Source: Garicola koreensis | GTDB taxonomy: Bacteria > Actinomycetota > Actinomycetes > Actinomycetales > Micrococcaceae | Length of the DNA stretch: 64,000 nucleotides | NCBI RefSeq assembly: GCF_014195445.1 | Contig: NZ_JACIBT010000001.1 | Location: 992,001 to 1,056,000 of the forward strand | Reading direction: 5' to 3' | Part shown: positions 1 through 64,000 of the stretch, piece after piece | Position numbering within the stretch: the stretch's first letter is position 1 | Layout: each line of letters opens with the position of its first letter | The notes under the pieces: generated by a model | What the model saw: the letters and a program-made list of their open reading frames with translations, nothing else | Told to the model about the DNA's origin: nothing | The model's database searches: none | Made by a program: the position numbers and the translations under genes

Positions 1-382
1 CCTCCTCGGCTGTGGAGTAGGCCCTGTAGACGTAGCCGGCCTCCAGCAGTTTGGTCAGCACCTCCTGATAGAGCTCGCCGCGCTGGGACTGCCGGTAGGG
101 CTCATGCGGGCCGCCGGTCTCTACGCCTTCGTCCCAGTCCATGCCCAACCAGCGCAGCGCCTCCACCAGCTGCAGGTAGGACTCCTCCGTGTCGCGCTTG
201 GCGTCGGTGTCCTCGATCCGGAAGACCAGTTTGCCGTTGGTGTGGCGGGCGTAGGCCCAGTTGAACAGGGCGGTGCGGATCAGCCCCACATGCGGGGTGC
301 CGGTGGGTGAGGGGCAGAACCTCACCCGTACCGGTGTGGTGGCCTCCACCAGCGGGATTGAGGCCTCAGCAGCTGCGCTCAT
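1..382 (-). CDS. gltX: Glutamyl-tRNA synthetase, N-terminal part (runs off the window)
   Basis: Charges tRNA-Glu with glutamate in the cytoplasm (class I aminoacyl-tRNA synthetase). Reading leftward from the ATG at 382, about 127 codons are present and the 3' end lies outside the window. The HIGH-type signature appears as [19 protein letters not shown] near residues 24-42. It is followed by [16 protein letters not shown] and the conserved [19 protein letters not shown] ribosome-binding site lies just upstream of the ATG. The gap to the upstream FAH-family gene is about 20 nt, so the two are probably co-transcribed. A non-discriminating enzyme acting also on tRNA-Gln is common in actinobacteria but cannot be judged from this fragment. 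Confidence 0.95.
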
Positions 383-402
383 AGCGTGGTGTGTTCGTCC
401 TT

Positions 403-1176
403 TCAGGAGCGGAAGAAGTTGGTCAGGGTGCCGATGCCTTCGACTTCGGCTTCGAAGCGGTCGCCCTCGGTGACCTGCCCCACCCCGGCCGGGGTGCCGG
501 TGAGGATCACGTCGCCGGGCAGCAGCGTCATCGCCTGTGAGATGTAGTTGACCAGTTCGGCCACGCCGAAGATCATGTCTGCGGTGCTGCCGTCCTGGAC
601 GGTCTCTCCGTTGAGTCGGCCGGTGACCCGCAGGTCCTCGCTGTCCAGCTGGGTCTCGATCCAGGGGCCCAGCGGCACGGAGGTGTCGAATCCCTTGGCG
701 CGAGCCCACTGGCCGTCGGTGCGCTGGGCGTCGCGGGCGGTGACGTCGTTGGCCACGGTGTAGCCGTAGATGACCTCGGAGACCCGGTCCAGCGGCACGT
801 CCTTACAGATGCGGCCGATGACGACCGCGAGCTCAGCCTCGTAGCTGACCTCCTCGGAGAAGGCCGGCATGGTGACCGGCTCATTGGGGCCGACCACCGC
901 AGTGTTGGGCATCAGGAACAGCAGCGGCGAGGCCGGGGCATCGTTGCCCATCTCTTTGGCGTGGTCCAGGTAGTTGCGGCCCACACCGATGAGTTTGGAG
1001 CGCGGAATGATGGGGGCGACCAGCCGGACGTCGTCGAGCTTATGGGTCTGTCCGGACTCCTTAATGCCCTGGTAGAAGGGGTCTCCCACCAGTTCGATGA
1101 TGGATTCCTCCCCCTCAGCGCCGGCGAGGATTCCATAGGCGGGCTCAGCGTCGGTGACGAATCGGCAGATCTTCAT
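403..1176 (-). CDS. Fumarylacetoacetate hydrolase (FAH) family protein
   Basis: A 257-residue soluble enzyme of the FAH superfamily, which cleaves or tautomerises acylpyruvate-type diketo acids with a divalent metal. The short N-terminal domain is followed by the catalytic core with [43 protein letters not shown] (metal-binding Glu pair), NDVTARDAQ and the C-terminal [13 protein letters not shown] loop. The length fits the oxaloacetate tautomerase/acylpyruvase subgroup rather than true fumarylacetoacetase, which is about 420 residues. In many actinobacteria this gene sits immediately before gltX, as here. No aromatic-degradation genes are adjacent, so a housekeeping role such as oxaloacetate tautomerase is as likely as catabolism. 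Confidence 0.88.
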
Positions 1177-1393
1177 GGCTTCACCCTATCGCCCTCAGGG
1201 CGGCCGCGCCGAGTTGCTCGACCAAGTCACCCTGCTGTGATCCCCGCAGGTGTTTCATGTCCACGTCGCAGACGGCGCCAGCTGAAACAGGGACGGGGAA
1301 TACCGCAGGCGCCCAAGCGAATCACCCAGACCATGGTGCACTTCAGCAGGACATTCACCTGCGAAAGAATCGGCCTCTGGCAGGATTGGTCGC

Positions 1394-3103
1394 ATGAGCA
1401 GTCTTGAGGATGCCCGCACCCCACGTCAGCTGGCAGACGCCTACGTGCACCGGTTGGCCGAGTTGGAGCCGCAGGTGGCCACCGCGCTGGGGCTGAACCC
1501 CGACGACCAGCGGATGCCCGACTACTCTCCGGCGCGGCACCGAGCGCGCACAGACCTGGGCCACCAGGTGCTCGCCCGGCTGGATGAGCTGCAGGCCCAG
1601 GCCCCAGCTGAGGGTTTCGACCAGGTTGAGGCCCGCTGCGCCACGCTGCTGCGCGACCGGATCGGAGTCGAGCTTCAGATCACCGAGACCGGTGAGCAGC
1701 TGCTGGTGCTGCGCAATATCGCCTCCCCCATCCACGGGGCGCGCTCCCTGTTTCTGATGATGCCCACCGCCACCGAGGCAGATTGGAAGGTGATCGCGGC
1801 CCGGATGGCGAAGTTCAGCGACTGCTATGCGTCCCTGAGAGAAACCCTGGAGGAGGGACGACGTCGTCAGATTCTGTCGGCGCCGCGGCAGGTGGAGACC
1901 ATCATCGATCAGCTGGGTGAGTGGATCAGCGACCAGGCGACCAGTGGTGGGACCAGCTGGTTCCACCACTTCGTGGCCAACGGGCCCACAGTGCTGCAGC
2001 AGAGCCTGCGACGGGCCGCCGACTCTGCGGTGGTCGCAGTCTCCGATATGCGCAGCTACTTGGGTGAGACCTATCTGCCGGCCGCCCAGGGTGTGCCCGA
2101 CGCGGTGGGCCGTGATCGCTATCTGCTCAACACCCGTCGCTGGACGGGCGCTTCCATCGACCCGGAGGAGGTCTACGCCTGGGGCTGGGCGGAGTATCAG
2201 CGGATCGATGCGCAGATGCGTGAGCTGGCCGAGCAGATTCGGCCCGGCTCCACCCCGGTGGAGACCATGGCCTGGCTCGATGAGCACGGTAAGCGTGTGG
2301 AGGGTGTCGAGGAAGTGCGTCAGTGGCTGCAGCAGATGATGGACTCGGCGATCACCGAACTGGACGGCACCCACTTCGAGATCGCCGAACCGATCAGAAC
2401 TGTGGAGGCGAGAATCGCCCCGGCCGGCAGTGCGGCCGCCCCCTACTACACCCGGCCCTCGGTGGACTTCGCCCGGCCGGGCCGCACTTGGCTGCCGACC
2501 CAGGGCCGCACAGTCTTCCCCCTCTATGACCTGGTCTCCACCTGGTATCACGAGGGGGTGCCCGGCCACCATCTGCAGCTGGCGCAGTGGGCTCATGTCT
2601 CCGGTGAGCTCTCGCTGTTTCAGACCACCATCGGCTCCTCCTCCGGCGCCACGGAGGGGTGGGCGCTCTACGCTGAGCGGCTGATGGATGAGCTGGGCTG
2701 CCTCGACGCCGAAGAGCGTATGGGCTACCTGGAAGCCCAGATGATGCGCGCAGTACGGGTGGTGATCGACGTCGGGATGCACCTTCAGCTGCCCGTCCCC
2801 GCTGACTCCCCCATCGCACCGGGTCAGAGGTGGACCCCGGAGCTGGCCGAAGAGTTCTTCCGGCTGCACTCTGGACGGTCCCGGGAGTTCATCGCCTCAG
2901 AGATCGTGCGGTATCTGGGCTGGCCCGGCCAGGCGATCAGCTACAAGTTGGGTGAGCGCGCGTGGCTCAGCGGTCGCGAAGCCGCCCGAACCGCCCATGC
3001 TGCACGCGGTGCGAAGTTCGACCTGAAGGCCTGGCATATGAAGGCGCTCTCACTGGGCGCCCTCGGCCTGGACGACTTGGAGGCTGCGCTGGCTGAACTC
3101 TGA
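1394..3103 (+). CDS. DUF885 family protein (metallopeptidase-like)
   Basis: A 569-residue protein of the DUF885 family, thought to be M32/M3-like metallopeptidases. No signal peptide is seen, so it is predicted cytoplasmic. The zinc-site signature HEGVPGHHLQ is near residues 385-394, and the partner Glu motif EGWALYAE follows about 35 residues later. The C-terminal region contains SREFIASEIVRYLGWPGQAISYKLGE, typical of the family. It is transcribed divergently from the FAH-family gene. The ATG at 1394 is preceded by AGGA about 8 nt upstream. The substrate is unknown; peptide hydrolysis is inferred from family membership and the metal motif. Confidence 0.85.
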   Translation: MSSLEDARTPRQLADAYVHRLAELEPQVATALGLNPDDQRMPDYSPARHRARTDLGHQVLARLDELQAQAPAEGFDQVEARCATLLRDRIGVELQITETGEQLLVLRNIASPIHGARSLFLMMPTATEADWKVIAARMAKFSDCYASLRETLEEGRRRQILSAPRQVETIIDQLGEWISDQATSGGTSWFHHFVANGPTVLQQSLRRAADSAVVAVSDMRSYLGETYLPAAQGVPDAVGRDRYLLNTRRWTGASIDPEEVYAWGWAEYQRIDAQMRELAEQIRPGSTPVETMAWLDEHGKRVEGVEEVRQWLQQMMDSAITELDGTHFEIAEPIRTVEARIAPAGSAAAPYYTRPSVDFARPGRTWLPTQGRTVFPLYDLVSTWYHEGVPGHHLQLAQWAHVSGELSLFQTTIGSSSGATEGWALYAERLMDELGCLDAEERMGYLEAQMMRAVRVVIDVGMHLQLPVPADSPIAPGQRWTPELAEEFFRLHSGRSREFIASEIVRYLGWPGQAISYKLGERAWLSGREAARTAHAARGAKFDLKAWHMKALSLGALGLDDLEAALAEL

Positions 3104-3132
3104 GCTGCTCGGCTCAGTCCAGGTCAGCCTGT

Positions 3133-4209
3133 TCAGGCCAGCCGGTGCAGCCAACCGTGCCGGTCTTCGACCGTGCCGGTCTGGATGCCCAGCAGCTCAT
3201 CACGGATCGCCTGGGTGACCTCCCCGGTGCCGGTGGAGGCGATGGTCTTCTCCCCATCGACCAGCTCACCGATCGGTGTGATGACGGCGGCGGTGCCGCA
3301 GGCGAAGACTTCGGTGATGGTGCCTTCGTCGACGCCGCGCTCCCACTCCTGAAGCGTGATGCGGCGCTCCTCGACGGTGAGGCCGCGGTCCTGGGCCAGC
3401 TGGATGACCGAGGAGCGGGTGATGCCCTCCAGGATCGTGCCGGTCAGCGCCGGGGTGAGCAGCCGCCCATCGTTGGTGACCAGGAAGACGTTCATACCGC
3501 CGAGCTCTTCAATGGCGTTGTCGTGCAGCGGGTCCAGGAACAGCACCTGGTCGCACCCCTGCTCCGCGGCCTGCTGCTGGGGCAGCAGCGAGCCGGCGTA
3601 GTTGCCGCCGGTCTTGGCGGCGCCGGTGCCGCCGGGGGCGGACCGGTTGAATTCCCGGGAGACCCAGATCCGCACCGGCTTGAGCTCACCGCCGAAGTAG
3701 TTGCCCGCCGGTGAGGCGATGACCCGGTAGCTGATCTCCTTGGCCGGCCGCACTCCCAAAAACGCCTCAGTGGCGAACATGAAGGGCCGCAGGTACAGCG
3801 CCTCCCCCTCACCGTCGGGAACCCACTGCTTGTCTGCGGCCACCAGCTGCTCCAGCGACTGGATGAACACCTGCTCATCCAGCTGCGGCAGCGCCATACG
3901 CTGGGCCGATCTGTTCATCCGGGCCGCGTTGGCGTGCGGCCGGAAGGTGTAGATGCTGCCGTCGTCGTGCCGGTAGGCCTTCATGCCTTCGAAGACCTCC
4001 TGGGCGTAGTGCAGCACTGCCGCCGCCGGGTCCATGCTGATCGGCCCATAGGCTTCTACCCGGTGGTTGTGCCAGCCGGCCTCTGCGGTCCAGTCGATCA
4101 CCGCTGTGTGGTCGGTGAAGTGGGTTCCGAAGCCGGGGTCCTGAAGAATCTGGGCGATCCGCTCAGCCGAGGTCGGGTTGTGGTGCGCTTCAACAGTGAA
4201 GTCGGTCAT
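3133..4209 (-). CDS. ilvE: Branched-chain amino acid aminotransferase
   Basis: A PLP-dependent fold-type IV transaminase of 358 residues. It performs the last step of valine, leucine and isoleucine synthesis, transferring amino groups from glutamate to branched 2-oxo acids. The PLP lysine is in GAAKTGGNYAGS (Lys about 199). EVFEGMKAY and FRPHANAARMNRSAQRM are family landmarks, and the EELGGMNVF and TGTILEGITRSSV segments bind the cofactor phosphate. A GAAAGG ribosome-binding site precedes the ATG. It lies just downstream of leuB on the same strand with a 57-nt gap, so joint transcription is plausible. The length is typical of the long class II form found in actinobacteria. Confidence 0.96.
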   Translation of the reverse strand: MTDFTVEAHHNPTSAERIAQILQDPGFGTHFTDHTAVIDWTAEAGWHNHRVEAYGPISMDPAAAVLHYAQEVFEGMKAYRHDDGSIYTFRPHANAARMNRSAQRMALPQLDEQVFIQSLEQLVAADKQWVPDGEGEALYLRPFMFATEAFLGVRPAKEISYRVIASPAGNYFGGELKPVRIWVSREFNRSAPGGTGAAKTGGNYAGSLLPQQQAAEQGCDQVLFLDPLHDNAIEELGGMNVFLVTNDGRLLTPALTGTILEGITRSSVIQLAQDRGLTVEERRITLQEWERGVDEGTITEVFACGTAAVITPIGELVDGEKTIASTGTGEVTQAIRDELLGIQTGTVEDRHGWLHRLA

Positions 4210-4266
4210 GGCGATACGGACCTTTCGTTCCGGTGAGACGGGTGCTGGTGCACACTCTAGCGGTGC

Positions 4267-5346
4267 TCAGCTCACAGCGGCAGGGGTGAGCCGGGACACG
4301 AAGGCATCCCCGCGTTGAGCTGTGCTCAGGCCGTGCCCGGTCTGCGACCGCGCCCATTCGCGCAGCTGGTCGTGCACGGCCGATTCGATGCGCGCGGCCG
4401 CGCTGCTCAGGCCCAGGTGGTTGAGCATCAGGGCTGCGGAGAGCACTGCGGCACTGGGATCGGCGATCTGCTGCCCAGCAATGTCCGGTGCCGAGCCGTG
4501 GACCGGTTCGAACATCGAGGGCGCACTGGCCTCCTGATTGATGGAGGCCGAGGGGGCCAGGCCGATGCCCCCGGAGACCGCTCCGGCCAGATCGGTGAGG
4601 ATGTCGCCGAAGAGGTTGTCGGTGACTATCACGTCAAAGCGCTGCGGGTTGGCCACCATGTGGATGGTGGCGGCGTCGACGTGCATGTAGTCCCAGCTGA
4701 CCTGCGGGTGCTTGGCCGCTTCGGCCTCGACTGTGCGTCGCCACAGGTCACCGGCGTGGGTGAGCACATTGTGCTTGTGCACCAGGGTCAGGTGTCCGCG
4801 TCGGGACTCGGCCCGTCCGAACGCGTCGGCGACCACCCGGGACACCCCGTGGGCGGTGTTGACGGAGACCTCGGTGGCGATCTCCTGCGGCGTGGCCCGG
4901 CGCAGGGTTCCGCCGTTGCCCACATAGGGGCCCTCAGTGCCCTCACGCACGACGACGAAGTCGAAGTCCTCCTCGGAGGCCAGCGGTGTCGCCACCCCCG
5001 GATAGGTGCGCACCGGGCGCAGGTTGATGCTGTGATCCAGTTCGAAGCGCAGCTTCAGCAGCAGGTCCCGCTCGATGAGCCCGGAGGGGATCCGCTCGTC
5101 CTGCGGGTCCGCGCCGACGGCGCCGAAGAGGATCGCGTCGTGGCCGCGCAGCTTCTGCAGGGTCTCATCGCGCAGCGTCTCACCGGTGGCCAACCAGTGT
5201 TCGGTGCCCAGGGAGTACTCGGTGTAGGTCAGCTGGGCGTCCTGATCAGCCAGGGCGGCGTCGAGGACTTTGCGAGCCTCAGCCACGACCTCGGGGCCGA
5301 TGCCGTCGCCGCCGATGACTGCGATGTCGAACTGCTTGGTACTCAC
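4267..5346 (-). CDS. leuB: 3-isopropylmalate dehydrogenase
   Basis: NAD-dependent oxidative decarboxylation of 3-isopropylmalate in leucine synthesis. It is a 359-residue homodimeric beta-decarboxylating dehydrogenase. The N-terminal [11 protein letters not shown], the [14 protein letters not shown] substrate loop, LVHKHNVL, the metal-binding [16 protein letters not shown] and the NAD-binding [12 protein letters not shown] motif are all visible. The start is GTG at 5346 with an AGGAG site upstream. It follows metG and a hairpin and precedes ilvE. A second, more divergent member of the same superfamily lies at 12590-13762. This copy is taken as the true LeuB because of its canonical motifs and ilvE linkage. 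Confidence 0.95.
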
Positions 5347-5414
5347 GTGCTGCTCCTGACGTTGTAGATGATCTGCGCCATCTCTGCGCCTTAGTCACTG
5401 CGCTCCCCTGCGCT

Positions 5415-5480
5415 TTATCACCCGGTTATCGGGTGATCACCGTCCTCTGCGGGGGTGATGATCCGATAACACGGTGATAA
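5415..5480 (-). terminator. Large imperfect hairpin between metG and leuB
   Basis: Two 27-nt arms (5415-5441 and 5454-5480) are inverted repeats, matching at about 22 of 27 positions, with a 12-nt loop. Each arm itself carries TTATCACC and GTTATCGG blocks. It lies 15 nt past the metG stop codon, so a terminator or mRNA-stabilising element for the metG transcript is the simplest reading. No U-tract follows, so intrinsic termination is not assured. Confidence 0.55.
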
Positions 5481-5495
5481 TTGCTCGGGGGGGGG

Positions 5496-7073
5496 TTAGT
5501 CTTCGTGGCGCGGGAAGATGGGCTTGGGCTTCTCGACCGGGGTGCCGGGCACCAGCTGCTCGTCGAAGGCGGCGAGGGATCGCGGTCCGGTGTTGGAGGC
5601 GTTGGTGGCTCCGGCGTCGCCGGCGGCGGGCACACTGAGCGCGTCCAGCAGCTTGGTCGCCGATTCGGGCATCACCGCCTGGGCCAGCAGCGCCACTTTG
5701 CGGATCACCTCGGCGGTCACGTAGAGGACTGTGGCCATGCGTGCCGCGTCGGTCTTCTTCAGCTGCCAGGGCGCCTGGTCTGCGAAGTAGGCGTTAGTCT
5801 CCCCCAGCACGTACCAGGTGCGCTCCAGCGCCCGGTGGAAGTCCTGCACCTGGTAGGCGGCCCGGTTGATCTCCAGCAGCTCTTCGGCCTGTGCGAGGAT
5901 CGCCCGGTCGGCCTGAGCCAGCTCACCGGGCTGCGGGATCGCACCCTCGCAGTTCTTCACGATCATCGACAGGCTGCGCTGGGCCAGGTTGCCCAGGTTG
6001 TTGGCCAGGTCCGAGTTCTTACGCCCGACGACGGCGTCGTGGGTGTAGGAGCCGTCCTGACCGTAGGGGAACTCGCGCAGCAGGAAGAAGCGCACCGCAT
6101 CCAGTCCGTAGGTGTTCACCCAATCCTCCGGGGCGACCACATTGCCCACCGACTTGGACATCTTCTCCCCGGCGTTGTGCAGGAAGCCGTGGATCATGAC
6201 TCGCTTGGGCAGCTCCACCTTCGCGCTCATCAGAAAGGCCGGCCAGAAGATGCAGTGGAACCGGGAGATGTCCTTGCCGATGATGTGCAGATCTGCCGGC
6301 CAGTAGGTGGTGAAGTCCTCGGCGTCGGTGTCCGGGAAGCCCACACCGGTGAGGTAGTTGGTCAGGGCATCGACCCAGACGTACATCACGTGGCCCGGGG
6401 ACTCCGGGACGGGGATTCCCCAGCTGACCGAAGTGCGGGAGATGGACAGGTCATCCAACCCCGCCTCCACAAACCGGATCACCTCATTGAACCGGCTTCG
6501 GGGTCCGCCGAAGTCCGGGTTGGCCCGGTAGAAGTCCAGCAGCGGCTGCTGGTACTTGGAGAGCCGAAAGAAGTAGGACTCCTCCTCGGTCCAGGTCACC
6601 TCGGTGCCCGTCTCGGTGGCGATGCGCTGACCGGAGGCGTCCACCTCGGTCTCCTCCTGGGTGAAGAACCGCTCATCGCGGACCGAGTACCAGCCGGCGT
6701 AGGTGTCCAGGTAGATGTCGCCGGCCTCGCGCATCCGTGTCCAGATCGCAGCCGAGGCCCGGTAGTGATCGGCGTCGGTGGTGCGGATGAACCGGTCGTA
6801 GCTGATGTTGAGCACTTCGTCGTCGACCCGTTTGAAGGCCGCGGCGTTGCGGTCCGCCAGCTGCTGGGCGGTGACGCCCAGTCCCGCAGCCGTCTGCTCC
6901 ATCTTGGAGCCGTGCTCATCGGTGCCGGTCAGAAAGCGCACCTGGTAGCCGTCCAGACGCTTGAACCGCGCCATCACGTCGGCGGAGACATACTCGTAGG
7001 CATGGCCGATATGCGGCTCACCGTTGGGGTAGGTGATCGCCGTGGTGATGTAGTACGTGGGCTGCTCTGCCAT
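5496..7073 (-). CDS. metG: Methionyl-tRNA synthetase
   Basis: Class I synthetase that charges tRNA-Met, 525 residues, close to other actinobacterial MetG proteins. ITTAITYPNGEPHIGHAYEY carries the HIGH motif near residue 19. FLTGTDEHGSKMEQ and GEKMSKSVGNVVAPEDW (KMSKS loop) complete the active site. The knuckle is short and lacks zinc Cys clusters, and there is no C-terminal tRNA-binding (EMAP-like) domain; both are normal for this group. The open frame extends 20 codons further up, but the ATG at 7073 (MAEQPTYYITT) matches family N-termini and starts 16 nt after the serA stop. The TAA stop is followed on this strand by nine consecutive C residues. Confidence 0.94.
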   Translation of the reverse strand: MAEQPTYYITTAITYPNGEPHIGHAYEYVSADVMARFKRLDGYQVRFLTGTDEHGSKMEQTAAGLGVTAQQLADRNAAAFKRVDDEVLNISYDRFIRTTDADHYRASAAIWTRMREAGDIYLDTYAGWYSVRDERFFTQEETEVDASGQRIATETGTEVTWTEEESYFFRLSKYQQPLLDFYRANPDFGGPRSRFNEVIRFVEAGLDDLSISRTSVSWGIPVPESPGHVMYVWVDALTNYLTGVGFPDTDAEDFTTYWPADLHIIGKDISRFHCIFWPAFLMSAKVELPKRVMIHGFLHNAGEKMSKSVGNVVAPEDWVNTYGLDAVRFFLLREFPYGQDGSYTHDAVVGRKNSDLANNLGNLAQRSLSMIVKNCEGAIPQPGELAQADRAILAQAEELLEINRAAYQVQDFHRALERTWYVLGETNAYFADQAPWQLKKTDAARMATVLYVTAEVIRKVALLAQAVMPESATKLLDALSVPAAGDAGATNASNTGPRSLAAFDEQLVPGTPVEKPKPIFPRHED

Positions 7074-7089
7074 GAGTGTCTGCTGGCTC

Positions 7090-8685
7090 CTACTTCTCTT
7101 CCAGATCCACTTCGGCCGCCAGTGCCGCCTCAACTGCGGTGCTGATGGTCTCCAGCGCCCCGGCCGGCAGTGCGGAGTCGATGGTCAGCACCGCCAGCGC
7201 CCGGCCTTCCTTGGTGTTCTGGCTGATCTGCATGCCGGCGATGTTGATGGTGTGCTCGCCTAAGATTTTACCCAAAGCAGCGACGACGCCGGGCCGGTCG
7301 GAGTACTCGAAGACCACCAGGTGGTCACTGAGTGGGATCTCCAGGTCGTAGCCGTTGATGCCGACGATCTTCTCAATCTGCTTCGGTCCGGTCAGTGTGC
7401 CGCGAACCTCGAACTGAGTGCCGGAGGAGGTGGAGGCACGAATGGTGAGCACGTTGCGGTAGTCCTCCACCTCGGTGGCGGTGCTCAGCCGGGTGGAGAT
7501 GCCGCGCTGCTCTGCCAGCACCGGTGCGTTGACGTAGCTGACCGGGTCCTCGACCACATCGGTGAAGATGCCCTTCAGCGCTGCCAGCTTCAGGGCGGAG
7601 ACGTTGTAGTCGGCGATCTCGCCGGCCGCTTCGGCCTCCACGTCGGTCAGCGCCTCGGTGGTCATCGCGGTGACCACCCGGCCCAGCTTTTCGATCAGCG
7701 GGATCCCGGGGCGGACCAGCTCGTCGATGGCCCCGCCGGCGACGTTGACCGCATCGGGGACCAGCTCCCCGTCCAGGGCCAGGCGCACTGAGCGGGCCAC
7801 CGAGACCCCGGCCTTCTCCTGGGCCTCATGGGTGGAGGCGCCCAGGTGGGGGGTGACCACCACGTTCTCCTCGCCGAAGAAGTCCAGGTCGGTGGAGGGT
7901 TCGGTGGCGAAGACGTCGATGGCCGCACCGCCGATGGTGCCGGCGCGCAGCGCGGCCGCCAGGTCGTCCTCGTCAATCAGCCCGCCGCGGGCGACGTTGA
8001 CCAGGTGCACCGAGTCCTTCATCTTCCCGAAGGCCTCAGCGTTGAGCATGCCCAGCGTCTCCGGGGTCTTGGGCATGTGGATGGTGATCACATCGGACTT
8101 CTCGTAGAGCTCGTCGAGGCTGACCAGCTGCACGCCGAGCTGGTGGGCGCGGGCTGCGGTCACATACGGGTCGTAGGCGAGGATCTCCATGTCGAAGGCG
8201 GCCATGCGTTCGGCCACCAGCCCGCCGATGCGGCCCAGCCCGATCACTCCCAGTGTCTTGTCCTGCAGCTCGAGGCCGGTGTACTTGGAGCGCTTCCACT
8301 GGCCGGCCTTCAGCGCCTCATGCGCCGGGGAGATGTGCCGGGCCAGACCCAGAATGTGGGCGCAGGTCAGCTCGGCGGCGGAGACGATGTTCGACGTCGG
8401 GGCGTTGACCACCATGACCCCGGCCTCAGTGGCGGCGGGCACGTCCACGTTGTCCAGCCCCACCCCGGCCCGGGCGATGACGCTGAGGTTCTTTCCGTGG
8501 GAGAGCAGCTCGGCGTCCACCTGGGTGGCGGAGCGAACCATGAGCGCCTCGGCGTCGGCGATGTCGGCAAAGAGCCGGGGTCTGTCGGTGCCGTCGGACT
8601 GGCGGACCTCAAAGTCCGGGCCCAGCGCCTCAACGGTCGCGGGTGAGAGTTCCTCGGCTAGGACGACGACGGGACGAGTGCTCAC
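7090..8685 (-). CDS. serA: D-3-phosphoglycerate dehydrogenase
   Basis: First step of the phosphorylated serine pathway: NAD-dependent oxidation of 3-phosphoglycerate. At 531 residues it is the long actinobacterial form, with a substrate domain, an NAD-binding domain (GVIGLGRIGGLVAERM), an intervening ASB domain and a C-terminal ACT domain that mediates serine feedback inhibition in relatives (SDHLVVFEYSDRPGVVAALG). Catalytic residues lie in NVARGGLIDE and TPHLGASTHEAQ. The start is GTG at 8685 with AAGGAA just upstream. It is separated from the upstream ilvC by a 154-nt gap holding a strong hairpin, so it probably has its own promoter. Confidence 0.96.
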   Translation of the reverse strand: MSTRPVVVLAEELSPATVEALGPDFEVRQSDGTDRPRLFADIADAEALMVRSATQVDAELLSHGKNLSVIARAGVGLDNVDVPAATEAGVMVVNAPTSNIVSAAELTCAHILGLARHISPAHEALKAGQWKRSKYTGLELQDKTLGVIGLGRIGGLVAERMAAFDMEILAYDPYVTAARAHQLGVQLVSLDELYEKSDVITIHMPKTPETLGMLNAEAFGKMKDSVHLVNVARGGLIDEDDLAAALRAGTIGGAAIDVFATEPSTDLDFFGEENVVVTPHLGASTHEAQEKAGVSVARSVRLALDGELVPDAVNVAGGAIDELVRPGIPLIEKLGRVVTAMTTEALTDVEAEAAGEIADYNVSALKLAALKGIFTDVVEDPVSYVNAPVLAEQRGISTRLSTATEVEDYRNVLTIRASTSSGTQFEVRGTLTGPKQIEKIVGINGYDLEIPLSDHLVVFEYSDRPGVVAALGKILGEHTINIAGMQISQNTKEGRALAVLTIDSALPAGALETISTAVEAALAAEVDLEEK

Positions 8686-8755
8686 TAGGTTCCTTACTGT
8701 TCTGCTGGTGATGTGCCGCGGTGTGCAGTGGTGCGCAGGGGCGCGAATGCCTCAG

Positions 8756-8816
8756 GTGGGCGCTAAGCGCCGGAATAATCGGCCCCGAGGCCTGGATTCC
8801 GGCGCTTATCGCCCAC
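8756..8816 (-). terminator. Long near-perfect hairpin between ilvC and serA
   Basis: Arms 8756-8776 and 8796-8816 (21 nt each) are inverted repeats with a single mismatch, separated by a 19-nt GC-rich loop. The arms begin GTGGGCG and end CGGAAT. The hairpin lies 23 nt past the ilvC stop and is probably the ilvBNC transcription terminator. There is no U-tract on either strand, so RNA stabilisation or a repeat-element origin is also possible. Confidence 0.6.
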
Positions 8817-8839
8817 TACAGCCTAATACGTCGTGCGCT

Positions 8840-9865
<1,026 letters not shown>

Positions 9866-9900
9866 AGTGGTTTCTCCTGAGGTTGTTGCGGTGGTTGATC

Positions 9901-10428
9901 TTATTTGAAGGCTTTGTCGGTCATGGACTTGGAGCCGCGGGAGATCGCCAGTTTGCCGGAGCGGACGATCTCACGCACCCCAAAGGGTTCCAGGACGCTG
10001 AGCAGCGCCTCGAGCTTATCGGTGGCGCCGGTGGCTTCGACAGTCAGCGACTCGGTGGAGACGTCGACGATCTTGGCGCGGAAGAGCTCCACCGCTTGGG
10101 TGACCTGCAGCCGGGTGGCGGCATCGGCCCTGACCTTGATGAGCAGGTGTTCGCGCTGCACGGAGTTGCCGGTCTCCAGCTCGACGATCTTGATGACGTT
10201 GATCAGCTTATTGAGTTGCTTGGTGATCTGCTCCAGCAGGTGGGAGTCGGCGCTGACGGCCACGGTGATCCTGGAGAGACCGTCGACCTCACTGGGACCC
10301 ACGGCCAGCGAGTCGATGTTGAAGGCGCGCCGGGCGAAGAGCCCGGAGACCTTGGAGAGCACGCCGGGGACGTCTTCGACCAGCACCGACAGTGTGCGGC
10401 GGGTGGTGGTGTCAGCCTCAGCTGCCAT
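9901..10428 (-). CDS. ilvN: Acetolactate synthase small (regulatory) subunit
   Basis: Regulatory partner of IlvB, 175 residues. The N-terminal ACT domain ([32 protein letters not shown]) binds the feedback inhibitor valine and activates the catalytic subunit. The C-terminal ALS_ss domain contains [21 protein letters not shown]. Its ATG lies two nt after the ilvB stop, which indicates translational coupling and fixed stoichiometry. The symbol ilvH is used for the same protein in some genomes. Confidence 0.96.
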
Positions 10429-10430
10429 GG

Positions 10431-12311
10431 TCAGTCCTCCTCATCGTCGAAGTCCGGGGTCATATTCCGTGCTACCTGGATGGCGCTGTTGGAGACGCCG
10501 GCCGGCACCATGGGCCAGACCATGGAGTCCCGGGAGACCACGAAGTCGATGACGACCGGGCGGTCATTGATCTCCAGGGCTTCGGCGATGACCGAGTCGA
10601 TGTCCTCCTCGCGTTCGCAGCGCAGTCCGGCGCAGCCGTAGGCCTCGGCGAGCGCGACGAAGTCCGGCACCCGGACCACCTGGTCACCGGTGGCGCTGAC
10701 GGCGGTGTTCAGGTGTGTGTTGGAGTAGCGCGACTCGTAGAACAGGGTCTGCCACTGCCGGACCATGCCCAATGAGGAGTTGTTGATGACGGCGACCTTG
10801 ATGGGGATCCGGTTGATCGCGCAGGTGGCCAGCTCCTGGTTGGTCATCTGGAAGCAGCCGTCGCCGTCGATGGCCCACACGGTGCGGTCGGGGTTGCCGA
10901 CGGCGGCACCCATGGCGGCGGGCACCGCGTAGCCCATGGTGCCCAGCCCCCCGGAGTTCAGCCACTGGCGGGGACGCTCGTAGTCCACGAACTGGGCGGC
11001 CCACATCTGGTGCTGGCCCACGCCTGCGACGTAGACGGCCTCGGGCCCGGAGGCTTCGCCGATCTTTTGGATGACCTGCTGGGGTGCGGTCTGCCCGTCC
11101 TCGGGGGCGGTCCAGCCCAGCGGATAGGTCTCGATGAGCCGCTGCAGCCTGGCCCACCAGGAATCGAGGTCCGGATGGCCCTCAGCGGCGAAGGCCTCGC
11201 GCACCGCGGCGGTGAGGTCGGGGATGATCGACTCCAGCGAGCCGACGATCGGCACATCGGCGAAGCGGTTCTTGGAGATCTCAGCAGGGTCGACGTCGGC
11301 GTGGATGACTTTGGCCTCCGGGGCGAAGGACTCCAGCTGGCCGGTGACCCGGTCGTCGAAGCGTGCGCCCAGGGTGATCAGCAGGTCAGCCTGCTGCAGT
11401 GCGGCCACCGCGGAGACCGAGCCGTGCATACCGGGCATCCCCACGTTCAGCGGATGCGAGTCGGGGAAGGCCCCGCGTGCCATCAGGGTGTTGACCACCG
11501 GGGCCCCCACGGTCTCGGCCAGCTCACGGAACTCACGGTGCGCCTCTGATTTGATCAGCCCGCCGCCGAGGTAGAAGACCGGCCGCTGGGCGGAGGCTGT
11601 GAGCTTGGCGGCTTCGCGGATCTGCTTGGAGTGGCCGCGGGTGACCGGCTTGTATCCGGCCAGTCCGATCTTCGGCGGCCAGGAGAAGGTGGTCGCCGCC
11701 GCCTGGGCGCTCTTGGTGATGTCCACCAGCACCGGGCCGGGCCGGCCGGAGGAAGCGATGTGGAAGGCCTCGGCCATCACCTGGGGGATCTCATCGGCGT
11801 CGGTGACCAAGTAGGCGTGTTTGGTGATGGGGTTTGAGATGCCGACGATATCGGCTTCCTGGAACGCGTCGGTGCCGATGACGCTGGCGTTGACCTGTCC
11901 GGTGACGGCCACCATGGGCACCGAGTCCATGTCCGCGTCGGCCAGGGCGGTGACCAGGTTGGTCGCCCCGGGCCCGGAGGTGGCGAGGCAGACTCCGACT
12001 CTGCCGGTAGCCATCGCGTAGCCCTGGGCGGCGTGGCCGGCACCCTGTTCGTGCCGGACCAGGATGTGGTTGATCTGCTCGGAGTCCATCAGCGGATCGT
12101 AGGTCGGCAGGATCGCACCACCGGGGATGCCGAACACATCGGTGACGCCCAGCTCCTCCAGGCTGCGGATGATGGCCTGACTGCCGGTCACCGACTCGGA
12201 CGCCACGCTGCGCCCGGGGCCGTAGAGTCGAGCTTCGGCGCTGGTGATGCGCCCGCTGCGCGGCGGATGCGCGGCGGCCGAAGTGGGGCTTTCCTGTGTG
12301 GGAGTGCTCAT
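10431..12311 (-). CDS. ilvB: Acetolactate synthase large (catalytic) subunit
   Basis: Thiamine-diphosphate and FAD enzyme that condenses pyruvate with pyruvate or 2-oxobutyrate, opening branched-chain amino acid synthesis. It has 626 residues. The N-terminal PYR domain carries the catalytic Glu in [19 protein letters not shown] central FAD/TH3 domain follows, then the PP domain with the ThDP signature [16 protein letters not shown] ending in INN. The first roughly 35 residues ([20 protein letters not shown]...) form an uncharged actinobacterial leader. It is the first structural gene after the attenuator at 12361-12507, so expression is expected to fall when charged Val/Leu/Ile tRNAs are abundant. 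Confidence 0.97.
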
Positions 12312-12360
12312 GTGTTCTTCCCTGCCTTGCTCGGTTTCAATCCCGCCCGATGCCCCTGCA

Positions 12361-12410
12361 CAGACGAAACCCCGGCTGCCGGAGTCCCTGTCGGGGCCCT
12401 CGTGCCGGGG
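12361..12410 (-). terminator. Attenuator hairpin in the ilvBNC leader
   Basis: On the minus strand, CCCCGGC (12404-12410) pairs with GCCGGGG (12370-12376), and the hairpin is followed at once by TTTCGTCTG. The end of the leader-peptide ORF also contains GCCGGGG (12456-12462), which could pair with the same CCCCGGC to form an antiterminator. This gives the two mutually exclusive structures expected of ribosome-mediated attenuation. The U-tract is short (three U). Confidence 0.7.
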
Positions 12411-12450
12411 TGAACGATTGGTGTGCGTCAGTGCATGCCAAGCAGTCCGC

Positions 12451-12507
12451 TCATGCCCCGGCGGGGGTAATGACGGGTACTACTGCAGCAGATAGCAATG
12501 TGCGCAT
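12451..12507 (-). CDS. ilvBNC attenuator leader peptide
   Basis: An 18-codon [21 protein letters not shown], ends in TGA 139 nt before the ilvB start. It contains three Val, one Ile and two Leu codons, the end products of the operon. Ribosomes stalled at the Val-Val-Pro-Val-Ile run would leave the downstream GCCGGGG free to form the antiterminator. Leader peptides rich in branched-chain residues precede ilvB in Corynebacterium and Streptomyces. The ATG lies 7 nt after the -10-like element, so the leader mRNA may be leaderless, with no Shine-Dalgarno sequence. Confidence 0.78.
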
Positions 12508-12514
12508 GACCCCA

Positions 12515-12543
12515 ATCGTTGCCGCAGGCACCGGGGAAGTCAA
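12515..12543 (-). promoter_or_regulatory. Predicted ilvBNC promoter
   Basis: The minus strand has TTGACT (12538-12543) as a -35 element, a 17-nt spacer, and AACGAT (12515-12520) as a weak -10. The predicted transcription start falls at or next to the leader-peptide ATG at 12507. The -35 is strong and the -10 matches the consensus at only three of six positions. Confidence 0.5.
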
Positions 12544-12589
12544 TCCCCGGCTGAAGCCGTCTCATTATTCGGACTCCCGCTGGGCAGGC

Positions 12590-13762
12590 TCACCCAGCCG
12601 CTGCGTGCCCCTGTGCAAGCCCACCCTGTGCAGTTCCACCCAGTGCAAGCCCACCCAGTGCGCTCATCAGCGACCGTGCCCCGGCCTCACTCTGCGGGGC
12701 CTCGATGCTGGAGACCCGATCGGCAATCAGCTCGCCCAGCTCCTCGGTGCTGCGCCCCATGTCGGGTCCGGCCAGGCTCGGCAGCTCTGCCAGGACGGAG
12801 GCCACCGCCGCTTCCAGGATCAGCGCAGCTGTGCGCTCCCCCAGACCGGCCAAGCACATCGCGGCCGACAGGGCCGCGGCAGCCGGGTTCGCCCATCCTT
12901 TGCCTGCGATATCAGGCGCGGAGCCGTGCACCGGCTCGTACATGCTCGGGGCAGTTCCGCGCGGGTTGTAGTTGGCGCCGGCCGCGAGCCCCAGCCCACC
13001 CTGCACAGTGGCGCCCAGGTCACTGATGATGTCGCCGAAGAGGTTGTCGGTGACGACGACGTCGAACCGGCCCGGGTCCAGCGGCAGGTGCTGGCACATG
13101 GCGTCGGCGTGGACGTAGTCGTGCTCGACCTGCGGATACCGCTGGCCGATCTGATCGACGGTGTCCTGCCACAGCCCTCCGGCGTGGAGCAGGATGTTGG
13201 TCTTGTGGCACAGGGTCAGTCGTCCGCGGCGTGCCTGGGCCAGCTGGAAGGCGAATTCGACCGTCTCCGCAGTGGCGGCGGCGGTGGTGATCGAGTTCTG
13301 CAGGGCCACGGCGTGCTCCGTGCCAGCGTGGGAGAGCGATCCGCCGCCGGTGTAGAGGCCCTCGGTGTTCTCCCGTATCACCACCAGGTCGCAGTTCTGG
13401 GCGGTCACACCCCGGACAGGACTCTCCACGCCCGGGTAGAGGCGCACCGGGCGAATATTGACCGATTGGGCGAACGCGACGCGCAGAGCGACGATCAGTC
13501 CGCGCTCCAGGATGCCCGGTGCTACTCGCGGGTCCCCCACGGCACCCAGCAGTATGGCGTCGTGCTCGCGCAGGGCCGAGACGGTCTCCTCCTCCAGCAC
13601 CACGCCGGTGCGCAGGTAGCGTTCGGCCCCCAAATCGAAGTCGGTCGCCTCAATGCTGAAGCCGCAGCGTGCCGCCGCGGCGTGGACCCCGGCCAGCGCG
13701 GCCCGCGTCACGTCGGGGCCGATGCCGTCGCCACCCACAACGGCCAGCTTGTATGCGTTCAT
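12590..13762 (-). CDS. LeuB/tartrate dehydrogenase-like beta-decarboxylating dehydrogenase
   Basis: A 390-residue member of the isocitrate/isopropylmalate/tartrate dehydrogenase superfamily, expected to oxidise and decarboxylate a 2-hydroxy acid with NAD and a divalent metal. [49 protein letters not shown] and [13 protein letters not shown] are present. It is more divergent than the leuB at 4267-5346 and carries an extra C-terminal tail with GGLALGGTAQGGLAQG, encoded by a 15-nt tandem repeat. It is divergent from the aldehyde dehydrogenase/SDR/amidase/ABC cluster with a GntR-type operator between. A catabolic 2-hydroxy acid substrate (malate-, tartrate- or isopropylmalate-like) is therefore inferred, with the exact compound unknown. 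Confidence 0.85.
   Translation of the reverse strand: MNAYKLAVVGGDGIGPDVTRAALAGVHAAAARCGFSIEATDFDLGAERYLRTGVVLEEETVSALREHDAILLGAVGDPRVAPGILERGLIVALRVAFAQSVNIRPVRLYPGVESPVRGVTAQNCDLVVIRENTEGLYTGGGSLSHAGTEHAVALQNSITTAAATAETVEFAFQLAQARRGRLTLCHKTNILLHAGGLWQDTVDQIGQRYPQVEHDYVHADAMCQHLPLDPGRFDVVVTDNLFGDIISDLGATVQGGLGLAAGANYNPRGTAPSMYEPVHGSAPDIAGKGWANPAAAALSAAMCLAGLGERTAALILEAAVASVLAELPSLAGPDMGRSTEELGELIADRVSSIEAPQSEAGARSLMSALGGLALGGTAQGGLAQGHAAAG
12613..12657. repeat. Three 15-nt tandem repeats in the 3' end of the dehydrogenase gene
   Basis: Units start at 12613, 12628 and 12643, with forms GTGCAAGCCCACCCT, GTGCAGTTCCACCCA and GTGCAAGCCCACCCA. The unit length is a multiple of three, so copy-number change would lengthen or shorten the Gly/Ala/Gln-rich tail without breaking the frame. 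Confidence 0.8.
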
Positions 13763-13861
13763 CCTGGTGCGTCCTCCCCATTCTGACCTGCCCGAAGACT
13801 GCGGCAGGGACCGTGTCTCCGGCTAACTCGTGGCCCCGACTGACTTGACCGTTCAGTGAGA

Positions 13862-13926
13862 TGTGGACCACACTATAACTGCCGCGTCACTGGTCTGACC
13901 AGCAGACAAGGGTTTGACTAGCAGAC
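13862..13926. promoter_or_regulatory. FadR/GntR-type operator and divergent promoter region
   Basis: CTGGTCTGACCAG (13890-13902) is a perfect inverted repeat around one base and matches the FadR-type core CTGGTC-N-GACC. TGAC[C/T]AGCAGAC occurs twice in direct orientation (13896-13907 and 13915-13926), 19 nt apart. A second odd-centred palindrome, TGTGGACCACA, is at 13862-13872. TATAAC (13874-13879) can serve as a -10 for the rightward operon. TATAGT on the opposite strand (13873-13878) can serve the leftward dehydrogenase. The operator would then sit just past the rightward start site and over the leftward -35 region, so binding could repress both. The obvious candidate regulator is the GntR protein at 22944-23723. 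Confidence 0.65.
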
Positions 13927-13965
13927 GGGTCCGTCACCGCATCCCGGCGAGGAGGAGCAGACCAG

Positions 13966-15426
13966 ATGAGCCACCAGGCGTTCGCACTGCCGAGCATCCC
14001 GCAGGGACTGCCGGTGGGACCGGACTGGGTCACGGATATGCCCACCGCCGCTGTGACCTTTCCCTACGATGATTCGCTCATCGCCCACGCGCCGGTGGGA
14101 CAGCCCGAGCACGCCGAGCAGGCTCTGGCCAGCGGCGCTGCTGCGGTGAAGCCGGTGGGCCGGCTCACCTCCGAGGCCCGGCGGGCCATACTCCTTGAGG
14201 TGCATGCGCAGCTGCACCGTCACCGGGCGGAGCTCACCGACCTGCTCATCGCAGAGTCCGGCAAGACCCGGCGGGACTGTGAGGTGGAGGTCTCCCGCAC
14301 CCTGTTCACCTGGTCGGCGGCCGCTGAGGAGGTCGGCCACATTCACGGCGAGACCGTCCCGCTGGACATGCAGGCATCAGGGGCGGGAATGGTCGGATTC
14401 TGGAGCCGCCGGCCGATCGGCCTGGTGGTGGGCATTGCGGGGTTCAACGCGCCCCTGCTGCTGGCAAGCCACAAGATCGCCCCCTCCATTGCCGCCGGCT
14501 GCCCGGTGATCTGCAAACCGGCTCCGGCCACTCCCCTGGCGACGCTGTGGCTGGCCGCACTGGTCCGCAAGGCCGCCGCCGCACATGGGGCGCCGCCTGA
14601 GATCATCCAGGTGATCACCGGAGACGCCGAAGTGGGCAGCCTGCTGGTCAGAGACTCCCGCGCTGCCGCCGTCTCGTTCACCGGATCCGACGCAGTGGGC
14701 CATCAGATTGCCCGCGACGCCGCCCCGCGCAAGACCCTGCTCGAGCTGGGGTCCAACACTGCGCTGATCGTTGATGCCCAGGCCGACCTGGCCAAGGCAG
14801 CCGACGCGGTGGTGCGCGGCGGCTACTACTTCAACGGCCAGGCGTGCATCGCCGTGCAGCGGGTCATCGTCTGCGATGCCGTGCGCGACGAGTTCCTGGC
14901 TGAACTCACACCCCGCGTCGCAGCCCTGCAGCTCGGCGATCCGCGCGAACCTGAGACTCAGGTGGCGCCGCTGATCAATGAAGCAGCCACTGAGCGCACT
15001 CTGGCCTGGATTCACAGCGCCCAGCAGGCAGGCGCCCAGCTGCTTCACGGAGGAACCGTCCGCGGGCGCACCGTGGAGCCGACGGTGCTGCTCGATGTGC
15101 CGCAGACGGCGCAGGCCTGGTGCGAGGAGATCTTCGCCCCGGTGGTCGCCGTCCGGTCGGTCCCAGACCTGGATGCCGCTCTGGAGGCCGCCAACCGTTC
15201 GCGCTACGGGCTGCAGGCCAGCATCTTCACCCGCTCGCTGGCCAACGCCTTCAGAGCGATTGAGGAGCTCGAGGTGGGAGGAGTCGTGGTCAACGAGGTG
15301 CCGGGGTTCCGCTCCGACATCATGCCCTACGGCGGAGTGAAGGACTCCGGCATCGGCCGGGAGGGCCCCCGGTTCGCCATTGAGGAACTGACCGTCACCC
15401 GGATGGCCATCATCCGGCCGGAATGA
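13966..15426 (+). CDS. NAD(P)-dependent aldehyde dehydrogenase
   Basis: A 486-residue ALDH superfamily enzyme that oxidises an aldehyde to an acid. The oxyanion/cofactor segment VVGIAGFNAPLLLASHKIAPS, the cofactor motif FTGSDAVGHQI, the general-base Glu in LLELGSN and the nucleophile Cys in NGQACIAVQRV are all present. The Arg five residues after the catalytic Cys is typical of the GAPN/lactaldehyde/sulfolactaldehyde branch and often binds an anionic substrate group; this hints at an acidic aldehyde. A strong GAGGAGG site precedes the ATG. It is first gene of a rightward operon, directly after the FadR-like operator, and the SDR gene begins 18 nt after its stop. Confidence 0.9.
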   Translation: MSHQAFALPSIPQGLPVGPDWVTDMPTAAVTFPYDDSLIAHAPVGQPEHAEQALASGAAAVKPVGRLTSEARRAILLEVHAQLHRHRAELTDLLIAESGKTRRDCEVEVSRTLFTWSAAAEEVGHIHGETVPLDMQASGAGMVGFWSRRPIGLVVGIAGFNAPLLLASHKIAPSIAAGCPVICKPAPATPLATLWLAALVRKAAAAHGAPPEIIQVITGDAEVGSLLVRDSRAAAVSFTGSDAVGHQIARDAAPRKTLLELGSNTALIVDAQADLAKAADAVVRGGYYFNGQACIAVQRVIVCDAVRDEFLAELTPRVAALQLGDPREPETQVAPLINEAATERTLAWIHSAQQAGAQLLHGGTVRGRTVEPTVLLDVPQTAQAWCEEIFAPVVAVRSVPDLDAALEAANRSRYGLQASIFTRSLANAFRAIEELEVGGVVVNEVPGFRSDIMPYGGVKDSGIGREGPRFAIEELTVTRMAIIRPE

Positions 15427-15443
15427 AGTGAGGCACCAGCAGC

Positions 15444-16226
15444 ATGGATCAGAGGGACCAGAAGGGCACCTACAGTGACCTGTTTCGGCTGGACGGGCGC
15501 CGCGCGCTGATCATCGGCGCCGGCGGCATCGGCGCCGAGGCCGCCCGAGCGCTGTCCGACCACGGCGCGCTGATCACCTGCGCCGACCGCGACGGCGACG
15601 CGGCCCAGGCTGCCGCGGCGGCGGTGGGAGGTCAGTCAGCAGAGCTGGACATCACTGATTCTGAGGCTGTTCGCCACGCGGCCGAGAGTTTGCCGGAGGT
15701 CGACGTCGTCGTCCTCACTGCGGCGATGAACGTGCGCAAGCGGATTTTGGACTATTCGCCCGAGGAGTTCGACCGTGTCGTGGACCTGAATCTGCGCGGC
15801 ACCTTCTCGGTGATCAAGTACTTCGGCGAAAAGATGGTGGAGCGCGGGCGCGGCAGCATCATCATCTTCTCCTCCATCCGCGACCAGGTCGTCGAGCCCG
15901 GCCAGTCGGTCTACGCGGCGACGAAGGCCGGAGCTGTCCAGCTGGTGAAGACTGCGGCCGCGGAGTTCGGCGAGCTGGGGGTCAGAGTCAACGCGGTCTC
16001 ACCGGGGGTGGTGGAGACCCGGCTGACCAGCCAGATCAAGTCCGACCCCCAGTGGCACCAGGCCTATGCGGCCAAGAGCGCGCTGGGCCGGTGGTCGCTG
16101 CCGGCTGAACTGGCCGGTGCCGTGGTCTACCTCGCCTCCGATGCCGCCAGCTACGTCACCGGCACCACACTGCGGGTCGACGGCGGGTGGACGGCGGTGG
16201 ACGGCCGCTTCACCCCACCGGCCTAG
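15444..16226 (+). CDS. Short-chain dehydrogenase/reductase (SDR) family oxidoreductase
   Basis: A 260-residue classical SDR with the Rossmann motif IIGAGGIGAEAARAL near residue 24, the LNLRGTF loop, Ser in IIIFSSIRDQ, the catalytic YAATK and a C-terminal TTLRVDGGW. It interconverts an alcohol and a ketone or aldehyde using NAD(P). It lies between the aldehyde dehydrogenase and the amidase with short gaps and is co-transcribed by inference. With ALDH it could run alcohol to aldehyde to acid, or act on a separate ketone intermediate. The substrate cannot be read from sequence. Confidence 0.9.
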   Translation: MDQRDQKGTYSDLFRLDGRRALIIGAGGIGAEAARALSDHGALITCADRDGDAAQAAAAAVGGQSAELDITDSEAVRHAAESLPEVDVVVLTAAMNVRKRILDYSPEEFDRVVDLNLRGTFSVIKYFGEKMVERGRGSIIIFSSIRDQVVEPGQSVYAATKAGAVQLVKTAAAEFGELGVRVNAVSPGVVETRLTSQIKSDPQWHQAYAAKSALGRWSLPAELAGAVVYLASDAASYVTGTTLRVDGGWTAVDGRFTPPA

Positions 16227-16277
16227 CTTCAGCCCGAATCCGTGACCCCACAACTATCGAATCAGCAGGGTGAGTAT

Positions 16278-17714
16278 ATGCAGTCCCAGTCAGCAGCCGA
16301 CCTTCCCGATCTGGACGCGGGCCAGCTCAGCGCGGCCTACGCCGCCGGTGAGCTGAGCCCGGTGGAGGTGGTCACCGCGTGCCTGCGCCGGATGGATGAG
16401 CGTGAGCCGGCGCTGCGGGCCATGTACGACAGGTACGACGACGACGCAGTGGCCGCCGCCGAGTCCTCCCGCCGCCGCTGGGAGCAGGGCACCCAGCGCG
16501 GACCCCTGGACGGTATTCCCATCACCCTGAAGGAGAACCAGGCGGTGGCCGGCCGGCCCACCATTCTGGGCTCAGCCTCCACAGAGCCCACACCGGCGCC
16601 GCAGAACTCCCCGGTGGTGGACGCAGCCCTGGATGCTGGCGCGTCCATTCTGGGGCGCACCACCATGTCTGAGCTGGGGATGCTCTCCTCCGGCATCGCC
16701 TCGGCCCATCCGATCACCCGCAACCCGTGGAACCTGGACTGGGCTCCCGGCGGGTCCTCCTCAGGAGCCGGAGCCGCATCAGCCGCCGGCTACGCTCCGA
16801 TCAACCTGGGCTCGGACATCGGCGGCTCCATCCGGCTGCCCGCCTCATGGTGCGGGATCGCCGGCTTCAAGCCCAGCTACGGCCGGATCGCGGTGGATCC
16901 GCCCTACCCCGGACGGACCATCGGCCCGATGGGACGCACCGTGGCCGACTTGGCTCGGTCCATGGGCGCACTGACCGGTCCGCATCCGGCCGACCCGTGG
17001 TCCTTGGCCGCCGACGACACAGATTGGGGTGATCTGGGTCTCAGCATCGCGGGCCTCAGAGTCGGTATAGTCCTCGATGTGGGGGACGGCACCGCAGCAG
17101 ATTCAGAAGTCGTTTCCGTGGTCCGCCGGGCCGCGGAGACTTTCGCTGCCGCCGGCGCAGAGGTCACCGAGATTCCCCCGTACCTGGCACCGGGCACCGT
17201 CAGCCTGGTGGACACGTTCTGGCGAGCCAGCCACTGGCGGAACTACCAGCAGAAGTCCCCCGAGCAGCAGGCCAAGATGCTGCCCTTCATCGCGCAGTGG
17301 TGCCGGGCGGCGTCGACGATCACCGCCGAGGAGGCCCTGGAGGCCCACGACGCCCAGATCACGCTGGGCCGCAGCGTGCTCAGCGCTACTGAAGGCTTCG
17401 ACGTCGTGCTCTCCCCCGTCTCCCCGGAGCCGGCCTTCCCCGCGGAATGGCCCATGCCCTCCAACGATGTGGACACCGCCATGTCGCATATCCACTTCTG
17501 CGTGGGGTACAACTTCGCCGGTATGCCCGCAGCCAGTGTCAACGGCGGGTTCACCGAGGCAGGCAGCCCGGTCGGCGTGCAGATCGCCGCACAGCGGCAC
17601 CAGGATCGCACCGCGCTGGCCGCAGCGGCCTTCTTCGAAGCACAGCGCCCCCAGGACGCGGTACGACCATGGCCGCAGGTCAGCGCCGCGCATCAGCACA
17701 CACCCGCACCATGA
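16278..17714 (+). CDS. Amidase (amidase signature family)
   Basis: A 478-residue amidase signature enzyme that hydrolyses carboxamides to acid and ammonia or amine. The Ser-cisSer-Lys triad is visible: Lys in IPITLKENQAV, the Gly/Ser-rich loop APGGSSSGAGAA, and the nucleophilic Ser in LGSDIGGSIRLPA. The ATG at 16278 was chosen because AGGGTGAG lies 7 nt upstream and the N-terminus (DAGQLSAAYAAGELSPVEVV) then matches family starts; a GTG at 16242 is in frame. Its TGA overlaps an alternative start of the following binding-protein gene. The link to a peptide-type importer suggests that the imported compound is an amide or is deamidated during catabolism. Confidence 0.9.
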   Translation: MQSQSAADLPDLDAGQLSAAYAAGELSPVEVVTACLRRMDEREPALRAMYDRYDDDAVAAAESSRRRWEQGTQRGPLDGIPITLKENQAVAGRPTILGSASTEPTPAPQNSPVVDAALDAGASILGRTTMSELGMLSSGIASAHPITRNPWNLDWAPGGSSSGAGAASAAGYAPINLGSDIGGSIRLPASWCGIAGFKPSYGRIAVDPPYPGRTIGPMGRTVADLARSMGALTGPHPADPWSLAADDTDWGDLGLSIAGLRVGIVLDVGDGTAADSEVVSVVRRAAETFAAAGAEVTEIPPYLAPGTVSLVDTFWRASHWRNYQQKSPEQQAKMLPFIAQWCRAASTITAEEALEAHDAQITLGRSVLSATEGFDVVLSPVSPEPAFPAEWPMPSNDVDTAMSHIHFCVGYNFAGMPAASVNGGFTEAGSPVGVQIAAQRHQDRTALAAAAFFEAQRPQDAVRPWPQVSAAHQHTPAP

Positions 17715-17731
17715 GAGAAAAGGACACCCTG

Positions 17732-19288
17732 ATGAGACCAGCTCGATTCAGCAAGGCACTCACCGCCGGCCTGGCCGTCGGCGCACTCGCCCTCACCGCA
17801 TGCGGGGCCGGCGGCGACGATGCCACCAACGGCGGCGACAGCGGCGCTGAGGGCGGCACTGAGGCAGGCACCGGGTCGGCCTCCGACGCCAATGTCAACA
17901 TCGGCATGTTCGCCGTGCCGGCCAACCTGGACTACACCACCACCGGTGGCGCGGCAGTCTTCGAGGCCCTGCTCTACAACGTCTACGAGGGGCTGGTGCG
18001 CTTAGACGCTGACGGAGAGGTCCAGCCGCTGCTGGCTGAGTCCTGGGAGATCAGCGACGACGGCACCGAGTACACCTTCCAGCTGCAGGAAGGGGTCACC
18101 TTCCACGACGGCACCGAATTCAACGCCGACATCGTGAAGTTCTCCTTGGAGCGTCTGGACGAATGGTCCGCCAACACCCCTGAGATGCTCTCGGCAGTGG
18201 AGTCGGTGGAGGTCGTCGATGACCACGAGGTCACCGTGATGCTCTCCGAGCCGGACTACGACGCGCTCTTCTGGCTCGCCGGACCGTTGGGCACCATGTT
18301 CGCCCCGGACAGCGTGGACGATCTGGCCACGGAGGCCAACGGGACCGGACCGTTCGAGTTCGTCACCTACGAGAACGCCGTCCGGATGGAGCTCGCCCGC
18401 AACGACGACTACTGGGGGGAGGCTGCCGGAGTGGCAGGTGTGGAGCTGACCTACTTTGAGGACGCCTCAGCAGCTGCCAACGCGATCCGCACCGGCGGCG
18501 TCGATGCGATCCTGCGCTCCGAGGCCTTCGACCAGTTCGAGAGCTTCGAGGCTGAGGAGGACATCGAAGTCCACGTGGGCTCCAGCCAGGGTGTGGTGGT
18601 GATGTCGATGAACCAGGAACATGAGGCGCTCGCGGAGCCTGAGGTGCGCCGGGCCATCCACACCGCCATCGACAAGGAGGCTGTTCTGGCTGCCGCCACA
18701 GCAGGCTACGGGGAGATTCTGGGCGGGCCCAGTGTGCCGACCGACCCCTACTTCACCGATTTCTCCGGCACCTACGAGTACGACCCCGCCGCCGCCGAAG
18801 AGATGCTGGCCTCAGCCGGCGCCGAGGACGTGTCGCTGACCTTCAACGTGCCCAACCGCTCCTACGCCGAAGCCTCTGCTCAGGTGATCCAGGACAACCT
18901 GGAGGACGTCGGCATCGAAGTAGACCTGCAGACCCAGGAGTTTCCGGCCGTCTGGGTGGAGGAGAACATGGTCAACCAGGACTTCGACCTAGCCATCATC
19001 AACCACGTCGAACCCCGCAATATGGCCAACTACGCCAACCCTGACTACTACTGGGGCTACGACTCAGCCCAAGCCCAGGATCTGTTCGACCAGGCTGCCG
19101 CCGCCACCGATGATGACGAGTACGTCTCCACGATGGAGGAGCTGACCGAGGTCATCGTCGAGGATTCCCCGGGGGCGTGGCTGTACAACCCGCCGAACGT
19201 CGGGCTCACTACTGAGGGCATATCAGGGCTGCCGCTGAACGACCTGGGTGTGGGCATCGACCTCTCTGACGTCACCGTCTCCGAGTAA
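17732..19288 (+). CDS. ABC transporter substrate-binding lipoprotein (family 5, peptide/nickel type)
   Basis: A 518-residue extracellular solute-binding lipoprotein (DppA/OppA family). The signal peptide MRPARFSKALTAGLAVG leads to a lipobox LTAC, so Cys about 23 would be lipidated by Lgt. A Gly/Asp/Ser linker follows, then the SBP_bac_5 domain (YEGLVRLDADGEVQPLLAESW, TFQLQEGVTFHDG). The start at 17732 has AAAGGA 8 nt upstream. An in-frame ATG at 17711 overlaps the amidase stop as ATGA and would give a longer n-region. It is followed by two permeases and a fused ATPase. Ligands of this family include di- and oligopeptides, nickel, glutathione and various amides. Confidence 0.92.
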   Translation: MRPARFSKALTAGLAVGALALTACGAGGDDATNGGDSGAEGGTEAGTGSASDANVNIGMFAVPANLDYTTTGGAAVFEALLYNVYEGLVRLDADGEVQPLLAESWEISDDGTEYTFQLQEGVTFHDGTEFNADIVKFSLERLDEWSANTPEMLSAVESVEVVDDHEVTVMLSEPDYDALFWLAGPLGTMFAPDSVDDLATEANGTGPFEFVTYENAVRMELARNDDYWGEAAGVAGVELTYFEDASAAANAIRTGGVDAILRSEAFDQFESFEAEEDIEVHVGSSQGVVVMSMNQEHEALAEPEVRRAIHTAIDKEAVLAAATAGYGEILGGPSVPTDPYFTDFSGTYEYDPAAAEEMLASAGAEDVSLTFNVPNRSYAEASAQVIQDNLEDVGIEVDLQTQEFPAVWVEENMVNQDFDLAIINHVEPRNMANYANPDYYWGYDSAQAQDLFDQAAAATDDDEYVSTMEELTEVIVEDSPGAWLYNPPNVGLTTEGISGLPLNDLGVGIDLSDVTVSE

Positions 19289-19309
19289 CCCAGGCCTCCA
19301 AGGAGAACT

Positions 19310-20254
19310 GTGCTGCTGAACGCGCTTCGCAGACTGGGCATCTTTGCCCTGACAGTCGTCGTCGCCTCAGTCGTGGTCTTCTTCCTGCTGGGCATCCTGC
19401 CCGGCGACCCGGCACGGGCACAGCTGGGGCTGCAGGCCAGCGAGGAGGATGTCCAGGCGCTGCGTGAGCAGCTCGGCGTCGACCGGGCCCTGCCGGTGCG
19501 GTACCTGGAGTGGATCACCGGGTTCTTCACCGGGGACATGGGAATCTCCTACGCTTCCCGGTCCCCGGTGGCGCCTCAGGTGCTCGACGCTCTGCAGGTC
19601 ACCCTGCTGCTGGTGCTCGGCGGCATCGGCGTCGCCATCCTCATCGCCCTGCCGCTGGGCATCCTCGCCGCTGTGCGCCACCACCGCCCCGACGGCACAC
19701 TGTTCTCCACCATCAGCCAACTGGGGATCTCGATCCCCAACTTCCTCGCCGGCCTGCTGCTCATCGCAGTCTTCGCCGTGACCCTGGGCTGGCTGCCCTC
19801 CGGAGGCTGGGCACCCCCGGAGGCCGGTGTGGACTTCCTGCGGCACCTCGCGCTGCCCGCACTTGCGCTTGGCCTGGTCAATGGGGCCATTCTCGCCAGA
19901 TACACCCGCGCGGCCGTCCTTGAGGTGATGCGTGAGGACTTCATGCGCACCGCCCGGGCCAAGGGGCTGAAGCCTGGTGCGGCGCTGATGCGTCACGGCC
20001 TGCGCAACGCCCTGGTGCCGGTGGTCACGGTGACCAGCATCGAGTTCGCCAACCTGATCATCGGCGCCGTCGTCATCGAGACCGTGTTCGTGATCCCGGG
20101 CCTGGGATCCACGCTGATCCGGGCGGTCGCCAACCGCGACCTGGTGATGATTCAGTCCATCGTGATGTGTGTGGTGATCCTGGTGCTGCTGGCCAATCTC
20201 CTTGTTGACCTGGTGCGACCGCTCATCGACCCCCGACTCAGGAACGCGTCATGA
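19310..20254 (+). CDS. ABC transporter permease (DppB type)
   Basis: A 314-residue membrane permease with about six transmembrane helices. The first helix is near residues 8-30 (GIFALTVVVASVVVFFLLGILPGD), followed by the periplasmic LREQLGVDRALPVRYLEWITGFFTGDMGISY typical of DppB/OppB. The cytoplasmic EAA loop is MRTARAKGLKPGAALMRHGLRNALVPV. The start is GTG at 19310 with AAGGAG 8 nt upstream. It forms the translocation channel with the next gene, whose ATG overlaps this stop. Confidence 0.93.
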   Translation: MLLNALRRLGIFALTVVVASVVVFFLLGILPGDPARAQLGLQASEEDVQALREQLGVDRALPVRYLEWITGFFTGDMGISYASRSPVAPQVLDALQVTLLLVLGGIGVAILIALPLGILAAVRHHRPDGTLFSTISQLGISIPNFLAGLLLIAVFAVTLGWLPSGGWAPPEAGVDFLRHLALPALALGLVNGAILARYTRAAVLEVMREDFMRTARAKGLKPGAALMRHGLRNALVPVVTVTSIEFANLIIGAVVIETVFVIPGLGSTLIRAVANRDLVMIQSIVMCVVILVLLANLLVDLVRPLIDPRLRNAS

Positions 20255-21135
20255 CCACCGACCGCGCACAGACCACCGCAGCCCAATCCGAACCACCCGC
20301 GGCCCGAAGCTCACGGCGTCGGGGCGGGACCCCGCTGATCATCACCGGCAGCGCTCTGGTGGCGGTGGTGCTGCTCATGGCCGCGGTGTCGCTGGTGTGG
20401 ACCCCCCAGGATCCCACCGCCACTGATGCGGTCAACCGACTCGCATCCCCCAGCGCTGAGCATTGGCTGGGCACCGACGGGCTGGGTCGGGATATCGCCT
20501 CCATGCTGCTGGCCGGGTCGCGCGTGCCCCTGATGGTGGGGCTGGGAACGGTCACCGTCGGCTTCCTGATCGGTGTGCCCATCGGGATCACCGCCGCCAT
20601 GACCGACCGCGGGGCCGGCATGTGGATCATGCGCGGAAACGACATCCTGCAGGCATTTCCGGCCCTGCTGCTGGCCATCGTCCTGGCGGCCGTATTCTCC
20701 CCCAGCACGCTGACCGCCATCATCGCCCTCGGCCTGGGGCTCGCCCCCGGGGTGGCGCGGGTGGCCCGCTCCGGGACCCTGCAGGTCCTCAGCCGCGAGT
20801 ACTCCCTTGCCGCCCGTGCCGCAGGCCGCGGCCCCCTGTACCTGGCGGTGCGGCATGTGCTGCCCAATATTCGCGGGATCCTCATCGTCCAAGCCAGTGT
20901 CGGCTTCGCCATCGCGATCCTGGCTGAGGCGGCGCTGAGCTACCTGGGGCTGGGCACTCCCCCACCCGCTGCCTCCTGGGGCCGCATGCTGCAGGACGGA
21001 CAGTCTGTGCTGCAGATCGCCCCGCTGACCGTGCTCTGGCCCGGGGCGGCAGTCGCCACCGCCGTATTGGGATTCAACCTGCTCGGCGACGGCCTGCGGG
21101 ACCGGTTCGACCCCCGAATGGAGGTGTCACGTTGA
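20251..21135 (+). CDS. ABC transporter permease (DppC type)
   Basis: The second channel subunit, 294 residues. The N-terminus is cytoplasmic and Arg/Ser-rich. LGTDGLGRDIASMLLAGSRVPLMVG is the DppC/OppC landmark. The EAA loop is YSLAARAAGRGPLYLAVRHVLPNI, and SYLGLGTPPPAASWGRML lies near the C-terminus. Five to six helices are evident. ATGA overlap with the upstream permease and TTGA overlap with the downstream ATPase indicate tight translational coupling. Confidence 0.93.
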   Translation: MTTDRAQTTAAQSEPPAARSSRRRGGTPLIITGSALVAVVLLMAAVSLVWTPQDPTATDAVNRLASPSAEHWLGTDGLGRDIASMLLAGSRVPLMVGLGTVTVGFLIGVPIGITAAMTDRGAGMWIMRGNDILQAFPALLLAIVLAAVFSPSTLTAIIALGLGLAPGVARVARSGTLQVLSREYSLAARAAGRGPLYLAVRHVLPNIRGILIVQASVGFAIAILAEAALSYLGLGTPPPAASWGRMLQDGQSVLQIAPLTVLWPGAAVATAVLGFNLLGDGLRDRFDPRMEVSR

Positions 21136-22943
21136 GCACCGACCCCGCAGAGCGCCTCCTCAGCGTGGAGAATCTCACCGTAAGCGCCGGCAGCGACCAG
21201 TTGGTCCAAGGCATCAGCTTTGATCTCTTCCGCGGCGAACGGGTGGGCCTGATCGGCGAATCCGGCTCCGGAAAGTCGCTGACCTGCCTCTCGGTCATCG
21301 GACTGCTGGACGAGGGGCTGCATGCCGAAGGGAGCATCACCTTCCACACCAGCGGCGCAGCCGAACCGGGGCCCGAGACCGAGCCGCAGCACGTTGACCT
21401 ACTCAATGCCGATGAGAACCAGCTCTCAGCGATTCGCGGAAACCGCCTCTCCATGGTCTTCCAGGAGCCGATGACTGCGCTGAATCCGCTGATGAAGGTC
21501 GGAGACCAGCTCGCCGAGGTGATCAGGCTCCACCACCCCAAGACCAAAGACCTCAGGCCACGGGTCGCGGAGCTGCTCGCCTCGGTGCAGATCCCCGATC
21601 CGCAGCGCACCGCGACGGTCTATCCCCACCAGATGTCCGGCGGGCAGCGCCAACGTGTCATGCTCGCCATGGCCATGGCCAACGGACCCGAGCTGCTGCT
21701 GGCGGACGAGCCCACCACCGCACTCGATGTCACCGTGCAGAAGCGGGTGCTGAACCTTATGGCCCAGCAGGTCGAAAGTGTCGGCTCATCGCTGCTGTTC
21801 ATCACCCACGATCTGGGCGTCGTCTCTGAAGTGTGCGACCGAGTCATCATCATGCGCCACGGCAGAATAGTCGAGAGCGGACCCATCGACCGGGTGTTCA
21901 CCGCACCTGAGCACCCCTATACCCGGTCGCTGCTTGCCGCCTCGGACCTGGAGACCCACCCTGCCACCGGGCGCCTGCTCACTCTGGAGACCGCCGACGA
22001 CGCACACGCAGCCTCAGACACACCCCCAGACACGCTCGAGAGCCGCGCAGAGTCAGTATCACCGGCGCCGGCGTCCCCGGCCCATGAGCCTCCGCAGGCT
22101 GCGGCTGAGCATCTCACTCTCCCTGCCGAGGGCGGCACACCGGTGTTCAACGCTGTGCACAGCCCGGCGCTGCGAGTCCGTGACCTCACCCGCACCTACG
22201 GCAAGCCCGGGCTCTTCGGCCGCGGCATGGTGGTCCCGGCCCTGCGCGGCGTCTCCTTCGACGTCGCCGTCGGCCAGCGGTTCGGCATCGTCGGGGAATC
22301 CGGCTGCGGAAAATCGACACTTCTGCGCCTGCTCACCAAGCTCGACGAACCCACCTCGGGTCAGGTGGAGGTGAACGGCGAACCGATCCCAGGGCGGCCG
22401 GAGCGGCAGCTGCGCTGGCTGCGCGAAGCCATGCAGATCGTCTTCCAGGACCCGATGGGATCACTGGACCCCCGGATGAGTGTCACCGACATCATCGCCG
22501 AGCCGCTGCACGGAGCCAGCCGCAGTCAGCGGGGTGCCCGGGTCAACGAGCTGCTGGATCAGGTGGGGCTGCCGCGCAGCTCCGCTGAGAAGTATCCCCA
22601 CGAGTTCTCCGGTGGACAGCGGCAACGCATTGCGATCGCCCGCGCCCTGGTGACCCGACCCAAGATCCTCGTCGCTGATGAGGCGGTCTCGGCACTGGAC
22701 GTCTCCGTGCGGGCCCAGGTGCTCAACCTCCTGGACGACCTGGTCGAGGAGTACAACCTGACCCTGGTCTTCGTCTCCCATGATCTGAACGTGGTGCATC
22801 ACAGCTGCGATGTGGTGGCTGTGATGAGCGCCGGGCGCATCGTGGAGTGCGGCCCGGCTGAGACCGTGATGCGGACGCCGGCGCACCCCTACACCGCCGA
22901 ACTTGTCGCCGCCATCCCCCGTGTCAGAGAAGGTGCGCCCTAG
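21132..22943 (+). CDS. Fused ABC transporter ATP-binding protein (DppD-DppF type)
   Basis: A 603-residue protein with two complete ABC ATPase domains. Domain 1 (about residues 7-275) has Walker A GESGSGKS, signature MSGGQRQRV and Walker [13 protein letters not shown]. Domain 2 (about 345-600) has [18 protein letters not shown] and [12 protein letters not shown]; the Ala after DE is a mild departure. A roughly 70-residue Pro/Ala/Ser-rich linker joins them. Fusion supplies both nucleotide-binding subunits of the importer in one chain. The start is a TTG whose last two bases begin the upstream TGA, with GGAGGTG as ribosome-binding site. Confidence 0.92.
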
Positions 22944-23723
22944 ATGCAGTTCGAATCTGTGAAGAAGCAGAACTCATACGAGATGATCGTGGACCAGATT
23001 GAGTCCGGAATTCGTGAGGGACGGCTGAACCCCGGTGACCGGCTGCCGGGAGAGCGAAAGCTGATGGAGACCTTCTCCGTGTCACGACCGACCGTCCGTG
23101 AGGCGATGCGCGTGCTGCACGCCACCGGCGTCGTCAATACGCGCGCCGGCGACCCCCGCGGGCCCGAGGTGCTGGCCTTCACCCCAGAGTCCCTGGAGCG
23201 ACCGCTGATGCGTATGACCCATCAGCAGGGAACCACACGTGCCGAGCTGATCCAGTTTCGGCTGCTGCTGGAGGGTCAGGCGTCCCTGTTGGCCGCAGTG
23301 GCCCACGATGCCGAAGCGAAGCAGACGGTGTCCTCCCGGGCGGCGGATCTCACCCGGCTGGCCGACAGCGGCGTCGGCACTGAGCCGTACGCCGAGATTG
23401 CTGAGGAGTTCGGCCGTCTGCTCTCACGCTTCCACTGGTCCATCCGTGCCGCGTCGGGGAACCAGCTGCTGCAGGCCACCGGTCAGGCCGTCGACGACGC
23501 GCTGACCACCATCGCGCGGCAGCGGCTGAGCCAAGAGACCGACGGTGCGGCACTGGCGGCGCGGCTGCGCCGCTCCGCCCATGATGCCACCGCACTGGCT
23601 GAGCACATTGCGGGACGCGACGCTGCCGGGGCGCGCAAGACCGCCACCGGCAACATCTACCGGTTCTACAAGGACCGGCTCACCGATGAAGAGGTGGAGG
23701 CGCTGACCCCGCTGGTGGGTTAG
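22944..23723 (+). CDS. GntR-family transcriptional regulator (FadR subfamily)
   Basis: A 259-residue regulator. An N-terminal winged helix-turn-helix (residues about 10-75; IREGRLNPGDRLPGERKLMETFSVSRPTVREAMRVL) is followed by a helical FCD ligand-binding domain with FHWSIRAASGNQLL, whose His residues commonly bind metal and a carboxylate ligand. Its ATG directly follows the ATPase stop, so it is the last gene of the operon it probably controls. FadR-subfamily proteins bind TGGTC-N-GACCA-like sites, and such a site exists at 13890-13902. A repressor released by a pathway acid is the simplest model. Confidence 0.9.
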   Translation: MQFESVKKQNSYEMIVDQIESGIREGRLNPGDRLPGERKLMETFSVSRPTVREAMRVLHATGVVNTRAGDPRGPEVLAFTPESLERPLMRMTHQQGTTRAELIQFRLLLEGQASLLAAVAHDAEAKQTVSSRAADLTRLADSGVGTEPYAEIAEEFGRLLSRFHWSIRAASGNQLLQATGQAVDDALTTIARQRLSQETDGAALAARLRRSAHDATALAEHIAGRDAAGARKTATGNIYRFYKDRLTDEEVEALTPLVG

Positions 23724-23741
23724 CACCCCGGGCGCTCCGGA

Positions 23742-25493
23742 CTACCCGCAGTAGGCGCCTTCGGCCGCGGAGCCGACCAGTTTGGCGTACTTGCCCAGCA
23801 CACCGGTGGTCACATACGGCGGCAGCGGCTCCCAGCTGGGATCGGCCTGCCGCTGGCCGAGCTGGGACTCCTCAACCAGCAGATCCATGGTCCGGGCCGC
23901 AATGTCGACCCGGATGCGGTCACCGTCGGCCACATAGGCGATGGGCCCGCCGTCCACGGCTTCGGGAGCGATATGGCCGATGCACAGCCCGGTGGTTCCT
24001 CCGGAGAAGCGGCCGTCGGTGATCAGCAGCACGTCCTTGCCCAGACCCGCACCCTTGATGGCTCCGGTGATGGCCAGCATCTCGCGCATACCCGGTCCGC
24101 CCTTGGGACCCTCATAACGGATGACGACGACGTCTCCGGCCTGGATGGCACCTTCCTCCAAGGCCTTCAGCGCGGCCTGCTCACGTTCGAAGACCCGTGC
24201 CGTTCCCTCAAAGACCTCGGCGTCGAAGCCGGCAGACTTCACCACCGCACCCTCCGGTGCCAGGCTGCCGCGCAGCACCGCGATGCCGCCGTTGGGGTGC
24301 ATCGGGTTGTCCAAGGTGCGGATGATGCTGCCGTCGATGTCCGGCGGGCTGATGTCTGCCAGGTTCTCCGCCACAGTCTTTCCGGTGACGGTGAGCGCAT
24401 CGCCGTGCAGCAGCCCGGCGTCCAGCAGAGCACGCATGACCACCGGCACTCCCCCGACCCGGTCGACGTCGACCATCACGTGCTGGCCGAAGGGCTTGAG
24501 GTCGCCCAGGTGGGGCACCTGATCGCCGATGCGGTTGAAGTCTTCCAGGCTTAGGTCCACTCCGGCTTCACGCGCGATGGCCAGCAGGTGCAGCACGGCG
24601 TTGGTGGAGCCGCCGAAGGCCATGGTCACTGCGATGGCGTTCTCGAAGGCCTCTTTGGTGAGGATGTCGCGGGTGGTGATCCCTCTGCGCAGCAGTTCGA
24701 TCACGGCCTCGCCGGATTTGTGGGCGTAGTAGTCGCGGCGCCGGTCGGCTGAGGGCGGAGCGGCCGAGCCGGGCAGCGACAGGCCCAGTGCCTCACCGAT
24801 GCAGGCCATCGTGTTGGCGGTGTACATCCCGCCGCATGCGCCTTCGCCGGGGCAGATGGCGCGTTCGATGACGTCCAGGTCCTTTTCGCTCATGGTGCCG
24901 CGTCCGCACGCTCCGACCCCTTCGAAGGCGTCGATGAGGGTGACCTCCTTCTCGCGTCCGTCGGCGAAGCGTGCGGTGCCGGGCATGATGGTGCCGGCGT
25001 AGAGGAAGACACTGGCCAGGTCCAGGCGGGCGGCCGCCATGAGCATGCCGGGCAGCGATTTGTCGCAGCCGGCCAGCAGCACTGAGCCGTCGAGCCGTTC
25101 GGCCTGCATCACGGTCTCCACAGAGTCGGCGATGACTTCGCGGGAGACCAGGGAGTAGTGCATGCCCTCGTGTCCCATGGAGATGCCGTCGGAGACGCTG
25201 ATGGTGCCGAACTCCATCGGGAAGCCGCCTCCGGCGTGCACGCCGTGCTTGGAGGATTGGGCCAGCCGGTCCAGGGAGAGGTTGCAGGGGGTGATCTCGT
25301 TCCAGGAGCTGGCAATGCCGATCTGGGCCTTGGACCAGTCGTCGTCGCCCATGCCGACCGCGCGCAGCATCCCGCGGGCCGGTGCGGCGGTGTAGCCGTC
25401 GGTGACCTTCCAGGAGCGCGGCTTCTCAGGATTGGACGGCCCGGTGGCGGCTTTGGGTGCGGCGGGGGTGTTTTCCTCAGTGGATGCGGACAT
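23742..25493 (-). CDS. ilvD: Dihydroxy-acid dehydratase
   Basis: Fe-S enzyme that dehydrates 2,3-dihydroxy-isovalerate and -methylvalerate in valine/isoleucine synthesis. It has 583 residues from the ATG at 25493. Cluster-binding cysteines lie in [13 protein letters not shown] and [41 protein letters not shown] and [16 protein letters not shown] are family blocks. The open frame continues about 100 codons upstream, but that extension is Arg/Ser-rich noise, while [14 protein letters not shown] is a normal actinobacterial start. It is convergent with the GntR gene, so it is not part of ilvBNC here. Confidence 0.96.
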
Positions 25494-25608
25494 ACTTCTG
25501 ATTCTAAGCCCATCCCACAGGGTTGCGCCGCAGCGCTGGGGCCATTTCACCTTATGAGACGCCGCCGGCTGTCGACTCGAGCGGCCCAATCGGTGCGATA
25601 CTGCCCAG

Positions 25609-26226
25609 ATGGAATGGGACGCGTACTTCACCTTTGCTCTCACCGCTCTGGTGATCGCCCTGACTCCCGGGTCAGACACAGCGGTGGTGCTGAAGAACTC
25701 TCTGCAGCATGGCCGGCGCGGAGGCCTGGCGACCTCTTTCGGCGTGGTGAGCGCCGCGGTGGTGCAGGCTGTGCTGGCCGCGGCCGGACTGGGCATCCTC
25801 ATCGCCCAGTCTCAGCTGGTGCTGCAGACTGTGCGCTGGGTCGGGGTGATCTATCTGGCGTGGATGGCTCTGCAGGCTCTGCGCTCCGCGTGGAGGGGCC
25901 GCTATCCGGAAGGGTCCGCAGGCCGGGCCGCAGCCACCCGCGGCTTCCGTCAGGGGTTCGTCGTCAACTGCACCAACCCGCAGGTGCTGCTGTTCTACGT
26001 GGCGATCCTGCCGCAGTTCATGAGTCCGGGTATGGAGCTCTGGGCACTGAGCCTGCTGGCGGTCACCCACCCTGTCCTGGGTTTCCTGCAGCTGCTGGGC
26101 GTCGTGGTGCTGGTCCACGCTGCGGCCCGCTGGGTCCGTCGCCGACCGGTCCGGCGCACACTGGACGCCGCCACCGGGACTGCCTTGGGCCTGCTCAGTG
26201 TCCGAGTCGCCGCAGACGCGGCCTGA
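25609..26226 (+). CDS. LysE/RhtB-family amino acid exporter
   Basis: A 205-residue inner-membrane protein with about six hydrophobic helices, of the LysE/RhtB translocator family, which exports amino acids or related metabolites by proton exchange. [28 protein letters not shown], near residue 12, is the family signature. [23 protein letters not shown] is the second conserved block. It is divergent from ilvD, which fits export of branched-chain or other amino acids, but the substrate is not determined by sequence. Confidence 0.9.
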
Positions 26227-26237
26227 GACCGGCCTGC

Positions 26238-27839
26238 TCAGCGGCTGGTGAACTGGTGCCCGGCAGTCTTGAGCCGGTGGTGACGGCGGCACAGGACGTG
26301 GAGGTTCTCCGCCCGGGTGTCACCGTGCGGCCAAGCCATGATGTGGTCGATATCGCCGCGTTCAGCTGGCACAGTGCACCCGGGTGTTTGGCACACGCCA
26401 TCGCGGAACCAGAGCGCTTCGCGCAGGATCTGTGGCACCTGGTATCCGCTGTAGGTGTGGGACAGCACGTCAAAGTCGTCGAGATTATCTCGGGGAGGTC
26501 CGGTGGTGAGCTGGTGCCATCGGATCCGGTTCGCCGGGTCGCCGATCAGCTGCCTGATCACCTGTGCCGGCACTGCGTCTGAGCGGTCCCGCATGACGCC
26601 GGGGGCATTGGACTCTTCAGTCAGCGTCTGAAGCGGAACCAGCAGTCCCACCTGGGCCTCGACGGGCAGCGCATCGGTATGCTCTGCGCTGAGCATCCAG
26701 GCGCAGAGCAGATCGGCTTCGCGTTGGCCCAAAGTCCGTTCGTCGCCGTCGACGTAGGCCTGCGGCTGCCTCATCTCTGCGGGTGGGGGCACGAGTTCCT
26801 CGTCGAGGTCGGCGAAGGCCTGCTCCACCTGTTCACGCAGCCAGTCCTCTTCGGAGACGGTGTAGCCGGCTGCGGCGATATCGGCAGGCACCTCGTTGCC
26901 GGAGCCGTCTGCGGCCTCTGCACGAGGGTCGGCGGGTTCTGCGACCACCGGATTGTGCGGAACCGGCTGCACATGGGAGCGGGCCATGGCGCGCAGTTTT
27001 CCGGAGATCGCCTGGGCGGTCACCGTCGGAAGCAGCGCAGTGAGTATGCTCATGCTCTCGTGCTCCTCGGCCGGCCGCACGGAGACGTAGCGGTGGCGGA
27101 CCGCTTCAGCAAACCGCTCGGCGTGCCGATCCGGCTCGGCATCGGCGATGAAGCGCTTCAGCCATCGGTCCAGCTCACCGGGCCGCAGTCGCGCGGCAAC
27201 GCGTGCCGCCCGCTTGTCCAGCCCGTCGACCGCCTGCTGGGTCGTCAGCTTATTGGCCGCCTGGGCCACTTTGCCCAGTGCCAGAGTCGATACTCGCGCA
27301 CCGCGGTAGGATTCCCACACCCGCGGAAGCCTGCTGCGCGCGGTCACTGCACTGTCGTAGAGGCGTCCAGCCCGGTACTCCGACCAGCCCAGGGCCTGGG
27401 CGACGTACATGATCGCGGCGTCCTCATCAGTGCGGACCAGCTCATCTTCGGTCCAGAACTGCCGACGCTCGCCCTGATCATCAGCGACAGTGACCACGTC
27501 GCGACCATCGATGCCATCGGCGCGGCGCTGCCGCTGAGCTTCGGCCGTGAAGCTCTCGACGTAGTGGACCAGCGCCAGGGTCTTGCGCACCTCCAGCTGC
27601 CGAGACTGGATCTCCAGGTCACGCACCATCTCGGCTGCCGGATCATCCATCACCGGCAGACAGTCATCGAGAGTCGCGGGCTCGGCCGCCGCCACCGGCG
27701 CAAACCGGTCGGGGTCCTGGAAATCGTCGACGTCGCGGGCCACCCCGGGAAGGACAGAGCTGCGAGCGCACTCGGCGGGATGGATGCGCCCGACCGGCCG
27801 CACCTCCACGACCCTGGTGCCCACAGCTTCGATGTCCAT
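26238..27839 (-). CDS. DUF222 (13E12 repeat family) protein with C-terminal HNH endonuclease domain
   Basis: A 533-residue protein of the actinobacterial 13E12/DUF222 family. The long helical DUF222 region (about 65-400) is followed by an HNH nuclease domain near residues 475-530, with VCQTPGCTVPAERGDIDHIMAWPHG, then ENLHVLCRRHH and LKTAGH. The metal-binding Cys/His and the two HNH His are intact. The ATG at 27839 lies only six nt after a consensus TATAAT, with no Shine-Dalgarno sequence, so a leaderless mRNA is predicted. Function is not established; DNA-damage-linked or mobile nuclease roles have been proposed for the family. A paralogue with the same promoter is at 50930-52600. Confidence 0.88.
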   Translation of the reverse strand: MDIEAVGTRVVEVRPVGRIHPAECARSSVLPGVARDVDDFQDPDRFAPVAAAEPATLDDCLPVMDDPAAEMVRDLEIQSRQLEVRKTLALVHYVESFTAEAQRQRRADGIDGRDVVTVADDQGERRQFWTEDELVRTDEDAAIMYVAQALGWSEYRAGRLYDSAVTARSRLPRVWESYRGARVSTLALGKVAQAANKLTTQQAVDGLDKRAARVAARLRPGELDRWLKRFIADAEPDRHAERFAEAVRHRYVSVRPAEEHESMSILTALLPTVTAQAISGKLRAMARSHVQPVPHNPVVAEPADPRAEAADGSGNEVPADIAAAGYTVSEEDWLREQVEQAFADLDEELVPPPAEMRQPQAYVDGDERTLGQREADLLCAWMLSAEHTDALPVEAQVGLLVPLQTLTEESNAPGVMRDRSDAVPAQVIRQLIGDPANRIRWHQLTTGPPRDNLDDFDVLSHTYSGYQVPQILREALWFRDGVCQTPGCTVPAERGDIDHIMAWPHGDTRAENLHVLCRRHHRLKTAGHQFTSR

Positions 27840-27841
27840 AC

Positions 27842-27897
27842 TCGATTATATCTTCGAAACGTGTGAGACTCAACACTTGTATCGAACACAGTTTCTA
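27842..27897 (-). promoter_or_regulatory. LexA-like (SOS) promoter of the first DUF222-HNH gene
   Basis: On the minus strand, -35 TTGAGT (27868-27873) and -10 TATAAT (27845-27850) are 17 nt apart. TAGAAACTGTGTTCGA (27882-27897) lies just upstream and matches the actinobacterial SOS box TCGAAC-N4-GTTCGA at 10 of 12 defined bases when read on the other strand. A second, weaker box (TCGAAGATATAATCGA, 9 of 12) overlaps the -10. The 17-nt block TTCGAAGATATAATCGA and its 23-nt spacing from the upstream box recur exactly at the second HNH gene. Confidence 0.68.
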
Positions 27898-27944
27898 TTG
27901 GTATGGGTGGAGCTCTTGCCGGGTGCGCGCCCTGCTCGGCGGAT

Positions 27945-28574
27945 TCAGCCCATCTGGTCGACGACGGTCTCCGCCACCTCGCGCATCGTCAGCCGCCGGT
28001 CCATCGAGGTCTTCTGGATCCAGCGGAAGGCTTCAGGTTCGCTGAGCCCCATCTTGGAGGTCAGCACAGATTTGGCGCGGTCCACCAGCTTGCGGGTCTC
28101 GAACTTATCCGCCATGGAGGTGACTTCGGCCTCCAGGGCGCGGATCTCGTCAAACCGGGCAGCAGCAACTTCGATGGCCGGCACCAGGTCGTTCTGGCCG
28201 AAGGGCTTGACCACATAGGCCATGGCGCCGGCCTCCTGGGCTGATTCCACCAGGTCTCGCTGGGAGAACGCGGTGAGCATCACCACCGGCGCAATCCGTT
28301 CCTCGGCGATGGTCTTGGCCGCAGTGATCCCGTCCATGACGGGCATCTTCACATCCATGACCACCAGGTCCGGACGGTGCTCACGGGCCAGCTCCACGGC
28401 CCGCTCCCCGTTCTCGGCCTCACCGACCACCTCATAGCCGGCGTCGGTGAGGATCTCGACGATGTCCAGGCGGATCAGCGTCTCATCCTCAGCCACCAGA
28501 ACCCGGCGCTTGGGTGCCTGCGCTGAGGTGGGCTCCGTGGCTCCCTCCGGTGAGGTCTCAGTCGGCTCAGTCAC
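27945..28574 (-). CDS. pdtaR: ANTAR-domain response regulator (PdtaR-like)
   Basis: A 209-residue response regulator. The receiver domain (about 24-140) has the acidic pair AEDETLIRLD, the phospho-acceptor Asp in VVMDVKMPVMDG, and Lys in YVVKPFG. A short coiled coil leads to a C-terminal ANTAR RNA-binding domain (LVDRAKSVLTSKMGLSEPEAFRWIQKTSMDRRLTMREVAE). ANTAR proteins bind paired RNA hairpins and act as antiterminators. The mycobacterial homologue pairs with the kinase PdtaS, which is not in this window. The start is GTG at 28574 after AAGGAG. Confidence 0.92.
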   Translation of the reverse strand: MTEPTETSPEGATEPTSAQAPKRRVLVAEDETLIRLDIVEILTDAGYEVVGEAENGERAVELAREHRPDLVVMDVKMPVMDGITAAKTIAEERIAPVVMLTAFSQRDLVESAQEAGAMAYVVKPFGQNDLVPAIEVAAARFDEIRALEAEVTSMADKFETRKLVDRAKSVLTSKMGLSEPEAFRWIQKTSMDRRLTMREVAETVVDQMG

Positions 28575-28678
28575 AGATCTCCTTGGGAAAAATCATGGGT
28601 CGACGCGCCCACCGCAGGCGGCGTCACGGTCACTGCTGGTCCGATTCTACCGTCAGCGACCAGCGGCACGCACTGAGG

Positions 28679-30721
28679 TCACTGCAGCAGTTCGCGGATC
28701 GCTTCGGCATTGAGCACCGGCTCTCCGGCAGCCTCCGAGGCGCCGAGCACCGTGTCGAACAGGGCACGCTTGGACTCCTGCAGTCCCAGCACCTTGGACT
28801 CGATGGTCTCGCCGGCGATGAGCCGGTAGACCATCACGCTGCGACTCTGGCCGATGCGGTGGGTGCGGTCGATGGCCTGCTCCTCGGCAGCGGGGTTCCA
28901 CCACGGGTCCAGCAGCATCACATAGTCGGCTTCGGCCAGGTTCAGGCCGAAGCCCCCGGCTTTCAGCGAGATGAAGAACGCCTCGGTCGCCCCGGAGCGG
29001 AACTCGGTGATGACCCGCTGCCTCTCGCGGGTGGAGCCGTCCAGGTACGACGACGCCACCCCGGCCTCCTCCACGGCCCGATGAGCCTTGGAGAGGAATC
29101 GGGTGAACTGACTGAGCACCAGCACGCGGTGCCCCTCGCCGGTGATCTCCGGCAGCATCTGGGTCAGGGCCTCCAGTTTGGCCGAGGGCACCGGGGTCTC
29201 CCCCACCAGCTCAGTGTCCAGCGCCAGCTGGCGCAGGTGGTTCAGGGCGGCCAGAATCTGGAACCGGTTGGCCCCCATATCATCTACTAGGCCCAGCACC
29301 TTCTGCCGTTCTCGCTGCAGTCGACGGTCGTAGATCATCCGGTGCTCCGGGTGCAGGCTGAGCGTGAGCACCTGCTCCTGCTTCGGCGGCAGCTCAGCGG
29401 CTACGGTCTCCTTGGTGCGGCGCAGCATGAACGGCCGCAGCCGCCGCTGCAGTCGCCCCAGCGCCTCGGCGTCGCGCTCCTTCTCGATGGGCACCCGGTA
29501 GATCCTTCCGAACGCTTCGCGCCGGCCCAGCAGCCCGGGGCAGCACAGCGAGACCAGCGCCCACAGCTCCAGCAGGTTGTTCTCCAGCGGTGTGCCGGTG
29601 ATCGCCACGGTGAAGCCGGTGCTTAGGTCCCGGGCTGCCCGGTAGCCCTGGGAGGCGGGGTTCTTGATCATCTGCGCCTCGTCCAGGATCAGCCCGCTCC
29701 ACCGGCTGGCGTGATACTGCGCCGACTCGATCCGAAACAGGGCGTAGCTAGTGATCACCACATCGGCTTCGGCGATGCGCCCGCTCAGCGATGCGCCGGA
29801 GCGGCGCAGGGTCTCAGAGATGACGACGACGTCCAGCTGAGGGGCGAAGCGGGCCGCCTCAGAGCGCCAGTTGCCGACCACAGAGGTGGGCGCGACGATC
29901 AGAAAGGGCGGCTCCTCGGGAGCGAGGTCCCTGGCCCGCTGGATCATGGTCAGCGCCTGCAGGGTCTTGCCCAGCCCCATATCGTCGGCGAGGACACCGC
30001 CGAGCCGGTGATCGTAGAGAAAGCTCAGCCACTGATAGCCGCGCCGCTGGTAGTCGCGCAGATCGGCGGTGATGCTCTGCGGCACCGCAAGCGCTTCCGG
30101 CTCACCGGTGAGCGCTGCGACCTGCTGCCACCACTGATGCTCATCGGCGGCGACCAGGTCCAGCTCCGTGAGCTCATCCCACAGGTCGACCTGGTAGCGG
30201 CTCAGGCGCAGCCCGGAGCTGGGCGCGTCGTTGAGGGTCCGGGCCTCCTCGATCACCCGTCGCAGGGTCTCCAGCTCCGGGGTGTTCAGCGGAAAGTACC
30301 AGCCGTCGGGCAGCAGGTAGACGCTCTCGCCGCGCACCAGGGCCGCGAAGAGCTGGCGAAAGTCGACCTGTTCACCGGCCACGGTGACGGTCACGTTGAG
30401 GTCGAACCAGTCGCCGTCCTCGGTGGAGGTCCCGATCTGCAGCCGCGGGCCTTCAGTGGTCCGACGCCGTCCCGGCGCCATGCCCGGCAGGTGCGTCTGC
30501 GAGGCTGCCAGGGCTGCGCGGATGTGGACACAGTCCTCCACGCCGCAGGTGCAGGCAGCGGTGTAGTCATGGGTGACCTCATCGGCCTCCAGATGGACTC
30601 GGTGGTACCACCTGCCGGGCTCACCGGAGGCGACGACGGCCTCCAGCTGGTGCCGGGTGCCGCGCTGGTCAGCGCTGACGATGAAGGCCGCGTCCGACTC
30701 CACAGCCTCCAGCACACTCAC
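28679..30721 (-). CDS. SWI2/SNF2-family DNA-dependent ATPase with SWIM zinc finger
   Basis: A protein of about 680 residues. An N-terminal SWIM-type zinc finger (CTCGVEDCVHIRAAL) precedes a SNF2 ATPase core. Motifs seen: LADDMGLGKTLQAL (Walker A), LILDEAQMIKN (DEAQ box), ITGTPLENNLLELWAL, then the helicase C domain LSQFTRFLSKAH, LISLKAGGFGLNLAEADYV and DPWWNPAAEEQAIDRTHRIGQ. It probably remodels protein-DNA or RNA polymerase complexes, as RapA-like proteins do. The start is uncertain: GTG codons at 30736, 30721 and 30715 are in frame. The open frame beyond 30757 runs through tRNA-Leu and is not coding. Confidence 0.88.
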   Translation of the reverse strand: MSVLEAVESDAAFIVSADQRGTRHQLEAVVASGEPGRWYHRVHLEADEVTHDYTAACTCGVEDCVHIRAALAASQTHLPGMAPGRRRTTEGPRLQIGTSTEDGDWFDLNVTVTVAGEQVDFRQLFAALVRGESVYLLPDGWYFPLNTPELETLRRVIEEARTLNDAPSSGLRLSRYQVDLWDELTELDLVAADEHQWWQQVAALTGEPEALAVPQSITADLRDYQRRGYQWLSFLYDHRLGGVLADDMGLGKTLQALTMIQRARDLAPEEPPFLIVAPTSVVGNWRSEAARFAPQLDVVVISETLRRSGASLSGRIAEADVVITSYALFRIESAQYHASRWSGLILDEAQMIKNPASQGYRAARDLSTGFTVAITGTPLENNLLELWALVSLCCPGLLGRREAFGRIYRVPIEKERDAEALGRLQRRLRPFMLRRTKETVAAELPPKQEQVLTLSLHPEHRMIYDRRLQRERQKVLGLVDDMGANRFQILAALNHLRQLALDTELVGETPVPSAKLEALTQMLPEITGEGHRVLVLSQFTRFLSKAHRAVEEAGVASSYLDGSTRERQRVITEFRSGATEAFFISLKAGGFGLNLAEADYVMLLDPWWNPAAEEQAIDRTHRIGQSRSVMVYRLIAGETIESKVLGLQESKRALFDTVLGASEAAGEPVLNAEAIRELLQ

Positions 30722-30757
30722 CGCCCTTGCACTCACGCCTGGTTCATTGATCCTATG

Positions 30758-30839
30758 TGCCCGAAGTGGGACTCGAACCCACACACCGTTAGGTACCCGA
30801 TTTTGAGTCGAGCGCGTCTACCGATTCCGCCATTCGGGC
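30758..30839 (-). tRNA. tRNA-Leu (anticodon CAA)
   Basis: An 82-nt type II tRNA. The GCCCGAA acceptor pairs with TTCGGGC, the anticodon loop is CTCAAAA with CAA reading UUG, the variable arm is extended, and the T-loop is GGTTCGAGTCC. CCA is not encoded. TACAAT at 30856-30861 could be its -10. Confidence 0.95.
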
Positions 30840-30880
30840 CAGGAGGCACCGGATTATTGTACCCGGTGTCTGCCCGCCTC

Positions 30881-32410
30881 TCAGAACGCGCTGTGTGCGC
30901 TGGGTGCGCTGCTCGAGGGCCAGGGTCCCACCGGCTCCTTGGCCGGCAGCCCTGTCGTGTCGCCGCGGCGCAGCGCCTCGGCGTCGACTCCGCCGGCGGG
31001 GAGGTCCCCAATCCGGTGGACTTTGACCATATTGGTGGTGCCCGCCTGCCCGGGGGGCGAGCCGGCGGCGATCACCACCAGGTCACCGGCTTCGGCGACC
31101 CGCTCCTCCAGCAGCAGCTTATCGACCTGTTCGGTCATCGTGTCGGTGTGGGAGGCGAACTCCACCCAGCGCGAATGCACACCCCAGGAGAGGCAGAGAA
31201 TATTGTGGGTGTGCTCCACGTGGGTGAAGGCGAAGATCGGTTGGCGCGGACGCAGCCGGGAGAGCCGGCGGGCCGAATCGCCGGAGCGGGTGAAGGTGGC
31301 CAGGTAGGACACCCCCAGCTGCTCGGCGATCTCGTTGGCCGCCCGGGTGATGGCCCCACCACGGGTGCGCGGTTTGGTGCCCAGCTGCGGGATGCGCTCG
31401 AGCCCTTTGCCCTCGGTGGAACGGATGATCGAAGACATAGTCTCCACAGTGCGCACCGGATACTTGCCCACCGAGGTCTCGCCGGAGAGCATCACCGCAT
31501 CGGCCCCGTCCAGCACCGCATTGGCGCAGTCGGAGGCCTCCGCCCGGGTGGGCCGGGGGTTGTCGATCATCGATTCCAGCACCTGGGTGGCCACGATCAC
31601 CGGTTTGGCCCAGCGCCGGGCCATCTCCACAGTGCGCTTCTGCAGCAGCGGGACCTCTTCCAGCGGCATCTCGACCCCCAGGTCGCCGCGGGCCACCATG
31701 ACGGCGTCGAACGCGTCGATGACATCCTGCAGAGCGTCAACAGCCTGAGGCTTCTCCAGTTTGGCGATCACCGGAATCCGCCGTCCCTCTTCGTCCATGA
31801 TCCGGTGGACGGCCTCGATGTCGGCGGCGTCACGCACGAAGCTCAGGGCGACCATGTCGAATCCGGTGCGCAGCGCCCAGCGCAGGTCCTCCTCGTCCTT
31901 CTCGCTCAGCGCGGGGACGGAGACGGCCACACCGGGCAGGTTGATGCCCTTATTGTTGGAGACCTCCCCGGGCACCTCCACTTCGGTGACCACCTCAGTG
32001 TCGGAGACCTCCACGGCCCGCAGCCCGACTTTGCCGTCGTCGATCAGCAGCGTATCGCCGGGCTCCACATCGGCGGGCAGGCCCTTGAAGGTGGTGGAGC
32101 AGCGCTCTTTGGTGCCTTCGACCTCGTCAGTGGTGATGGTGAAGCGATCTCCGAGGCCCAGTTCGTGGGGACCGTCGGAGAAGCGGCCCAGCCGGATCTT
32201 GGGTCCCTGCAGATCGGCGAAGATGGCTACGGCGCGCCGCAGATCCTTCGCCACTTCACGAACCGTGCTGTAGGTCTCCTCATGAACGGCGTGGTCGCCG
32301 TGACTCATGTTGACCCGGACCACGTCGACCCCGGCCTCGATCAGTTCGCGGGTCCGTTCGTAGCCGGTGGTTGCTGGGCCGAATGTGGCGACGATCTTGG
32401 CGTGTTTCAT
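30881..32410 (-). CDS. pyk: Pyruvate kinase
   Basis: Final step of glycolysis: phosphoenolpyruvate plus ADP to pyruvate plus ATP. It has 509 residues, slightly longer than the usual 470-490. KIVATFGPAT, VVRVNMSHGDH, the ADP/K-binding VIAKLEKPQAV, the metal-binding MVARGDLGVEMP and the signature LSGETSVGKYPV are present. The extra length is a C-terminal tail ending EPVGPWPSSSAPSAHSAF beyond the normal allosteric domain. It lies downstream of lgt on the same strand, a common actinobacterial order (trpA-lgt-pyk). Confidence 0.96.
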   Translation of the reverse strand: MKHAKIVATFGPATTGYERTRELIEAGVDVVRVNMSHGDHAVHEETYSTVREVAKDLRRAVAIFADLQGPKIRLGRFSDGPHELGLGDRFTITTDEVEGTKERCSTTFKGLPADVEPGDTLLIDDGKVGLRAVEVSDTEVVTEVEVPGEVSNNKGINLPGVAVSVPALSEKDEEDLRWALRTGFDMVALSFVRDAADIEAVHRIMDEEGRRIPVIAKLEKPQAVDALQDVIDAFDAVMVARGDLGVEMPLEEVPLLQKRTVEMARRWAKPVIVATQVLESMIDNPRPTRAEASDCANAVLDGADAVMLSGETSVGKYPVRTVETMSSIIRSTEGKGLERIPQLGTKPRTRGGAITRAANEIAEQLGVSYLATFTRSGDSARRLSRLRPRQPIFAFTHVEHTHNILCLSWGVHSRWVEFASHTDTMTEQVDKLLLEERVAEAGDLVVIAAGSPPGQAGTTNMVKVHRIGDLPAGGVDAEALRRGDTTGLPAKEPVGPWPSSSAPSAHSAF

Positions 32411-32503
32411 GGCTCACCTTCAGATGTTGATCTAGCGGTCGATGCTGCTGGCACGGCGCTGGACCAGTCACTGTCTGAGCCTATCCCAGAAGTGAGGCGC
32501 GAG

Positions 32504-33544
32504 TCACTGCTGTGAGGAGCTCACCGAACCTGATTCGGACTCGGTGTCCAGATCATCGGCTGCTTCATCGTGATCTTCACCCTCGTCTTCACCGTTGTCG
32601 GCAGACTCGAGATCATCCTCACCGTCCTCGGTCAGCGCCTGGGGGCTGCGCTGCGGGGAGCCGGCGGTGTAGATGTGCAGCTCCTCGGCCAGCGCCTCGT
32701 CGGTCCGCGGGCGGCGGCTGAAGAGCCAGACCAGCGCAATGACGGCGGCGAGGAAGATCAGCACGGCGATGATCTGATTGAGCCGCCAGTCCAGGCCGAT
32801 GACCTCCAGGGGGTACTGGGTGGATTTGGCCGCCTCATCCACGCGCAGCGATTCGACCCAGAACCGGCCCAGCCCGTAGTAGGCCACATAGGTCCAGGCG
32901 AGCAGGCCCTGCTTGAAGTGGAACCGTCGGTAGAGCAGGATCAGCGCCACGAAGCCCAGCAGGTTCCACAGTGATTCGTAGAGAAAGGTGGGGTGGAAGG
33001 TGGTGAGCTCACTGGCGCCGTCGGGCAGCGCCTGGTGCTGCTGGTCGGTGTCGATCTGCAGGCCCCAGGGCAGGTTGGTGGTGGCCCCGTAGAGCTCCTG
33101 GTTGAACCAGTTGCCCCAACGGCCCACGGCCTGGGCGAGGATCACACCGGGCACGATCGCGTCGGCGAAGGCGCCGAACTTGATGCCGCTGCGGCGGCAG
33201 AAGATCCACACTGCCGCTGAGCCGGCGGCCACCGCGCCGATGATGCCCAGGCCGCCCTCCCAGATCTGGAAGATGCCCAGAATGTCTCCCCCCTCGCCGA
33301 AGTAGGCGTCGGGAGAGCTGAGCACATGGTAGATGCGGGCGCCGACGATGCCGAACAGCACTGCCCACAGCATGGCGGAGAACACGTCGTCGCTGCTGCC
33401 GCCGCGCGATTTCCACAGCCGGGTGGCCACAACGACGGCCAGGACGATGCCCAGCATGATCGCCAGCGAGTAGAAGGCGATGAAGAAGGGACCAGGAAGG
33501 TCAATGCCGCGCAGAGGCGGGGCGGGGAAACCGGCGGAAATCAT
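32504..33544 (-). CDS. lgt: Prolipoprotein diacylglyceryl transferase
   Basis: Integral membrane enzyme that transfers diacylglycerol from phosphatidylglycerol to the lipobox Cys of prolipoproteins, the step before LspA cleavage (lspA is at 61282-61839). It has 346 residues with about seven helices. GARIYHVLSS and the signature AVGRWGNWFNQELYG are present, followed by FLYESLWNLLGF. The last roughly 50 residues are a highly acidic cytoplasmic tail rich in Asp, Glu and Ser, which is common in actinobacterial Lgt and of unknown role. Substrates in this window include the binding protein at 17732 and the DUF6318 protein at 49900. Confidence 0.95.
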   Translation of the reverse strand: MISAGFPAPPLRGIDLPGPFFIAFYSLAIMLGIVLAVVVATRLWKSRGGSSDDVFSAMLWAVLFGIVGARIYHVLSSPDAYFGEGGDILGIFQIWEGGLGIIGAVAAGSAAVWIFCRRSGIKFGAFADAIVPGVILAQAVGRWGNWFNQELYGATTNLPWGLQIDTDQQHQALPDGASELTTFHPTFLYESLWNLLGFVALILLYRRFHFKQGLLAWTYVAYYGLGRFWVESLRVDEAAKSTQYPLEVIGLDWRLNQIIAVLIFLAAVIALVWLFSRRPRTDEALAEELHIYTAGSPQRSPQALTEDGEDDLESADNGEDEGEDHDEAADDLDTESESGSVSSSQQ

Positions 33545-33580
33545 GCCGGCAAACCTATCAGATCTGACTGTGCCAAGGTC

Positions 33581-33685
33581 CTAGGGATCTTCAGGATGTC
33601 GGCTCAGGTGCACGATCGCAGCCGCCATCCCTCCCCACACTGTCACCAGGGCCACAATCATCATCACGATTGCTGCAGTATCCAT
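33581..33685 (-). CDS. metS: MetS-type small subunit of methionine/alanine importer
   Basis: A 34-codon ORF, MDTAAIVMMIVALVTVW followed by GGMAAAIVHLSRHPEDP. It has one transmembrane helix and a short basic/acidic tail with the HLxxHPED-like ending of the MetS family. Its ATG directly abuts the TAG stop of the NSS transporter upstream, so it is translationally coupled. In Corynebacterium glutamicum the corresponding small subunit is required for MetP activity. It is easily missed because of its size. Confidence 0.85.
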   Translation of the reverse strand: MDTAAIVMMIVALVTVWGGMAAAIVHLSRHPEDP

Positions 33686-35257
33686 CTAGACCGTCTCCTT
33701 TCCAGCTTCGTCCTGGTCCGGGTCCTCCTGGTGCATGGCGGAGGCGCCGCGCCAGGGAATCAGGCTCAGTGCGACCGAGGCGACGATCACCACGGCCAAG
33801 GACCCCCAGCCGAAGGTCACCAGGACCCAGGTGTCGAAGCCGCCGTAGCCTTCGGTGATCTTGTCGGTGATGTCCATCACCAGCAGCACGCTGAGCACCA
33901 CTGGCAGCACGATGCCCAGCAGGGTCTTCCAGATGGGGCCGACCTTGAAGGAGCCGAAGCGGTTCAGCGCTGCGGCCAGCGAGTCCAGGCGGCGGAAGAC
34001 CCAGGCCACCATGACCACGGCGATCAGGGCGCCGCCGACGATTCCGATGTTGTTGGAGAAGGCGTCGACCACATCCAGGATGGTCACTCCGGAGACGCCG
34101 CCGATCAGCACGATCGAGATGATGGCAATCAGCCCGCCGACCAGTGCGACGGTCTTCACCCGGGACCAGCCGGTCTTGTCCTTCACCGCAGAGATGACGA
34201 CCTCCATGATGGAGATCTGCGAGGTCAGCCCCGCCAGGGTGAGTCCGCCGAAGAACAGCACACCGATCAGCGCCGAGGCGGGCGCCTCGGAGACGATGGT
34301 CGGGAAGGCAACGAAGGCCAGTCCGAGCCCGGAGGAGGCGACTTCGTCCACGGCGGTGCCGCCGGCCACAGCCAACATGCCCAGGGCGGCGAAGACGCCG
34401 ATGGCCGAGAGCAGCTCGAAGGACGAGTTGGTGAAGCCGACCACCAGGCCGGAGCCGGAGGTGTTGGACCTGCGCTTCAGATAGGAGGCGTAGGTGATCA
34501 TGATGCCGAAGCCGACCGACAGGGTGAAGAAGATCTGTCCGTAGGCCTGGATCCAGACCGTCCCGTTGGTCAGTGCGCCCCAGTCCGGGGTGAAGAGTGC
34601 GTTGAGCCCTTCGGCCGCGCCCTCAAGAGTCAGCGAGTAGCCCACCAGCAGGATGAACATCAGGAACAGCAGCGGGATGCCGATCATCGAGACGATGGTG
34701 ATTCCCCTGCGGACGCCGGTGGCCAGCGCGACCAGCAGCACGGCCCAGACCGCAATCAGCGGCCAGCCCACCTGCGCGACGAAGTCCACTGAGATGCCGG
34801 TGCCCTCAGTGCCGCCGGCGTCGTACTGGAGGAACTCGTTGAAGAAGAAGCCCTCAGCGTCGTCGCCCCAGGCTTGGGTGAGGGAGAACCAGGTGTACAT
34901 GGCGGCCCAGGCGATGATCGCCGAGTAGTAGATCGCGATCAGGAAGCAGATGCCCACCTGCAGCCAGCCGATGGTCTCCGCCTTGGGGTGCAGGCGCTTG
35001 AACGCCAGCGGCGGGGATCCGCGGAACTTATATCCGATGGCGTAGTCAAACAGCAGGATGGGGATTCCCGCAGTCAGCAGGGCGATCAGATACGGGATGA
35101 GGAAGGCGCCGCCGCCATTCTCATAGGTGATGTAGGGGAAGCGCCAGATGTTTCCCAGACCGACGGCGGAGCCGATGGCCACCAGGATGAAGGCGTTGCG
35201 TCCGGTGAAGCTCTCGCGCAGGCGCGGCCTGCGCGGCGAGCCGACTGATTCACTCAC
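33686..35257 (-). CDS. metP: Sodium-dependent methionine/alanine importer (NSS family)
   Basis: A 523-residue neurotransmitter:sodium symporter family protein with about 12 helices. The N-terminal NAFILVAIGSAVGLGNIWRFPYI carries the unwound TM1 sodium/substrate site. GGGAFLIPYLIALL (TM2), the TM6 region GQIFFTLSVGFGIMITYASY and the TM8 region LFFGGLTLAGLTSQIS are canonical. It imports amino acids using the sodium gradient. The immediately following MetS-like peptide identifies it as MetP type. It sits 18 nt after trpA, extending the trp array. Confidence 0.88.
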   Translation of the reverse strand: MSESVGSPRRPRLRESFTGRNAFILVAIGSAVGLGNIWRFPYITYENGGGAFLIPYLIALLTAGIPILLFDYAIGYKFRGSPPLAFKRLHPKAETIGWLQVGICFLIAIYYSAIIAWAAMYTWFSLTQAWGDDAEGFFFNEFLQYDAGGTEGTGISVDFVAQVGWPLIAVWAVLLVALATGVRRGITIVSMIGIPLLFLMFILLVGYSLTLEGAAEGLNALFTPDWGALTNGTVWIQAYGQIFFTLSVGFGIMITYASYLKRRSNTSGSGLVVGFTNSSFELLSAIGVFAALGMLAVAGGTAVDEVASSGLGLAFVAFPTIVSEAPASALIGVLFFGGLTLAGLTSQISIMEVVISAVKDKTGWSRVKTVALVGGLIAIISIVLIGGVSGVTILDVVDAFSNNIGIVGGALIAVVMVAWVFRRLDSLAAALNRFGSFKVGPIWKTLLGIVLPVVLSVLLVMDITDKITEGYGGFDTWVLVTFGWGSLAVVIVASVALSLIPWRGASAMHQEDPDQDEAGKETV

Positions 35258-35275
35258 TTGTATTGCCCCCTCGGG

Positions 35276-36049
35276 TCATCTGCCAGTAAGTTGTGCGGCC
35301 GTCCTGCCCACCGCTTCCGGACCCCCGTCCCGCAGCGCAGCAACCAAGACTGTGCCGACGATCACACCATCAGCATACCTGCTAATCTCCTCCACGTGTG
35401 ATCGACTCGACACGCCCAGGCCCACACAGACTCTCGCCGCCCCGGCGGCCTTGGAGGCCTCAACCACCTGGACTGCGGCGTCAGAGACGGCGTCGCGGGT
35501 GCCGGTGACGCCCATCAGCGAGACTCCGTAGACGAATCCGCGTGAGGCCTCAGCGATCATCGCCACCCGTTCGGGGCTGGAGGTGGGTGCGGAGAGGAAC
35601 ACTCGGTCCAGGTCGTGGGCCTCGGCGGCGGCGATCCATTCGGCGGCCTCATCGGGGATCAGGTCCGGGGTGATGGCGCCGGCTCCCCCGGCCGCAGCCA
35701 GTCGGCGGGCGAACTCGTCGGGACCCATGCGGTCGATGATGTTGTAGTAGGTCATCACCAGCACTGCGGCGTCAGTGGCTTCGACGACCGCTTGGACGAT
35801 CTCGAAGACCTCGGCGATGCGGAAGCCGCGGGCCAGCACCTCGGTGGTGGCCTGTTGGATGACGGGACCGTCCATGACCGGGTCCGAGTAGGGGATGCCG
35901 ATCTCGATGACGTCGGCGCCGTGCTCCGCCAGGGCCACGGCGGCGGCGATGGACTGTTCCTTGTCCGGGTAGCCGGCCGGCAGGTAGCCGATGAAGGCGG
36001 CCCGGCCGGCGGCTGTGGCCCGGTCGATGGCTGCGGCTGTTCTGCTCAT
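35276..36049 (-). CDS. trpA: Tryptophan synthase alpha subunit
   Basis: Cleaves indole-3-glycerol phosphate to indole and glyceraldehyde 3-phosphate, passing indole to TrpB. It is a 257-residue TIM barrel. Catalytic Glu and Asp are in [31 protein letters not shown] and the phosphate loop [13 protein letters not shown] are conserved. The ATG at 36049 overlaps the trpB stop by ATGA. The longer open frame upstream is just trpB sequence in another frame. Confidence 0.96.
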
Positions 36050-37299
36050 GCCTGCACTCCTGTCGACGGCGCCTGGGAGTCCTCGTCCGGCGGCAGCAGA
36101 TCGAACCACTTGGCTGCCGTGCCCACGTCCTTGTCGCCGCGGCCAGAGAGGCTGACCACAATGACGCGGTCGGATGCGGCCTCGCCCCATTGGGCCGAAA
36201 GCCGCACAGCACCGGCCAGTGCGTGGGCGGACTCGATGGCGGGGATGATCCCTTCGGTGCGGCACAGGGCTTCGAAGGCACGCATCGCCTCAGCGTCGGT
36301 GACCGGTTCGTAGGTGACGCGCCCGGCCTGGGCCAGATGCGCATGCTCCGGGCCGACTGAGGGGTAGTCCAGCCCGGCGGAGATGGAGTGGGATTCGATG
36401 GTCTGACCGTCGTCGTCCTGCATCAGGAAGCTGCGGGCACCGTGGAGCATGCCCGAGCGCCGCAGGGTGATGGCCGCTGCGTGCCGGCCGGACTCCAGAC
36501 CTTCGCCGCCGGCCTCGTATCCGTAGAGCCCGACGCCGGGATCGTCGAGGAACCCGTGGAAGAGCCCGATGGCGTTGGAGCCGCCGCCCACACACGCCAC
36601 CACAGCCTCCGGCAGCCGGCCGACGGCGTCCAGGATCTGCTCGCGGGCCTCGTCGCCGATGACCTGGTGGAACCAGCGGACCATCTCCGGGAAGGGGTGG
36701 GGTCCGGCCACGGTGCCCAACACGTAGTGGGTGGTGTCCACACTGGCGACCCAGTCGCGCAGGGCCTCGTTGATGGCGTCGGAGAGCGTCTGGGAGCCGT
36801 GCTCCACCGGCACCACTTCCGCACCCAGCAGGTTCATCCGGGCCACGTTCAGTGCCTGACGCCGGGTGTCCTCGGCTCCCATGTAGACCACGCACTCCAT
36901 GCCCAGCAGCGCTGCGGCCGTGGCGGTGGCCACTCCGTGCTGGCCCGCCCCGGTCTCGGCGATGAGTCGGGTCTTGCCCAGCCGCTGGGCGATGAGCGCC
37001 TGGCCCAGAGCGTTGTTGATCTTGTGGCTGCCGGTGTGGTTGAGGTCCTCGCGCTTGAGGAAGATCCGGGCGGAGCCGGCCTCTGCGGCGAAGCGGGTGG
37101 CCTCGGTCAGCAGCGAGGGCCGGCCGGTGTAGTCGCGGCTCAGCCGTTGGTACTCGGCGACGAAATCCGGGTCGGCCTTGGCCTTGGCGAAGGTCTCGGC
37201 CAGCTCGTCGAGGGCCTCGACCAGCGACTCGGGGATCCACCGGCCGCCGAAGTCGCCGAAGTAGGGTCCGGGTGCTTCTCGGTAGCTCTGCGCGGTCAC
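36046..37299 (-). CDS. trpB: Tryptophan synthase beta subunit
   Basis: PLP enzyme condensing indole with serine to give tryptophan. It has 417 residues. The PLP lysine is in [13 protein letters not shown], the phosphate-binding loop is [14 protein letters not shown], and the indole-channel/substrate loop is [14 protein letters not shown]. The N-terminal [15 protein letters not shown] is family-typical. The ATG overlaps the trpC stop and the TGA overlaps the trpA start, so trpC-trpB-trpA are translationally coupled. Confidence 0.97.
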
Positions 37300-38111
37300 A
37301 TGGCCTCCTTGGTCAGGCTCGCGGCCCGAAATTCTCGAACGGCCGACTCGGGGTCGCCGTGGCGGACCAGGGCTTCGCCCACCAGGACGGCGTCCGCGCC
37401 CTGGGCGGCATAGTCGCGCACCACAGCGGGGCCGTCGACCCCGGATTCGGCCACGCGGACCGCGTCGGCGGGCAGGTGCCGGGCCATCGCTGAGTAGTGG
37501 TCGACGTCGACGTCGAGGGTCTTCAGGTTGCGCACGTTGACCCCGACGATCGTGGCGCCGGCGCTGACCGCGCGCCCGATCTCCTCCTCCGTGTGGGCTT
37601 CGACCAGGGCGTTCATGCCCAGCTGGTGGGTCAGGGCCATGTAGTCGCGCAGCTGGGCGTCATCCAGGGCCGCTGCGATCAGCAGCACCAGGTCGGCCCC
37701 GTAGGCGCGGGCCTCGTAGAACTGGTACTCATCGACCATGAAGTCTTTGCGCAGCACCGGGATCTGCACTGCGGCGCGGACGGCGCTGAGATCGGCCAAC
37801 GAACCGTTGAAGCGCCGCTGCTCGGTCAGCACGGAGATGACGCTGGCCCCGCCGGACTCATAGGCGGCCGCCAGGGCCGCAGGGTCGGTGATGGGCGCCA
37901 GGGATCCCTTGGAGGGGGATGAGCGTTTGACCTCGGAGATGATGCGCACCCCGGCCTCGTCCGCACGGCCGTTCTGCAGCGCCGCGTGGGCGTTGAGGGC
38001 AGGCGCCGCCTCGGCAGCTTGTCGGCGCATTGCGTCCAGGCCGACGCTCAGCCGTCGCTCGGCGAGGTCCTCCCGCACTCCGGCGATGATGGAGTCGAGC
38101 ACTGTAGCCAT
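37296..38111 (-). CDS. trpC: Indole-3-glycerol phosphate synthase
   Basis: Converts carboxyphenylaminodeoxyribulose phosphate to indole-3-glycerol phosphate. It has 271 residues. [17 protein letters not shown] supplies the catalytic Lys and phosphate site. [35 protein letters not shown] and [14 protein letters not shown] follow. The last segment, [19 protein letters not shown], closes the barrel. trpF and trpD are not in this window. Confidence 0.96.
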
Positions 38112-38519
38112 TCAGCGGACGCTGGGTTCGGGCTGGCGCGTCTGCGCGGCGCCGGGGGTCTGCTGGCCGGCGGCCGGGCCGCTGTGCTCGCGCGGATTGC
38201 CGCCCCGGCGCAGCACCGCGTTGGCGTCCATCTCCACGCCGTAGCCCATCCGCTTCATCATCACACCCACGACGATGGCGACCGGCATCAGCGCAGCCCC
38301 GATCCAGATCAGGATGGCCCACTGGCTGGACCAGGCCAGGCCGATGAAGCCGACGGCGGCCAGCACAGAGCCGATGATGACGATGATGCACAGCGCCCAT
38401 GCCGCCGGGGTGGAGCCGTGGCCGATGTGGTCGTGGTGGATGAACTCATCGGCGGCCTGCGGCTTCTGCTCCACGTCGCGGACGGTGGCCCTGGAAGCAG
38501 CTGTCTGACTGGTCGCCAT
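38112..38519 (-). CDS. HGxxPAAW-motif small membrane protein
   Basis: A 135-residue protein with two transmembrane helices (about 42-62 and 67-87). The family signature HGSTPAAWALC stands just before the first helix, after DEFIHHDHIGH. The C-terminus is a hydrophilic Pro/Gln/Ala tail. The family is found between trpE and trpC in many Micrococcales and has no known function. AAGGAG lies 8-9 nt before the ATG, and the stop is adjacent to the trpC start. A role connected with tryptophan synthesis or its membrane context is only suggested by position. Confidence 0.82.
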   Translation of the reverse strand: MATSQTAASRATVRDVEQKPQAADEFIHHDHIGHGSTPAAWALCIIVIIGSVLAAVGFIGLAWSSQWAILIWIGAALMPVAIVVGVMMKRMGYGVEMDANAVLRRGGNPREHSGPAAGQQTPGAAQTRQPEPSVR

Positions 38520-38541
38520 TGGTGTTCTCCTTGAATTCTCT

Positions 38542-38570
38542 GCAGGGTGGTTGAAAAGAGCAGGGTGGTT
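38542..38570. repeat. Short direct repeat upstream of the HGxxPAAW gene
   Basis: GCAGGGTGGTT occurs at 38542-38552 and again at 38560-38570, 18 nt apart. It lies in the only gap over 100 nt inside the trp array. It could be a regulatory element or chance; nothing else marks it. Confidence 0.35.
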
Positions 38571-38624
38571 AATTCTGCAGTCCATTCTGCCATGACCCGC
38601 CGACGTGGCGAATCAGCAGGCGCC

Positions 38625-39197
38625 CTAACTGCGCTCGGTGAGGTCGTCGCCTTCGCTGAGGCTGTCCCACAGGTCGTACTCGTCCGGCTCAGCAGTGTCT
38701 TCTGCGCCGCTGCGGCTGTACTTCTTCGACGCCTTCCGGTCCGGCCAGCGGTGGCCGACGCTCAGCAGCGCCGCCGAGGACCCCAGCATCAGCACCGCAC
38801 CCGCCGCGGCGATCCAGGCGCCGAAGCCCAGCTGATAGTTCTGCGCCGTCGTCGTGGTTCCGGTGAACTCTCCCACCACCGTCTCCGCCGCTCCGGCGGG
38901 ATCGATGAGCGCACCCACTGAGGTGTAGAGGGCCATTGCGGCGGCGATGACCAGCAGTCCGGCGATGATCCGGCGGCCGGTGCGCCCGGCGATGGTCACA
39001 GCCAGGGCGCCGGCCAGTCCCACCAGGCCCATCGCGGCAACCGTGTCGGCGGCCTCAGAGCCGGAGACGGAGACCGTCGAGACGGAGGAGGTCTCTCCGA
39101 GCCCCTCAGCGGAGACCCACGTCATGGTGGTGGAGAGCATCAGCGCGGCAGCACCGATCAGCGCGGTGAGGACCACATTGCGACGACTGAGCATCAA
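38625..39197 (-). CDS. Trp-operon-associated membrane protein (TIGR02234-like), copy 2
   Basis: A 190-residue protein with four predicted helices. TALIGAAALMLSTTMTWVSAEG is the first helix and outer loop typical of the tryptophan-operon-associated family. The two middle helices are short of charges, the fourth is FGAWIAAAGAVLMLGSSAALLSV, and the tail is basic then acidic (EYDLWDSLSEGDDL). It overlaps the preceding paralogue by 4 nt. Molecular function is unknown. Confidence 0.78.
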   Translation of the reverse strand: MMLSRRNVVLTALIGAAALMLSTTMTWVSAEGLGETSSVSTVSVSGSEAADTVAAMGLVGLAGALAVTIAGRTGRRIIAGLLVIAAAMALYTSVGALIDPAGAAETVVGEFTGTTTTAQNYQLGFGAWIAAAGAVLMLGSSAALLSVGHRWPDRKASKKYSRSGAEDTAEPDEYDLWDSLSEGDDLTERS

Positions 39198-39667
39198 GCA
39201 CCGCCTTCCGATTCGTCGTCCCAGCCCGGTGAGAACAGCAGTACGGCCAGGGCCCCGCTGATCAGCACCACGCTTCCGGCCAGACCGGCCCAGAGGCCGA
39301 CGCCGAGGGTATGGACATCACCGTCTGCGCCCAGTCTGGACAGTGCCGGGGCCGCAGCCTGTGCCGGGTCGAGCATCGCGACCACGGCAGCAGCCAGGGC
39401 GATCAGTCCGCCGCCCAGCAGCACTGCCGCCAGGGCTCCCCGCACCCAGCGGCGGGCCATGGTGATCAGCACCCCGCCGATGACGCCGATCACCCCGATG
39501 GTGCGCACCAGCGTGGTCATCTCCGCACCGGAGAGCGAGACGGCGGACTGACCGCCGCCGACGCTGACCCAGGTGAGCACCGAGGAGATCAGCAGCAGCA
39601 CCGCCCCGGCCTGGAGGACCAGGATGGTGTTGCGGCGCTGGAAGAAGTGGGCGAGGTGGCCGATCAT
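39194..39667 (-). CDS. Trp-operon-associated membrane protein (TIGR02234-like), copy 1
   Basis: A 157-residue four-helix membrane protein with the same plan as its neighbour: LVLQAGAVLLLISSVLTWVSVGG, a middle helix pair, and LGVGLWAGLAGSVVLISGALAVLLF. The ATG at 39667 overlaps the trpE stop as ATGA. The open frame continues far upstream only as trpE antiframe noise. Two adjacent copies of this family probably reflect a tandem duplication. Confidence 0.75.
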   Translation of the reverse strand: MIGHLAHFFQRRNTILVLQAGAVLLLISSVLTWVSVGGGQSAVSLSGAEMTTLVRTIGVIGVIGGVLITMARRWVRGALAAVLLGGGLIALAAAVVAMLDPAQAAAPALSRLGADGDVHTLGVGLWAGLAGSVVLISGALAVLLFSPGWDDESEGGA

Positions 39668-41217
39668 GTCAGCCTCCCTGCCGCCAGGACTGCCCGCAGC
39701 GGGGCGGCGGCCTTGTTGACGGTCTCCAGGCGCTCGGCGTCCTCGTCCGAGTCGGCGACGATCCCACCGCCGGACTGCACATACGCTCGCCCGCCCGCCA
39801 GCACGGCCGAGCGGATGGCGATGGCTGCGTCCATGCGCCCGGAGAGGTCGAAGTAGCCGACCACTCCCCCGTAGACGCCGCGGCCGGTGGGTTCCCACTG
39901 GTCCAGCAGCTGCAGGGCGCGCGGCTTCGGCGCCCCGGAGAGTGTTCCGGCGGGAAAGGTCCCCGCCAGCGCGTCGAAGGAGGAGGCGCCCGCCGCCAGC
40001 TTCCCCTGGACGTGACTGGTCATGTGCATCACGTGGCTGAACTTCTCCACCGCCATGAACCGGGTGACCTCCACGGAGCCGGGCTCGCAGACTTTGGCGA
40101 GGTCGTTGCGCGCTAAGTCCACCAGCATGAGGTGTTCGGCGCGCTCCTTTTCGTCGGCCAGCAGCTCGGCGGCCAGTTCGTCGTCCTGCACCGGATCTCC
40201 CCCGCGGGGCCGGGTGCCGGCGATGGGGTGGGTGATCACCCGCTGCTCGGCGTCCACCGTCACCAGCGCCTCCGGTGAGGCGCCGACCACCTGGTAGGGC
40301 TCTCCGTCGGGGGTCTGGAAGTGCATCAGGTACATGTAGGGGCTGGGGTTGAGCAGCCGCATCATCCGGTAGACCGCCAGCGCGTCCACACTGGTGGCGA
40401 CCTCGAACCGGCGCGAGATCACGATCTGGAAGACCTCACCGTCGACGATGGCCTGTTTGGCCCGCGTCAGCGTCGCCAGGTACTGCTGCTCGTCCCAGGT
40501 GTGCTCGACCTTGGTCGCCAGATCGGCCTCGACCAGCTCCCCCCAGTCCTGTGGGGCGGCTGAGACTTCCGCGGCCAATGGCTCATCCAGTGTGGCACGC
40601 ATGGCGTCCAGGCGGGCGAGCGCGTCGTCATAGGCTGCGGCCGCACCGGTGGCCCGGCCGTCGCGGTTGATCGCATTGGCGATCAGGGTGACCGTCCCGT
40701 CACGATTGTCGTGCACCGCTAAGTCTGAGATCAGGTTCATGGCCAGCTGGGGCAGCCCGACGTCGTCGACGGGCCCGCCGGGCAGCCGCTCCCACTGCCG
40801 GACCACGTCCCACCCGGCGTAGCCGACCAGCCCGGAGGACAGGTGCGGCAGCTGCCGGGTCAGGGCCCGGCCGTGATCGCCGGTGAGGAACTGAAGTGTC
40901 TGCTGCAGGACCTCGGCGGCGGTTCCGGACTCGGGGGCGCCGGCCGGAGGGTCCCCGATCCAGTGGGCGCGGCCGTCCTTCTCCGACAGGGTGGCCGCCG
41001 AGTTGACGCCGATGAAGCTGTGCCGGTCCCAGGCGGCCCCGGGGGCCGCCGACTCCATCAGGAAGGTGCCCGGCTCCCCCGCGGCCAGGGCGCGATAGAT
41101 GCTCAGCGGTGTGTGGCTGTCGGCCAGCACCTGCACCGAGACCGGAATCACCCGGTGATCGGCCGCCAGGTCGAGGAACTCCTCCCGGGTGGGTGAGACG
41201 ACGCCGAATTTATGCAT
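39664..41217 (-). CDS. trpE: Anthranilate synthase component I
   Basis: Converts chorismate plus glutamine-derived ammonia to anthranilate. It has 517 residues from the ATG at 41217. The N-terminal region has [14 protein letters not shown], containing the LLES-type tryptophan feedback element. The catalytic domain contains [37 protein letters not shown] and [15 protein letters not shown]. The start overlaps the hisI stop by 8 nt. The glutaminase partner TrpG is not in the window. Confidence 0.95.
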
Positions 41218-41545
41218 CCCCGACCTCCAGCTCACGGTCGGTGAAGCAGGTGGGCGTTCCGGTGTGGCAGGCGGGTCCGGTCTGATCGACCTGCAGCAGC
41301 ACTGTGTCGCCGTCGCAGTCGAGGCTGAGGCTGCGCACCTGCTGGATGTTGCCTGAGCTCTCACCCTTGACCCACAGTCTTCCGCGCGAGCGTGACCAGT
41401 AGGTGGCCCGCCGCGAGTTCAGGGTGGCCTCCAACGCCTCGGCGTTCATCCAGGCCAGCATGAGCACGTCCCCGGAGTCGGCCTCCTGGGCGATCACCGG
41501 TACCAGTCCGTCGTCGTTGTAGCTGACCTGCTCCAGTGTGCTCAT
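41210..41545 (-). CDS. hisI: Phosphoribosyl-AMP cyclohydrolase
   Basis: Third step of histidine synthesis, opening the purine ring of PR-AMP. It has 111 residues. [32 protein letters not shown], the metal-binding [15 protein letters not shown] and [10 protein letters not shown] are the family blocks. It is a separate HisI, not fused to HisE (43214-43477). The ATG overlaps the hisF stop. Confidence 0.95.
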
Positions 41546-42306
41546 CGGACGCTGTACCCCGCCTGCCGGATCTCGTCCTTGACGCGGGCGATCATGTCCA
41601 CCGGTCCGAAGTGGAAGAGGCTGGCCGCCAGCACGGCGTCGGCCCCGGCGGCGATCGCCGGCGGGAAGTGGCTGGGGTCCCCGGCTCCGCCGGAGGCGAT
41701 CAGCGGCACCCGGGTCACCGCCCGGGCTGCGGCGATCAGCTCAAGGTCGAAGCCGGCTTCGGTGCCGTCGGCGTCGATGGAGTTGAGCAGGATCTCGCCG
41801 ACCCCGCGCTCTGCGGCGTCGACGCACCACGCCAGCGCGTCGATGCCGGTGGAGGTGCGCCCGCCGTGGGTGGTGACCTCGAAGCCGGATGCGACGTCCG
41901 CAGACCGTGCCACATCGGCGCTGAGCACCAGCACCTGGGAGCCGAACCGGGCGACGATCTCGTTGATCACCTCGGGCCGGGACACTGCTGCGGTGTTGAT
42001 GGAGGCCTTATCGGCGCCGGATCGCAGCAGGGTTGCCACATCTTCGGCGGTGCGGACTCCGCCGCCGACGGTCAGCGGGATGAACACCTCCTCAGCGGTG
42101 CGCGAGACCATGTCATAGGTGGTCTCCCGGTCGCTGGAGGAGGCGGTGACGTCTAGGAAGGTCAGCTCATCGGCACCGGCCTGGTCATAGCGTGCGGCCA
42201 GCTCCACCGGGTCGCCGGCGTCGCGCAGGTTCTCGAAGTTGACCCCCTTGACCACCCGGCCGCTGTCGACGTCGAGGCAGGGGATCACACGTACGGCTAG
42301 GCTCAT
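41542..42306 (-). CDS. hisF: Imidazole glycerol phosphate synthase, cyclase subunit
   Basis: Uses ammonia from HisH to form imidazole glycerol phosphate and AICAR. It is a 254-residue TIM barrel. [20 protein letters not shown] carries the catalytic Asp near residue 11, and [34 protein letters not shown] (second catalytic Asp) and IASGGAGD follow. ATG at 42306 chosen; the extra open frame upstream is noise. HisH is not encoded here. Confidence 0.96.
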
Positions 42307-42308
42307 GA

Positions 42309-43199
42309 TCAGATCCTGCACGCGTGGATCGTGGAGACCAGGATGGCGCGCGCACCCAGGTCGTAGAGTTCGTCCATCAGCTGGTTCGTGCGCTTGGCCG
42401 GCACCATGGAGCGCACTGCCACCCACCGCTCATCGGCCAGCGGGGAGATGGTGGGCGATTCCAGTCCGGGGGTCAGCGCCATGGCTTCGTCCAGGTTCTC
42501 CCGGCGGATGTCGTAGTCCATCATCACGTACTGCCGGGCCACCAGCACCCCGCGCAGCCGGCGGATCAGCCGCTGGGTGTCGCGCTCGATCGCTTGGGCG
42601 TCGTCGTGGGGCTTGCCGTTGCCGGCGATCAGGATGGCCTCCGACTCCATGATCGGGGCCCCGAAGGTCTCCATGCCGGCGGCCTTGAGCGTGTTGCCGG
42701 TCTCGACCACATCAGCGATGGCATCGGCGACGCCCAGGCGCACCGAGGATTCCACGGCGCCGTCGAGGTGGACGACCTCCACGTCGTCGATCCCCTGGGT
42801 TGCGAACCAGTTGGAGAGCAGTCCGTCATAGGTGGTGGCCACGCGTCGGCCGGCCAGCTCCTCGGCCGCCGTGAAGCTGCCCCGCGGGCCGGCGAGCCGG
42901 AAGGTGGAGCGGCCGAATCCCAGCCCCATGATCTCCTGGGCACCGGTCTCCACTGAGGCGTCCTGAAACAGGTCGCGGCCGGTCAGGCCCAGGTGCAGGA
43001 TCCCCGAGCCCACATAGACGGCGACGTCGCGGGGGCGCAGGTAGAAGAACTCGACTCCATTGACCTCGTCGACCAGGACCAGCTCGTTGCGGTCGCGGCG
43101 CTGCAGGTATCCGGCCTCGGAGAGCATATCCATCGCCGATTCGGAGAGCGATCCCTTATTCGGCACGGCGACCCGAAGCGTAGTGCGTGGTTCAGACAT
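42309..43199 (-). CDS. hisG: ATP phosphoribosyltransferase (long form)
   Basis: First committed step of histidine synthesis, joining ATP and PRPP. It has 296 residues, the long HisG form with a C-terminal ACT-like domain that senses histidine, so no HisZ is needed. [34 protein letters not shown] and the PRPP loop [19 protein letters not shown] are present. The ATG at 43199 starts 14 nt after hisE. Confidence 0.95.
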
Positions 43200-43213
43200 G
43201 GGGTGGGTGTTCC

Positions 43214-43477
43214 TCACAGGTAGCGGTAGATGTCCTCGGGTGTGAGCCCCTTGGCGAGCATCATCACCTGCAGGTGGTAGATCAGCTGGGAGATCTCCTC
43301 GGCCGCCTCCTCGCGGCTTTCGTACTCCGCGGCCATCCACACTTCGGCGGCCTCCTCGACGATCTTCTTGCCGATCTGATGGGTGCCGGCGTCCACGGCG
43401 ACCACGGTCGAGGATCCGGCAGGGCGTTCGGCGATCTTCTGGCTCAGTTCGGCGAAGAGCTCATCGAAAGTTTTCAC
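43214..43477 (-). CDS. hisE: Phosphoribosyl-ATP pyrophosphatase
   Basis: Second step of histidine synthesis, hydrolysing PR-ATP to PR-AMP. It is an 87-residue all-helical MazG-like enzyme. [38 protein letters not shown] contains the acidic metal-binding cluster. It sits between ribH and hisG in the continuous minus-strand array. Confidence 0.95.
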
Positions 43478-43494
43478 GCCCTCCAGCCTATGCC

Positions 43495-43995
43495 TTAAGC
43501 GTCCAGCTTCGCGATTTCCACCGCTGCGGACACACCGGCGTGCGCGGCTTCGAACCCCTTGTCCTCGGTGGAGGAGGCCAGCCCCGCCCGGTCCAGCGCC
43601 TGCTCCTCGGTGTCGCAGGTCAGCAGGCCGAAGCCCACGGGGGTGCCGGTGTCGATCGCCAGCCGGCTCAGGCCCTCAGTGGCGGCCGAGCAGACGTACT
43701 CAAAATGCGGAGTCCCGCCGCGGATCACAACACCCAGGGCGACGACGACGTCGTACTGCCGCGCCGCGTGAGCGGTGATCACCGGCAGCTCGAAGCTGCC
43801 CGGGGCCCGCAGCAGCGTGTAGTCGGTGAGGCCGACTGCCTCCAGGAACCGACCGGCCCCGGCGATGAGTCCCCCCATCACCGTGGTGTGCCACCGGGAG
43901 GCGACCACGGCCACCCGCAGGCCCAGGTCTTGGGCCGCCGCAGTCAGGTCCTTCAGCTCTGCCTCGCTGATCTGCACAGTGCCGGTGCCGCTCAT
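43495..43995 (-). CDS. ribH: 6,7-dimethyl-8-ribityllumazine synthase
   Basis: Penultimate step of riboflavin synthesis, condensing ribityl-aminouracil with 3,4-dihydroxy-2-butanone 4-phosphate. It has 166 residues. [30 protein letters not shown] and the catalytic His segment [13 protein letters not shown] are visible. The start overlaps the stop of the fused RibE-RibB-RibA gene by ATGA. Confidence 0.95.
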
Positions 43996-46019
43996 GGGTG
44001 GGCTGCTCCTTCGGTGGTGATTTCGCCCTGCTCCTGCAGCTGCAGGTGATCGAGCATATGGGCCATTCTGTCTCGCTTGGTGCGCAGGTAGCGCGCGTTG
44101 TCCCGGTGCACCACTCCGTTGGAGGGCACCTGCTCCACGGTGAGGCCCGTCGCGGCCAGCGCCTGGACCTTGGCCGGGTTGTTGGTCAGCAGCCGCAGCC
44201 GGCTCAGCCCGGCACTGTGCAGGATCGCCGCCGCGCCGGTGAAGTCGCGCAGCTCGGCGGCCAGGCCCAGCATCTCGTTGGCCTCCACCGTGTCGGCGCC
44301 GTCCTCCTGCAGCTTGTAGGCGCGCAGCTTATTGGCCAGCCCGATGCCGCGGCCCTCATGGCCGCGCAGGTAGAGCAGGTGTCCGCCTTCGCGCTCGATG
44401 GTCTCCAGCGCGGAGGTCAGCTGGGTGCCGCAGTCGCACCGGTGGGAGCCCAGCACGTCTCCGGTGAGGCACTCCGAATGCATCCGCACCAGGGGGTTGT
44501 CGGTCTCTGCCTGCTGCGCGGAGAGCAGAATGTGCTCGTGGCCGCTGAGATGTTCGGTCCACACCTGGGCGGTGAACACCCCGACGTCGGTGGGCAGGGT
44601 CACCTGGGGCCCGCCGGTGACCAGTTTGGCGGCCTCATCGTGGGGCTCCTCCCAGGAGGTCAGGTAGGACTCGCGCACGGCATCGGGGCTGGCGGTGCCG
44701 CCGCGGTACTCGATCAGGTCGGCGATGCTGATCAGCGCCAGCTCGTGGGCGTCGGCGAACTCCCGCAGCCCGGGCAGGCGCATCATGGTGCCGTCGTCGT
44801 GGACCAGCTCGCCGATCACCCCAACCTCCGGGTATCCGGCCAGCCGGCACAGGTCCACTGCGGCCTCGGTGTGCCCGTCGCGGCCCAGCACCCCCTCGGC
44901 GTCGGCGATCAGCGGGAATATGTGCCCGGGCCGGGTCAGCTGCTGCGGGCCGGTGCCGGGATCGGCCAGCGCCCGCGCGGTGATGGACCGGTCCTCGGCG
45001 CTGATGCCGGTGGAGGTGACCGCCGCGGCGTCGCAGCTGATGGTATAGGCGGTCCCCTTGGGGTCCTGGTTGCTGCGCGTCATCGGCGGCAGGCCCAGGT
45101 GCGCCGCCCGCTCAGCGCTCATTGGTGTGCACAGCACCCCCGAGGTGTAGCGGATGGTCATCGCCATCAGCTCTTGGCTCGCCACTGCCGCGGGGAAGAT
45201 CAGGTCGCCCTCGTTCTCCCGGTCAGCATCATCGACGACGACGACGGGCCGGCCCTGGGCGAGCTGGTTCAGGGCCACCTCAATGGGGTCGAGAATCGGC
45301 GCCGGGGTGTTCGGTGGGGTCACGGCGAGCAGGGCAGCGTCGTCGTCGTGCTCGATGACCTGTGTGCTCTGGGTGCTCTGTGTGCTCTGGGTGCTCTGGG
45401 TGCTCTGGGTGCTCTGGGCATCGAAGTTCAGCATCCGGCTGACGTATTTGGCCAGCACGTCGACTTCGATGTTGGCACCGTCGCCAAGTTGCTTGCCCCC
45501 CAGGGTGGTCTCGGCCAGCGTGGTGGGGATCAGCCCGACCTCGAACCAGGCCGCGCCGGCGTCCTCGCCGACCTCGGTGATGGTCAGGGAGACACCGTCG
45601 ACGGCGATGGAGCCCTTCTCTGCGATGAACTTGGCCACCTGGGCATCCACGCTGAAGCGGTGCCGGCCGTCGTTGTGGTCGCGCTCGACCAGTGTGGCCA
45701 TGCCGTCCACGTGGCCCTGGACCACATGGCCGTCCAGCCGCGCACCGGCGGGCAGGCAGCGCTCCAGGTTCAGCCGGTCACCGGCGGTCAGCTCGCCGAG
45801 GGTGGTGCGCTTCAGGGTCTCCTCGATCACCTCGACGGTGATCTGCTCGCCGGCGATCTCCACCGCGGAGACGCAGACCCCGTTGACGGCGATGGATCCG
45901 CCCAGCTCGAGGTCGGCGGTGTGGCCAGCGGCGTCGAAGGTGAGCCGCTCGACTCCCTTGACCGGGTCGGCGGTGCGCTCGAGGCAGCGACCGGTGCCGG
46001 TGATGATTCCGGTGAACAT
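43992..46019 (-). CDS. Trifunctional riboflavin synthase / DHBP synthase / GTP cyclohydrolase II (RibE-RibB-RibA fusion)
   Basis: A 675-residue single ORF carrying three riboflavin enzymes. Residues 1-200 are riboflavin synthase alpha with two lumazine-binding halves ([43 protein letters not shown]). Residues 201-219 are a linker of six Gln-Ser-Thr units. Residues about 244-450 are DHBP synthase ([41 protein letters not shown]). Residues about 455-675 are GTP cyclohydrolase II with zinc ligands in [20 protein letters not shown] and catalytic [10 protein letters not shown]. RibBA fusions are standard; addition of RibE to the same chain is unusual. ATG at 46019, one nt after the ribD stop. Confidence 0.92.
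45364..45417. repeat. Six 9-nt tandem repeats encoding the (QST)6 linker
   Basis: Unit GTGCTCTG[G/T] on the plus strand, starting at 45364, 45373, 45382, 45391, 45400 and 45409. On the coding strand each unit reads Gln-Ser-Thr. It joins the riboflavin synthase and DHBP synthase domains. A nine-base unit preserves frame whatever the copy number. Confidence 0.95.
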
Positions 46020-46020
46020 A

Positions 46021-47112
46021 TCAGTGGTCTCCTTTCGGCCCGGCCGGGGCAAGGTGGATGCAGACGTCGTTGTCCAGCAGGGTGACGGGGCCGCCGTCGG
46101 CGGTGTCGAGTTCGCAGCGCAGCCCCTGGGCCAGCGTGGTGACGCCGATGTCGGCCAGGCTGGCTCGTCCGGCTCCCAGGAGCAGCGGGGCGGTGTAGAC
46201 GAAGATCTCATCGACCAGGCCCGCGGCGAAGAACGCCGAAAGCACGCTCTGGCCGCCTTCGACGAGCACGTGCCGGACCGGGTGGCCGCTGTGGCCGGTG
46301 GCCGCCAGGGTGCGCAGCGCCTGCAGCGGCTCCCGGGTGCGCAGCTGCATCCATCCCTGACCTTCGGGTCTGCCGGCAGTGAGCTGCGCTTCTGCGGGGG
46401 TGGGCCGAAGACCCATCACGCAGCGCAGCGGCTGGTGCGGACTCGGTTCGCCGTCGTCGTCGCGGGCGTTGAGGCGGGGATCGTCGACCGCCGCCGTGTT
46501 GGTGCCCACGAGGATCGCGTCCACCCGCTGCCGGATGCGGTGGGTGTGGCTGCGGGAGGCCGCTGAGGTGATCCACTGGCTGGTGCCGTCGGCCGCGGCG
46601 ATGCGGGCGTCCAGGCTCTGCGCCATGTGAACGGTGACGAAGGGTCGGCCCTGCTGCTGGGCGAGGGTCCACCGGTGGTTGAGCCGCTCGGCTTCGGCTT
46701 CCAGCACCCCAACGGTGACCTCGGCTCCGCGCTGGCGCAGCAGCTGCGCTCCCCCGCCGTTTGCAGTCGGGTCGGTGGTGGCGCAGATGATCGTGGTGAT
46801 GGCCGCTGCCTCGATGAGTTCGGTGCAGGCGGGTTGGCGGCCGGCGTGTCGGCAGGGCTCCAGCGTCGTGTAGAGCGTGGTGGAGGAAAGGTCGGTGTAC
46901 CCGGCCGCGTATGCGGCGGTGATGGCATCGCGCTCAGCGTGGAATGTTCCGGCTCCGCGGTGGTGCCCGGTGGCGATCACTGTGCCGTCGTCGTCGGTGA
47001 TGATCGCTCCGACCAGGGGGTTCGCTCCCCGGTGGCCCAGCTCTGCGGCGTCGAGGGCGGCCTGCATGAGCGGCTGGTGGCCGGTGGTGGCGCAGATGTG
47101 GGCGTTGCCCAA
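46021..47112 (-). CDS. ribD: Bifunctional diaminohydroxyphosphoribosyl-aminopyrimidine deaminase / reductase
   Basis: Second and third steps of riboflavin synthesis. It has 363 residues. The N-terminal deaminase has the zinc motif TFHAERDAI and PCRHAGRQPAC; the C-terminal reductase has VTVHMAQSLDARIAAADG, AILVGTNTAAVDDPRLNAR and HVLVEGGQSVLSAF. The start is proposed as TTG at 47112, with AAGGAG 8 nt upstream and just past the FMN riboswitch. The first ATG in frame is inside the conserved domain, and the longer open frame lies in the riboswitch. Confidence 0.9.
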   Translation of the reverse strand: MGNAHICATTGHQPLMQAALDAAELGHRGANPLVGAIITDDDGTVIATGHHRGAGTFHAERDAITAAYAAGYTDLSSTTLYTTLEPCRHAGRQPACTELIEAAAITTIICATTDPTANGGGAQLLRQRGAEVTVGVLEAEAERLNHRWTLAQQQGRPFVTVHMAQSLDARIAAADGTSQWITSAASRSHTHRIRQRVDAILVGTNTAAVDDPRLNARDDDGEPSPHQPLRCVMGLRPTPAEAQLTAGRPEGQGWMQLRTREPLQALRTLAATGHSGHPVRHVLVEGGQSVLSAFFAAGLVDEIFVYTAPLLLGAGRASLADIGVTTLAQGLRCELDTADGGPVTLLDNDVCIHLAPAGPKGDH

Positions 47113-47128
47113 TGGACAGTCTCCTTCT

Positions 47129-47249
47129 GTGCTCCTCCCATCCAGACTCTGACTGTCGGTACCGGATTTCCACCGGTTCAACCAGTGCGCTTCGCACTGG
47201 GTCGCGGACTGTCACCGCCGGTTCGGACTTTCACCGATCCCGTAAGCAC
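47129..47249 (-). ncRNA. FMN riboswitch (RFN element)
   Basis: On the minus strand the conserved core is clear: GATCGGTGAAAGTCCGAACC, GGCGGTGACAGTCCGCGACCC, a variable hairpin (CAGTGCGAAGCGCACTG), GGTTGAACCGGTGGAAATCC, GGTACCGACAGTCAGAGTC and TGGATGGGAGGAGCAC. GTGCT at the 5' end pairs with AGCAC at the 3' end as P1. It lies between the tRNA array and ribD. The ribD ribosome-binding site is only a few nt past P1 and no separate terminator is seen, so translational control is likely. Confidence 0.95.
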
Positions 47250-47271
47250 GTAGAAACTATCTTGCCACAGA

Positions 47272-47314
47272 AAGAACGACGCCCGGAATCGTCATGACTC
47301 CGGGCGTCGTTCTT
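47272..47314 (-). terminator. Strong intrinsic-type terminator after the tRNA array
   Basis: A perfect 16-bp stem (47272-47287 with 47299-47314) around an 11-nt loop, followed on the minus strand by TTCTG. It separates the leftward tRNA operon from the FMN riboswitch. Confidence 0.8.
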
Positions 47315-47322
47315 CAGCTGCG

Positions 47323-47396
47323 AGCGGATGACGAGATTCGAACTCGCGACCCCCACCATGGCAAGGTGGTGCTCTAGCCAGCTGAGCTACATCCGC
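47323..47396 (-). tRNA. tRNA-Gly (anticodon GCC), copy 2
   Basis: 74 nt; acceptor GCGGATG/CATCCGC, anticodon loop CTTGCCA, T-loop GTTCGAATC. CCA is not encoded. Last tRNA of the array and identical to the copy at 47610-47683. Confidence 0.95.
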
Positions 47397-47415
47397 AAGA
47401 GGGTTCTACCCCTCG

Positions 47416-47487
47416 TGCGCGATACTGGGATCGAACCAGTGACCTCTTCCGTGTCAGGGAAGCGCGCTACCGCTGCGCTAATCGCGC
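47416..47487 (-). tRNA. tRNA-Val (anticodon GAC)
   Basis: 72 nt; acceptor GCGCGAT/ATCGCGC, D-arm AGCGCAGCGGTAGCGC, anticodon loop CTGACAC, T-loop GTTCGATCC. CCA is not encoded. Confidence 0.95.
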
Positions 47488-47527
47488 CTATGCATTTGTG
47501 TGCAGGCCCGGCGTCCCGGACCCAGCG

Positions 47528-47598
47528 AGGTGGGGACGGGAATCGAACCCGCGTACACGGCTTTGCAGGCCGTTGCCTCGCCATTCGGCCACCCCACC
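47528..47598 (-). tRNA. tRNA-Cys (anticodon GCA)
   Basis: 71 nt; acceptor GGTGGGG/CCCCACC, anticodon loop CTGCAAA, T-loop GTTCGATTC. CCA is not encoded. Confidence 0.95.
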
Positions 47599-47609
47599 GG
47601 GCTCCTGCG

Positions 47610-47683
47610 AGCGGATGACGAGATTCGAACTCGCGACCCCCACCATGGCAAGGTGGTGCTCTAGCCAGCTGAGCTACATCCGC
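47610..47683 (-). tRNA. tRNA-Gly (anticodon GCC), copy 1
   Basis: 74 nt; first gene of the leftward array. Identical in sequence to the tRNA at 47323-47396, including several flanking bases. Confidence 0.95.
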
Positions 47684-47813
47684 AGCGCCGACTTTCCAGC
47701 AGCCGGTCGACGACATGACACTTTAACTCAGTTTCGACGAGCGAGTCCAATCGCTGCTCAGCCGTCCCGGCAGACTGCGCTCACGTCCGGGGTCCGTGGG
47801 AGACTGCTGGACT

Positions 47814-48683
47814 ATGACCGACCCCCAGCTTGCTCACGCCACCGAGTTCGGACGCATGTACTCACGTTCGCTCACCAGCGCTCCGGAGGTTCCCTCGATC
47901 ACCACGGTGATCGCCCAGGAGGCCAAGGACTTCACCGGCTGGGCGGGCCATATGGCCACTTCCGAACTGATCAGCGACGCCAGGCTCAACGGCGCCGTGG
48001 GTTCTGCCGCGGATCTGCGCAGACTGGCGCGGGAGGCCTCCTCGGCGGCGGAGCGGTTCCGCGATGCGGCTGCGGCGCGCGGGGACCGGGTTCACGCCTA
48101 TGCCGAGCAGCTCGCGCTGTCGGCCCTGGGGTCTGCCGCCGACCCGGACGGCGCCCGAGCCGCACTGGCGCAGCGTGGGGAGTCCCGTTTTGCTGATCGT
48201 CTGGACGAGTGGTGGCAGCTCTATGGGGTGAAGCCGGTTGCCGCTGAGGTCACGGTGTGGAACCACACGGTGGGGTATGCGGGCACGCTGGATCTGGTGG
48301 CTGAGATCGGCGGACGGCTGTGCATTCTGGACTTTAAGACGAAGGGCCTGACCCGAGACGGCCGGGCGAAGCCGCTGAACGATTCGGTGGTGATGCAGCT
48401 GGTGGCCGGATTTCGCGCCGAGGAGGTGCTGGTCGACGCCGCGGCCGGGTCGTGGGAGCCATGGCCGTACGCCGAGGCGGAGGTGGAGCCGGTACTTCTC
48501 GCTGTGGCGGTCTCTGAGGCGGAGGTGGTTCCCATGCAGGCGGACTCCTCGAGCCTGCGCACGCATTGGCGGAAGTTCTGGGCGCTGCGGCAGGTGTGGG
48601 AGCACGCGCGCACCTGCGCCGAGTCGGGCCGGGCGCTCAACCCGGTCGGCCCGCCGCCGGCCTCCGTTCCGGCCGGCCCTTAG
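47814..48683 (+). CDS. PD-(D/E)XK nuclease-like protein
   Basis: A 289-residue protein not assigned to a named family. A nuclease-like core is suggested by VGYAGTLDLVAEIGGRLCILDFKTKG, where G-x-LD and the DFK triad resemble motifs II and III of the PD-(D/E)XK superfamily as in RecB/Cas4-like exonucleases. GDRVHAYAEQLAL earlier resembles the helical H-x-x-x-E motif of the same class. The ATG at 47814 has GGGAG about 10 nt upstream. It stands alone on the plus strand next to the tRNA array. Role in DNA repair or defence is possible but unproven. Confidence 0.65.
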   Translation: MTDPQLAHATEFGRMYSRSLTSAPEVPSITTVIAQEAKDFTGWAGHMATSELISDARLNGAVGSAADLRRLAREASSAAERFRDAAAARGDRVHAYAEQLALSALGSAADPDGARAALAQRGESRFADRLDEWWQLYGVKPVAAEVTVWNHTVGYAGTLDLVAEIGGRLCILDFKTKGLTRDGRAKPLNDSVVMQLVAGFRAEEVLVDAAAGSWEPWPYAEAEVEPVLLAVAVSEAEVVPMQADSSSLRTHWRKFWALRQVWEHARTCAESGRALNPVGPPPASVPAGP

Positions 48684-48703
48684 GGACCGAGTCAGATACT
48701 GAG

Positions 48704-49897
48704 TCAGGGGCCCCGCCAGTTGCCGGCGTCGTCGTACTGGTCGGCGAAGACTTCAGGGGGCCGGTCATCGCCTTCTATGGTGAAGGGCCCGTTGCACCCC
48801 CATTGGGCATGGTCCTCGCATTGGCCGGAGACGTGGCGGGCCTGGGTGCGCCAGATGTCGGCTTGCCCCGGTGATGCAGCGACTGTGGTGGAGTCGGCGA
48901 TCGGAGTCCAGGTGCCGCCAGCGATGCGGTACTCACCGGTGAAGGTCGTGGTCAGGTCCACGTCGTATAGTCCGGTCTCCTGATAGACGTGAGAGGTTGG
49001 GGTCTCCACGTCGGTGAGGGCCGAGCCGCTCGCTGCTTGATCAGCGGTAGAGCTGCCGGGAGACGCTGTGGTGCGCGTAGCGCCATCACCGTAGTCGAAG
49101 TGGTAGTCGACGGGCACAGCACGGATTTCGACGTCGATGCCGAGCATGTCCCGCTGGAACGATTGGTCCTCGACATCAGCAAAGACATTGGTGTGACGGT
49201 TGATAAAGCCGAAGCCCAGCAGATCCTCTTCGAACTGGACCGACCCACCGTCGATCGGCAGTGTGGTGAACTCCTCAGACACAAGCCCCGGGATCTGCTC
49301 GATGATGACAGAGATATCAGGCTCACCGTCGCTCTCCCCCGTCTCCTCCGCGAACTCAACAGCCTCCTCAATGACCGGGCCCTCCGCGATTGGCTCCGGC
49401 GTCTCGTCGAAGCAGACGGGAGCAAGGCTCGATTGCCCTTGGCTCCTCGCAACTTCTGACGTGACAGCACAAGGCTCAGACGAAGCGGTCAGGTTAATTA
49501 TCGCTTGACAGGCTTCATCAACGGTCCAGGTGATCGCTCTGCAGTAACTTGCCGTAGCGCCATCTTCACCCGGTGGCAGTGGATTTGTAGCCTCGGTGCC
49601 CTCCGCATTCCCAGCCGGGGGCTCTGAACCGGGATCTCGGGGGAAAGTAACAGGGTTGTCGGGGATTCGCCGCGCGCCGGGTGTTTGGATCTCCTCGGTG
49701 GCGCCCTCCTCGCTCTCTGCCCCCCGAGTACGCTCCGAGGGGCGAGTCTCACGAGATAGTTGCACCTCCACCGCGTCTTCTTCAAAGTACGCATCCAGGC
49801 CTGGAGGTGGCTCATTCCCTGACGCGGCCGCACTGACGCCTCCAATCATAATTAGGGTACTGGCCGCCAAAGCGGTTAGTGAGGAACGGAGTCTCAC
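48704..49897 (-). CDS. Secreted PKD-like domain protein
   Basis: A 397-residue predicted exported protein. The Sec signal peptide is LRSSLTALAASTLIMIGGVSAAASG (about residues 3-27; quoted in parts: LRSSLTALAASTL and IMIGGVSAAASG). A long acidic, Pro/Glu-rich low-complexity segment follows (about 28-190). The C-terminal part has YHFDYGDGATRTTASPG and TGLYDVDLTTTFTGEY, the PKD-like beta-sandwich pattern found in actinobacterial surface proteins. It starts three nt after the stop of the DUF6318 lipoprotein gene and is probably co-transcribed. Function unknown; both proteins are expected at the cell surface. Confidence 0.75.
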   Translation of the reverse strand: MRLRSSLTALAASTLIMIGGVSAAASGNEPPPGLDAYFEEDAVEVQLSRETRPSERTRGAESEEGATEEIQTPGARRIPDNPVTFPRDPGSEPPAGNAEGTEATNPLPPGEDGATASYCRAITWTVDEACQAIINLTASSEPCAVTSEVARSQGQSSLAPVCFDETPEPIAEGPVIEEAVEFAEETGESDGEPDISVIIEQIPGLVSEEFTTLPIDGGSVQFEEDLLGFGFINRHTNVFADVEDQSFQRDMLGIDVEIRAVPVDYHFDYGDGATRTTASPGSSTADQAASGSALTDVETPTSHVYQETGLYDVDLTTTFTGEYRIAGGTWTPIADSTTVAASPGQADIWRTQARHVSGQCEDHAQWGCNGPFTIEGDDRPPEVFADQYDDAGNWRGP

Positions 49898-49899
49898 AG

Positions 49900-50694
49900 C
49901 TATTCCCCCTCTTCGAACTGGCGTACGTCGTCTGCGTCAATCCCCTCATCCGAGGTGCCCAGATGGGAAAAATCGAAGGCCTGCCACCGGCCATCTTGAA
50001 AACGGAAGTCCAATCCAAATATGTCTAACTGCTCCCGGGACCGCCCACTTTGAAGTTCCCCTTCCCAGTAGGATTGGAACTCAGATTCATCCAAAGCAAA
50101 CAGGCCAGAGACTATCGCTTCCCCTTCTTGCCGGACATATTCTTCCTCGACTGTGCTTGGGACTTCCTCGACGTACCAACCTTGAGGGTAAACCTCCTGC
50201 AACCGCTCAACCTGTACAGCACAAAGCTCGCAGTCGGGAAGCGACACGTACTCCAGCACCTCCACGTCGCCGGTGATGCGGGCATGGTGGCGGGCGTCGA
50301 ACCAGTATTGAATCAGCGCTTCTGCGCCTTCTTCAGTCGGCTCGTAGATTGCCTCGGGAATTTCAGGCTCAGGCCAATTCTGCGCTGGACCCTCCGACGA
50401 TGCCGGGATCGGCTCAGCTTCATCGGTTTCGTCTTCGCCTGGCTCAGATGATTCGCCGGATCCTTCCTCCGCAGTAGACGCTGTAGGCGACACTTCCGTC
50501 GGCGGCGGAGCCGACTCCAACACCGTAGGCTGCGATCCACCAGCGCCCCCGCCGCAGGACGCCAGGAGAGAACCTAGTCCGATCAGACCGGCGGCGGTGA
50601 ACCAGGAACGCCTCCCGCTCGACCACCCACCTCTGTCACCCGGCGGCTTACTGCGAGTAACACCTTTTCGTCGGGTGGCTGCTTCTCTGCTCAC
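49900..50694 (-). CDS. DUF6318-like lipoprotein
   Basis: A 264-residue predicted lipoprotein. After a basic n-region of about 30 residues, the hydrophobic stretch FTAAGLIGLGSLLASC ends in a lipobox with Cys about 47. An acidic Ser/Thr/Glu linker leads to a domain with PTEEGAEALIQYWFDARHHARITGDVEVLEYVS and SLPDCELC, which resembles DUF6318. Base composition is clearly less GC-rich than the surrounding biosynthetic genes. Function unknown. Confidence 0.72.
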   Translation of the reverse strand: MSREAATRRKGVTRSKPPGDRGGWSSGRRSWFTAAGLIGLGSLLASCGGGAGGSQPTVLESAPPPTEVSPTASTAEEGSGESSEPGEDETDEAEPIPASSEGPAQNWPEPEIPEAIYEPTEEGAEALIQYWFDARHHARITGDVEVLEYVSLPDCELCAVQVERLQEVYPQGWYVEEVPSTVEEEYVRQEGEAIVSGLFALDESEFQSYWEGELQSGRSREQLDIFGLDFRFQDGRWQAFDFSHLGTSDEGIDADDVRQFEEGE

Positions 50695-50826
50695 TACGAG
50701 TTCACGTTCCTGAAACGGTTTCCGAATCCAGCCACAAAGATGAGTGTGACTGAGGCCACTCCTTACGCTAATGCCTTGAGGTCACATGCGCCAGAGGAAG
50801 TTTGGGGCTGTGGATAAGTAGGCGGG

Positions 50827-50839
50827 CGGCAAATTGCCG
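50827..50839. promoter_or_regulatory. Perfect 13-nt palindrome upstream of the second HNH gene
   Basis: CGGCAAATTGCCG, an inverted repeat around a single A, lies between the divergent DUF6318 lipoprotein and DUF222-HNH genes. It may be an operator or a short hairpin. No regulator can be named. Confidence 0.35.
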
Positions 50840-50870
50840 AGCTAGCCACAGTCATTCATTCACATCAAAC

Positions 50871-50926
50871 TAGAATATATGTTCGCAAATGCATTGACTC
50901 CGAGAGTCATTCGAAGATATAATCGA
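50871..50926 (+). promoter_or_regulatory. LexA-like (SOS) promoter of the second DUF222-HNH gene
   Basis: -35 TTGACT (50894-50899) and -10 TATAAT (50918-50923) are 18 nt apart. TAGAATATATGTTCGC (50871-50886) matches the SOS-box consensus TCGAAC-N4-GTTCGA at 9 of 12 defined bases. TTCGAAGATATAATCGA (50910-50926) is identical to the block at 27842-27858 and is again 23 nt from the upstream box. The ATG at 50930 follows the -10 by six nt. Confidence 0.66.
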
Positions 50927-50929
50927 ATC

Positions 50930-52600
50930 ATGGGCACGGATGAGAACAGTCCCTCCGGCATCACCGGCGGAGACGACCAATCGGAGAAGGCTTCCGGGGC
51001 TGGAGCTGCAAGCGACCAGCCCGAGCCTCCGGAGCTCCGTGACCCAAAGACTCGGGTGATCTGGGAAGCCGAATACGCGGCACGCATAGCTGAGGCCAAC
51101 AAACTTGTCACTCTCATGAAGTACATCGACTCCCAGACCGATGAGACGCGTCGCGAAGTGCGAGCAGACTACGAAAGTCTTCAAGCCCGTGAGGCTTCCC
51201 CCGAAGCTCTTCGTTTATGCGCCCAACAGTCCGAAAATGCCGTAAGAACGGCTGAGGATGCGGCCATAATGTGTGCGGCAGACGCGCTCAACCTGTCTGA
51301 ACATCACGTCACGAGTCTGCACATTGCTGCCGAAAGCGCACGCACACAGTTGCCCAAAGTCTGGCAAGCATTCCGCGAAGGAAGAATTACCTGTGGCGCG
51401 CTGCGCAGCATTGCCGGCACCTTGAACAAGCCGCTCAAGGAAGGCACCATCGAAAAGCTTGATGAGAAGGCACCCGCGTATGCCGAGACTCACCGTCCAG
51501 GACAGCTCAATGATTGGCTGCGGCGCTTCATCGCGAAGGTCGAACCCATCGGTGCCGCCGAGCGTTTTACGCGAGCGGCGAAGGAGCGCCACGTGACAGT
51601 ACGGGACCTGGATGACGGCATGAGCCTGCTGACCGCAATCATGCCGACCATGACAGCCCACAGCATTCAGCAGAAGCTCGAAGCCGTTGCGCGATCGCCT
51701 CAGCAGGCGATTCCACACAACCCCCTCATCGCCACCCAGATCGATCAGCAGGAACAGCGCCTCGAGCTCACCCGCGCACTCAACCAGTGGATGCATGCGG
51801 GTCGCCGCTCTGAGGGAAGCGAGGTCACCCTGATCGATAGTTGGGAAATCGGGCAGGCAGCCCAACACATGGCGCAGGAGCTGCAGGAGGAAAACCTCAA
51901 TGCACAACAAGTGCCCTTTGCTGACGGACTCCATATCACTGATGGGGCGCCGATAGGCCTGCCCGAAGCACCCGGCCCGAACGAGCGCCCCCGCGAAATG
52001 AACACCGACGCGCAAGCTGCTGGACACCTTCCTGAAACGCGGGCGGACGGTGATCCTCGGAACATCAGCCAGCGTGCGCTGGACATGTTCACCGCCTGGC
52101 TTCTTGATGGAGGAAGCAGCAACGGGATCGAGATTGAAACTCACATTGGGATTCTGGTCCCCGAAGCAACCCTCAAGGGAACCTCAGACCAACCGGCCAT
52201 CAGCCGCGACGGACGAGCAGTGATCCCGGGTCCTCATATTCGCGACATGCTCCGAATACAGCATGACAACCTCAAATGGTGCGAACTCGGGACGAACGGA
52301 GAACCACCCGGTTCGGCGGAGAGCCCAAGCGATGCCAAGGCTCATGGTGAGGACATCCTCTCTTATCACTCAGTCGGGCGTTACCCGCCTCCAAGACTGC
52401 GCACGGCGCTGCAGTTCCGCGACGGTGTATGCGTCGCCGACGGGTGCCGAACGCCCGCCGAACGCTGCGATATCGACCACATCGTTCCCTGGCCGCACGG
52501 TGGCACTCACGCGGAGAACCTCCAGGTCCTGTGTCGAAGGCATCATCGGTTGAAGACCGCCGGGTACGACATCAAGAGCCACTACACACAGGCTGCGTGA
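50930..52600 (+). CDS. DUF222 (13E12 repeat family) protein with C-terminal HNH endonuclease domain, second copy
   Basis: A 556-residue paralogue of the protein at 26238-27839. The N-terminal 45 residues are hydrophilic, then a long helical DUF222 region, then the HNH domain near residues 500-550 (VCVADGCRTPAERCDIDHIVPWPHGG in two blocks: VCVADGCRTPAERC and DIDHIVPWPHGG; then ENLQVLCRRHHRLKTAG). The HNH residues are intact. The ATG at 50930 was chosen over an upstream in-frame ATG at 50879 because the latter lies upstream of the -10. No Shine-Dalgarno sequence, so leaderless translation is predicted. The gene is AT-richer than its neighbours and ends 7 nt before def. Confidence 0.87.
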   Translation: MGTDENSPSGITGGDDQSEKASGAGAASDQPEPPELRDPKTRVIWEAEYAARIAEANKLVTLMKYIDSQTDETRREVRADYESLQAREASPEALRLCAQQSENAVRTAEDAAIMCAADALNLSEHHVTSLHIAAESARTQLPKVWQAFREGRITCGALRSIAGTLNKPLKEGTIEKLDEKAPAYAETHRPGQLNDWLRRFIAKVEPIGAAERFTRAAKERHVTVRDLDDGMSLLTAIMPTMTAHSIQQKLEAVARSPQQAIPHNPLIATQIDQQEQRLELTRALNQWMHAGRRSEGSEVTLIDSWEIGQAAQHMAQELQEENLNAQQVPFADGLHITDGAPIGLPEAPGPNERPREMNTDAQAAGHLPETRADGDPRNISQRALDMFTAWLLDGGSSNGIEIETHIGILVPEATLKGTSDQPAISRDGRAVIPGPHIRDMLRIQHDNLKWCELGTNGEPPGSAESPSDAKAHGEDILSYHSVGRYPPPRLRTALQFRDGVCVADGCRTPAERCDIDHIVPWPHGGTHAENLQVLCRRHHRLKTAGYDIKSHYTQAA

Positions 52601-52607
52601 CAGAATT

Positions 52608-53144
52608 ATGAGCATGTCAGTCCTCCCGCTTCGGCAGATCGGTGATCCGGTGCTGCGAACCCCCTCCTCCCCCGTCAGAGATCCAGCAGAAGCCCGCATC
52701 CACAGGCTCATCGACGATATGTACGCCACTATGGACGATGCCCAAGGAATCGGCCTCGCGGCACCGCAGGTCGGTGTCGGTCTTCGCATCTTCACCTGGA
52801 ATGTCGAGGACAGCCGCGGTGCGGTGATCAACCCCAAACTGGAACTGAGCGGCGACCCGGCCTTCGTTCCGCGCTATGGGGAAGAGAACGAGGAGACCGT
52901 CCTGCGCGAAGGGTGCCTCTCCGTACCCAACGGTATTTACGGCCCCGTGGACCGCTATCCGCATGCAGTGCTGACCGGGGTCGGCCAAGACGCTCAAGCC
53001 ATCCGCATCGAAGCAACCGGGCTGTTGGCAGCGTGCTTCCAGCATGAACTCGATCACCTCGACGGCACGCTCTTTCTCAATCGCCTCACCGGCGAGCACA
53101 AGAAGAAGGCCTACCGCGCCCTGCGAGAAGGGACGACGGTATGA
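52608..53144 (+). CDS. def: Peptide deformylase
   Basis: Removes the N-formyl group from nascent proteins using Fe(II). It has 178 residues. GIGLAAPQVGV (motif 1), EGCLSVP (motif 2, metal Cys) and HELDHLDG (motif 3, metal His pair and catalytic Glu) are all intact. An ATG at 52614 is an equally good start. Seven nt separate it from the HNH gene, and its stop overlaps the fmt start as ATGA. Confidence 0.95.
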   Translation: MSMSVLPLRQIGDPVLRTPSSPVRDPAEARIHRLIDDMYATMDDAQGIGLAAPQVGVGLRIFTWNVEDSRGAVINPKLELSGDPAFVPRYGEENEETVLREGCLSVPNGIYGPVDRYPHAVLTGVGQDAQAIRIEATGLLAACFQHELDHLDGTLFLNRLTGEHKKKAYRALREGTTV

Positions 53145-54079
53145 CTCGCATCGTATTTGCCGGAACCCCCGCGATCGCTGCCCAAGCCCTGCGAGGCATA
53201 GTGGATGCCGGGTTCGACGTCGTCGGCGTCCTGACCCGCCCTGATGCGCCCATCGGTCGCAAACGCACTCTCACGCCCTCCCCCGTCGCCCAAGAAGCAG
53301 AAGAAGCAGCAATCCCGACGCTGAAAGCCGAGAAGGTTGACGAAACAGCCACTGAACAGCTCACCCGCTGGCAGCCCACCCTCGGCGTCATTGTTGCCTA
53401 CGGAGCACTGCTCCCCCGCGCGACCTTGGACATTCCCACCCACGGTTGGGTCAACCTGCACTACTCCGACCTGCCGAAGTATCGCGGCGCCGCTCCCGTC
53501 CAACACGCCATCCTCAACGGCGAGACGACCACAGCAGCCACGGTCTTCCAGCTTGAGGCCGGCATGGACTCCGGACCGCTGCACGGCAGAGCCGAATACG
53601 CCATCCCACAGATGACCTCCTCCGGCACTGCTCTCACCGAGCTCACCGACCTCGGGACCAGGCTGCTGATCGACCTGTTGCCCACGCTCCTGCAAGGCAC
53701 CTCGCTGCCTGTTCCACAGGAGGGAGAACCCAGCTTAGCGCCCAAACTCACCCGCCAGGATGCCTTCATCGACCCCACTCAGCCTGCCGACGAGCTGGTG
53801 AATCGCATCAACGCCACCATTCCCGAACCCGGCGCATGGACGCTGCACGGGGACCACCGGATCAAACTGGGGGTGGCCCGCCGGTTCGACGGTGAAGCAG
53901 AAGGTGCTGCGGGCGATCTCCAAGCAGTCGGCCCCCAAGGCGGGGCAGTGCTCACCGCCGGAGACGGTCGCGGCGTCGTGCTCAGCCAGGTCCAACCCGC
54001 CGGAAAACAGATGATGAACACCACCGATTGGCTTCGCGGACAGCAGGAACGCGTCCGACTAGGGGGCAACCATGGCTAA
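53141..54079 (+). CDS. fmt: Methionyl-tRNA formyltransferase
   Basis: Formylates initiator Met-tRNA using 10-formyl-tetrahydrofolate. It has 312 residues. IVFAGTPAIAAQAL at the N-terminus, the folate-binding/catalytic VNLHYSDLPKYRGAAPVQHAIL and the C-terminal OB-like domain (INATIPEPGAWTLH) are visible. It is translationally coupled with def, its functional opposite, and its last 8 nt overlap rsmB. Confidence 0.96.
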   Translation: MTRIVFAGTPAIAAQALRGIVDAGFDVVGVLTRPDAPIGRKRTLTPSPVAQEAEEAAIPTLKAEKVDETATEQLTRWQPTLGVIVAYGALLPRATLDIPTHGWVNLHYSDLPKYRGAAPVQHAILNGETTTAATVFQLEAGMDSGPLHGRAEYAIPQMTSSGTALTELTDLGTRLLIDLLPTLLQGTSLPVPQEGEPSLAPKLTRQDAFIDPTQPADELVNRINATIPEPGAWTLHGDHRIKLGVARRFDGEAEGAAGDLQAVGPQGGAVLTAGDGRGVVLSQVQPAGKQMMNTTDWLRGQQERVRLGGNHG

Positions 54080-55526
54080 GCGCCAGTACAGCAGGGCCGC
54101 ACCGTCACAGCGCAGCCGCCGCGCCGACGCCGCCCGGGTGGTCGCATTCCGAGTCCTGCAGGCAGTGAGCGAAGAGGACGCCTACGCCAACTTGGTGCTG
54201 CCCCCAGCCATCCGTCGCGCCGCACTGAACAAGCGCGACGCCGGCTTCGCCACCGAACTCACCTACGGCACCCTGCGCGGGACGGGCACCTACGATGCCA
54301 TCCTCAGCAGATGCGTCGACCGAGAGCTGTCCCAGCTGGACCGCCCCGTGCTGGACGCACTGCGCCTGGGCAGCCATCAGCTGCTCAATATGCGCGTCAC
54401 CACCCACGCGGCCGTCAACGAAACAGTCGCCCTGGTCCGCGACCAGATCGGCACCGGCCCCTCCGGGCTGACCAACGCGGTTCTGCGTCGGGTAGCCGAG
54501 AAGTCGTGGGATGAGTGGCTGGAGACCATCACCTCCGACACCAGCGACGTCGAGGCACTCGCCCTGCGCCACGCCCACCCCGCGTGGGTGGTGCGCGCCC
54601 TGCGTCAATCATTGAAGCTTCACGGGCGGTCCGATGATCTCGAGGCGCTGCTGGACGCCGACAACGTCGCCCCGCAGGTACACCTGATCGGCCTGCCCGG
54701 CGTCTCCGGCGGCGAAGCGAATCTCGCCGCGGCCGTTGAGGCCGGAGCCGAACCGTCCCAGCTGCTGGATGGGGCGGCGAGCTTCAGCGGCGGAGACATC
54801 GGTCTTCTCCACGGGGTGCGCGAGGGGTCCCTGCGCGTGCAGGACATCGGCTCGCAGTGGGTCGCCCGTGCCTTGGCCCAGCCTGCTGTGCAGCCCGGCG
54901 AGCGCTGGCTGGACCTCTGCGCCGGCCCCGGCGGAAAGGCCGCGCTGCTGGCAGCACTGGCCTCCGAGTTCGACGTCCACCTCACCGCCAACGAACCCGC
55001 TCCCCACCGTGCCAAGCTGGTGGAGCAGGCCCTCGCCGCAGTTGATGACACAGCCTGGAGTGTCCGCACCGGAGACGGCCGCACCATCAGCGAGCTCGGA
55101 ACCAGCTTCGACCGCATCATGGTGGACGCGCCCTGCACCGGGCTCGGTGCCCTGCGTCGTCGTCCCGAAGCCCGCTGGCGCCGGCAGCCCTCCGACCTCG
55201 CTGAACTGACGGCGCTGCAGCAGCAGCTGCTCGACGCGGGGGCCGACGCGCTCGCCCCCGACGGGCTGATGGCCTACGTGACCTGCTCACCGCACATGGC
55301 CGAGACCGTCGTCCAAGTCCAAGACGTGCTGCGCCGCCGCAGCGACCTGCACATCCTTGACGCTCACCAGGTCATGGCCGACCTCGCGCTGCCCGGCGGA
55401 GCCGAGGTGATGACCGCACGCCCCACCGCCGCAGACGACGTCGCCGCCAAATGTGTTCAGCTGTGGCCGCATATCCATGGCACCGACGCCATGTTCTTCG
55501 CCCTGCTGCAGAAGGAGCCCGTATGA
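54072..55526 (+). CDS. rsmB: 16S rRNA (cytosine-967-C5)-methyltransferase
   Basis: SAM-dependent m5C methyltransferase of the Sun/Nop family, 484 residues. An N-terminal NusB-like RNA-binding domain ([42 protein letters not shown]) precedes the Rossmann domain with [14 protein letters not shown]. The two catalytic cysteines lie in [19 protein letters not shown] and [11 protein letters not shown]. Translationally overlapped on both sides by fmt and rpe. Confidence 0.95.
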
Positions 55527-56185
55527 GCGCTATTCACCCCAGCATCCTCTCGGCCGACTTTGCCAACCTCGCCCAGGAGCTGGCCCGCATCCCATCAGCC
55601 GACGCCGTCCACGTCGACGTGATGGACAATCACTTCGTGCCGAACCTGACCCTCGGCCTACCGGTGGTCAAAGCCATTCGTTCGGCCACCACACTCCCCC
55701 TGGACATCCACCTGATGATCGACGACGCCGACCGCTGGGCCCCCGAGTACGCCGAAGCCGGATGCGAGTCGGTCACCTTCCACATCGAAGCCGCCGCCCG
55801 GCCCGGGGCGCTCGCCCGGGACCTGCGGTCGCACGGTGCCCAAGCGGCGATGGCGGTCAAACCAGGCACCAGCCTGGAACCGCATCTGAAGATCCTCTCC
55901 GAACTGGACATGGTGCTGATCATGACCGTGGAGCCGGGGTTCGGAGGCCAGTCCTTCATGGAGAGCACACTGCCGAAGATCGCCGCCGCCCGGCGAGCGG
56001 CCGATGATCTCGGCGGCCACGTGGCAGTCCAAGTGGACGGCGGCATCAGCCGCGACACCATCCTGCGGGCGGCCGAGGCCGGGGCCGACACATTCGTGGC
56101 CGGCTCGGCCGTGTTCGGCAGCACCGACCCGGACGAGGCTGTCAGCGCCCTGCGGAGCATGGTCCGGGCAGAGAAGAACCGGTGA
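55523..56185 (+). CDS. rpe: Ribulose-phosphate 3-epimerase
   Basis: Interconverts ribulose 5-phosphate and xylulose 5-phosphate in the pentose phosphate pathway, and so influences the ribulose 5-phosphate pool used by RibB. It is a 220-residue TIM barrel. [12 protein letters not shown], the metal-binding [30 protein letters not shown] and VQVDGGIS are conserved. The ATG at 55523 overlaps the rsmB stop and has AAGGAG upstream. Confidence 0.96.
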
Positions 56186-56220
56186 CGGTCTCAACCTTCC
56201 CCTGAAGAGACCATCACCGG
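56179..56220. terminator. Bidirectional terminator between convergent rpe and nrdR
   Basis: Arms 56179-56192 and 56207-56220 (CCGGTGACGGTCTC with GAGACCATCACCGG) pair over 14 nt with one mismatch and a 14-nt loop. The hairpin spans the rpe stop codon and can serve both strands. No U-tract is seen. Confidence 0.7.
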
Positions 56221-56234
56221 CCTGAGTGACCAGT

Positions 56235-56738
56235 CTACCGGAAACCGAAGCGCGGCTGCACCACCTTGGTGCCCGACTCGGTGGTTGCGTCCAACTCCTC
56301 ACGGCGCAGCTGCTCCAGAGCGGACTCGAAATCATCCAAGTTGTCGAAGCCGCGGTAGACCGAGGCGAAGCGCATATAGGCGACCACGTCCAGGCGCTTC
56401 AGCGGCCCCAGGATCGCCAGGCCGACATCGTTGGCATCCACTTCGGCGTTGCCTGAGGCGCGGACCGACTCTTCGACCTCCTGGGCCAGCACGGCCAGAT
56501 CGTCTGTGGAGACCGGCCGACCCTGGCAGGCCTTGCGGACTCCGTTGATCACCTTGGCCCGGTCGAACGGTTCGGCTGCCCCGGAACGTTTGATGACGCT
56601 CAATGACGTCGTCTCCACTGTGGTGAAGCGTTTTGAGCACTGCGGACAGTGGCGACGACGCCGGATCCCAGAGCCGTCCTCCAGTGAGCGGGAATCCACC
56701 ACGCGCGATGAGTCGTGGCGGCAGTACGGACAGAACAT
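56235..56738 (-). CDS. nrdR: Ribonucleotide reductase transcriptional repressor NrdR
   Basis: A 167-residue repressor of ribonucleotide reductase genes. An N-terminal zinc ribbon (CPYC near residue 3, CPQCSKRF near residue 31) is followed by the ATP-cone domain ([25 protein letters not shown]) that senses ATP/d[20 protein letters not shown] is the C-terminal landmark. Two NrdR-box-like sites lie just upstream of it, which suggests autoregulation. No nrd genes are present in this window. Confidence 0.95.
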
Positions 56739-56769
56739 AGTGGGCCTCCTCTCCCACCGAACAGTCTAG

Positions 56770-56816
56770 CTACTAGATATAGTGTCCACCAACTTTTCCG
56801 CCACAACATCTAGGGG
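56770..56816 (-). promoter_or_regulatory. Paired NrdR-box-like sites upstream of nrdR
   Basis: CTACTAGATATAGTGT (56770-56785) matches the NrdR box pattern ACACTATATATAGTGT at 13 of 16 positions. A weaker site, CCACAACATCTAGGGG (56801-56816), matches at 10 of 16 and starts exactly 31 nt away, the usual three-turn spacing of NrdR box pairs. TATATC within the first box could be the nrdR -10. Confidence 0.6.
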
Positions 56817-56825
56817 TTCAGTGGT

Positions 56826-59800
56826 TCAGCTCTCCAAGCAGGTCGGCCCGAGTAGGACCTTCAGATCTCCATACAGCGCCGGTGAGGGGGTGACCTGGAA
56901 ATCGTCGCCGAGTCGCATGAGTTCGACCTTGTGTCCGGAGAGCAGCTTGACATGGACTGCGGCGTTGCCGCGATGCGCCTTCAGCGTGCTGCCCAGCTCC
57001 GCAACGACCTTCTCAGTGGCCTTCTGCACCGGAACGCTGAGCACCACCGGGCCCGCTGTGCCGTCCTCCTGGGTGTCCAGGGCGGTGACGTCCATGGCTT
57101 TGAGCACCACCCCGCCGTCTTCGCGGCGGTCCACCTGGCCCTTGATGGCGACGACGAGATCCTCGGCGAGCACCATGGAGACCGCCTGGTAGGTCTTGCC
57201 GAAGAACATCACCTCCAGGGTGCCGACCAGGTCTTCGACCTCGGCCCGGGCGTAGGGGTTGCCCGACTTGGCGACTTTGCGCTGCAGGGAAGTGATCATT
57301 CCGGCGATCGTCACCGTGGCGTTGTCCGGCGGGCCGTCCTCACTCATCACCTGGGCGATCGAACGGTCGGCATGCTGGGCCAGTGTGCGCTCCAGCCCCT
57401 GCAGCGGGTGGTCTGAGACGTAGAGCCCCAGCATGTCGCGCTCAAAGGAGAGCTTATCCATCTTGTCCCACTCCGGCAGCTCGGGAACGCTGACCTGCAG
57501 GGCCTCGCCCAGGTCGAGGGCAGAGTCGCTGAACAGGTCGAACTGGTTCTCCGCCTCTTTGCGCTTCTGCCCGATGGACTGGTCAATGGCCTGCTCATGG
57601 ACCGCCACCAGCGAGCGGCGAGTGTGCCCCATCTCGTCAAAGGCGCCGGCTTTGATCAGCGACTCCACTGTGCGCTTATTGCACACCTGGACCGGGACCT
57701 TCTTGAAGAAGTCACTGAAGGACTCATAGCGGCCCTGCTCCTGGCGCGCGGAGACCATCCCCACCACCACGTTGGAACCGACGTTGCGCACCGCACCCAT
57801 GCCGAAGCGGACCGTGTCGTCACCGACCGGGGTGAAGTCCAGTGTCGACTCGTTGACGCTGGGCGGGGTCACGGTGATGCCCATCCGCCGGCACTCGGAG
57901 AGGTAGAGGGCCAGTTTGTCCCGGTTCTCCCCCACGCTGGTCAGCAGCGCTGCCATGTATTCGGCCGGATAGTTGGCCTTCAGGTAGGCCGTCCAGTACG
58001 CGATGAGCCCGTAGGCGGCCGAATGCGCCTTGTTGAAGGCGTAGTCGGAGAACGGCAGCAGGAGGTCCCACAGCGTCTGCGTGGCCTCCTGCGAGTAGCC
58101 GTTGCTCTTCATGCCCTCGAAGAACCCGACCTTCTGCTTGTCCAGCTCAGCCTTCTTCTTCTTGCCCATGGCCCGACGCAGAATATCGGCTTCGCCCAGT
58201 GAGTACCCGGCCGCCGCCTGGGCGATGGCCATCACCTGCTCCTGGTAGATGATCAGCCCGTAGGTGGTGTCCAGAATCTCGGCGAGCGGCTCCTCCAGCT
58301 CCGGGTGGATGCCAGTGACCTTCTGCTGGCCGTTCTTGCGCAGCGCGTAGTTGGTGTGCGAGTTCGCGCCCATCGGACCGGGTCGGTACAGCGCGATGGT
58401 CGCGGAGATGTCTTCGAAGTTGTCCGGCCGCATCTGGCGCAGCAGCGAGCGCAGCCCGGAGCCGTCGAGCTGGAAGACGCCCAGGGTGTCCCCGCGCGAG
58501 AGCAGCTCGTAGGCGGGCCGGTCCGTGAGGTCCAGGGTCTCCAGGTCGATGTCCTCATCCTTGTTCTGCCGGATGTTCTCCAGAGCATCCGAAATGATGG
58601 TGAGGTTTCGCAGCCCCAGGAAGTCCATCTTGATCAGACCCAGGGTCTCGCTGGTGGGATAGTCGAACTGGGTGATGATCGCGCCGTCCTGCTCGCGCTT
58701 CATCAGGGGGATGATGTCGATCAGCGGATCCGAGGACATGATGACGCCGGCAGCGTGTACGCCCCACTGGCGCTTCAGGCCCTCCAGGCCGGTGGCGACG
58801 TCGAAGATCTCCTTCAGCCGCGGATCGGTGTCCAGCAGCTCACGCAGCTCACCGGCCTCCTTGTACCGCGCACCGGCGTCGTCGTAGGTCTCAGCCAGCG
58901 GCATCGGCTTGCCCTGAGCGTCCGGGGGCATCGCCTTGGTCAGCAGCTCACCGGTGGCGAAGGGCTCGCCCATCACCCGGGCGGCGTCCTTCAGCGCCTG
59001 CTTGGACTTGATGGTGCCGTAGGTGACGATCATCGCCACCCGCTCATCGCCGTACTTGTTGACCACGTAGTCGATGACTTCGCTGCGCCGCCGGTCATCG
59101 AAGTCCACGTCGAAGTCGGGCATGGACACGCGGTCAGGGTTGAGGAACCGCTCGAAGTAGAGTCCGTGTTCCAGCGGGTTCAGGTCGGTGATGCGCATGG
59201 CGTAGGCCACCATGGACCCGGCGCCGGAGCCGCGGCCGGGTCCCACCCGAATGCCGTTCTCCTTGGCCCAGGTGATGAAGTCGGCGACCACCAGGAAGTA
59301 GCCGGGGAAGCCCATCTGGGTGATGACGCCGATCTCGTACTCCGACTGTCGGCGCACCTCGTCGGGGATCCCGGACGGGAAGCGGTAGGCCAGGCCCCGC
59401 TCGACCTCCTTGATGAACCAGGACTGCTCCGACTCCCCCTCCGGGACGGGGAACCGGGGCATGTAGGAGGCGGATTCGTTGAACTCCACCTGGCAGCGCT
59501 CTGCGATCAGCAGCGTGTTGTCGCAGGCTTCGGGGTAGTCGCGGAACAGGTGGCGCATCTGCTCGGCGGACTTCAGGTAGAACTCCTCGGAGCCGAACTT
59601 GAACCGCTTGGGGTCATCCAAGGTGGAGTTCGACTGCACACACAGCAGCGCCCCATGGGCTTTGGCATCGTGGGCGTGGGTGTAGTGCAGATCGTTGGTG
59701 GCGACCAGGGGGAGGTTCATCTCTTTGGCCAGGCGCATCAGGTCGGTTCGGGTCCGACGCTCAATCTCGATGCCGTGGTCCATGATCTCGCAGAAGAAGT

Positions 59801-60344
59801 TCTCCTTGCCGAAGATGTCCTGGAACTCGCCGGCGGCCTTCTTCGCCTCCTGATACTGGCCCTGGCGCAGCCGGGTCTGGATCTCTCCGGAGACGCAGCC
59901 GGTGGTGCCGATCAGCCCCTTGCCGTAGGTCTGGAGGATCTCGCGGTCCATGCGCGGCTTATAGAAGTAGCCTTCGGTGCTGGCCAGCGATGAGGCCCGG
60001 AACAGGTTGTGCATGCCCTGGGTGTTCTCAGCCCACATGGTCATATGCGTGTACGCGCCGGTGCCGGAGACGTCCTCGATGCCGTCACCGAACTTCACCC
60101 GGGTCCGGTCGGTGCGGTGGGTGCCCGGCGTCAGGTACGCCTCCAGGCCGATGATCGGCTTGACGTCGTAGTTCTGGGCAGTCTTCCAGAACTCGTAGGC
60201 GCCGAAGATGTAGCCGTGGTCGGTGGTGGCCACCGCCGGCATGCCCATCGCTTTGGTCTGGGCGAAGAGGTCCTCAATCTTCGCCGCACCATCGAGCATG
60301 GAGTATTCGGTGTGGTTGTGCAGATGGACGAAGCCCCTGCTCAT
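56826..60344 (-). CDS. dnaE: DNA polymerase III alpha subunit
   Basis: Catalytic subunit of the replicative polymerase, 1172 residues, DnaE1 type. The N-terminal PHP domain (VHLHNHTEYSMLDGAAK) is followed by the C-family polymerase core with the catalytic aspartates in MPDFDVDFDDRRR. GPGRGSGAGSMVAYAM, FNKAHSAAYGLIAYW and a helix-hairpin-helix region follow. An OB-fold near residues 1010-1090 (VTIAGMITSLQRKVAKSG) precedes the tau-binding tail. The start at 60344 overlaps nothing upstream except the rluD-family stop region. Confidence 0.97.
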   Translation of the reverse strand: MSRGFVHLHNHTEYSMLDGAAKIEDLFAQTKAMGMPAVATTDHGYIFGAYEFWKTAQNYDVKPIIGLEAYLTPGTHRTDRTRVKFGDGIEDVSGTGAYTHMTMWAENTQGMHNLFRASSLASTEGYFYKPRMDREILQTYGKGLIGTTGCVSGEIQTRLRQGQYQEAKKAAGEFQDIFGKENFFCEIMDHGIEIERRTRTDLMRLAKEMNLPLVATNDLHYTHAHDAKAHGALLCVQSNSTLDDPKRFKFGSEEFYLKSAEQMRHLFRDYPEACDNTLLIAERCQVEFNESASYMPRFPVPEGESEQSWFIKEVERGLAYRFPSGIPDEVRRQSEYEIGVITQMGFPGYFLVVADFITWAKENGIRVGPGRGSGAGSMVAYAMRITDLNPLEHGLYFERFLNPDRVSMPDFDVDFDDRRRSEVIDYVVNKYGDERVAMIVTYGTIKSKQALKDAARVMGEPFATGELLTKAMPPDAQGKPMPLAETYDDAGARYKEAGELRELLDTDPRLKEIFDVATGLEGLKRQWGVHAAGVIMSSDPLIDIIPLMKREQDGAIITQFDYPTSETLGLIKMDFLGLRNLTIISDALENIRQNKDEDIDLETLDLTDRPAYELLSRGDTLGVFQLDGSGLRSLLRQMRPDNFEDISATIALYRPGPMGANSHTNYALRKNGQQKVTGIHPELEEPLAEILDTTYGLIIYQEQVMAIAQAAAGYSLGEADILRRAMGKKKKAELDKQKVGFFEGMKSNGYSQEATQTLWDLLLPFSDYAFNKAHSAAYGLIAYWTAYLKANYPAEYMAALLTSVGENRDKLALYLSECRRMGITVTPPSVNESTLDFTPVGDDTVRFGMGAVRNVGSNVVVGMVSARQEQGRYESFSDFFKKVPVQVCNKRTVESLIKAGAFDEMGHTRRSLVAVHEQAIDQSIGQKRKEAENQFDLFSDSALDLGEALQVSVPELPEWDKMDKLSFERDMLGLYVSDHPLQGLERTLAQHADRSIAQVMSEDGPPDNATVTIAGMITSLQRKVAKSGNPYARAEVEDLVGTLEVMFFGKTYQAVSMVLAEDLVVAIKGQVDRREDGGVVLKAMDVTALDTQEDGTAGPVVLSVPVQKATEKVVAELGSTLKAHRGNAAVHVKLLSGHKVELMRLGDDFQVTPSPALYGDLKVLLGPTCLES

Positions 60345-61285
60345 CGGTCGCCTCCTGTGAGAATCTCAAGGGCCTGCCTCAGGTCCTGCGGATAGTCGCT
60401 GCCGAAGGTGATGTGCTCTGCGGTGACTGGGTGTGTGATGCTCAGCTCGGCCGCGTGCAGCCATTGTCGGGTCAGCCCCAAGCTGCTGGCAAGCTGCGGG
60501 TCCGCGCCGTAGGTCAGGTCACCGGCGCAGGGGTGGCCCAGCGCGGAGAAGTGCACCCGGATCTGGTGGGTGCGGCCGGTCTCCAATGTCACGTGCATCA
60601 GACTGGCCGAACCGTAGGCTTCGATGAGCCGGTAGTGGGTCCGGGCCTCACGGCCGCCCTCGACGACGGCGAAGCGCCAATCGTGTCCGGGGTGACGGGC
60701 AATGGGCGCATCGATGGTGCCCGCATAGGGATCGGGCAGCCCCTGCACCAACGCGTGGTAGGTCTTGGTAGGGGTGCGGTCGCGGAAGGCGTCCTTCAGC
60801 ACGCTGTAGGCCCGCTCCGTCTTGGCCACCACCATCACTCCTGAAGTGCCCACGTCGAGCCGGTGCACGATGCCGCGCCGCTCCTGCGCGCCGGAGGTCG
60901 CAATCTCCACCCCTGCGGCCAGCAGTCCCCCGATCACCGTGGACCCCTGCCACCCGGGCGAGGGATGGGCGGCCACCCCCACCGGTTTGTCGACGACGAC
61001 GATGTCTGCGTCCTGGTAGAGCAGATTCAGATCTTGCACGGCTTCCACCTTGATCGGGTCCTTCGGCGCAGGCACGGCCACCTGGATCAGTGACCCGGCC
61101 GGCAGCCGTTCCGACTTCTTCAACGGCGCTCCGGCGGCTCTGCCCTGCGTGCGGTCCTGTGCCCAGGTGACTCGCTGCTGGCCGATCCACTGGGCAGCCT
61201 CGCTGCGGGTGATCCCGCAGAGCATCGCGACCACTGCATCTGCCCGCTGGGCGTCGCCTTCCTCGGGGACGGTCAGCGTACTCAT
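60341..61285 (-). CDS. RluD-family RNA pseudouridine synthase
   Basis: A 314-residue RluA/RluD-family enzyme converting specific uridines to pseudouridine in rRNA. An N-terminal S4-like domain (MLCGITRSEAAQWIGQQRV) precedes the catalytic domain with IVHRLDVGTSGVMVVAKT, whose Asp is the nucleophile. RTHQIRVHFSALGHPCAGDLTYG is the family block. It overlaps dnaE and lspA by 4 nt each, so lspA-rlu-dnaE are coupled. The exact target (23S 1911/1915/1917 for RluD) is inferred from the common annotation of this neighbourhood. Confidence 0.92.
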   Translation of the reverse strand: MSTLTVPEEGDAQRADAVVAMLCGITRSEAAQWIGQQRVTWAQDRTQGRAAGAPLKKSERLPAGSLIQVAVPAPKDPIKVEAVQDLNLLYQDADIVVVDKPVGVAAHPSPGWQGSTVIGGLLAAGVEIATSGAQERRGIVHRLDVGTSGVMVVAKTERAYSVLKDAFRDRTPTKTYHALVQGLPDPYAGTIDAPIARHPGHDWRFAVVEGGREARTHYRLIEAYGSASLMHVTLETGRTHQIRVHFSALGHPCAGDLTYGADPQLASSLGLTRQWLHAAELSITHPVTAEHITFGSDYPQDLRQALEILTGGDR

Positions 61286-61839
61286 GATTCCTGCTCAGTC
61301 TGCTTCTTCGTCTCTCGGCTGCCGTCAACGTTGAGGCCGAAGAGCATCATGGCGCACAGTCCGATGATCGAACAGACGATGAACGAGTCGGCGATGTTGA
61401 AGATCGCGAAGTTCGGAACCGCGATGAAGTCCACCACGTGTCCCTGGCCGAACTGGTCGAACCCGGCCTCGACCAACGACGGCGGGCGAAACAGCCGGTC
61501 GGTGAGGTTGCCCGCGATGCCGCCGGCAAGTCCGCCCAGGCCCACGGTCCACAGCCATGAGCCACCGAGTCTGCGGGCATACCAGATCGTCACACACAGG
61601 ACGGCGAACTGAATGAGGGTGAAGATCCAGGTGTGGTCGGTGCCGATGGAGAAGGCGGCGCCGGGGTTGAGGTGGTACTGCCAGTGAAGCACCGGCGGCA
61701 CCGCCTCGATCCGCTCACCCAGGGTCATCGTTGATTCCACCCACCGCTTGGTGGCCTGGTCGAGGAGCCAGGCCGTCGCGGCGATGATGAGCGCTGCGAG
61801 AACGGCAGTGCGGCGGCTGGGGGCGGTAGTTTTCGGCAC
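61282..61839 (-). CDS. lspA: Lipoprotein signal peptidase (signal peptidase II)
   Basis: Cleaves the signal peptide of diacylated prolipoproteins just before the lipid-modified Cys. It is a 185-residue membrane protein with four helices. The conserved HLNPGAAFSIG, the catalytic Asp in GGIAGNLTDRLF and the second Asp in VVDFIAVPNFAIFNIADSFI are present. It is an aspartyl membrane peptidase, target of globomycin in other bacteria. It works downstream of Lgt (32504-33544). Confidence 0.96.
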   Translation of the reverse strand: MPKTTAPSRRTAVLAALIIAATAWLLDQATKRWVESTMTLGERIEAVPPVLHWQYHLNPGAAFSIGTDHTWIFTLIQFAVLCVTIWYARRLGGSWLWTVGLGGLAGGIAGNLTDRLFRPPSLVEAGFDQFGQGHVVDFIAVPNFAIFNIADSFIVCSIIGLCAMMLFGLNVDGSRETKKQTEQES

Positions 61840-61861
61840 CAGTGAAGTCTACCGGTCCCGC

Positions 61862-62749
61862 TTATTCGGCGCCGGTGGTTTCCTTCTCGATGGACCCCTT
61901 GGCGTTAAGGTCGTTGAGCTGACCCTCGATGTAGTCCTTCAGCCGGGCGCGGTAGTCGCGCTCGAAGTTGGTCAGCTCGCTCACCCGGCTCTCCAGATCG
62001 GACTTCTTCCGCTCCAAGGCGTTCAGCGTGCGGGTGGAGGTCAGCTCGGCCTCTTCGATCATGTTCTCCGCACGAGTCTCAGCTTCGGTGACCAGCTCGG
62101 TGCGCTTCTGCTCTCCCTCAGTGATGTACTGCTCACGGGTCTGCTCACCCTCGGAGACCAGCTCGTCACGCTTGGCCGTGCCCTCGGTGATGAGCTCCTC
62201 ACGCTTGGTCTCGCCCTCGGTGATCAGCTGAGTGCGCTGCTGTTCGCCCTGGGAGACATACTGGTCGTGCAGCCGCTGGGCCATGGCGAGCACCCCGGCC
62301 GCCTCAGCGGCGGGCTGATCAGCGTCTGCAGCGGCAGCCGGTGCCGGCGTCTCCTCCACCGGACGTTCTTGGGCCGGGCGGGTCCCCGGAGCGTAGTCGG
62401 TGTGCGCGGAGACGGCCGACTCTGCGGCAGGCTCGGTCTCCTGTGCCTCGTCCTGCTGCACCTCGTCCGGGACCGGCTCCACACTGCCGGTGACCTCGGC
62501 GGCGGTTCCGGTGTATCCGGAGAGCCCAGCATCTTTGAGCTCATCGGGCTCGACGTGCTCCGGTGAGTGATCCAGCTGGTCCTGCAGCGAGGAGACCTCA
62601 GCGCGGAGCTCCTCGTTCTCCTGCAGGAGTCGGCGCCATTCAACGACTACCTCATCGAGAAAGTCGTCGACCTCGTCCTTGTCCCAGCCGGGCCGGAACT
62701 TGGTCTCCGAGAAATCCTTGTTCAGGATATCTTCTGGCGTCAGAGCCAT
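61862..62749 (-). CDS. divIVA: DivIVA/Wag31 cell-pole and division protein
   Basis: A 295-residue polar scaffold that directs apical growth and septum placement in actinobacteria. The N-terminal lipid-binding DivIVA domain is MALTPEDILNKDF followed by FRPGWDKDEVDDFLDEVVVEW. A coiled coil starts near residue 35. A long disordered Pro/Ala/Glu segment occupies residues about 65-155. Residues 168-233 are six 11-residue repeats of GE-x-x-R-x-x-LITE type, an unusual hendecad coiled coil. The C-terminal helix ends in ETTGAE. Confidence 0.93.
   Translation of the reverse strand: MALTPEDILNKDFSETKFRPGWDKDEVDDFLDEVVVEWRRLLQENEELRAEVSSLQDQLDHSPEHVEPDELKDAGLSGYTGTAAEVTGSVEPVPDEVQQDEAQETEPAAESAVSAHTDYAPGTRPAQERPVEETPAPAAAADADQPAAEAAGVLAMAQRLHDQYVSQGEQQRTQLITEGETKREELITEGTAKRDELVSEGEQTREQYITEGEQKRTELVTEAETRAENMIEEAELTSTRTLNALERKKSDLESRVSELTNFERDYRARLKDYIEGQLNDLNAKGSIEKETTGAE
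62051..62248 (-). repeat. Six 33-nt repeats encoding 11-residue coiled-coil units in divIVA
   Basis: Units: GEQQRTQLITE, GETKREELITE, GTAKRDELVSE, GEQTREQYITE, GEQKRTELVTE and AETRAENMIEE. The eleven-residue periodicity corresponds to a nearly straight right-handed or untwisted coiled coil rather than a heptad coil. Confidence 0.85.
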
Positions 62750-62860
62750 AGGAATGCCTCACCTCATTATCAGTGGCCGGAAATTGGCTGCGTGCAGTCT
62801 CGCGGGCCAGAATACCCCATCACCGGTTCAGCGATCGGAGCCGAACCTTCAAGCCCAGGT

Positions 62861-63154
62861 TCACGCGCCCCCGATGGAGGCCACAACGACTTTGCCGATG
62901 ATGACCACCAAGAACAGGATGATGAACCCCATATCGAGCGACACTCCGCCGAGGTTCAACGGTGGAATGCGGCCCTGCAGCCATCGCATCGGCGGGTCGG
63001 TGATGCTGTAGATGCCCACGGCGAGCACCAGCACCAGCCCCTTGGGCTTCCAGTGGCGCGCGAAGGATTCGGTGATGTTGAAGATGATCCGAATGATCAG
63101 CGCGTACTGGTAGATGGTCAGCAGGATATAGATCGGAGCAGTGATGAGGTCCAC
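62861..63154 (-). CDS. YggT family membrane protein
   Basis: A 97-residue protein with two transmembrane segments (ITAPIYILLTIYQYALIIRI and a C-terminal MGFIILFLVVIIGKVVVASIGG). The conserved SITDPPMRWLQGRIPPLNLGGVSLDM loop between them is the YggT signature. The start is GTG at 63154. It sits between sepF and divIVA, the standard place in Gram-positive division clusters. A role in membrane or division organisation is inferred from context. Confidence 0.9.
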   Translation of the reverse strand: MDLITAPIYILLTIYQYALIIRIIFNITESFARHWKPKGLVLVLAVGIYSITDPPMRWLQGRIPPLNLGGVSLDMGFIILFLVVIIGKVVVASIGGA

Positions 63155-63183
63155 AGCCGCCTACGCTACCTCAGAGTCTGGGT

Positions 63184-63822
63184 TCAGGACTGGTTGAAGA
63201 ACGCGGCGTTCGCCTCTGGCTCAGCGGCAGCCTGATCCTCGGCCAGCACTTCGACGTTCTTCGGCGTCAGCAGGAAGACTTTGTTGGTGACCCGCTCGAT
63301 GGATCCGCCCAGCCCGAAAACCAGTCCGGCTGCGAAGTCCACCAGGCGCTTGGCCTCCGCCTCGCCCATCTCCGTGACGTTCATGATGACCGGAATGTCC
63401 TCGCGGAAGGACTCGCCGATGATCTTCGCGTCATTGTAGGAGCGCGGGTGAACAGTGGTGATCTTTCGCATAGGTGAGCTCTCGTCGCGGGAGGAGGGGG
63501 CGCGCTTAATGGGGGTCACCGGGGCGCGGTAGTCGGGATCCACAGCCAGATTGGTGCCGTTGTACGAGCCCGCCGGGTCGGCGTCGTCGTGCTGCTGCTC
63601 ATGCTTGCCAGCACGATCGGCGAGGGAGACGACGGCGCCGGTGGGCTGGGATGCGTGTGCGGCTGAGGCATGCGCCGCTGCGGGGCGGCTGTGGTCGGCG
63701 CCGGTCGCTGCGTGGGCGTGACTGCGCGCTGAGGGGGCTTCGTTGCCGAAGCTCTCCTCGTGATAATCATCACCATCGGCTAAGCCGAGGTAGATCATGG
63801 TCTTCTTGAATGCACCGGCCAT
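63184..63822 (-). CDS. sepF: Cell division protein SepF
   Basis: Membrane anchor of the FtsZ ring in actinobacteria, which lack FtsA. It has 212 residues. The N-terminal [20 protein letters not shown] is the amphipathic membrane-binding helix. A long His/Ala/Ser-rich linker follows (about 25-115), then the SepF globular domain with [31 protein letters not shown] and [25 protein letters not shown]. The linker is rich in His-Ala repeats. Confidence 0.95.
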
Positions 63823-63872
63823 GAGATTCTCCTGGGGAAGGTTTGTGTCGTTGTCACTGCGCGTGACCGAGA

Positions 63873-64000
63873 CTACCGGTGCGCAGGCCTTTCCCCGAGG
63901 ACATCACGCCCGATCCGCAGGTGTGTCGCACCGCAGGCGATGGCGTCCTCCAGGTCCTGACTCATGCCCGCAGAGACGGCGGTTGCCTGCGGGTGGATGC
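63873..64000 (-). CDS. YggS-family PLP homeostasis protein, C-terminal end (runs off the window)
   Basis: The last 41 codons end in a TAG at 63875-63873. The visible sequence [29 protein letters not shown] is the C-terminal signature of the YggS/PROSC family, with phosphate-binding MS-x-D and GATHLRIG. Position immediately before sepF is conserved across actinobacteria and firmicutes. The N-terminal PLP-lysine region is outside the window. Confidence 0.9.

Follow-up and report, generated by a model that had tools for sequence, protein, structure and literature searches.

A RibE-RibB-RibA fusion, probably trifunctional, in the FMN-riboswitch riboflavin operon of Nesterenkonia

The window, a stretch of 64,000 nucleotides from Garicola koreensis (contig NZ_JACIBT010000001.1), carries a riboflavin operon in the order ribD - ribEBA - ribH with an FMN riboswitch ahead of it (Table 1). 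The TTG listed as the start of ribD lies inside the riboswitch, indicating that the true ribD start is further downstream. The ATG of ribH overlaps the stop codon of the fusion gene within an ATGA tetranucleotide (43992-43995).

Table 1. Features of the riboflavin operon in the window (residue numbers refer to the fusion protein)
Feature	Coordinates	Strand	Evidence
FMN riboswitch upstream of ribD	47126..47252	-	Rfam RF00050, 92 bits (gathering 66.2)
ribD (deaminase/reductase)	46021..47181	-	TIGR00326 above cut-off
ribEBA fusion gene	43992..46019	-	675 aa; Pfam and NCBIfam matches
RibE part, residues 1-200	45420..46019	-	Pfam Lum_binding twice; aligned to solved riboflavin synthases
Linker, residues 201-241	45297..45419	-	pLDDT <50 at 212-240
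Six 9-nt units coding Gln-Ser-Thr	45363..45416	-	Tandem-repeat search
RibB part, residues about 242-440	44700..45296	-	Pfam DHBP_synthase; aligned to solved DHBP synthases
RibA part, residues about 466-660	44040..44624	-	Pfam GTP_cyclohydro2; RibB and RibA aligned to RibBA 4i14
ribH (lumazine synthase)	43495..43995	-	Pfam and TIGR00114

The central gene is a single frame of 675 codons, running from an ATG start to a TGA stop and encoding, in this order, riboflavin synthase (RibE), DHBP synthase (RibB) and GTP cyclohydrolase II (RibA). Pfam matched Lum_binding (PF00677) to two stretches of the RibE part (E 1.5e-40), DHBP_synthase (PF00926) to residues 248-438 (E 1.1e-77) and GTP_cyclohydro2 (PF00925) to residues 472-630 (E 2.6e-56). 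Both riboflavin synthase models (NF006767 and TIGR00187) and the ribB model TIGR00506 scored above the NCBIfam cut-off, as did the ribA model TIGR00505 (206.8 vs 205.85), and the bifunctional RibBA model NF006803 reached 515 bits, under its cut-off of 569. Each part could also be assigned to its family by its motifs: the RibE part has two lumazine-binding barrels and carries MFTG, GHxVxGHVD and a further 12-residue motif, the RibB part combines PF00926 with the acidic motif and GHTEAA, and the RibA part combines PF00925 with three zinc cysteines and GHEGRGIGL. The motif residues of all three parts, regarded as essential for activity, are intact and nearly all conserved among aligned relatives. 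The open frame with intact motifs that the first-pass annotation had claimed is thus confirmed. One match to the fusion protein was detected in the window genome (27 contigs), the sole copy found in an assembly that is 79.9% complete, so that a separate copy could be missing.

AlphaFold2, run with a 49-sequence alignment, predicted a monomer with a mean pLDDT of 87.6, in which a low-confidence linker (below 50 at residues 212-240) lies between confidently folded parts. The C-terminal helix of RibE (residues 188-209) reaches the first repeat units in this model, and the pTM of 0.49 indicates that the mutual placement of the three parts is not predicted. Internal ribosome starts could add free RibBA beside the fusion, and several relatives have a GTG near the junction with a good Shine-Dalgarno estimate, the stronger candidates being those of L027 (-12.9 kcal/mol; codon 188, GTG) and L011 (-12.6 kcal/mol), so that a separate RibBA is possible in those species. 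However, the best internal candidate near the junction in the window has an estimate of -1.8 kcal/mol (ribE, -12.9; ribH, -8.8) and the candidate positions vary among species, and we regard internal initiation as a quite improbable account of this gene.

Matches to the fusion protein were found in all 30 Nesterenkonia genomes, and in 29 of these, the window genome among them, the three parts lie in one open frame (one of the 29 loci, L029, runs off the contig end). In the thirtieth genome (G014, locus L030; a single contig, 62% complete) the gene is split into frame-broken pieces, probably because of sequencing errors. The same open frame in 29 of 30 genomes rules out the fusion as a local oddity, and a fused gene seems to be the usual condition in Nesterenkonia. 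Among the 80 loci kept, all 22 named Nesterenkonia loci were fused, while 56 of the 58 loci from elsewhere had RibE apart from RibBA; of the other two, L051 is open solely through Ns and L110 shows no RibE.

Short repeats are prone to assembly error, and the look-alike L051, from a Micrococcus metagenome-assembled genome, is open only via a gap of 100 Ns, raising the concern that the joined frame in the window might itself be an artefact at the repeat. Against this, the frame is likewise open in 28 further Nesterenkonia genomes, whose readable linkers differ in sequence, so that a misassembled junction is very unlikely; we give it next to no weight. The same genomes speak against a stop or frameshift separating ribE from ribBA, which had been raised as a way in which the fusion might fail. 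The fusion gene is thus genuine and genus-wide, and it probably encodes a trifunctional enzyme with ordinary chemistry.

Across the Micrococcaceae, the fusion protein found a match in 378 of 395 genomes and in 31 of 32 genera. The 17 genomes lacking a match, which include all four of genus g12, are possibly riboflavin auxotrophs. Loci were fetched from all 33 matching Rothia (g3) genomes, all 27 Kocuria (g6) genomes and, for each of the remaining 28 genera, between one and five genomes. The resulting tree had 137 rows, comprising 127 of Micrococcaceae, one g37 genome and nine named loci. All three parts were joined in 14 of the 137 rows, namely 12 from Nesterenkonia, one from Rothia (L162) and one from g9 (L212), the last being a clean 638-aa gene with an ATGA overlap with ribH. 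RibE and RibB were joined with RibA apart in 46 rows (31 of 33 Rothia, 14 of 27 Kocuria and the g37 genome G636), RibE stood beside a joined RibBA in 39, and all three were apart in 38.

Several loci with the RibE-RibB fusion have features of their own. In G636 (family f6, locus L211) the RibA match is on another contig and not in the locus, and the L211 row groups with Rothia on a long branch in the 137-row tree. Two Rothia genomes, G223 (L117/L118) and G142 (L119/L120), have two riboflavin operons each, both with the RibE-RibB fusion. Between the close Rothia rows L179 (G326) and L178 (G307), the RibE-RibB frame is broken in the linker of one, reflecting either a recent split or a sequencing error.

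To look beyond the family we surveyed 396 genomes at the level of the order, where G636 was the sole single-frame RibE and RibB match outside the Micrococcaceae among the matches listed. At E <= 1e-119, 17 of 394 genomes were matched at the level of the class and 18 of 396 at that of the phylum, and at both levels every RibE-to-RibA match outside Nesterenkonia carried stops. All 16 class and phylum loci examined (L232-L247) had a stop between RibE and RibB, and six further phylum matches starting at or near RibE, as well as G1115, carried stops in the match table. The view that ribE is normally separate from ribBA therefore held in these 16 loci as it had in 56 of the 58 loci from outside the genus.

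A single-match test can miss a fusion such as that of g9, and RibE was therefore also sought in 80 genomes with long listed RibBA frames. RibE and RibBA frames of equal length were found only in G037 (g9) and in G199, the Micrococcus metagenome-assembled genome with L051 (same contig as L255). G199 was rejected as a further fused lineage, because its junction is filled by 100 Ns. Two other candidates with long RibBA frames, G075 and G363, were unfused. The survey is strong for close, compact fusions; others may be missed.

The history of both junctions was then followed on trees. A quick tree of the 137 rows required at least six changes at the RibE-RibB junction, seven at the RibB-RibA junction and three of the triple state, and a careful tree of 52 rows required five, seven and three, respectively; these counts are blind to gain versus loss. 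Left out of the 137-row tree were L003, L005-L007, L011, L013, L015, L017-L022, L024, L027-L030, L115, L126, L163, L177 and L180, along with the loci of the set of 80 except the nine named ones. On the 52-row tree, a single origin of the Nesterenkonia fusion and L162 was rejected (AU p = 2e-6), as was a single origin of Nesterenkonia and all the RibE-RibB rows of Rothia and Kocuria (p 3e-10). A grouping of Nesterenkonia with L212 was not rejected (p 0.065), L212 being on a long branch. Since the outgroups and the two g15 genomes that form its sister rows are split, Nesterenkonia appears to have gained its RibE-RibB fusion. These results support the view that each of the two junctions has changed repeatedly in the Micrococcaceae. 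One family thus has the same three neighbouring genes, coding for homologous enzymes, in four arrangements, and so offers a small-scale natural experiment on the reasons for enzyme fusion.

In Nesterenkonia the linker between RibE and RibB begins directly after the RibE helix and is hypervariable. Measured from LAKY, it takes 18 different lengths of 32-75 aa in 28 Nesterenkonia genomes, all in frame, and its last residues before RibB mostly form a P-x-T-P-A-P-like motif (absent in L026 and L029). In the window, the tandem array spans 45360-45418 (period 9, 6.6 copies, 94% matches, score 104). The array of 9-nt Gln-Ser-Thr repeats claimed at 45364-45417 is therefore real, its six units in the assembled sequence lying one base lower than given. 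A minisatellite linker as a feature of the fusion holds for the window species, the only one in which (QST)6 was seen, and does not extend to the other Nesterenkonia linkers, which differ in sequence and length.

We counted repeats in 194 junction regions (78 fused and 116 unfused) and in 388 windows of equal length from RibE and RibB. Where the genes are unfused, this region extends past the ribE stop, so that some of the repeats there are noncoding. The count excluded the near-copies L031-L052, L103, L115, L126, L163, L215, L128 and L074, together with L030, L051, L180 and regions shorter than 18 or longer than 300 nt. Strong repeats were over-represented at the junction: at a TRF score of at least 50 they were present in 14 junction regions and in one control window. 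At lower thresholds the excess was weaker (17 vs seven at 40; 28 vs 19 at 30; 38 vs 48 at 24). Repeats occur in fused and unfused junction regions and their units differ, indicating that (QST)6 did not cause the fusion but exemplifies a habit of the junction. A change of linker length by slippage is plausible, and the linker may be weakly constrained except for its frame and Pro-rich end, its length shifting as repeats are gained or lost. A predicted disordered, freely variable linker is also where a chain made whole might afterwards be cut to release RibE and RibBA as separate proteins. However, no cutting site is evident in the sequence and the Pro-rich end is kept in most of the genus, and we consider such processing improbable.

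Riboflavin synthase can be held inside a lumazine-synthase cage by its C-terminal peptide, and three residues of lumazine synthase, Arg29, Leu121 and Ile125 in A. aeolicus numbering, are described as essential for that anchoring in passages of PMC13376624. In the window, the aligned RibH residues are Gly42, Glu130 and Leu134, which do not form this pocket, and RibE lacks a free C-terminal cage-localization signal, as it runs on into RibB. Among 140 unfused loci in which both proteins were readable, 18 had tail and pocket, five the tail only, six the pocket only and 111 neither; these loci include near-duplicates, the tail pattern is a crude expression of our own, and shared ancestry would inflate any p-value for what is a correlation following phylogeny. 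In the Actinomycetes group the pocket was present in none of 212 loci (near-duplicates again included), among them all 102 fused ones, of which one is the N-gap locus L051. The Actinomycetes thus all lack the pocket, yet few of them fuse these genes. An un-anchored RibE, with neither tail signal nor RibH pocket, is a possible permissive cause of fusion in the Actinomycetes, and the link between the loss of cage anchoring and the freeing of the RibE C-terminus for fusion is made testable.

The three riboflavin enzymes are usually separate proteins, with at most two of them joined. Bifunctional RibBA (e.g. 4i14) has the same RibB-RibA order and aligns end to end with the window protein, which differs in having a complete riboflavin synthase ahead in the same chain. 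If the gene were annotated as RibBA alone, the riboflavin synthase would be missed. The RibE-RibB fusion seen in Rothia and in some Kocuria has the same join site and, in mapped loci, the same operon order, whereas RibA is a separate gene there and a shared origin with Nesterenkonia is rejected on the tree. Heavy riboflavin synthase, a RibE trimer inside a RibH cage described for Bacillus and Aquifex in passages of PMC8414670 and PMC13376624, is built from homologous RibE and RibH and likewise holds riboflavin enzymes together; in contrast, the cage-signal end of RibE continues into RibB in the window protein, and Gly42 and Glu130 of its RibH replace Arg29 and Leu121. Riboflavin gene fusions, including triple ones, are catalogued in PMC4921024, and our search, which covered this source in part, found no published description of a RibE-RibB-RibA fusion. 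RibE-RibB-RibA appears to be a new fusion variant with ordinary chemistry.

We think it likely, judging from sequence and predicted structure, that this FMN-riboswitch operon (ribD-ribEBA-ribH) produces one trifunctional RibE-RibB-RibA polypeptide with the origin, tolerance, benefit and linker behaviour proposed here. One FMN-controlled mRNA would give RibD, the three-enzyme chain and, by coupling, RibH. The fusion may have arisen by loss of the stop or frame between neighbouring ribE and ribB, and it may have been tolerated because the RibE of Actinomycetes is un-anchored in the lumazine-synthase cage, its C-terminus being free. The chain would supply GTP cyclohydrolase II for the first step of the pathway, riboflavin synthase for the last, and the enzyme of the DHBP side branch. 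In the pathway RibD and a phosphatase follow RibA, and RibH acts between RibB and RibE. The joining of entry and final activities noted in the first-pass annotation therefore stands for the domains, while the order of the pathway disfavours channelling. Direct passage of an intermediate between the fused parts is a frequent account of pathway fusions, discussed and doubted in passages of PMC4921024; because no two of the fused activities are consecutive, channelling within the chain is unlikely, and we rate it as low as internal initiation. The benefit of the trifunctional chain would rather lie in fixed 1:1:1 synthesis and co-assembly.

If the oligomeric states are those that passages of PMC8414670 report or assume for B. 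subtilis, RibE would form trimers and RibBA dimers, and flexible linkers would tie the two together. It is conceivable, though unlikely, that trimeric RibE and dimeric RibBA joined by an elastic linker build a symmetry-linked assembly, as a closed particle or an open network, which would represent a second, independently evolved route to clustering riboflavin enzymes in lineages without the cage route, its geometry tuned as linker repeats are gained and lost.

On either side of the operon in the window and on the same strand, frames resembling hisE, hisG, hisF, hisI and trpE lie close behind ribH (39664-43477) and four tRNA genes lie just upstream of the FMN riboswitch (47323-47683).
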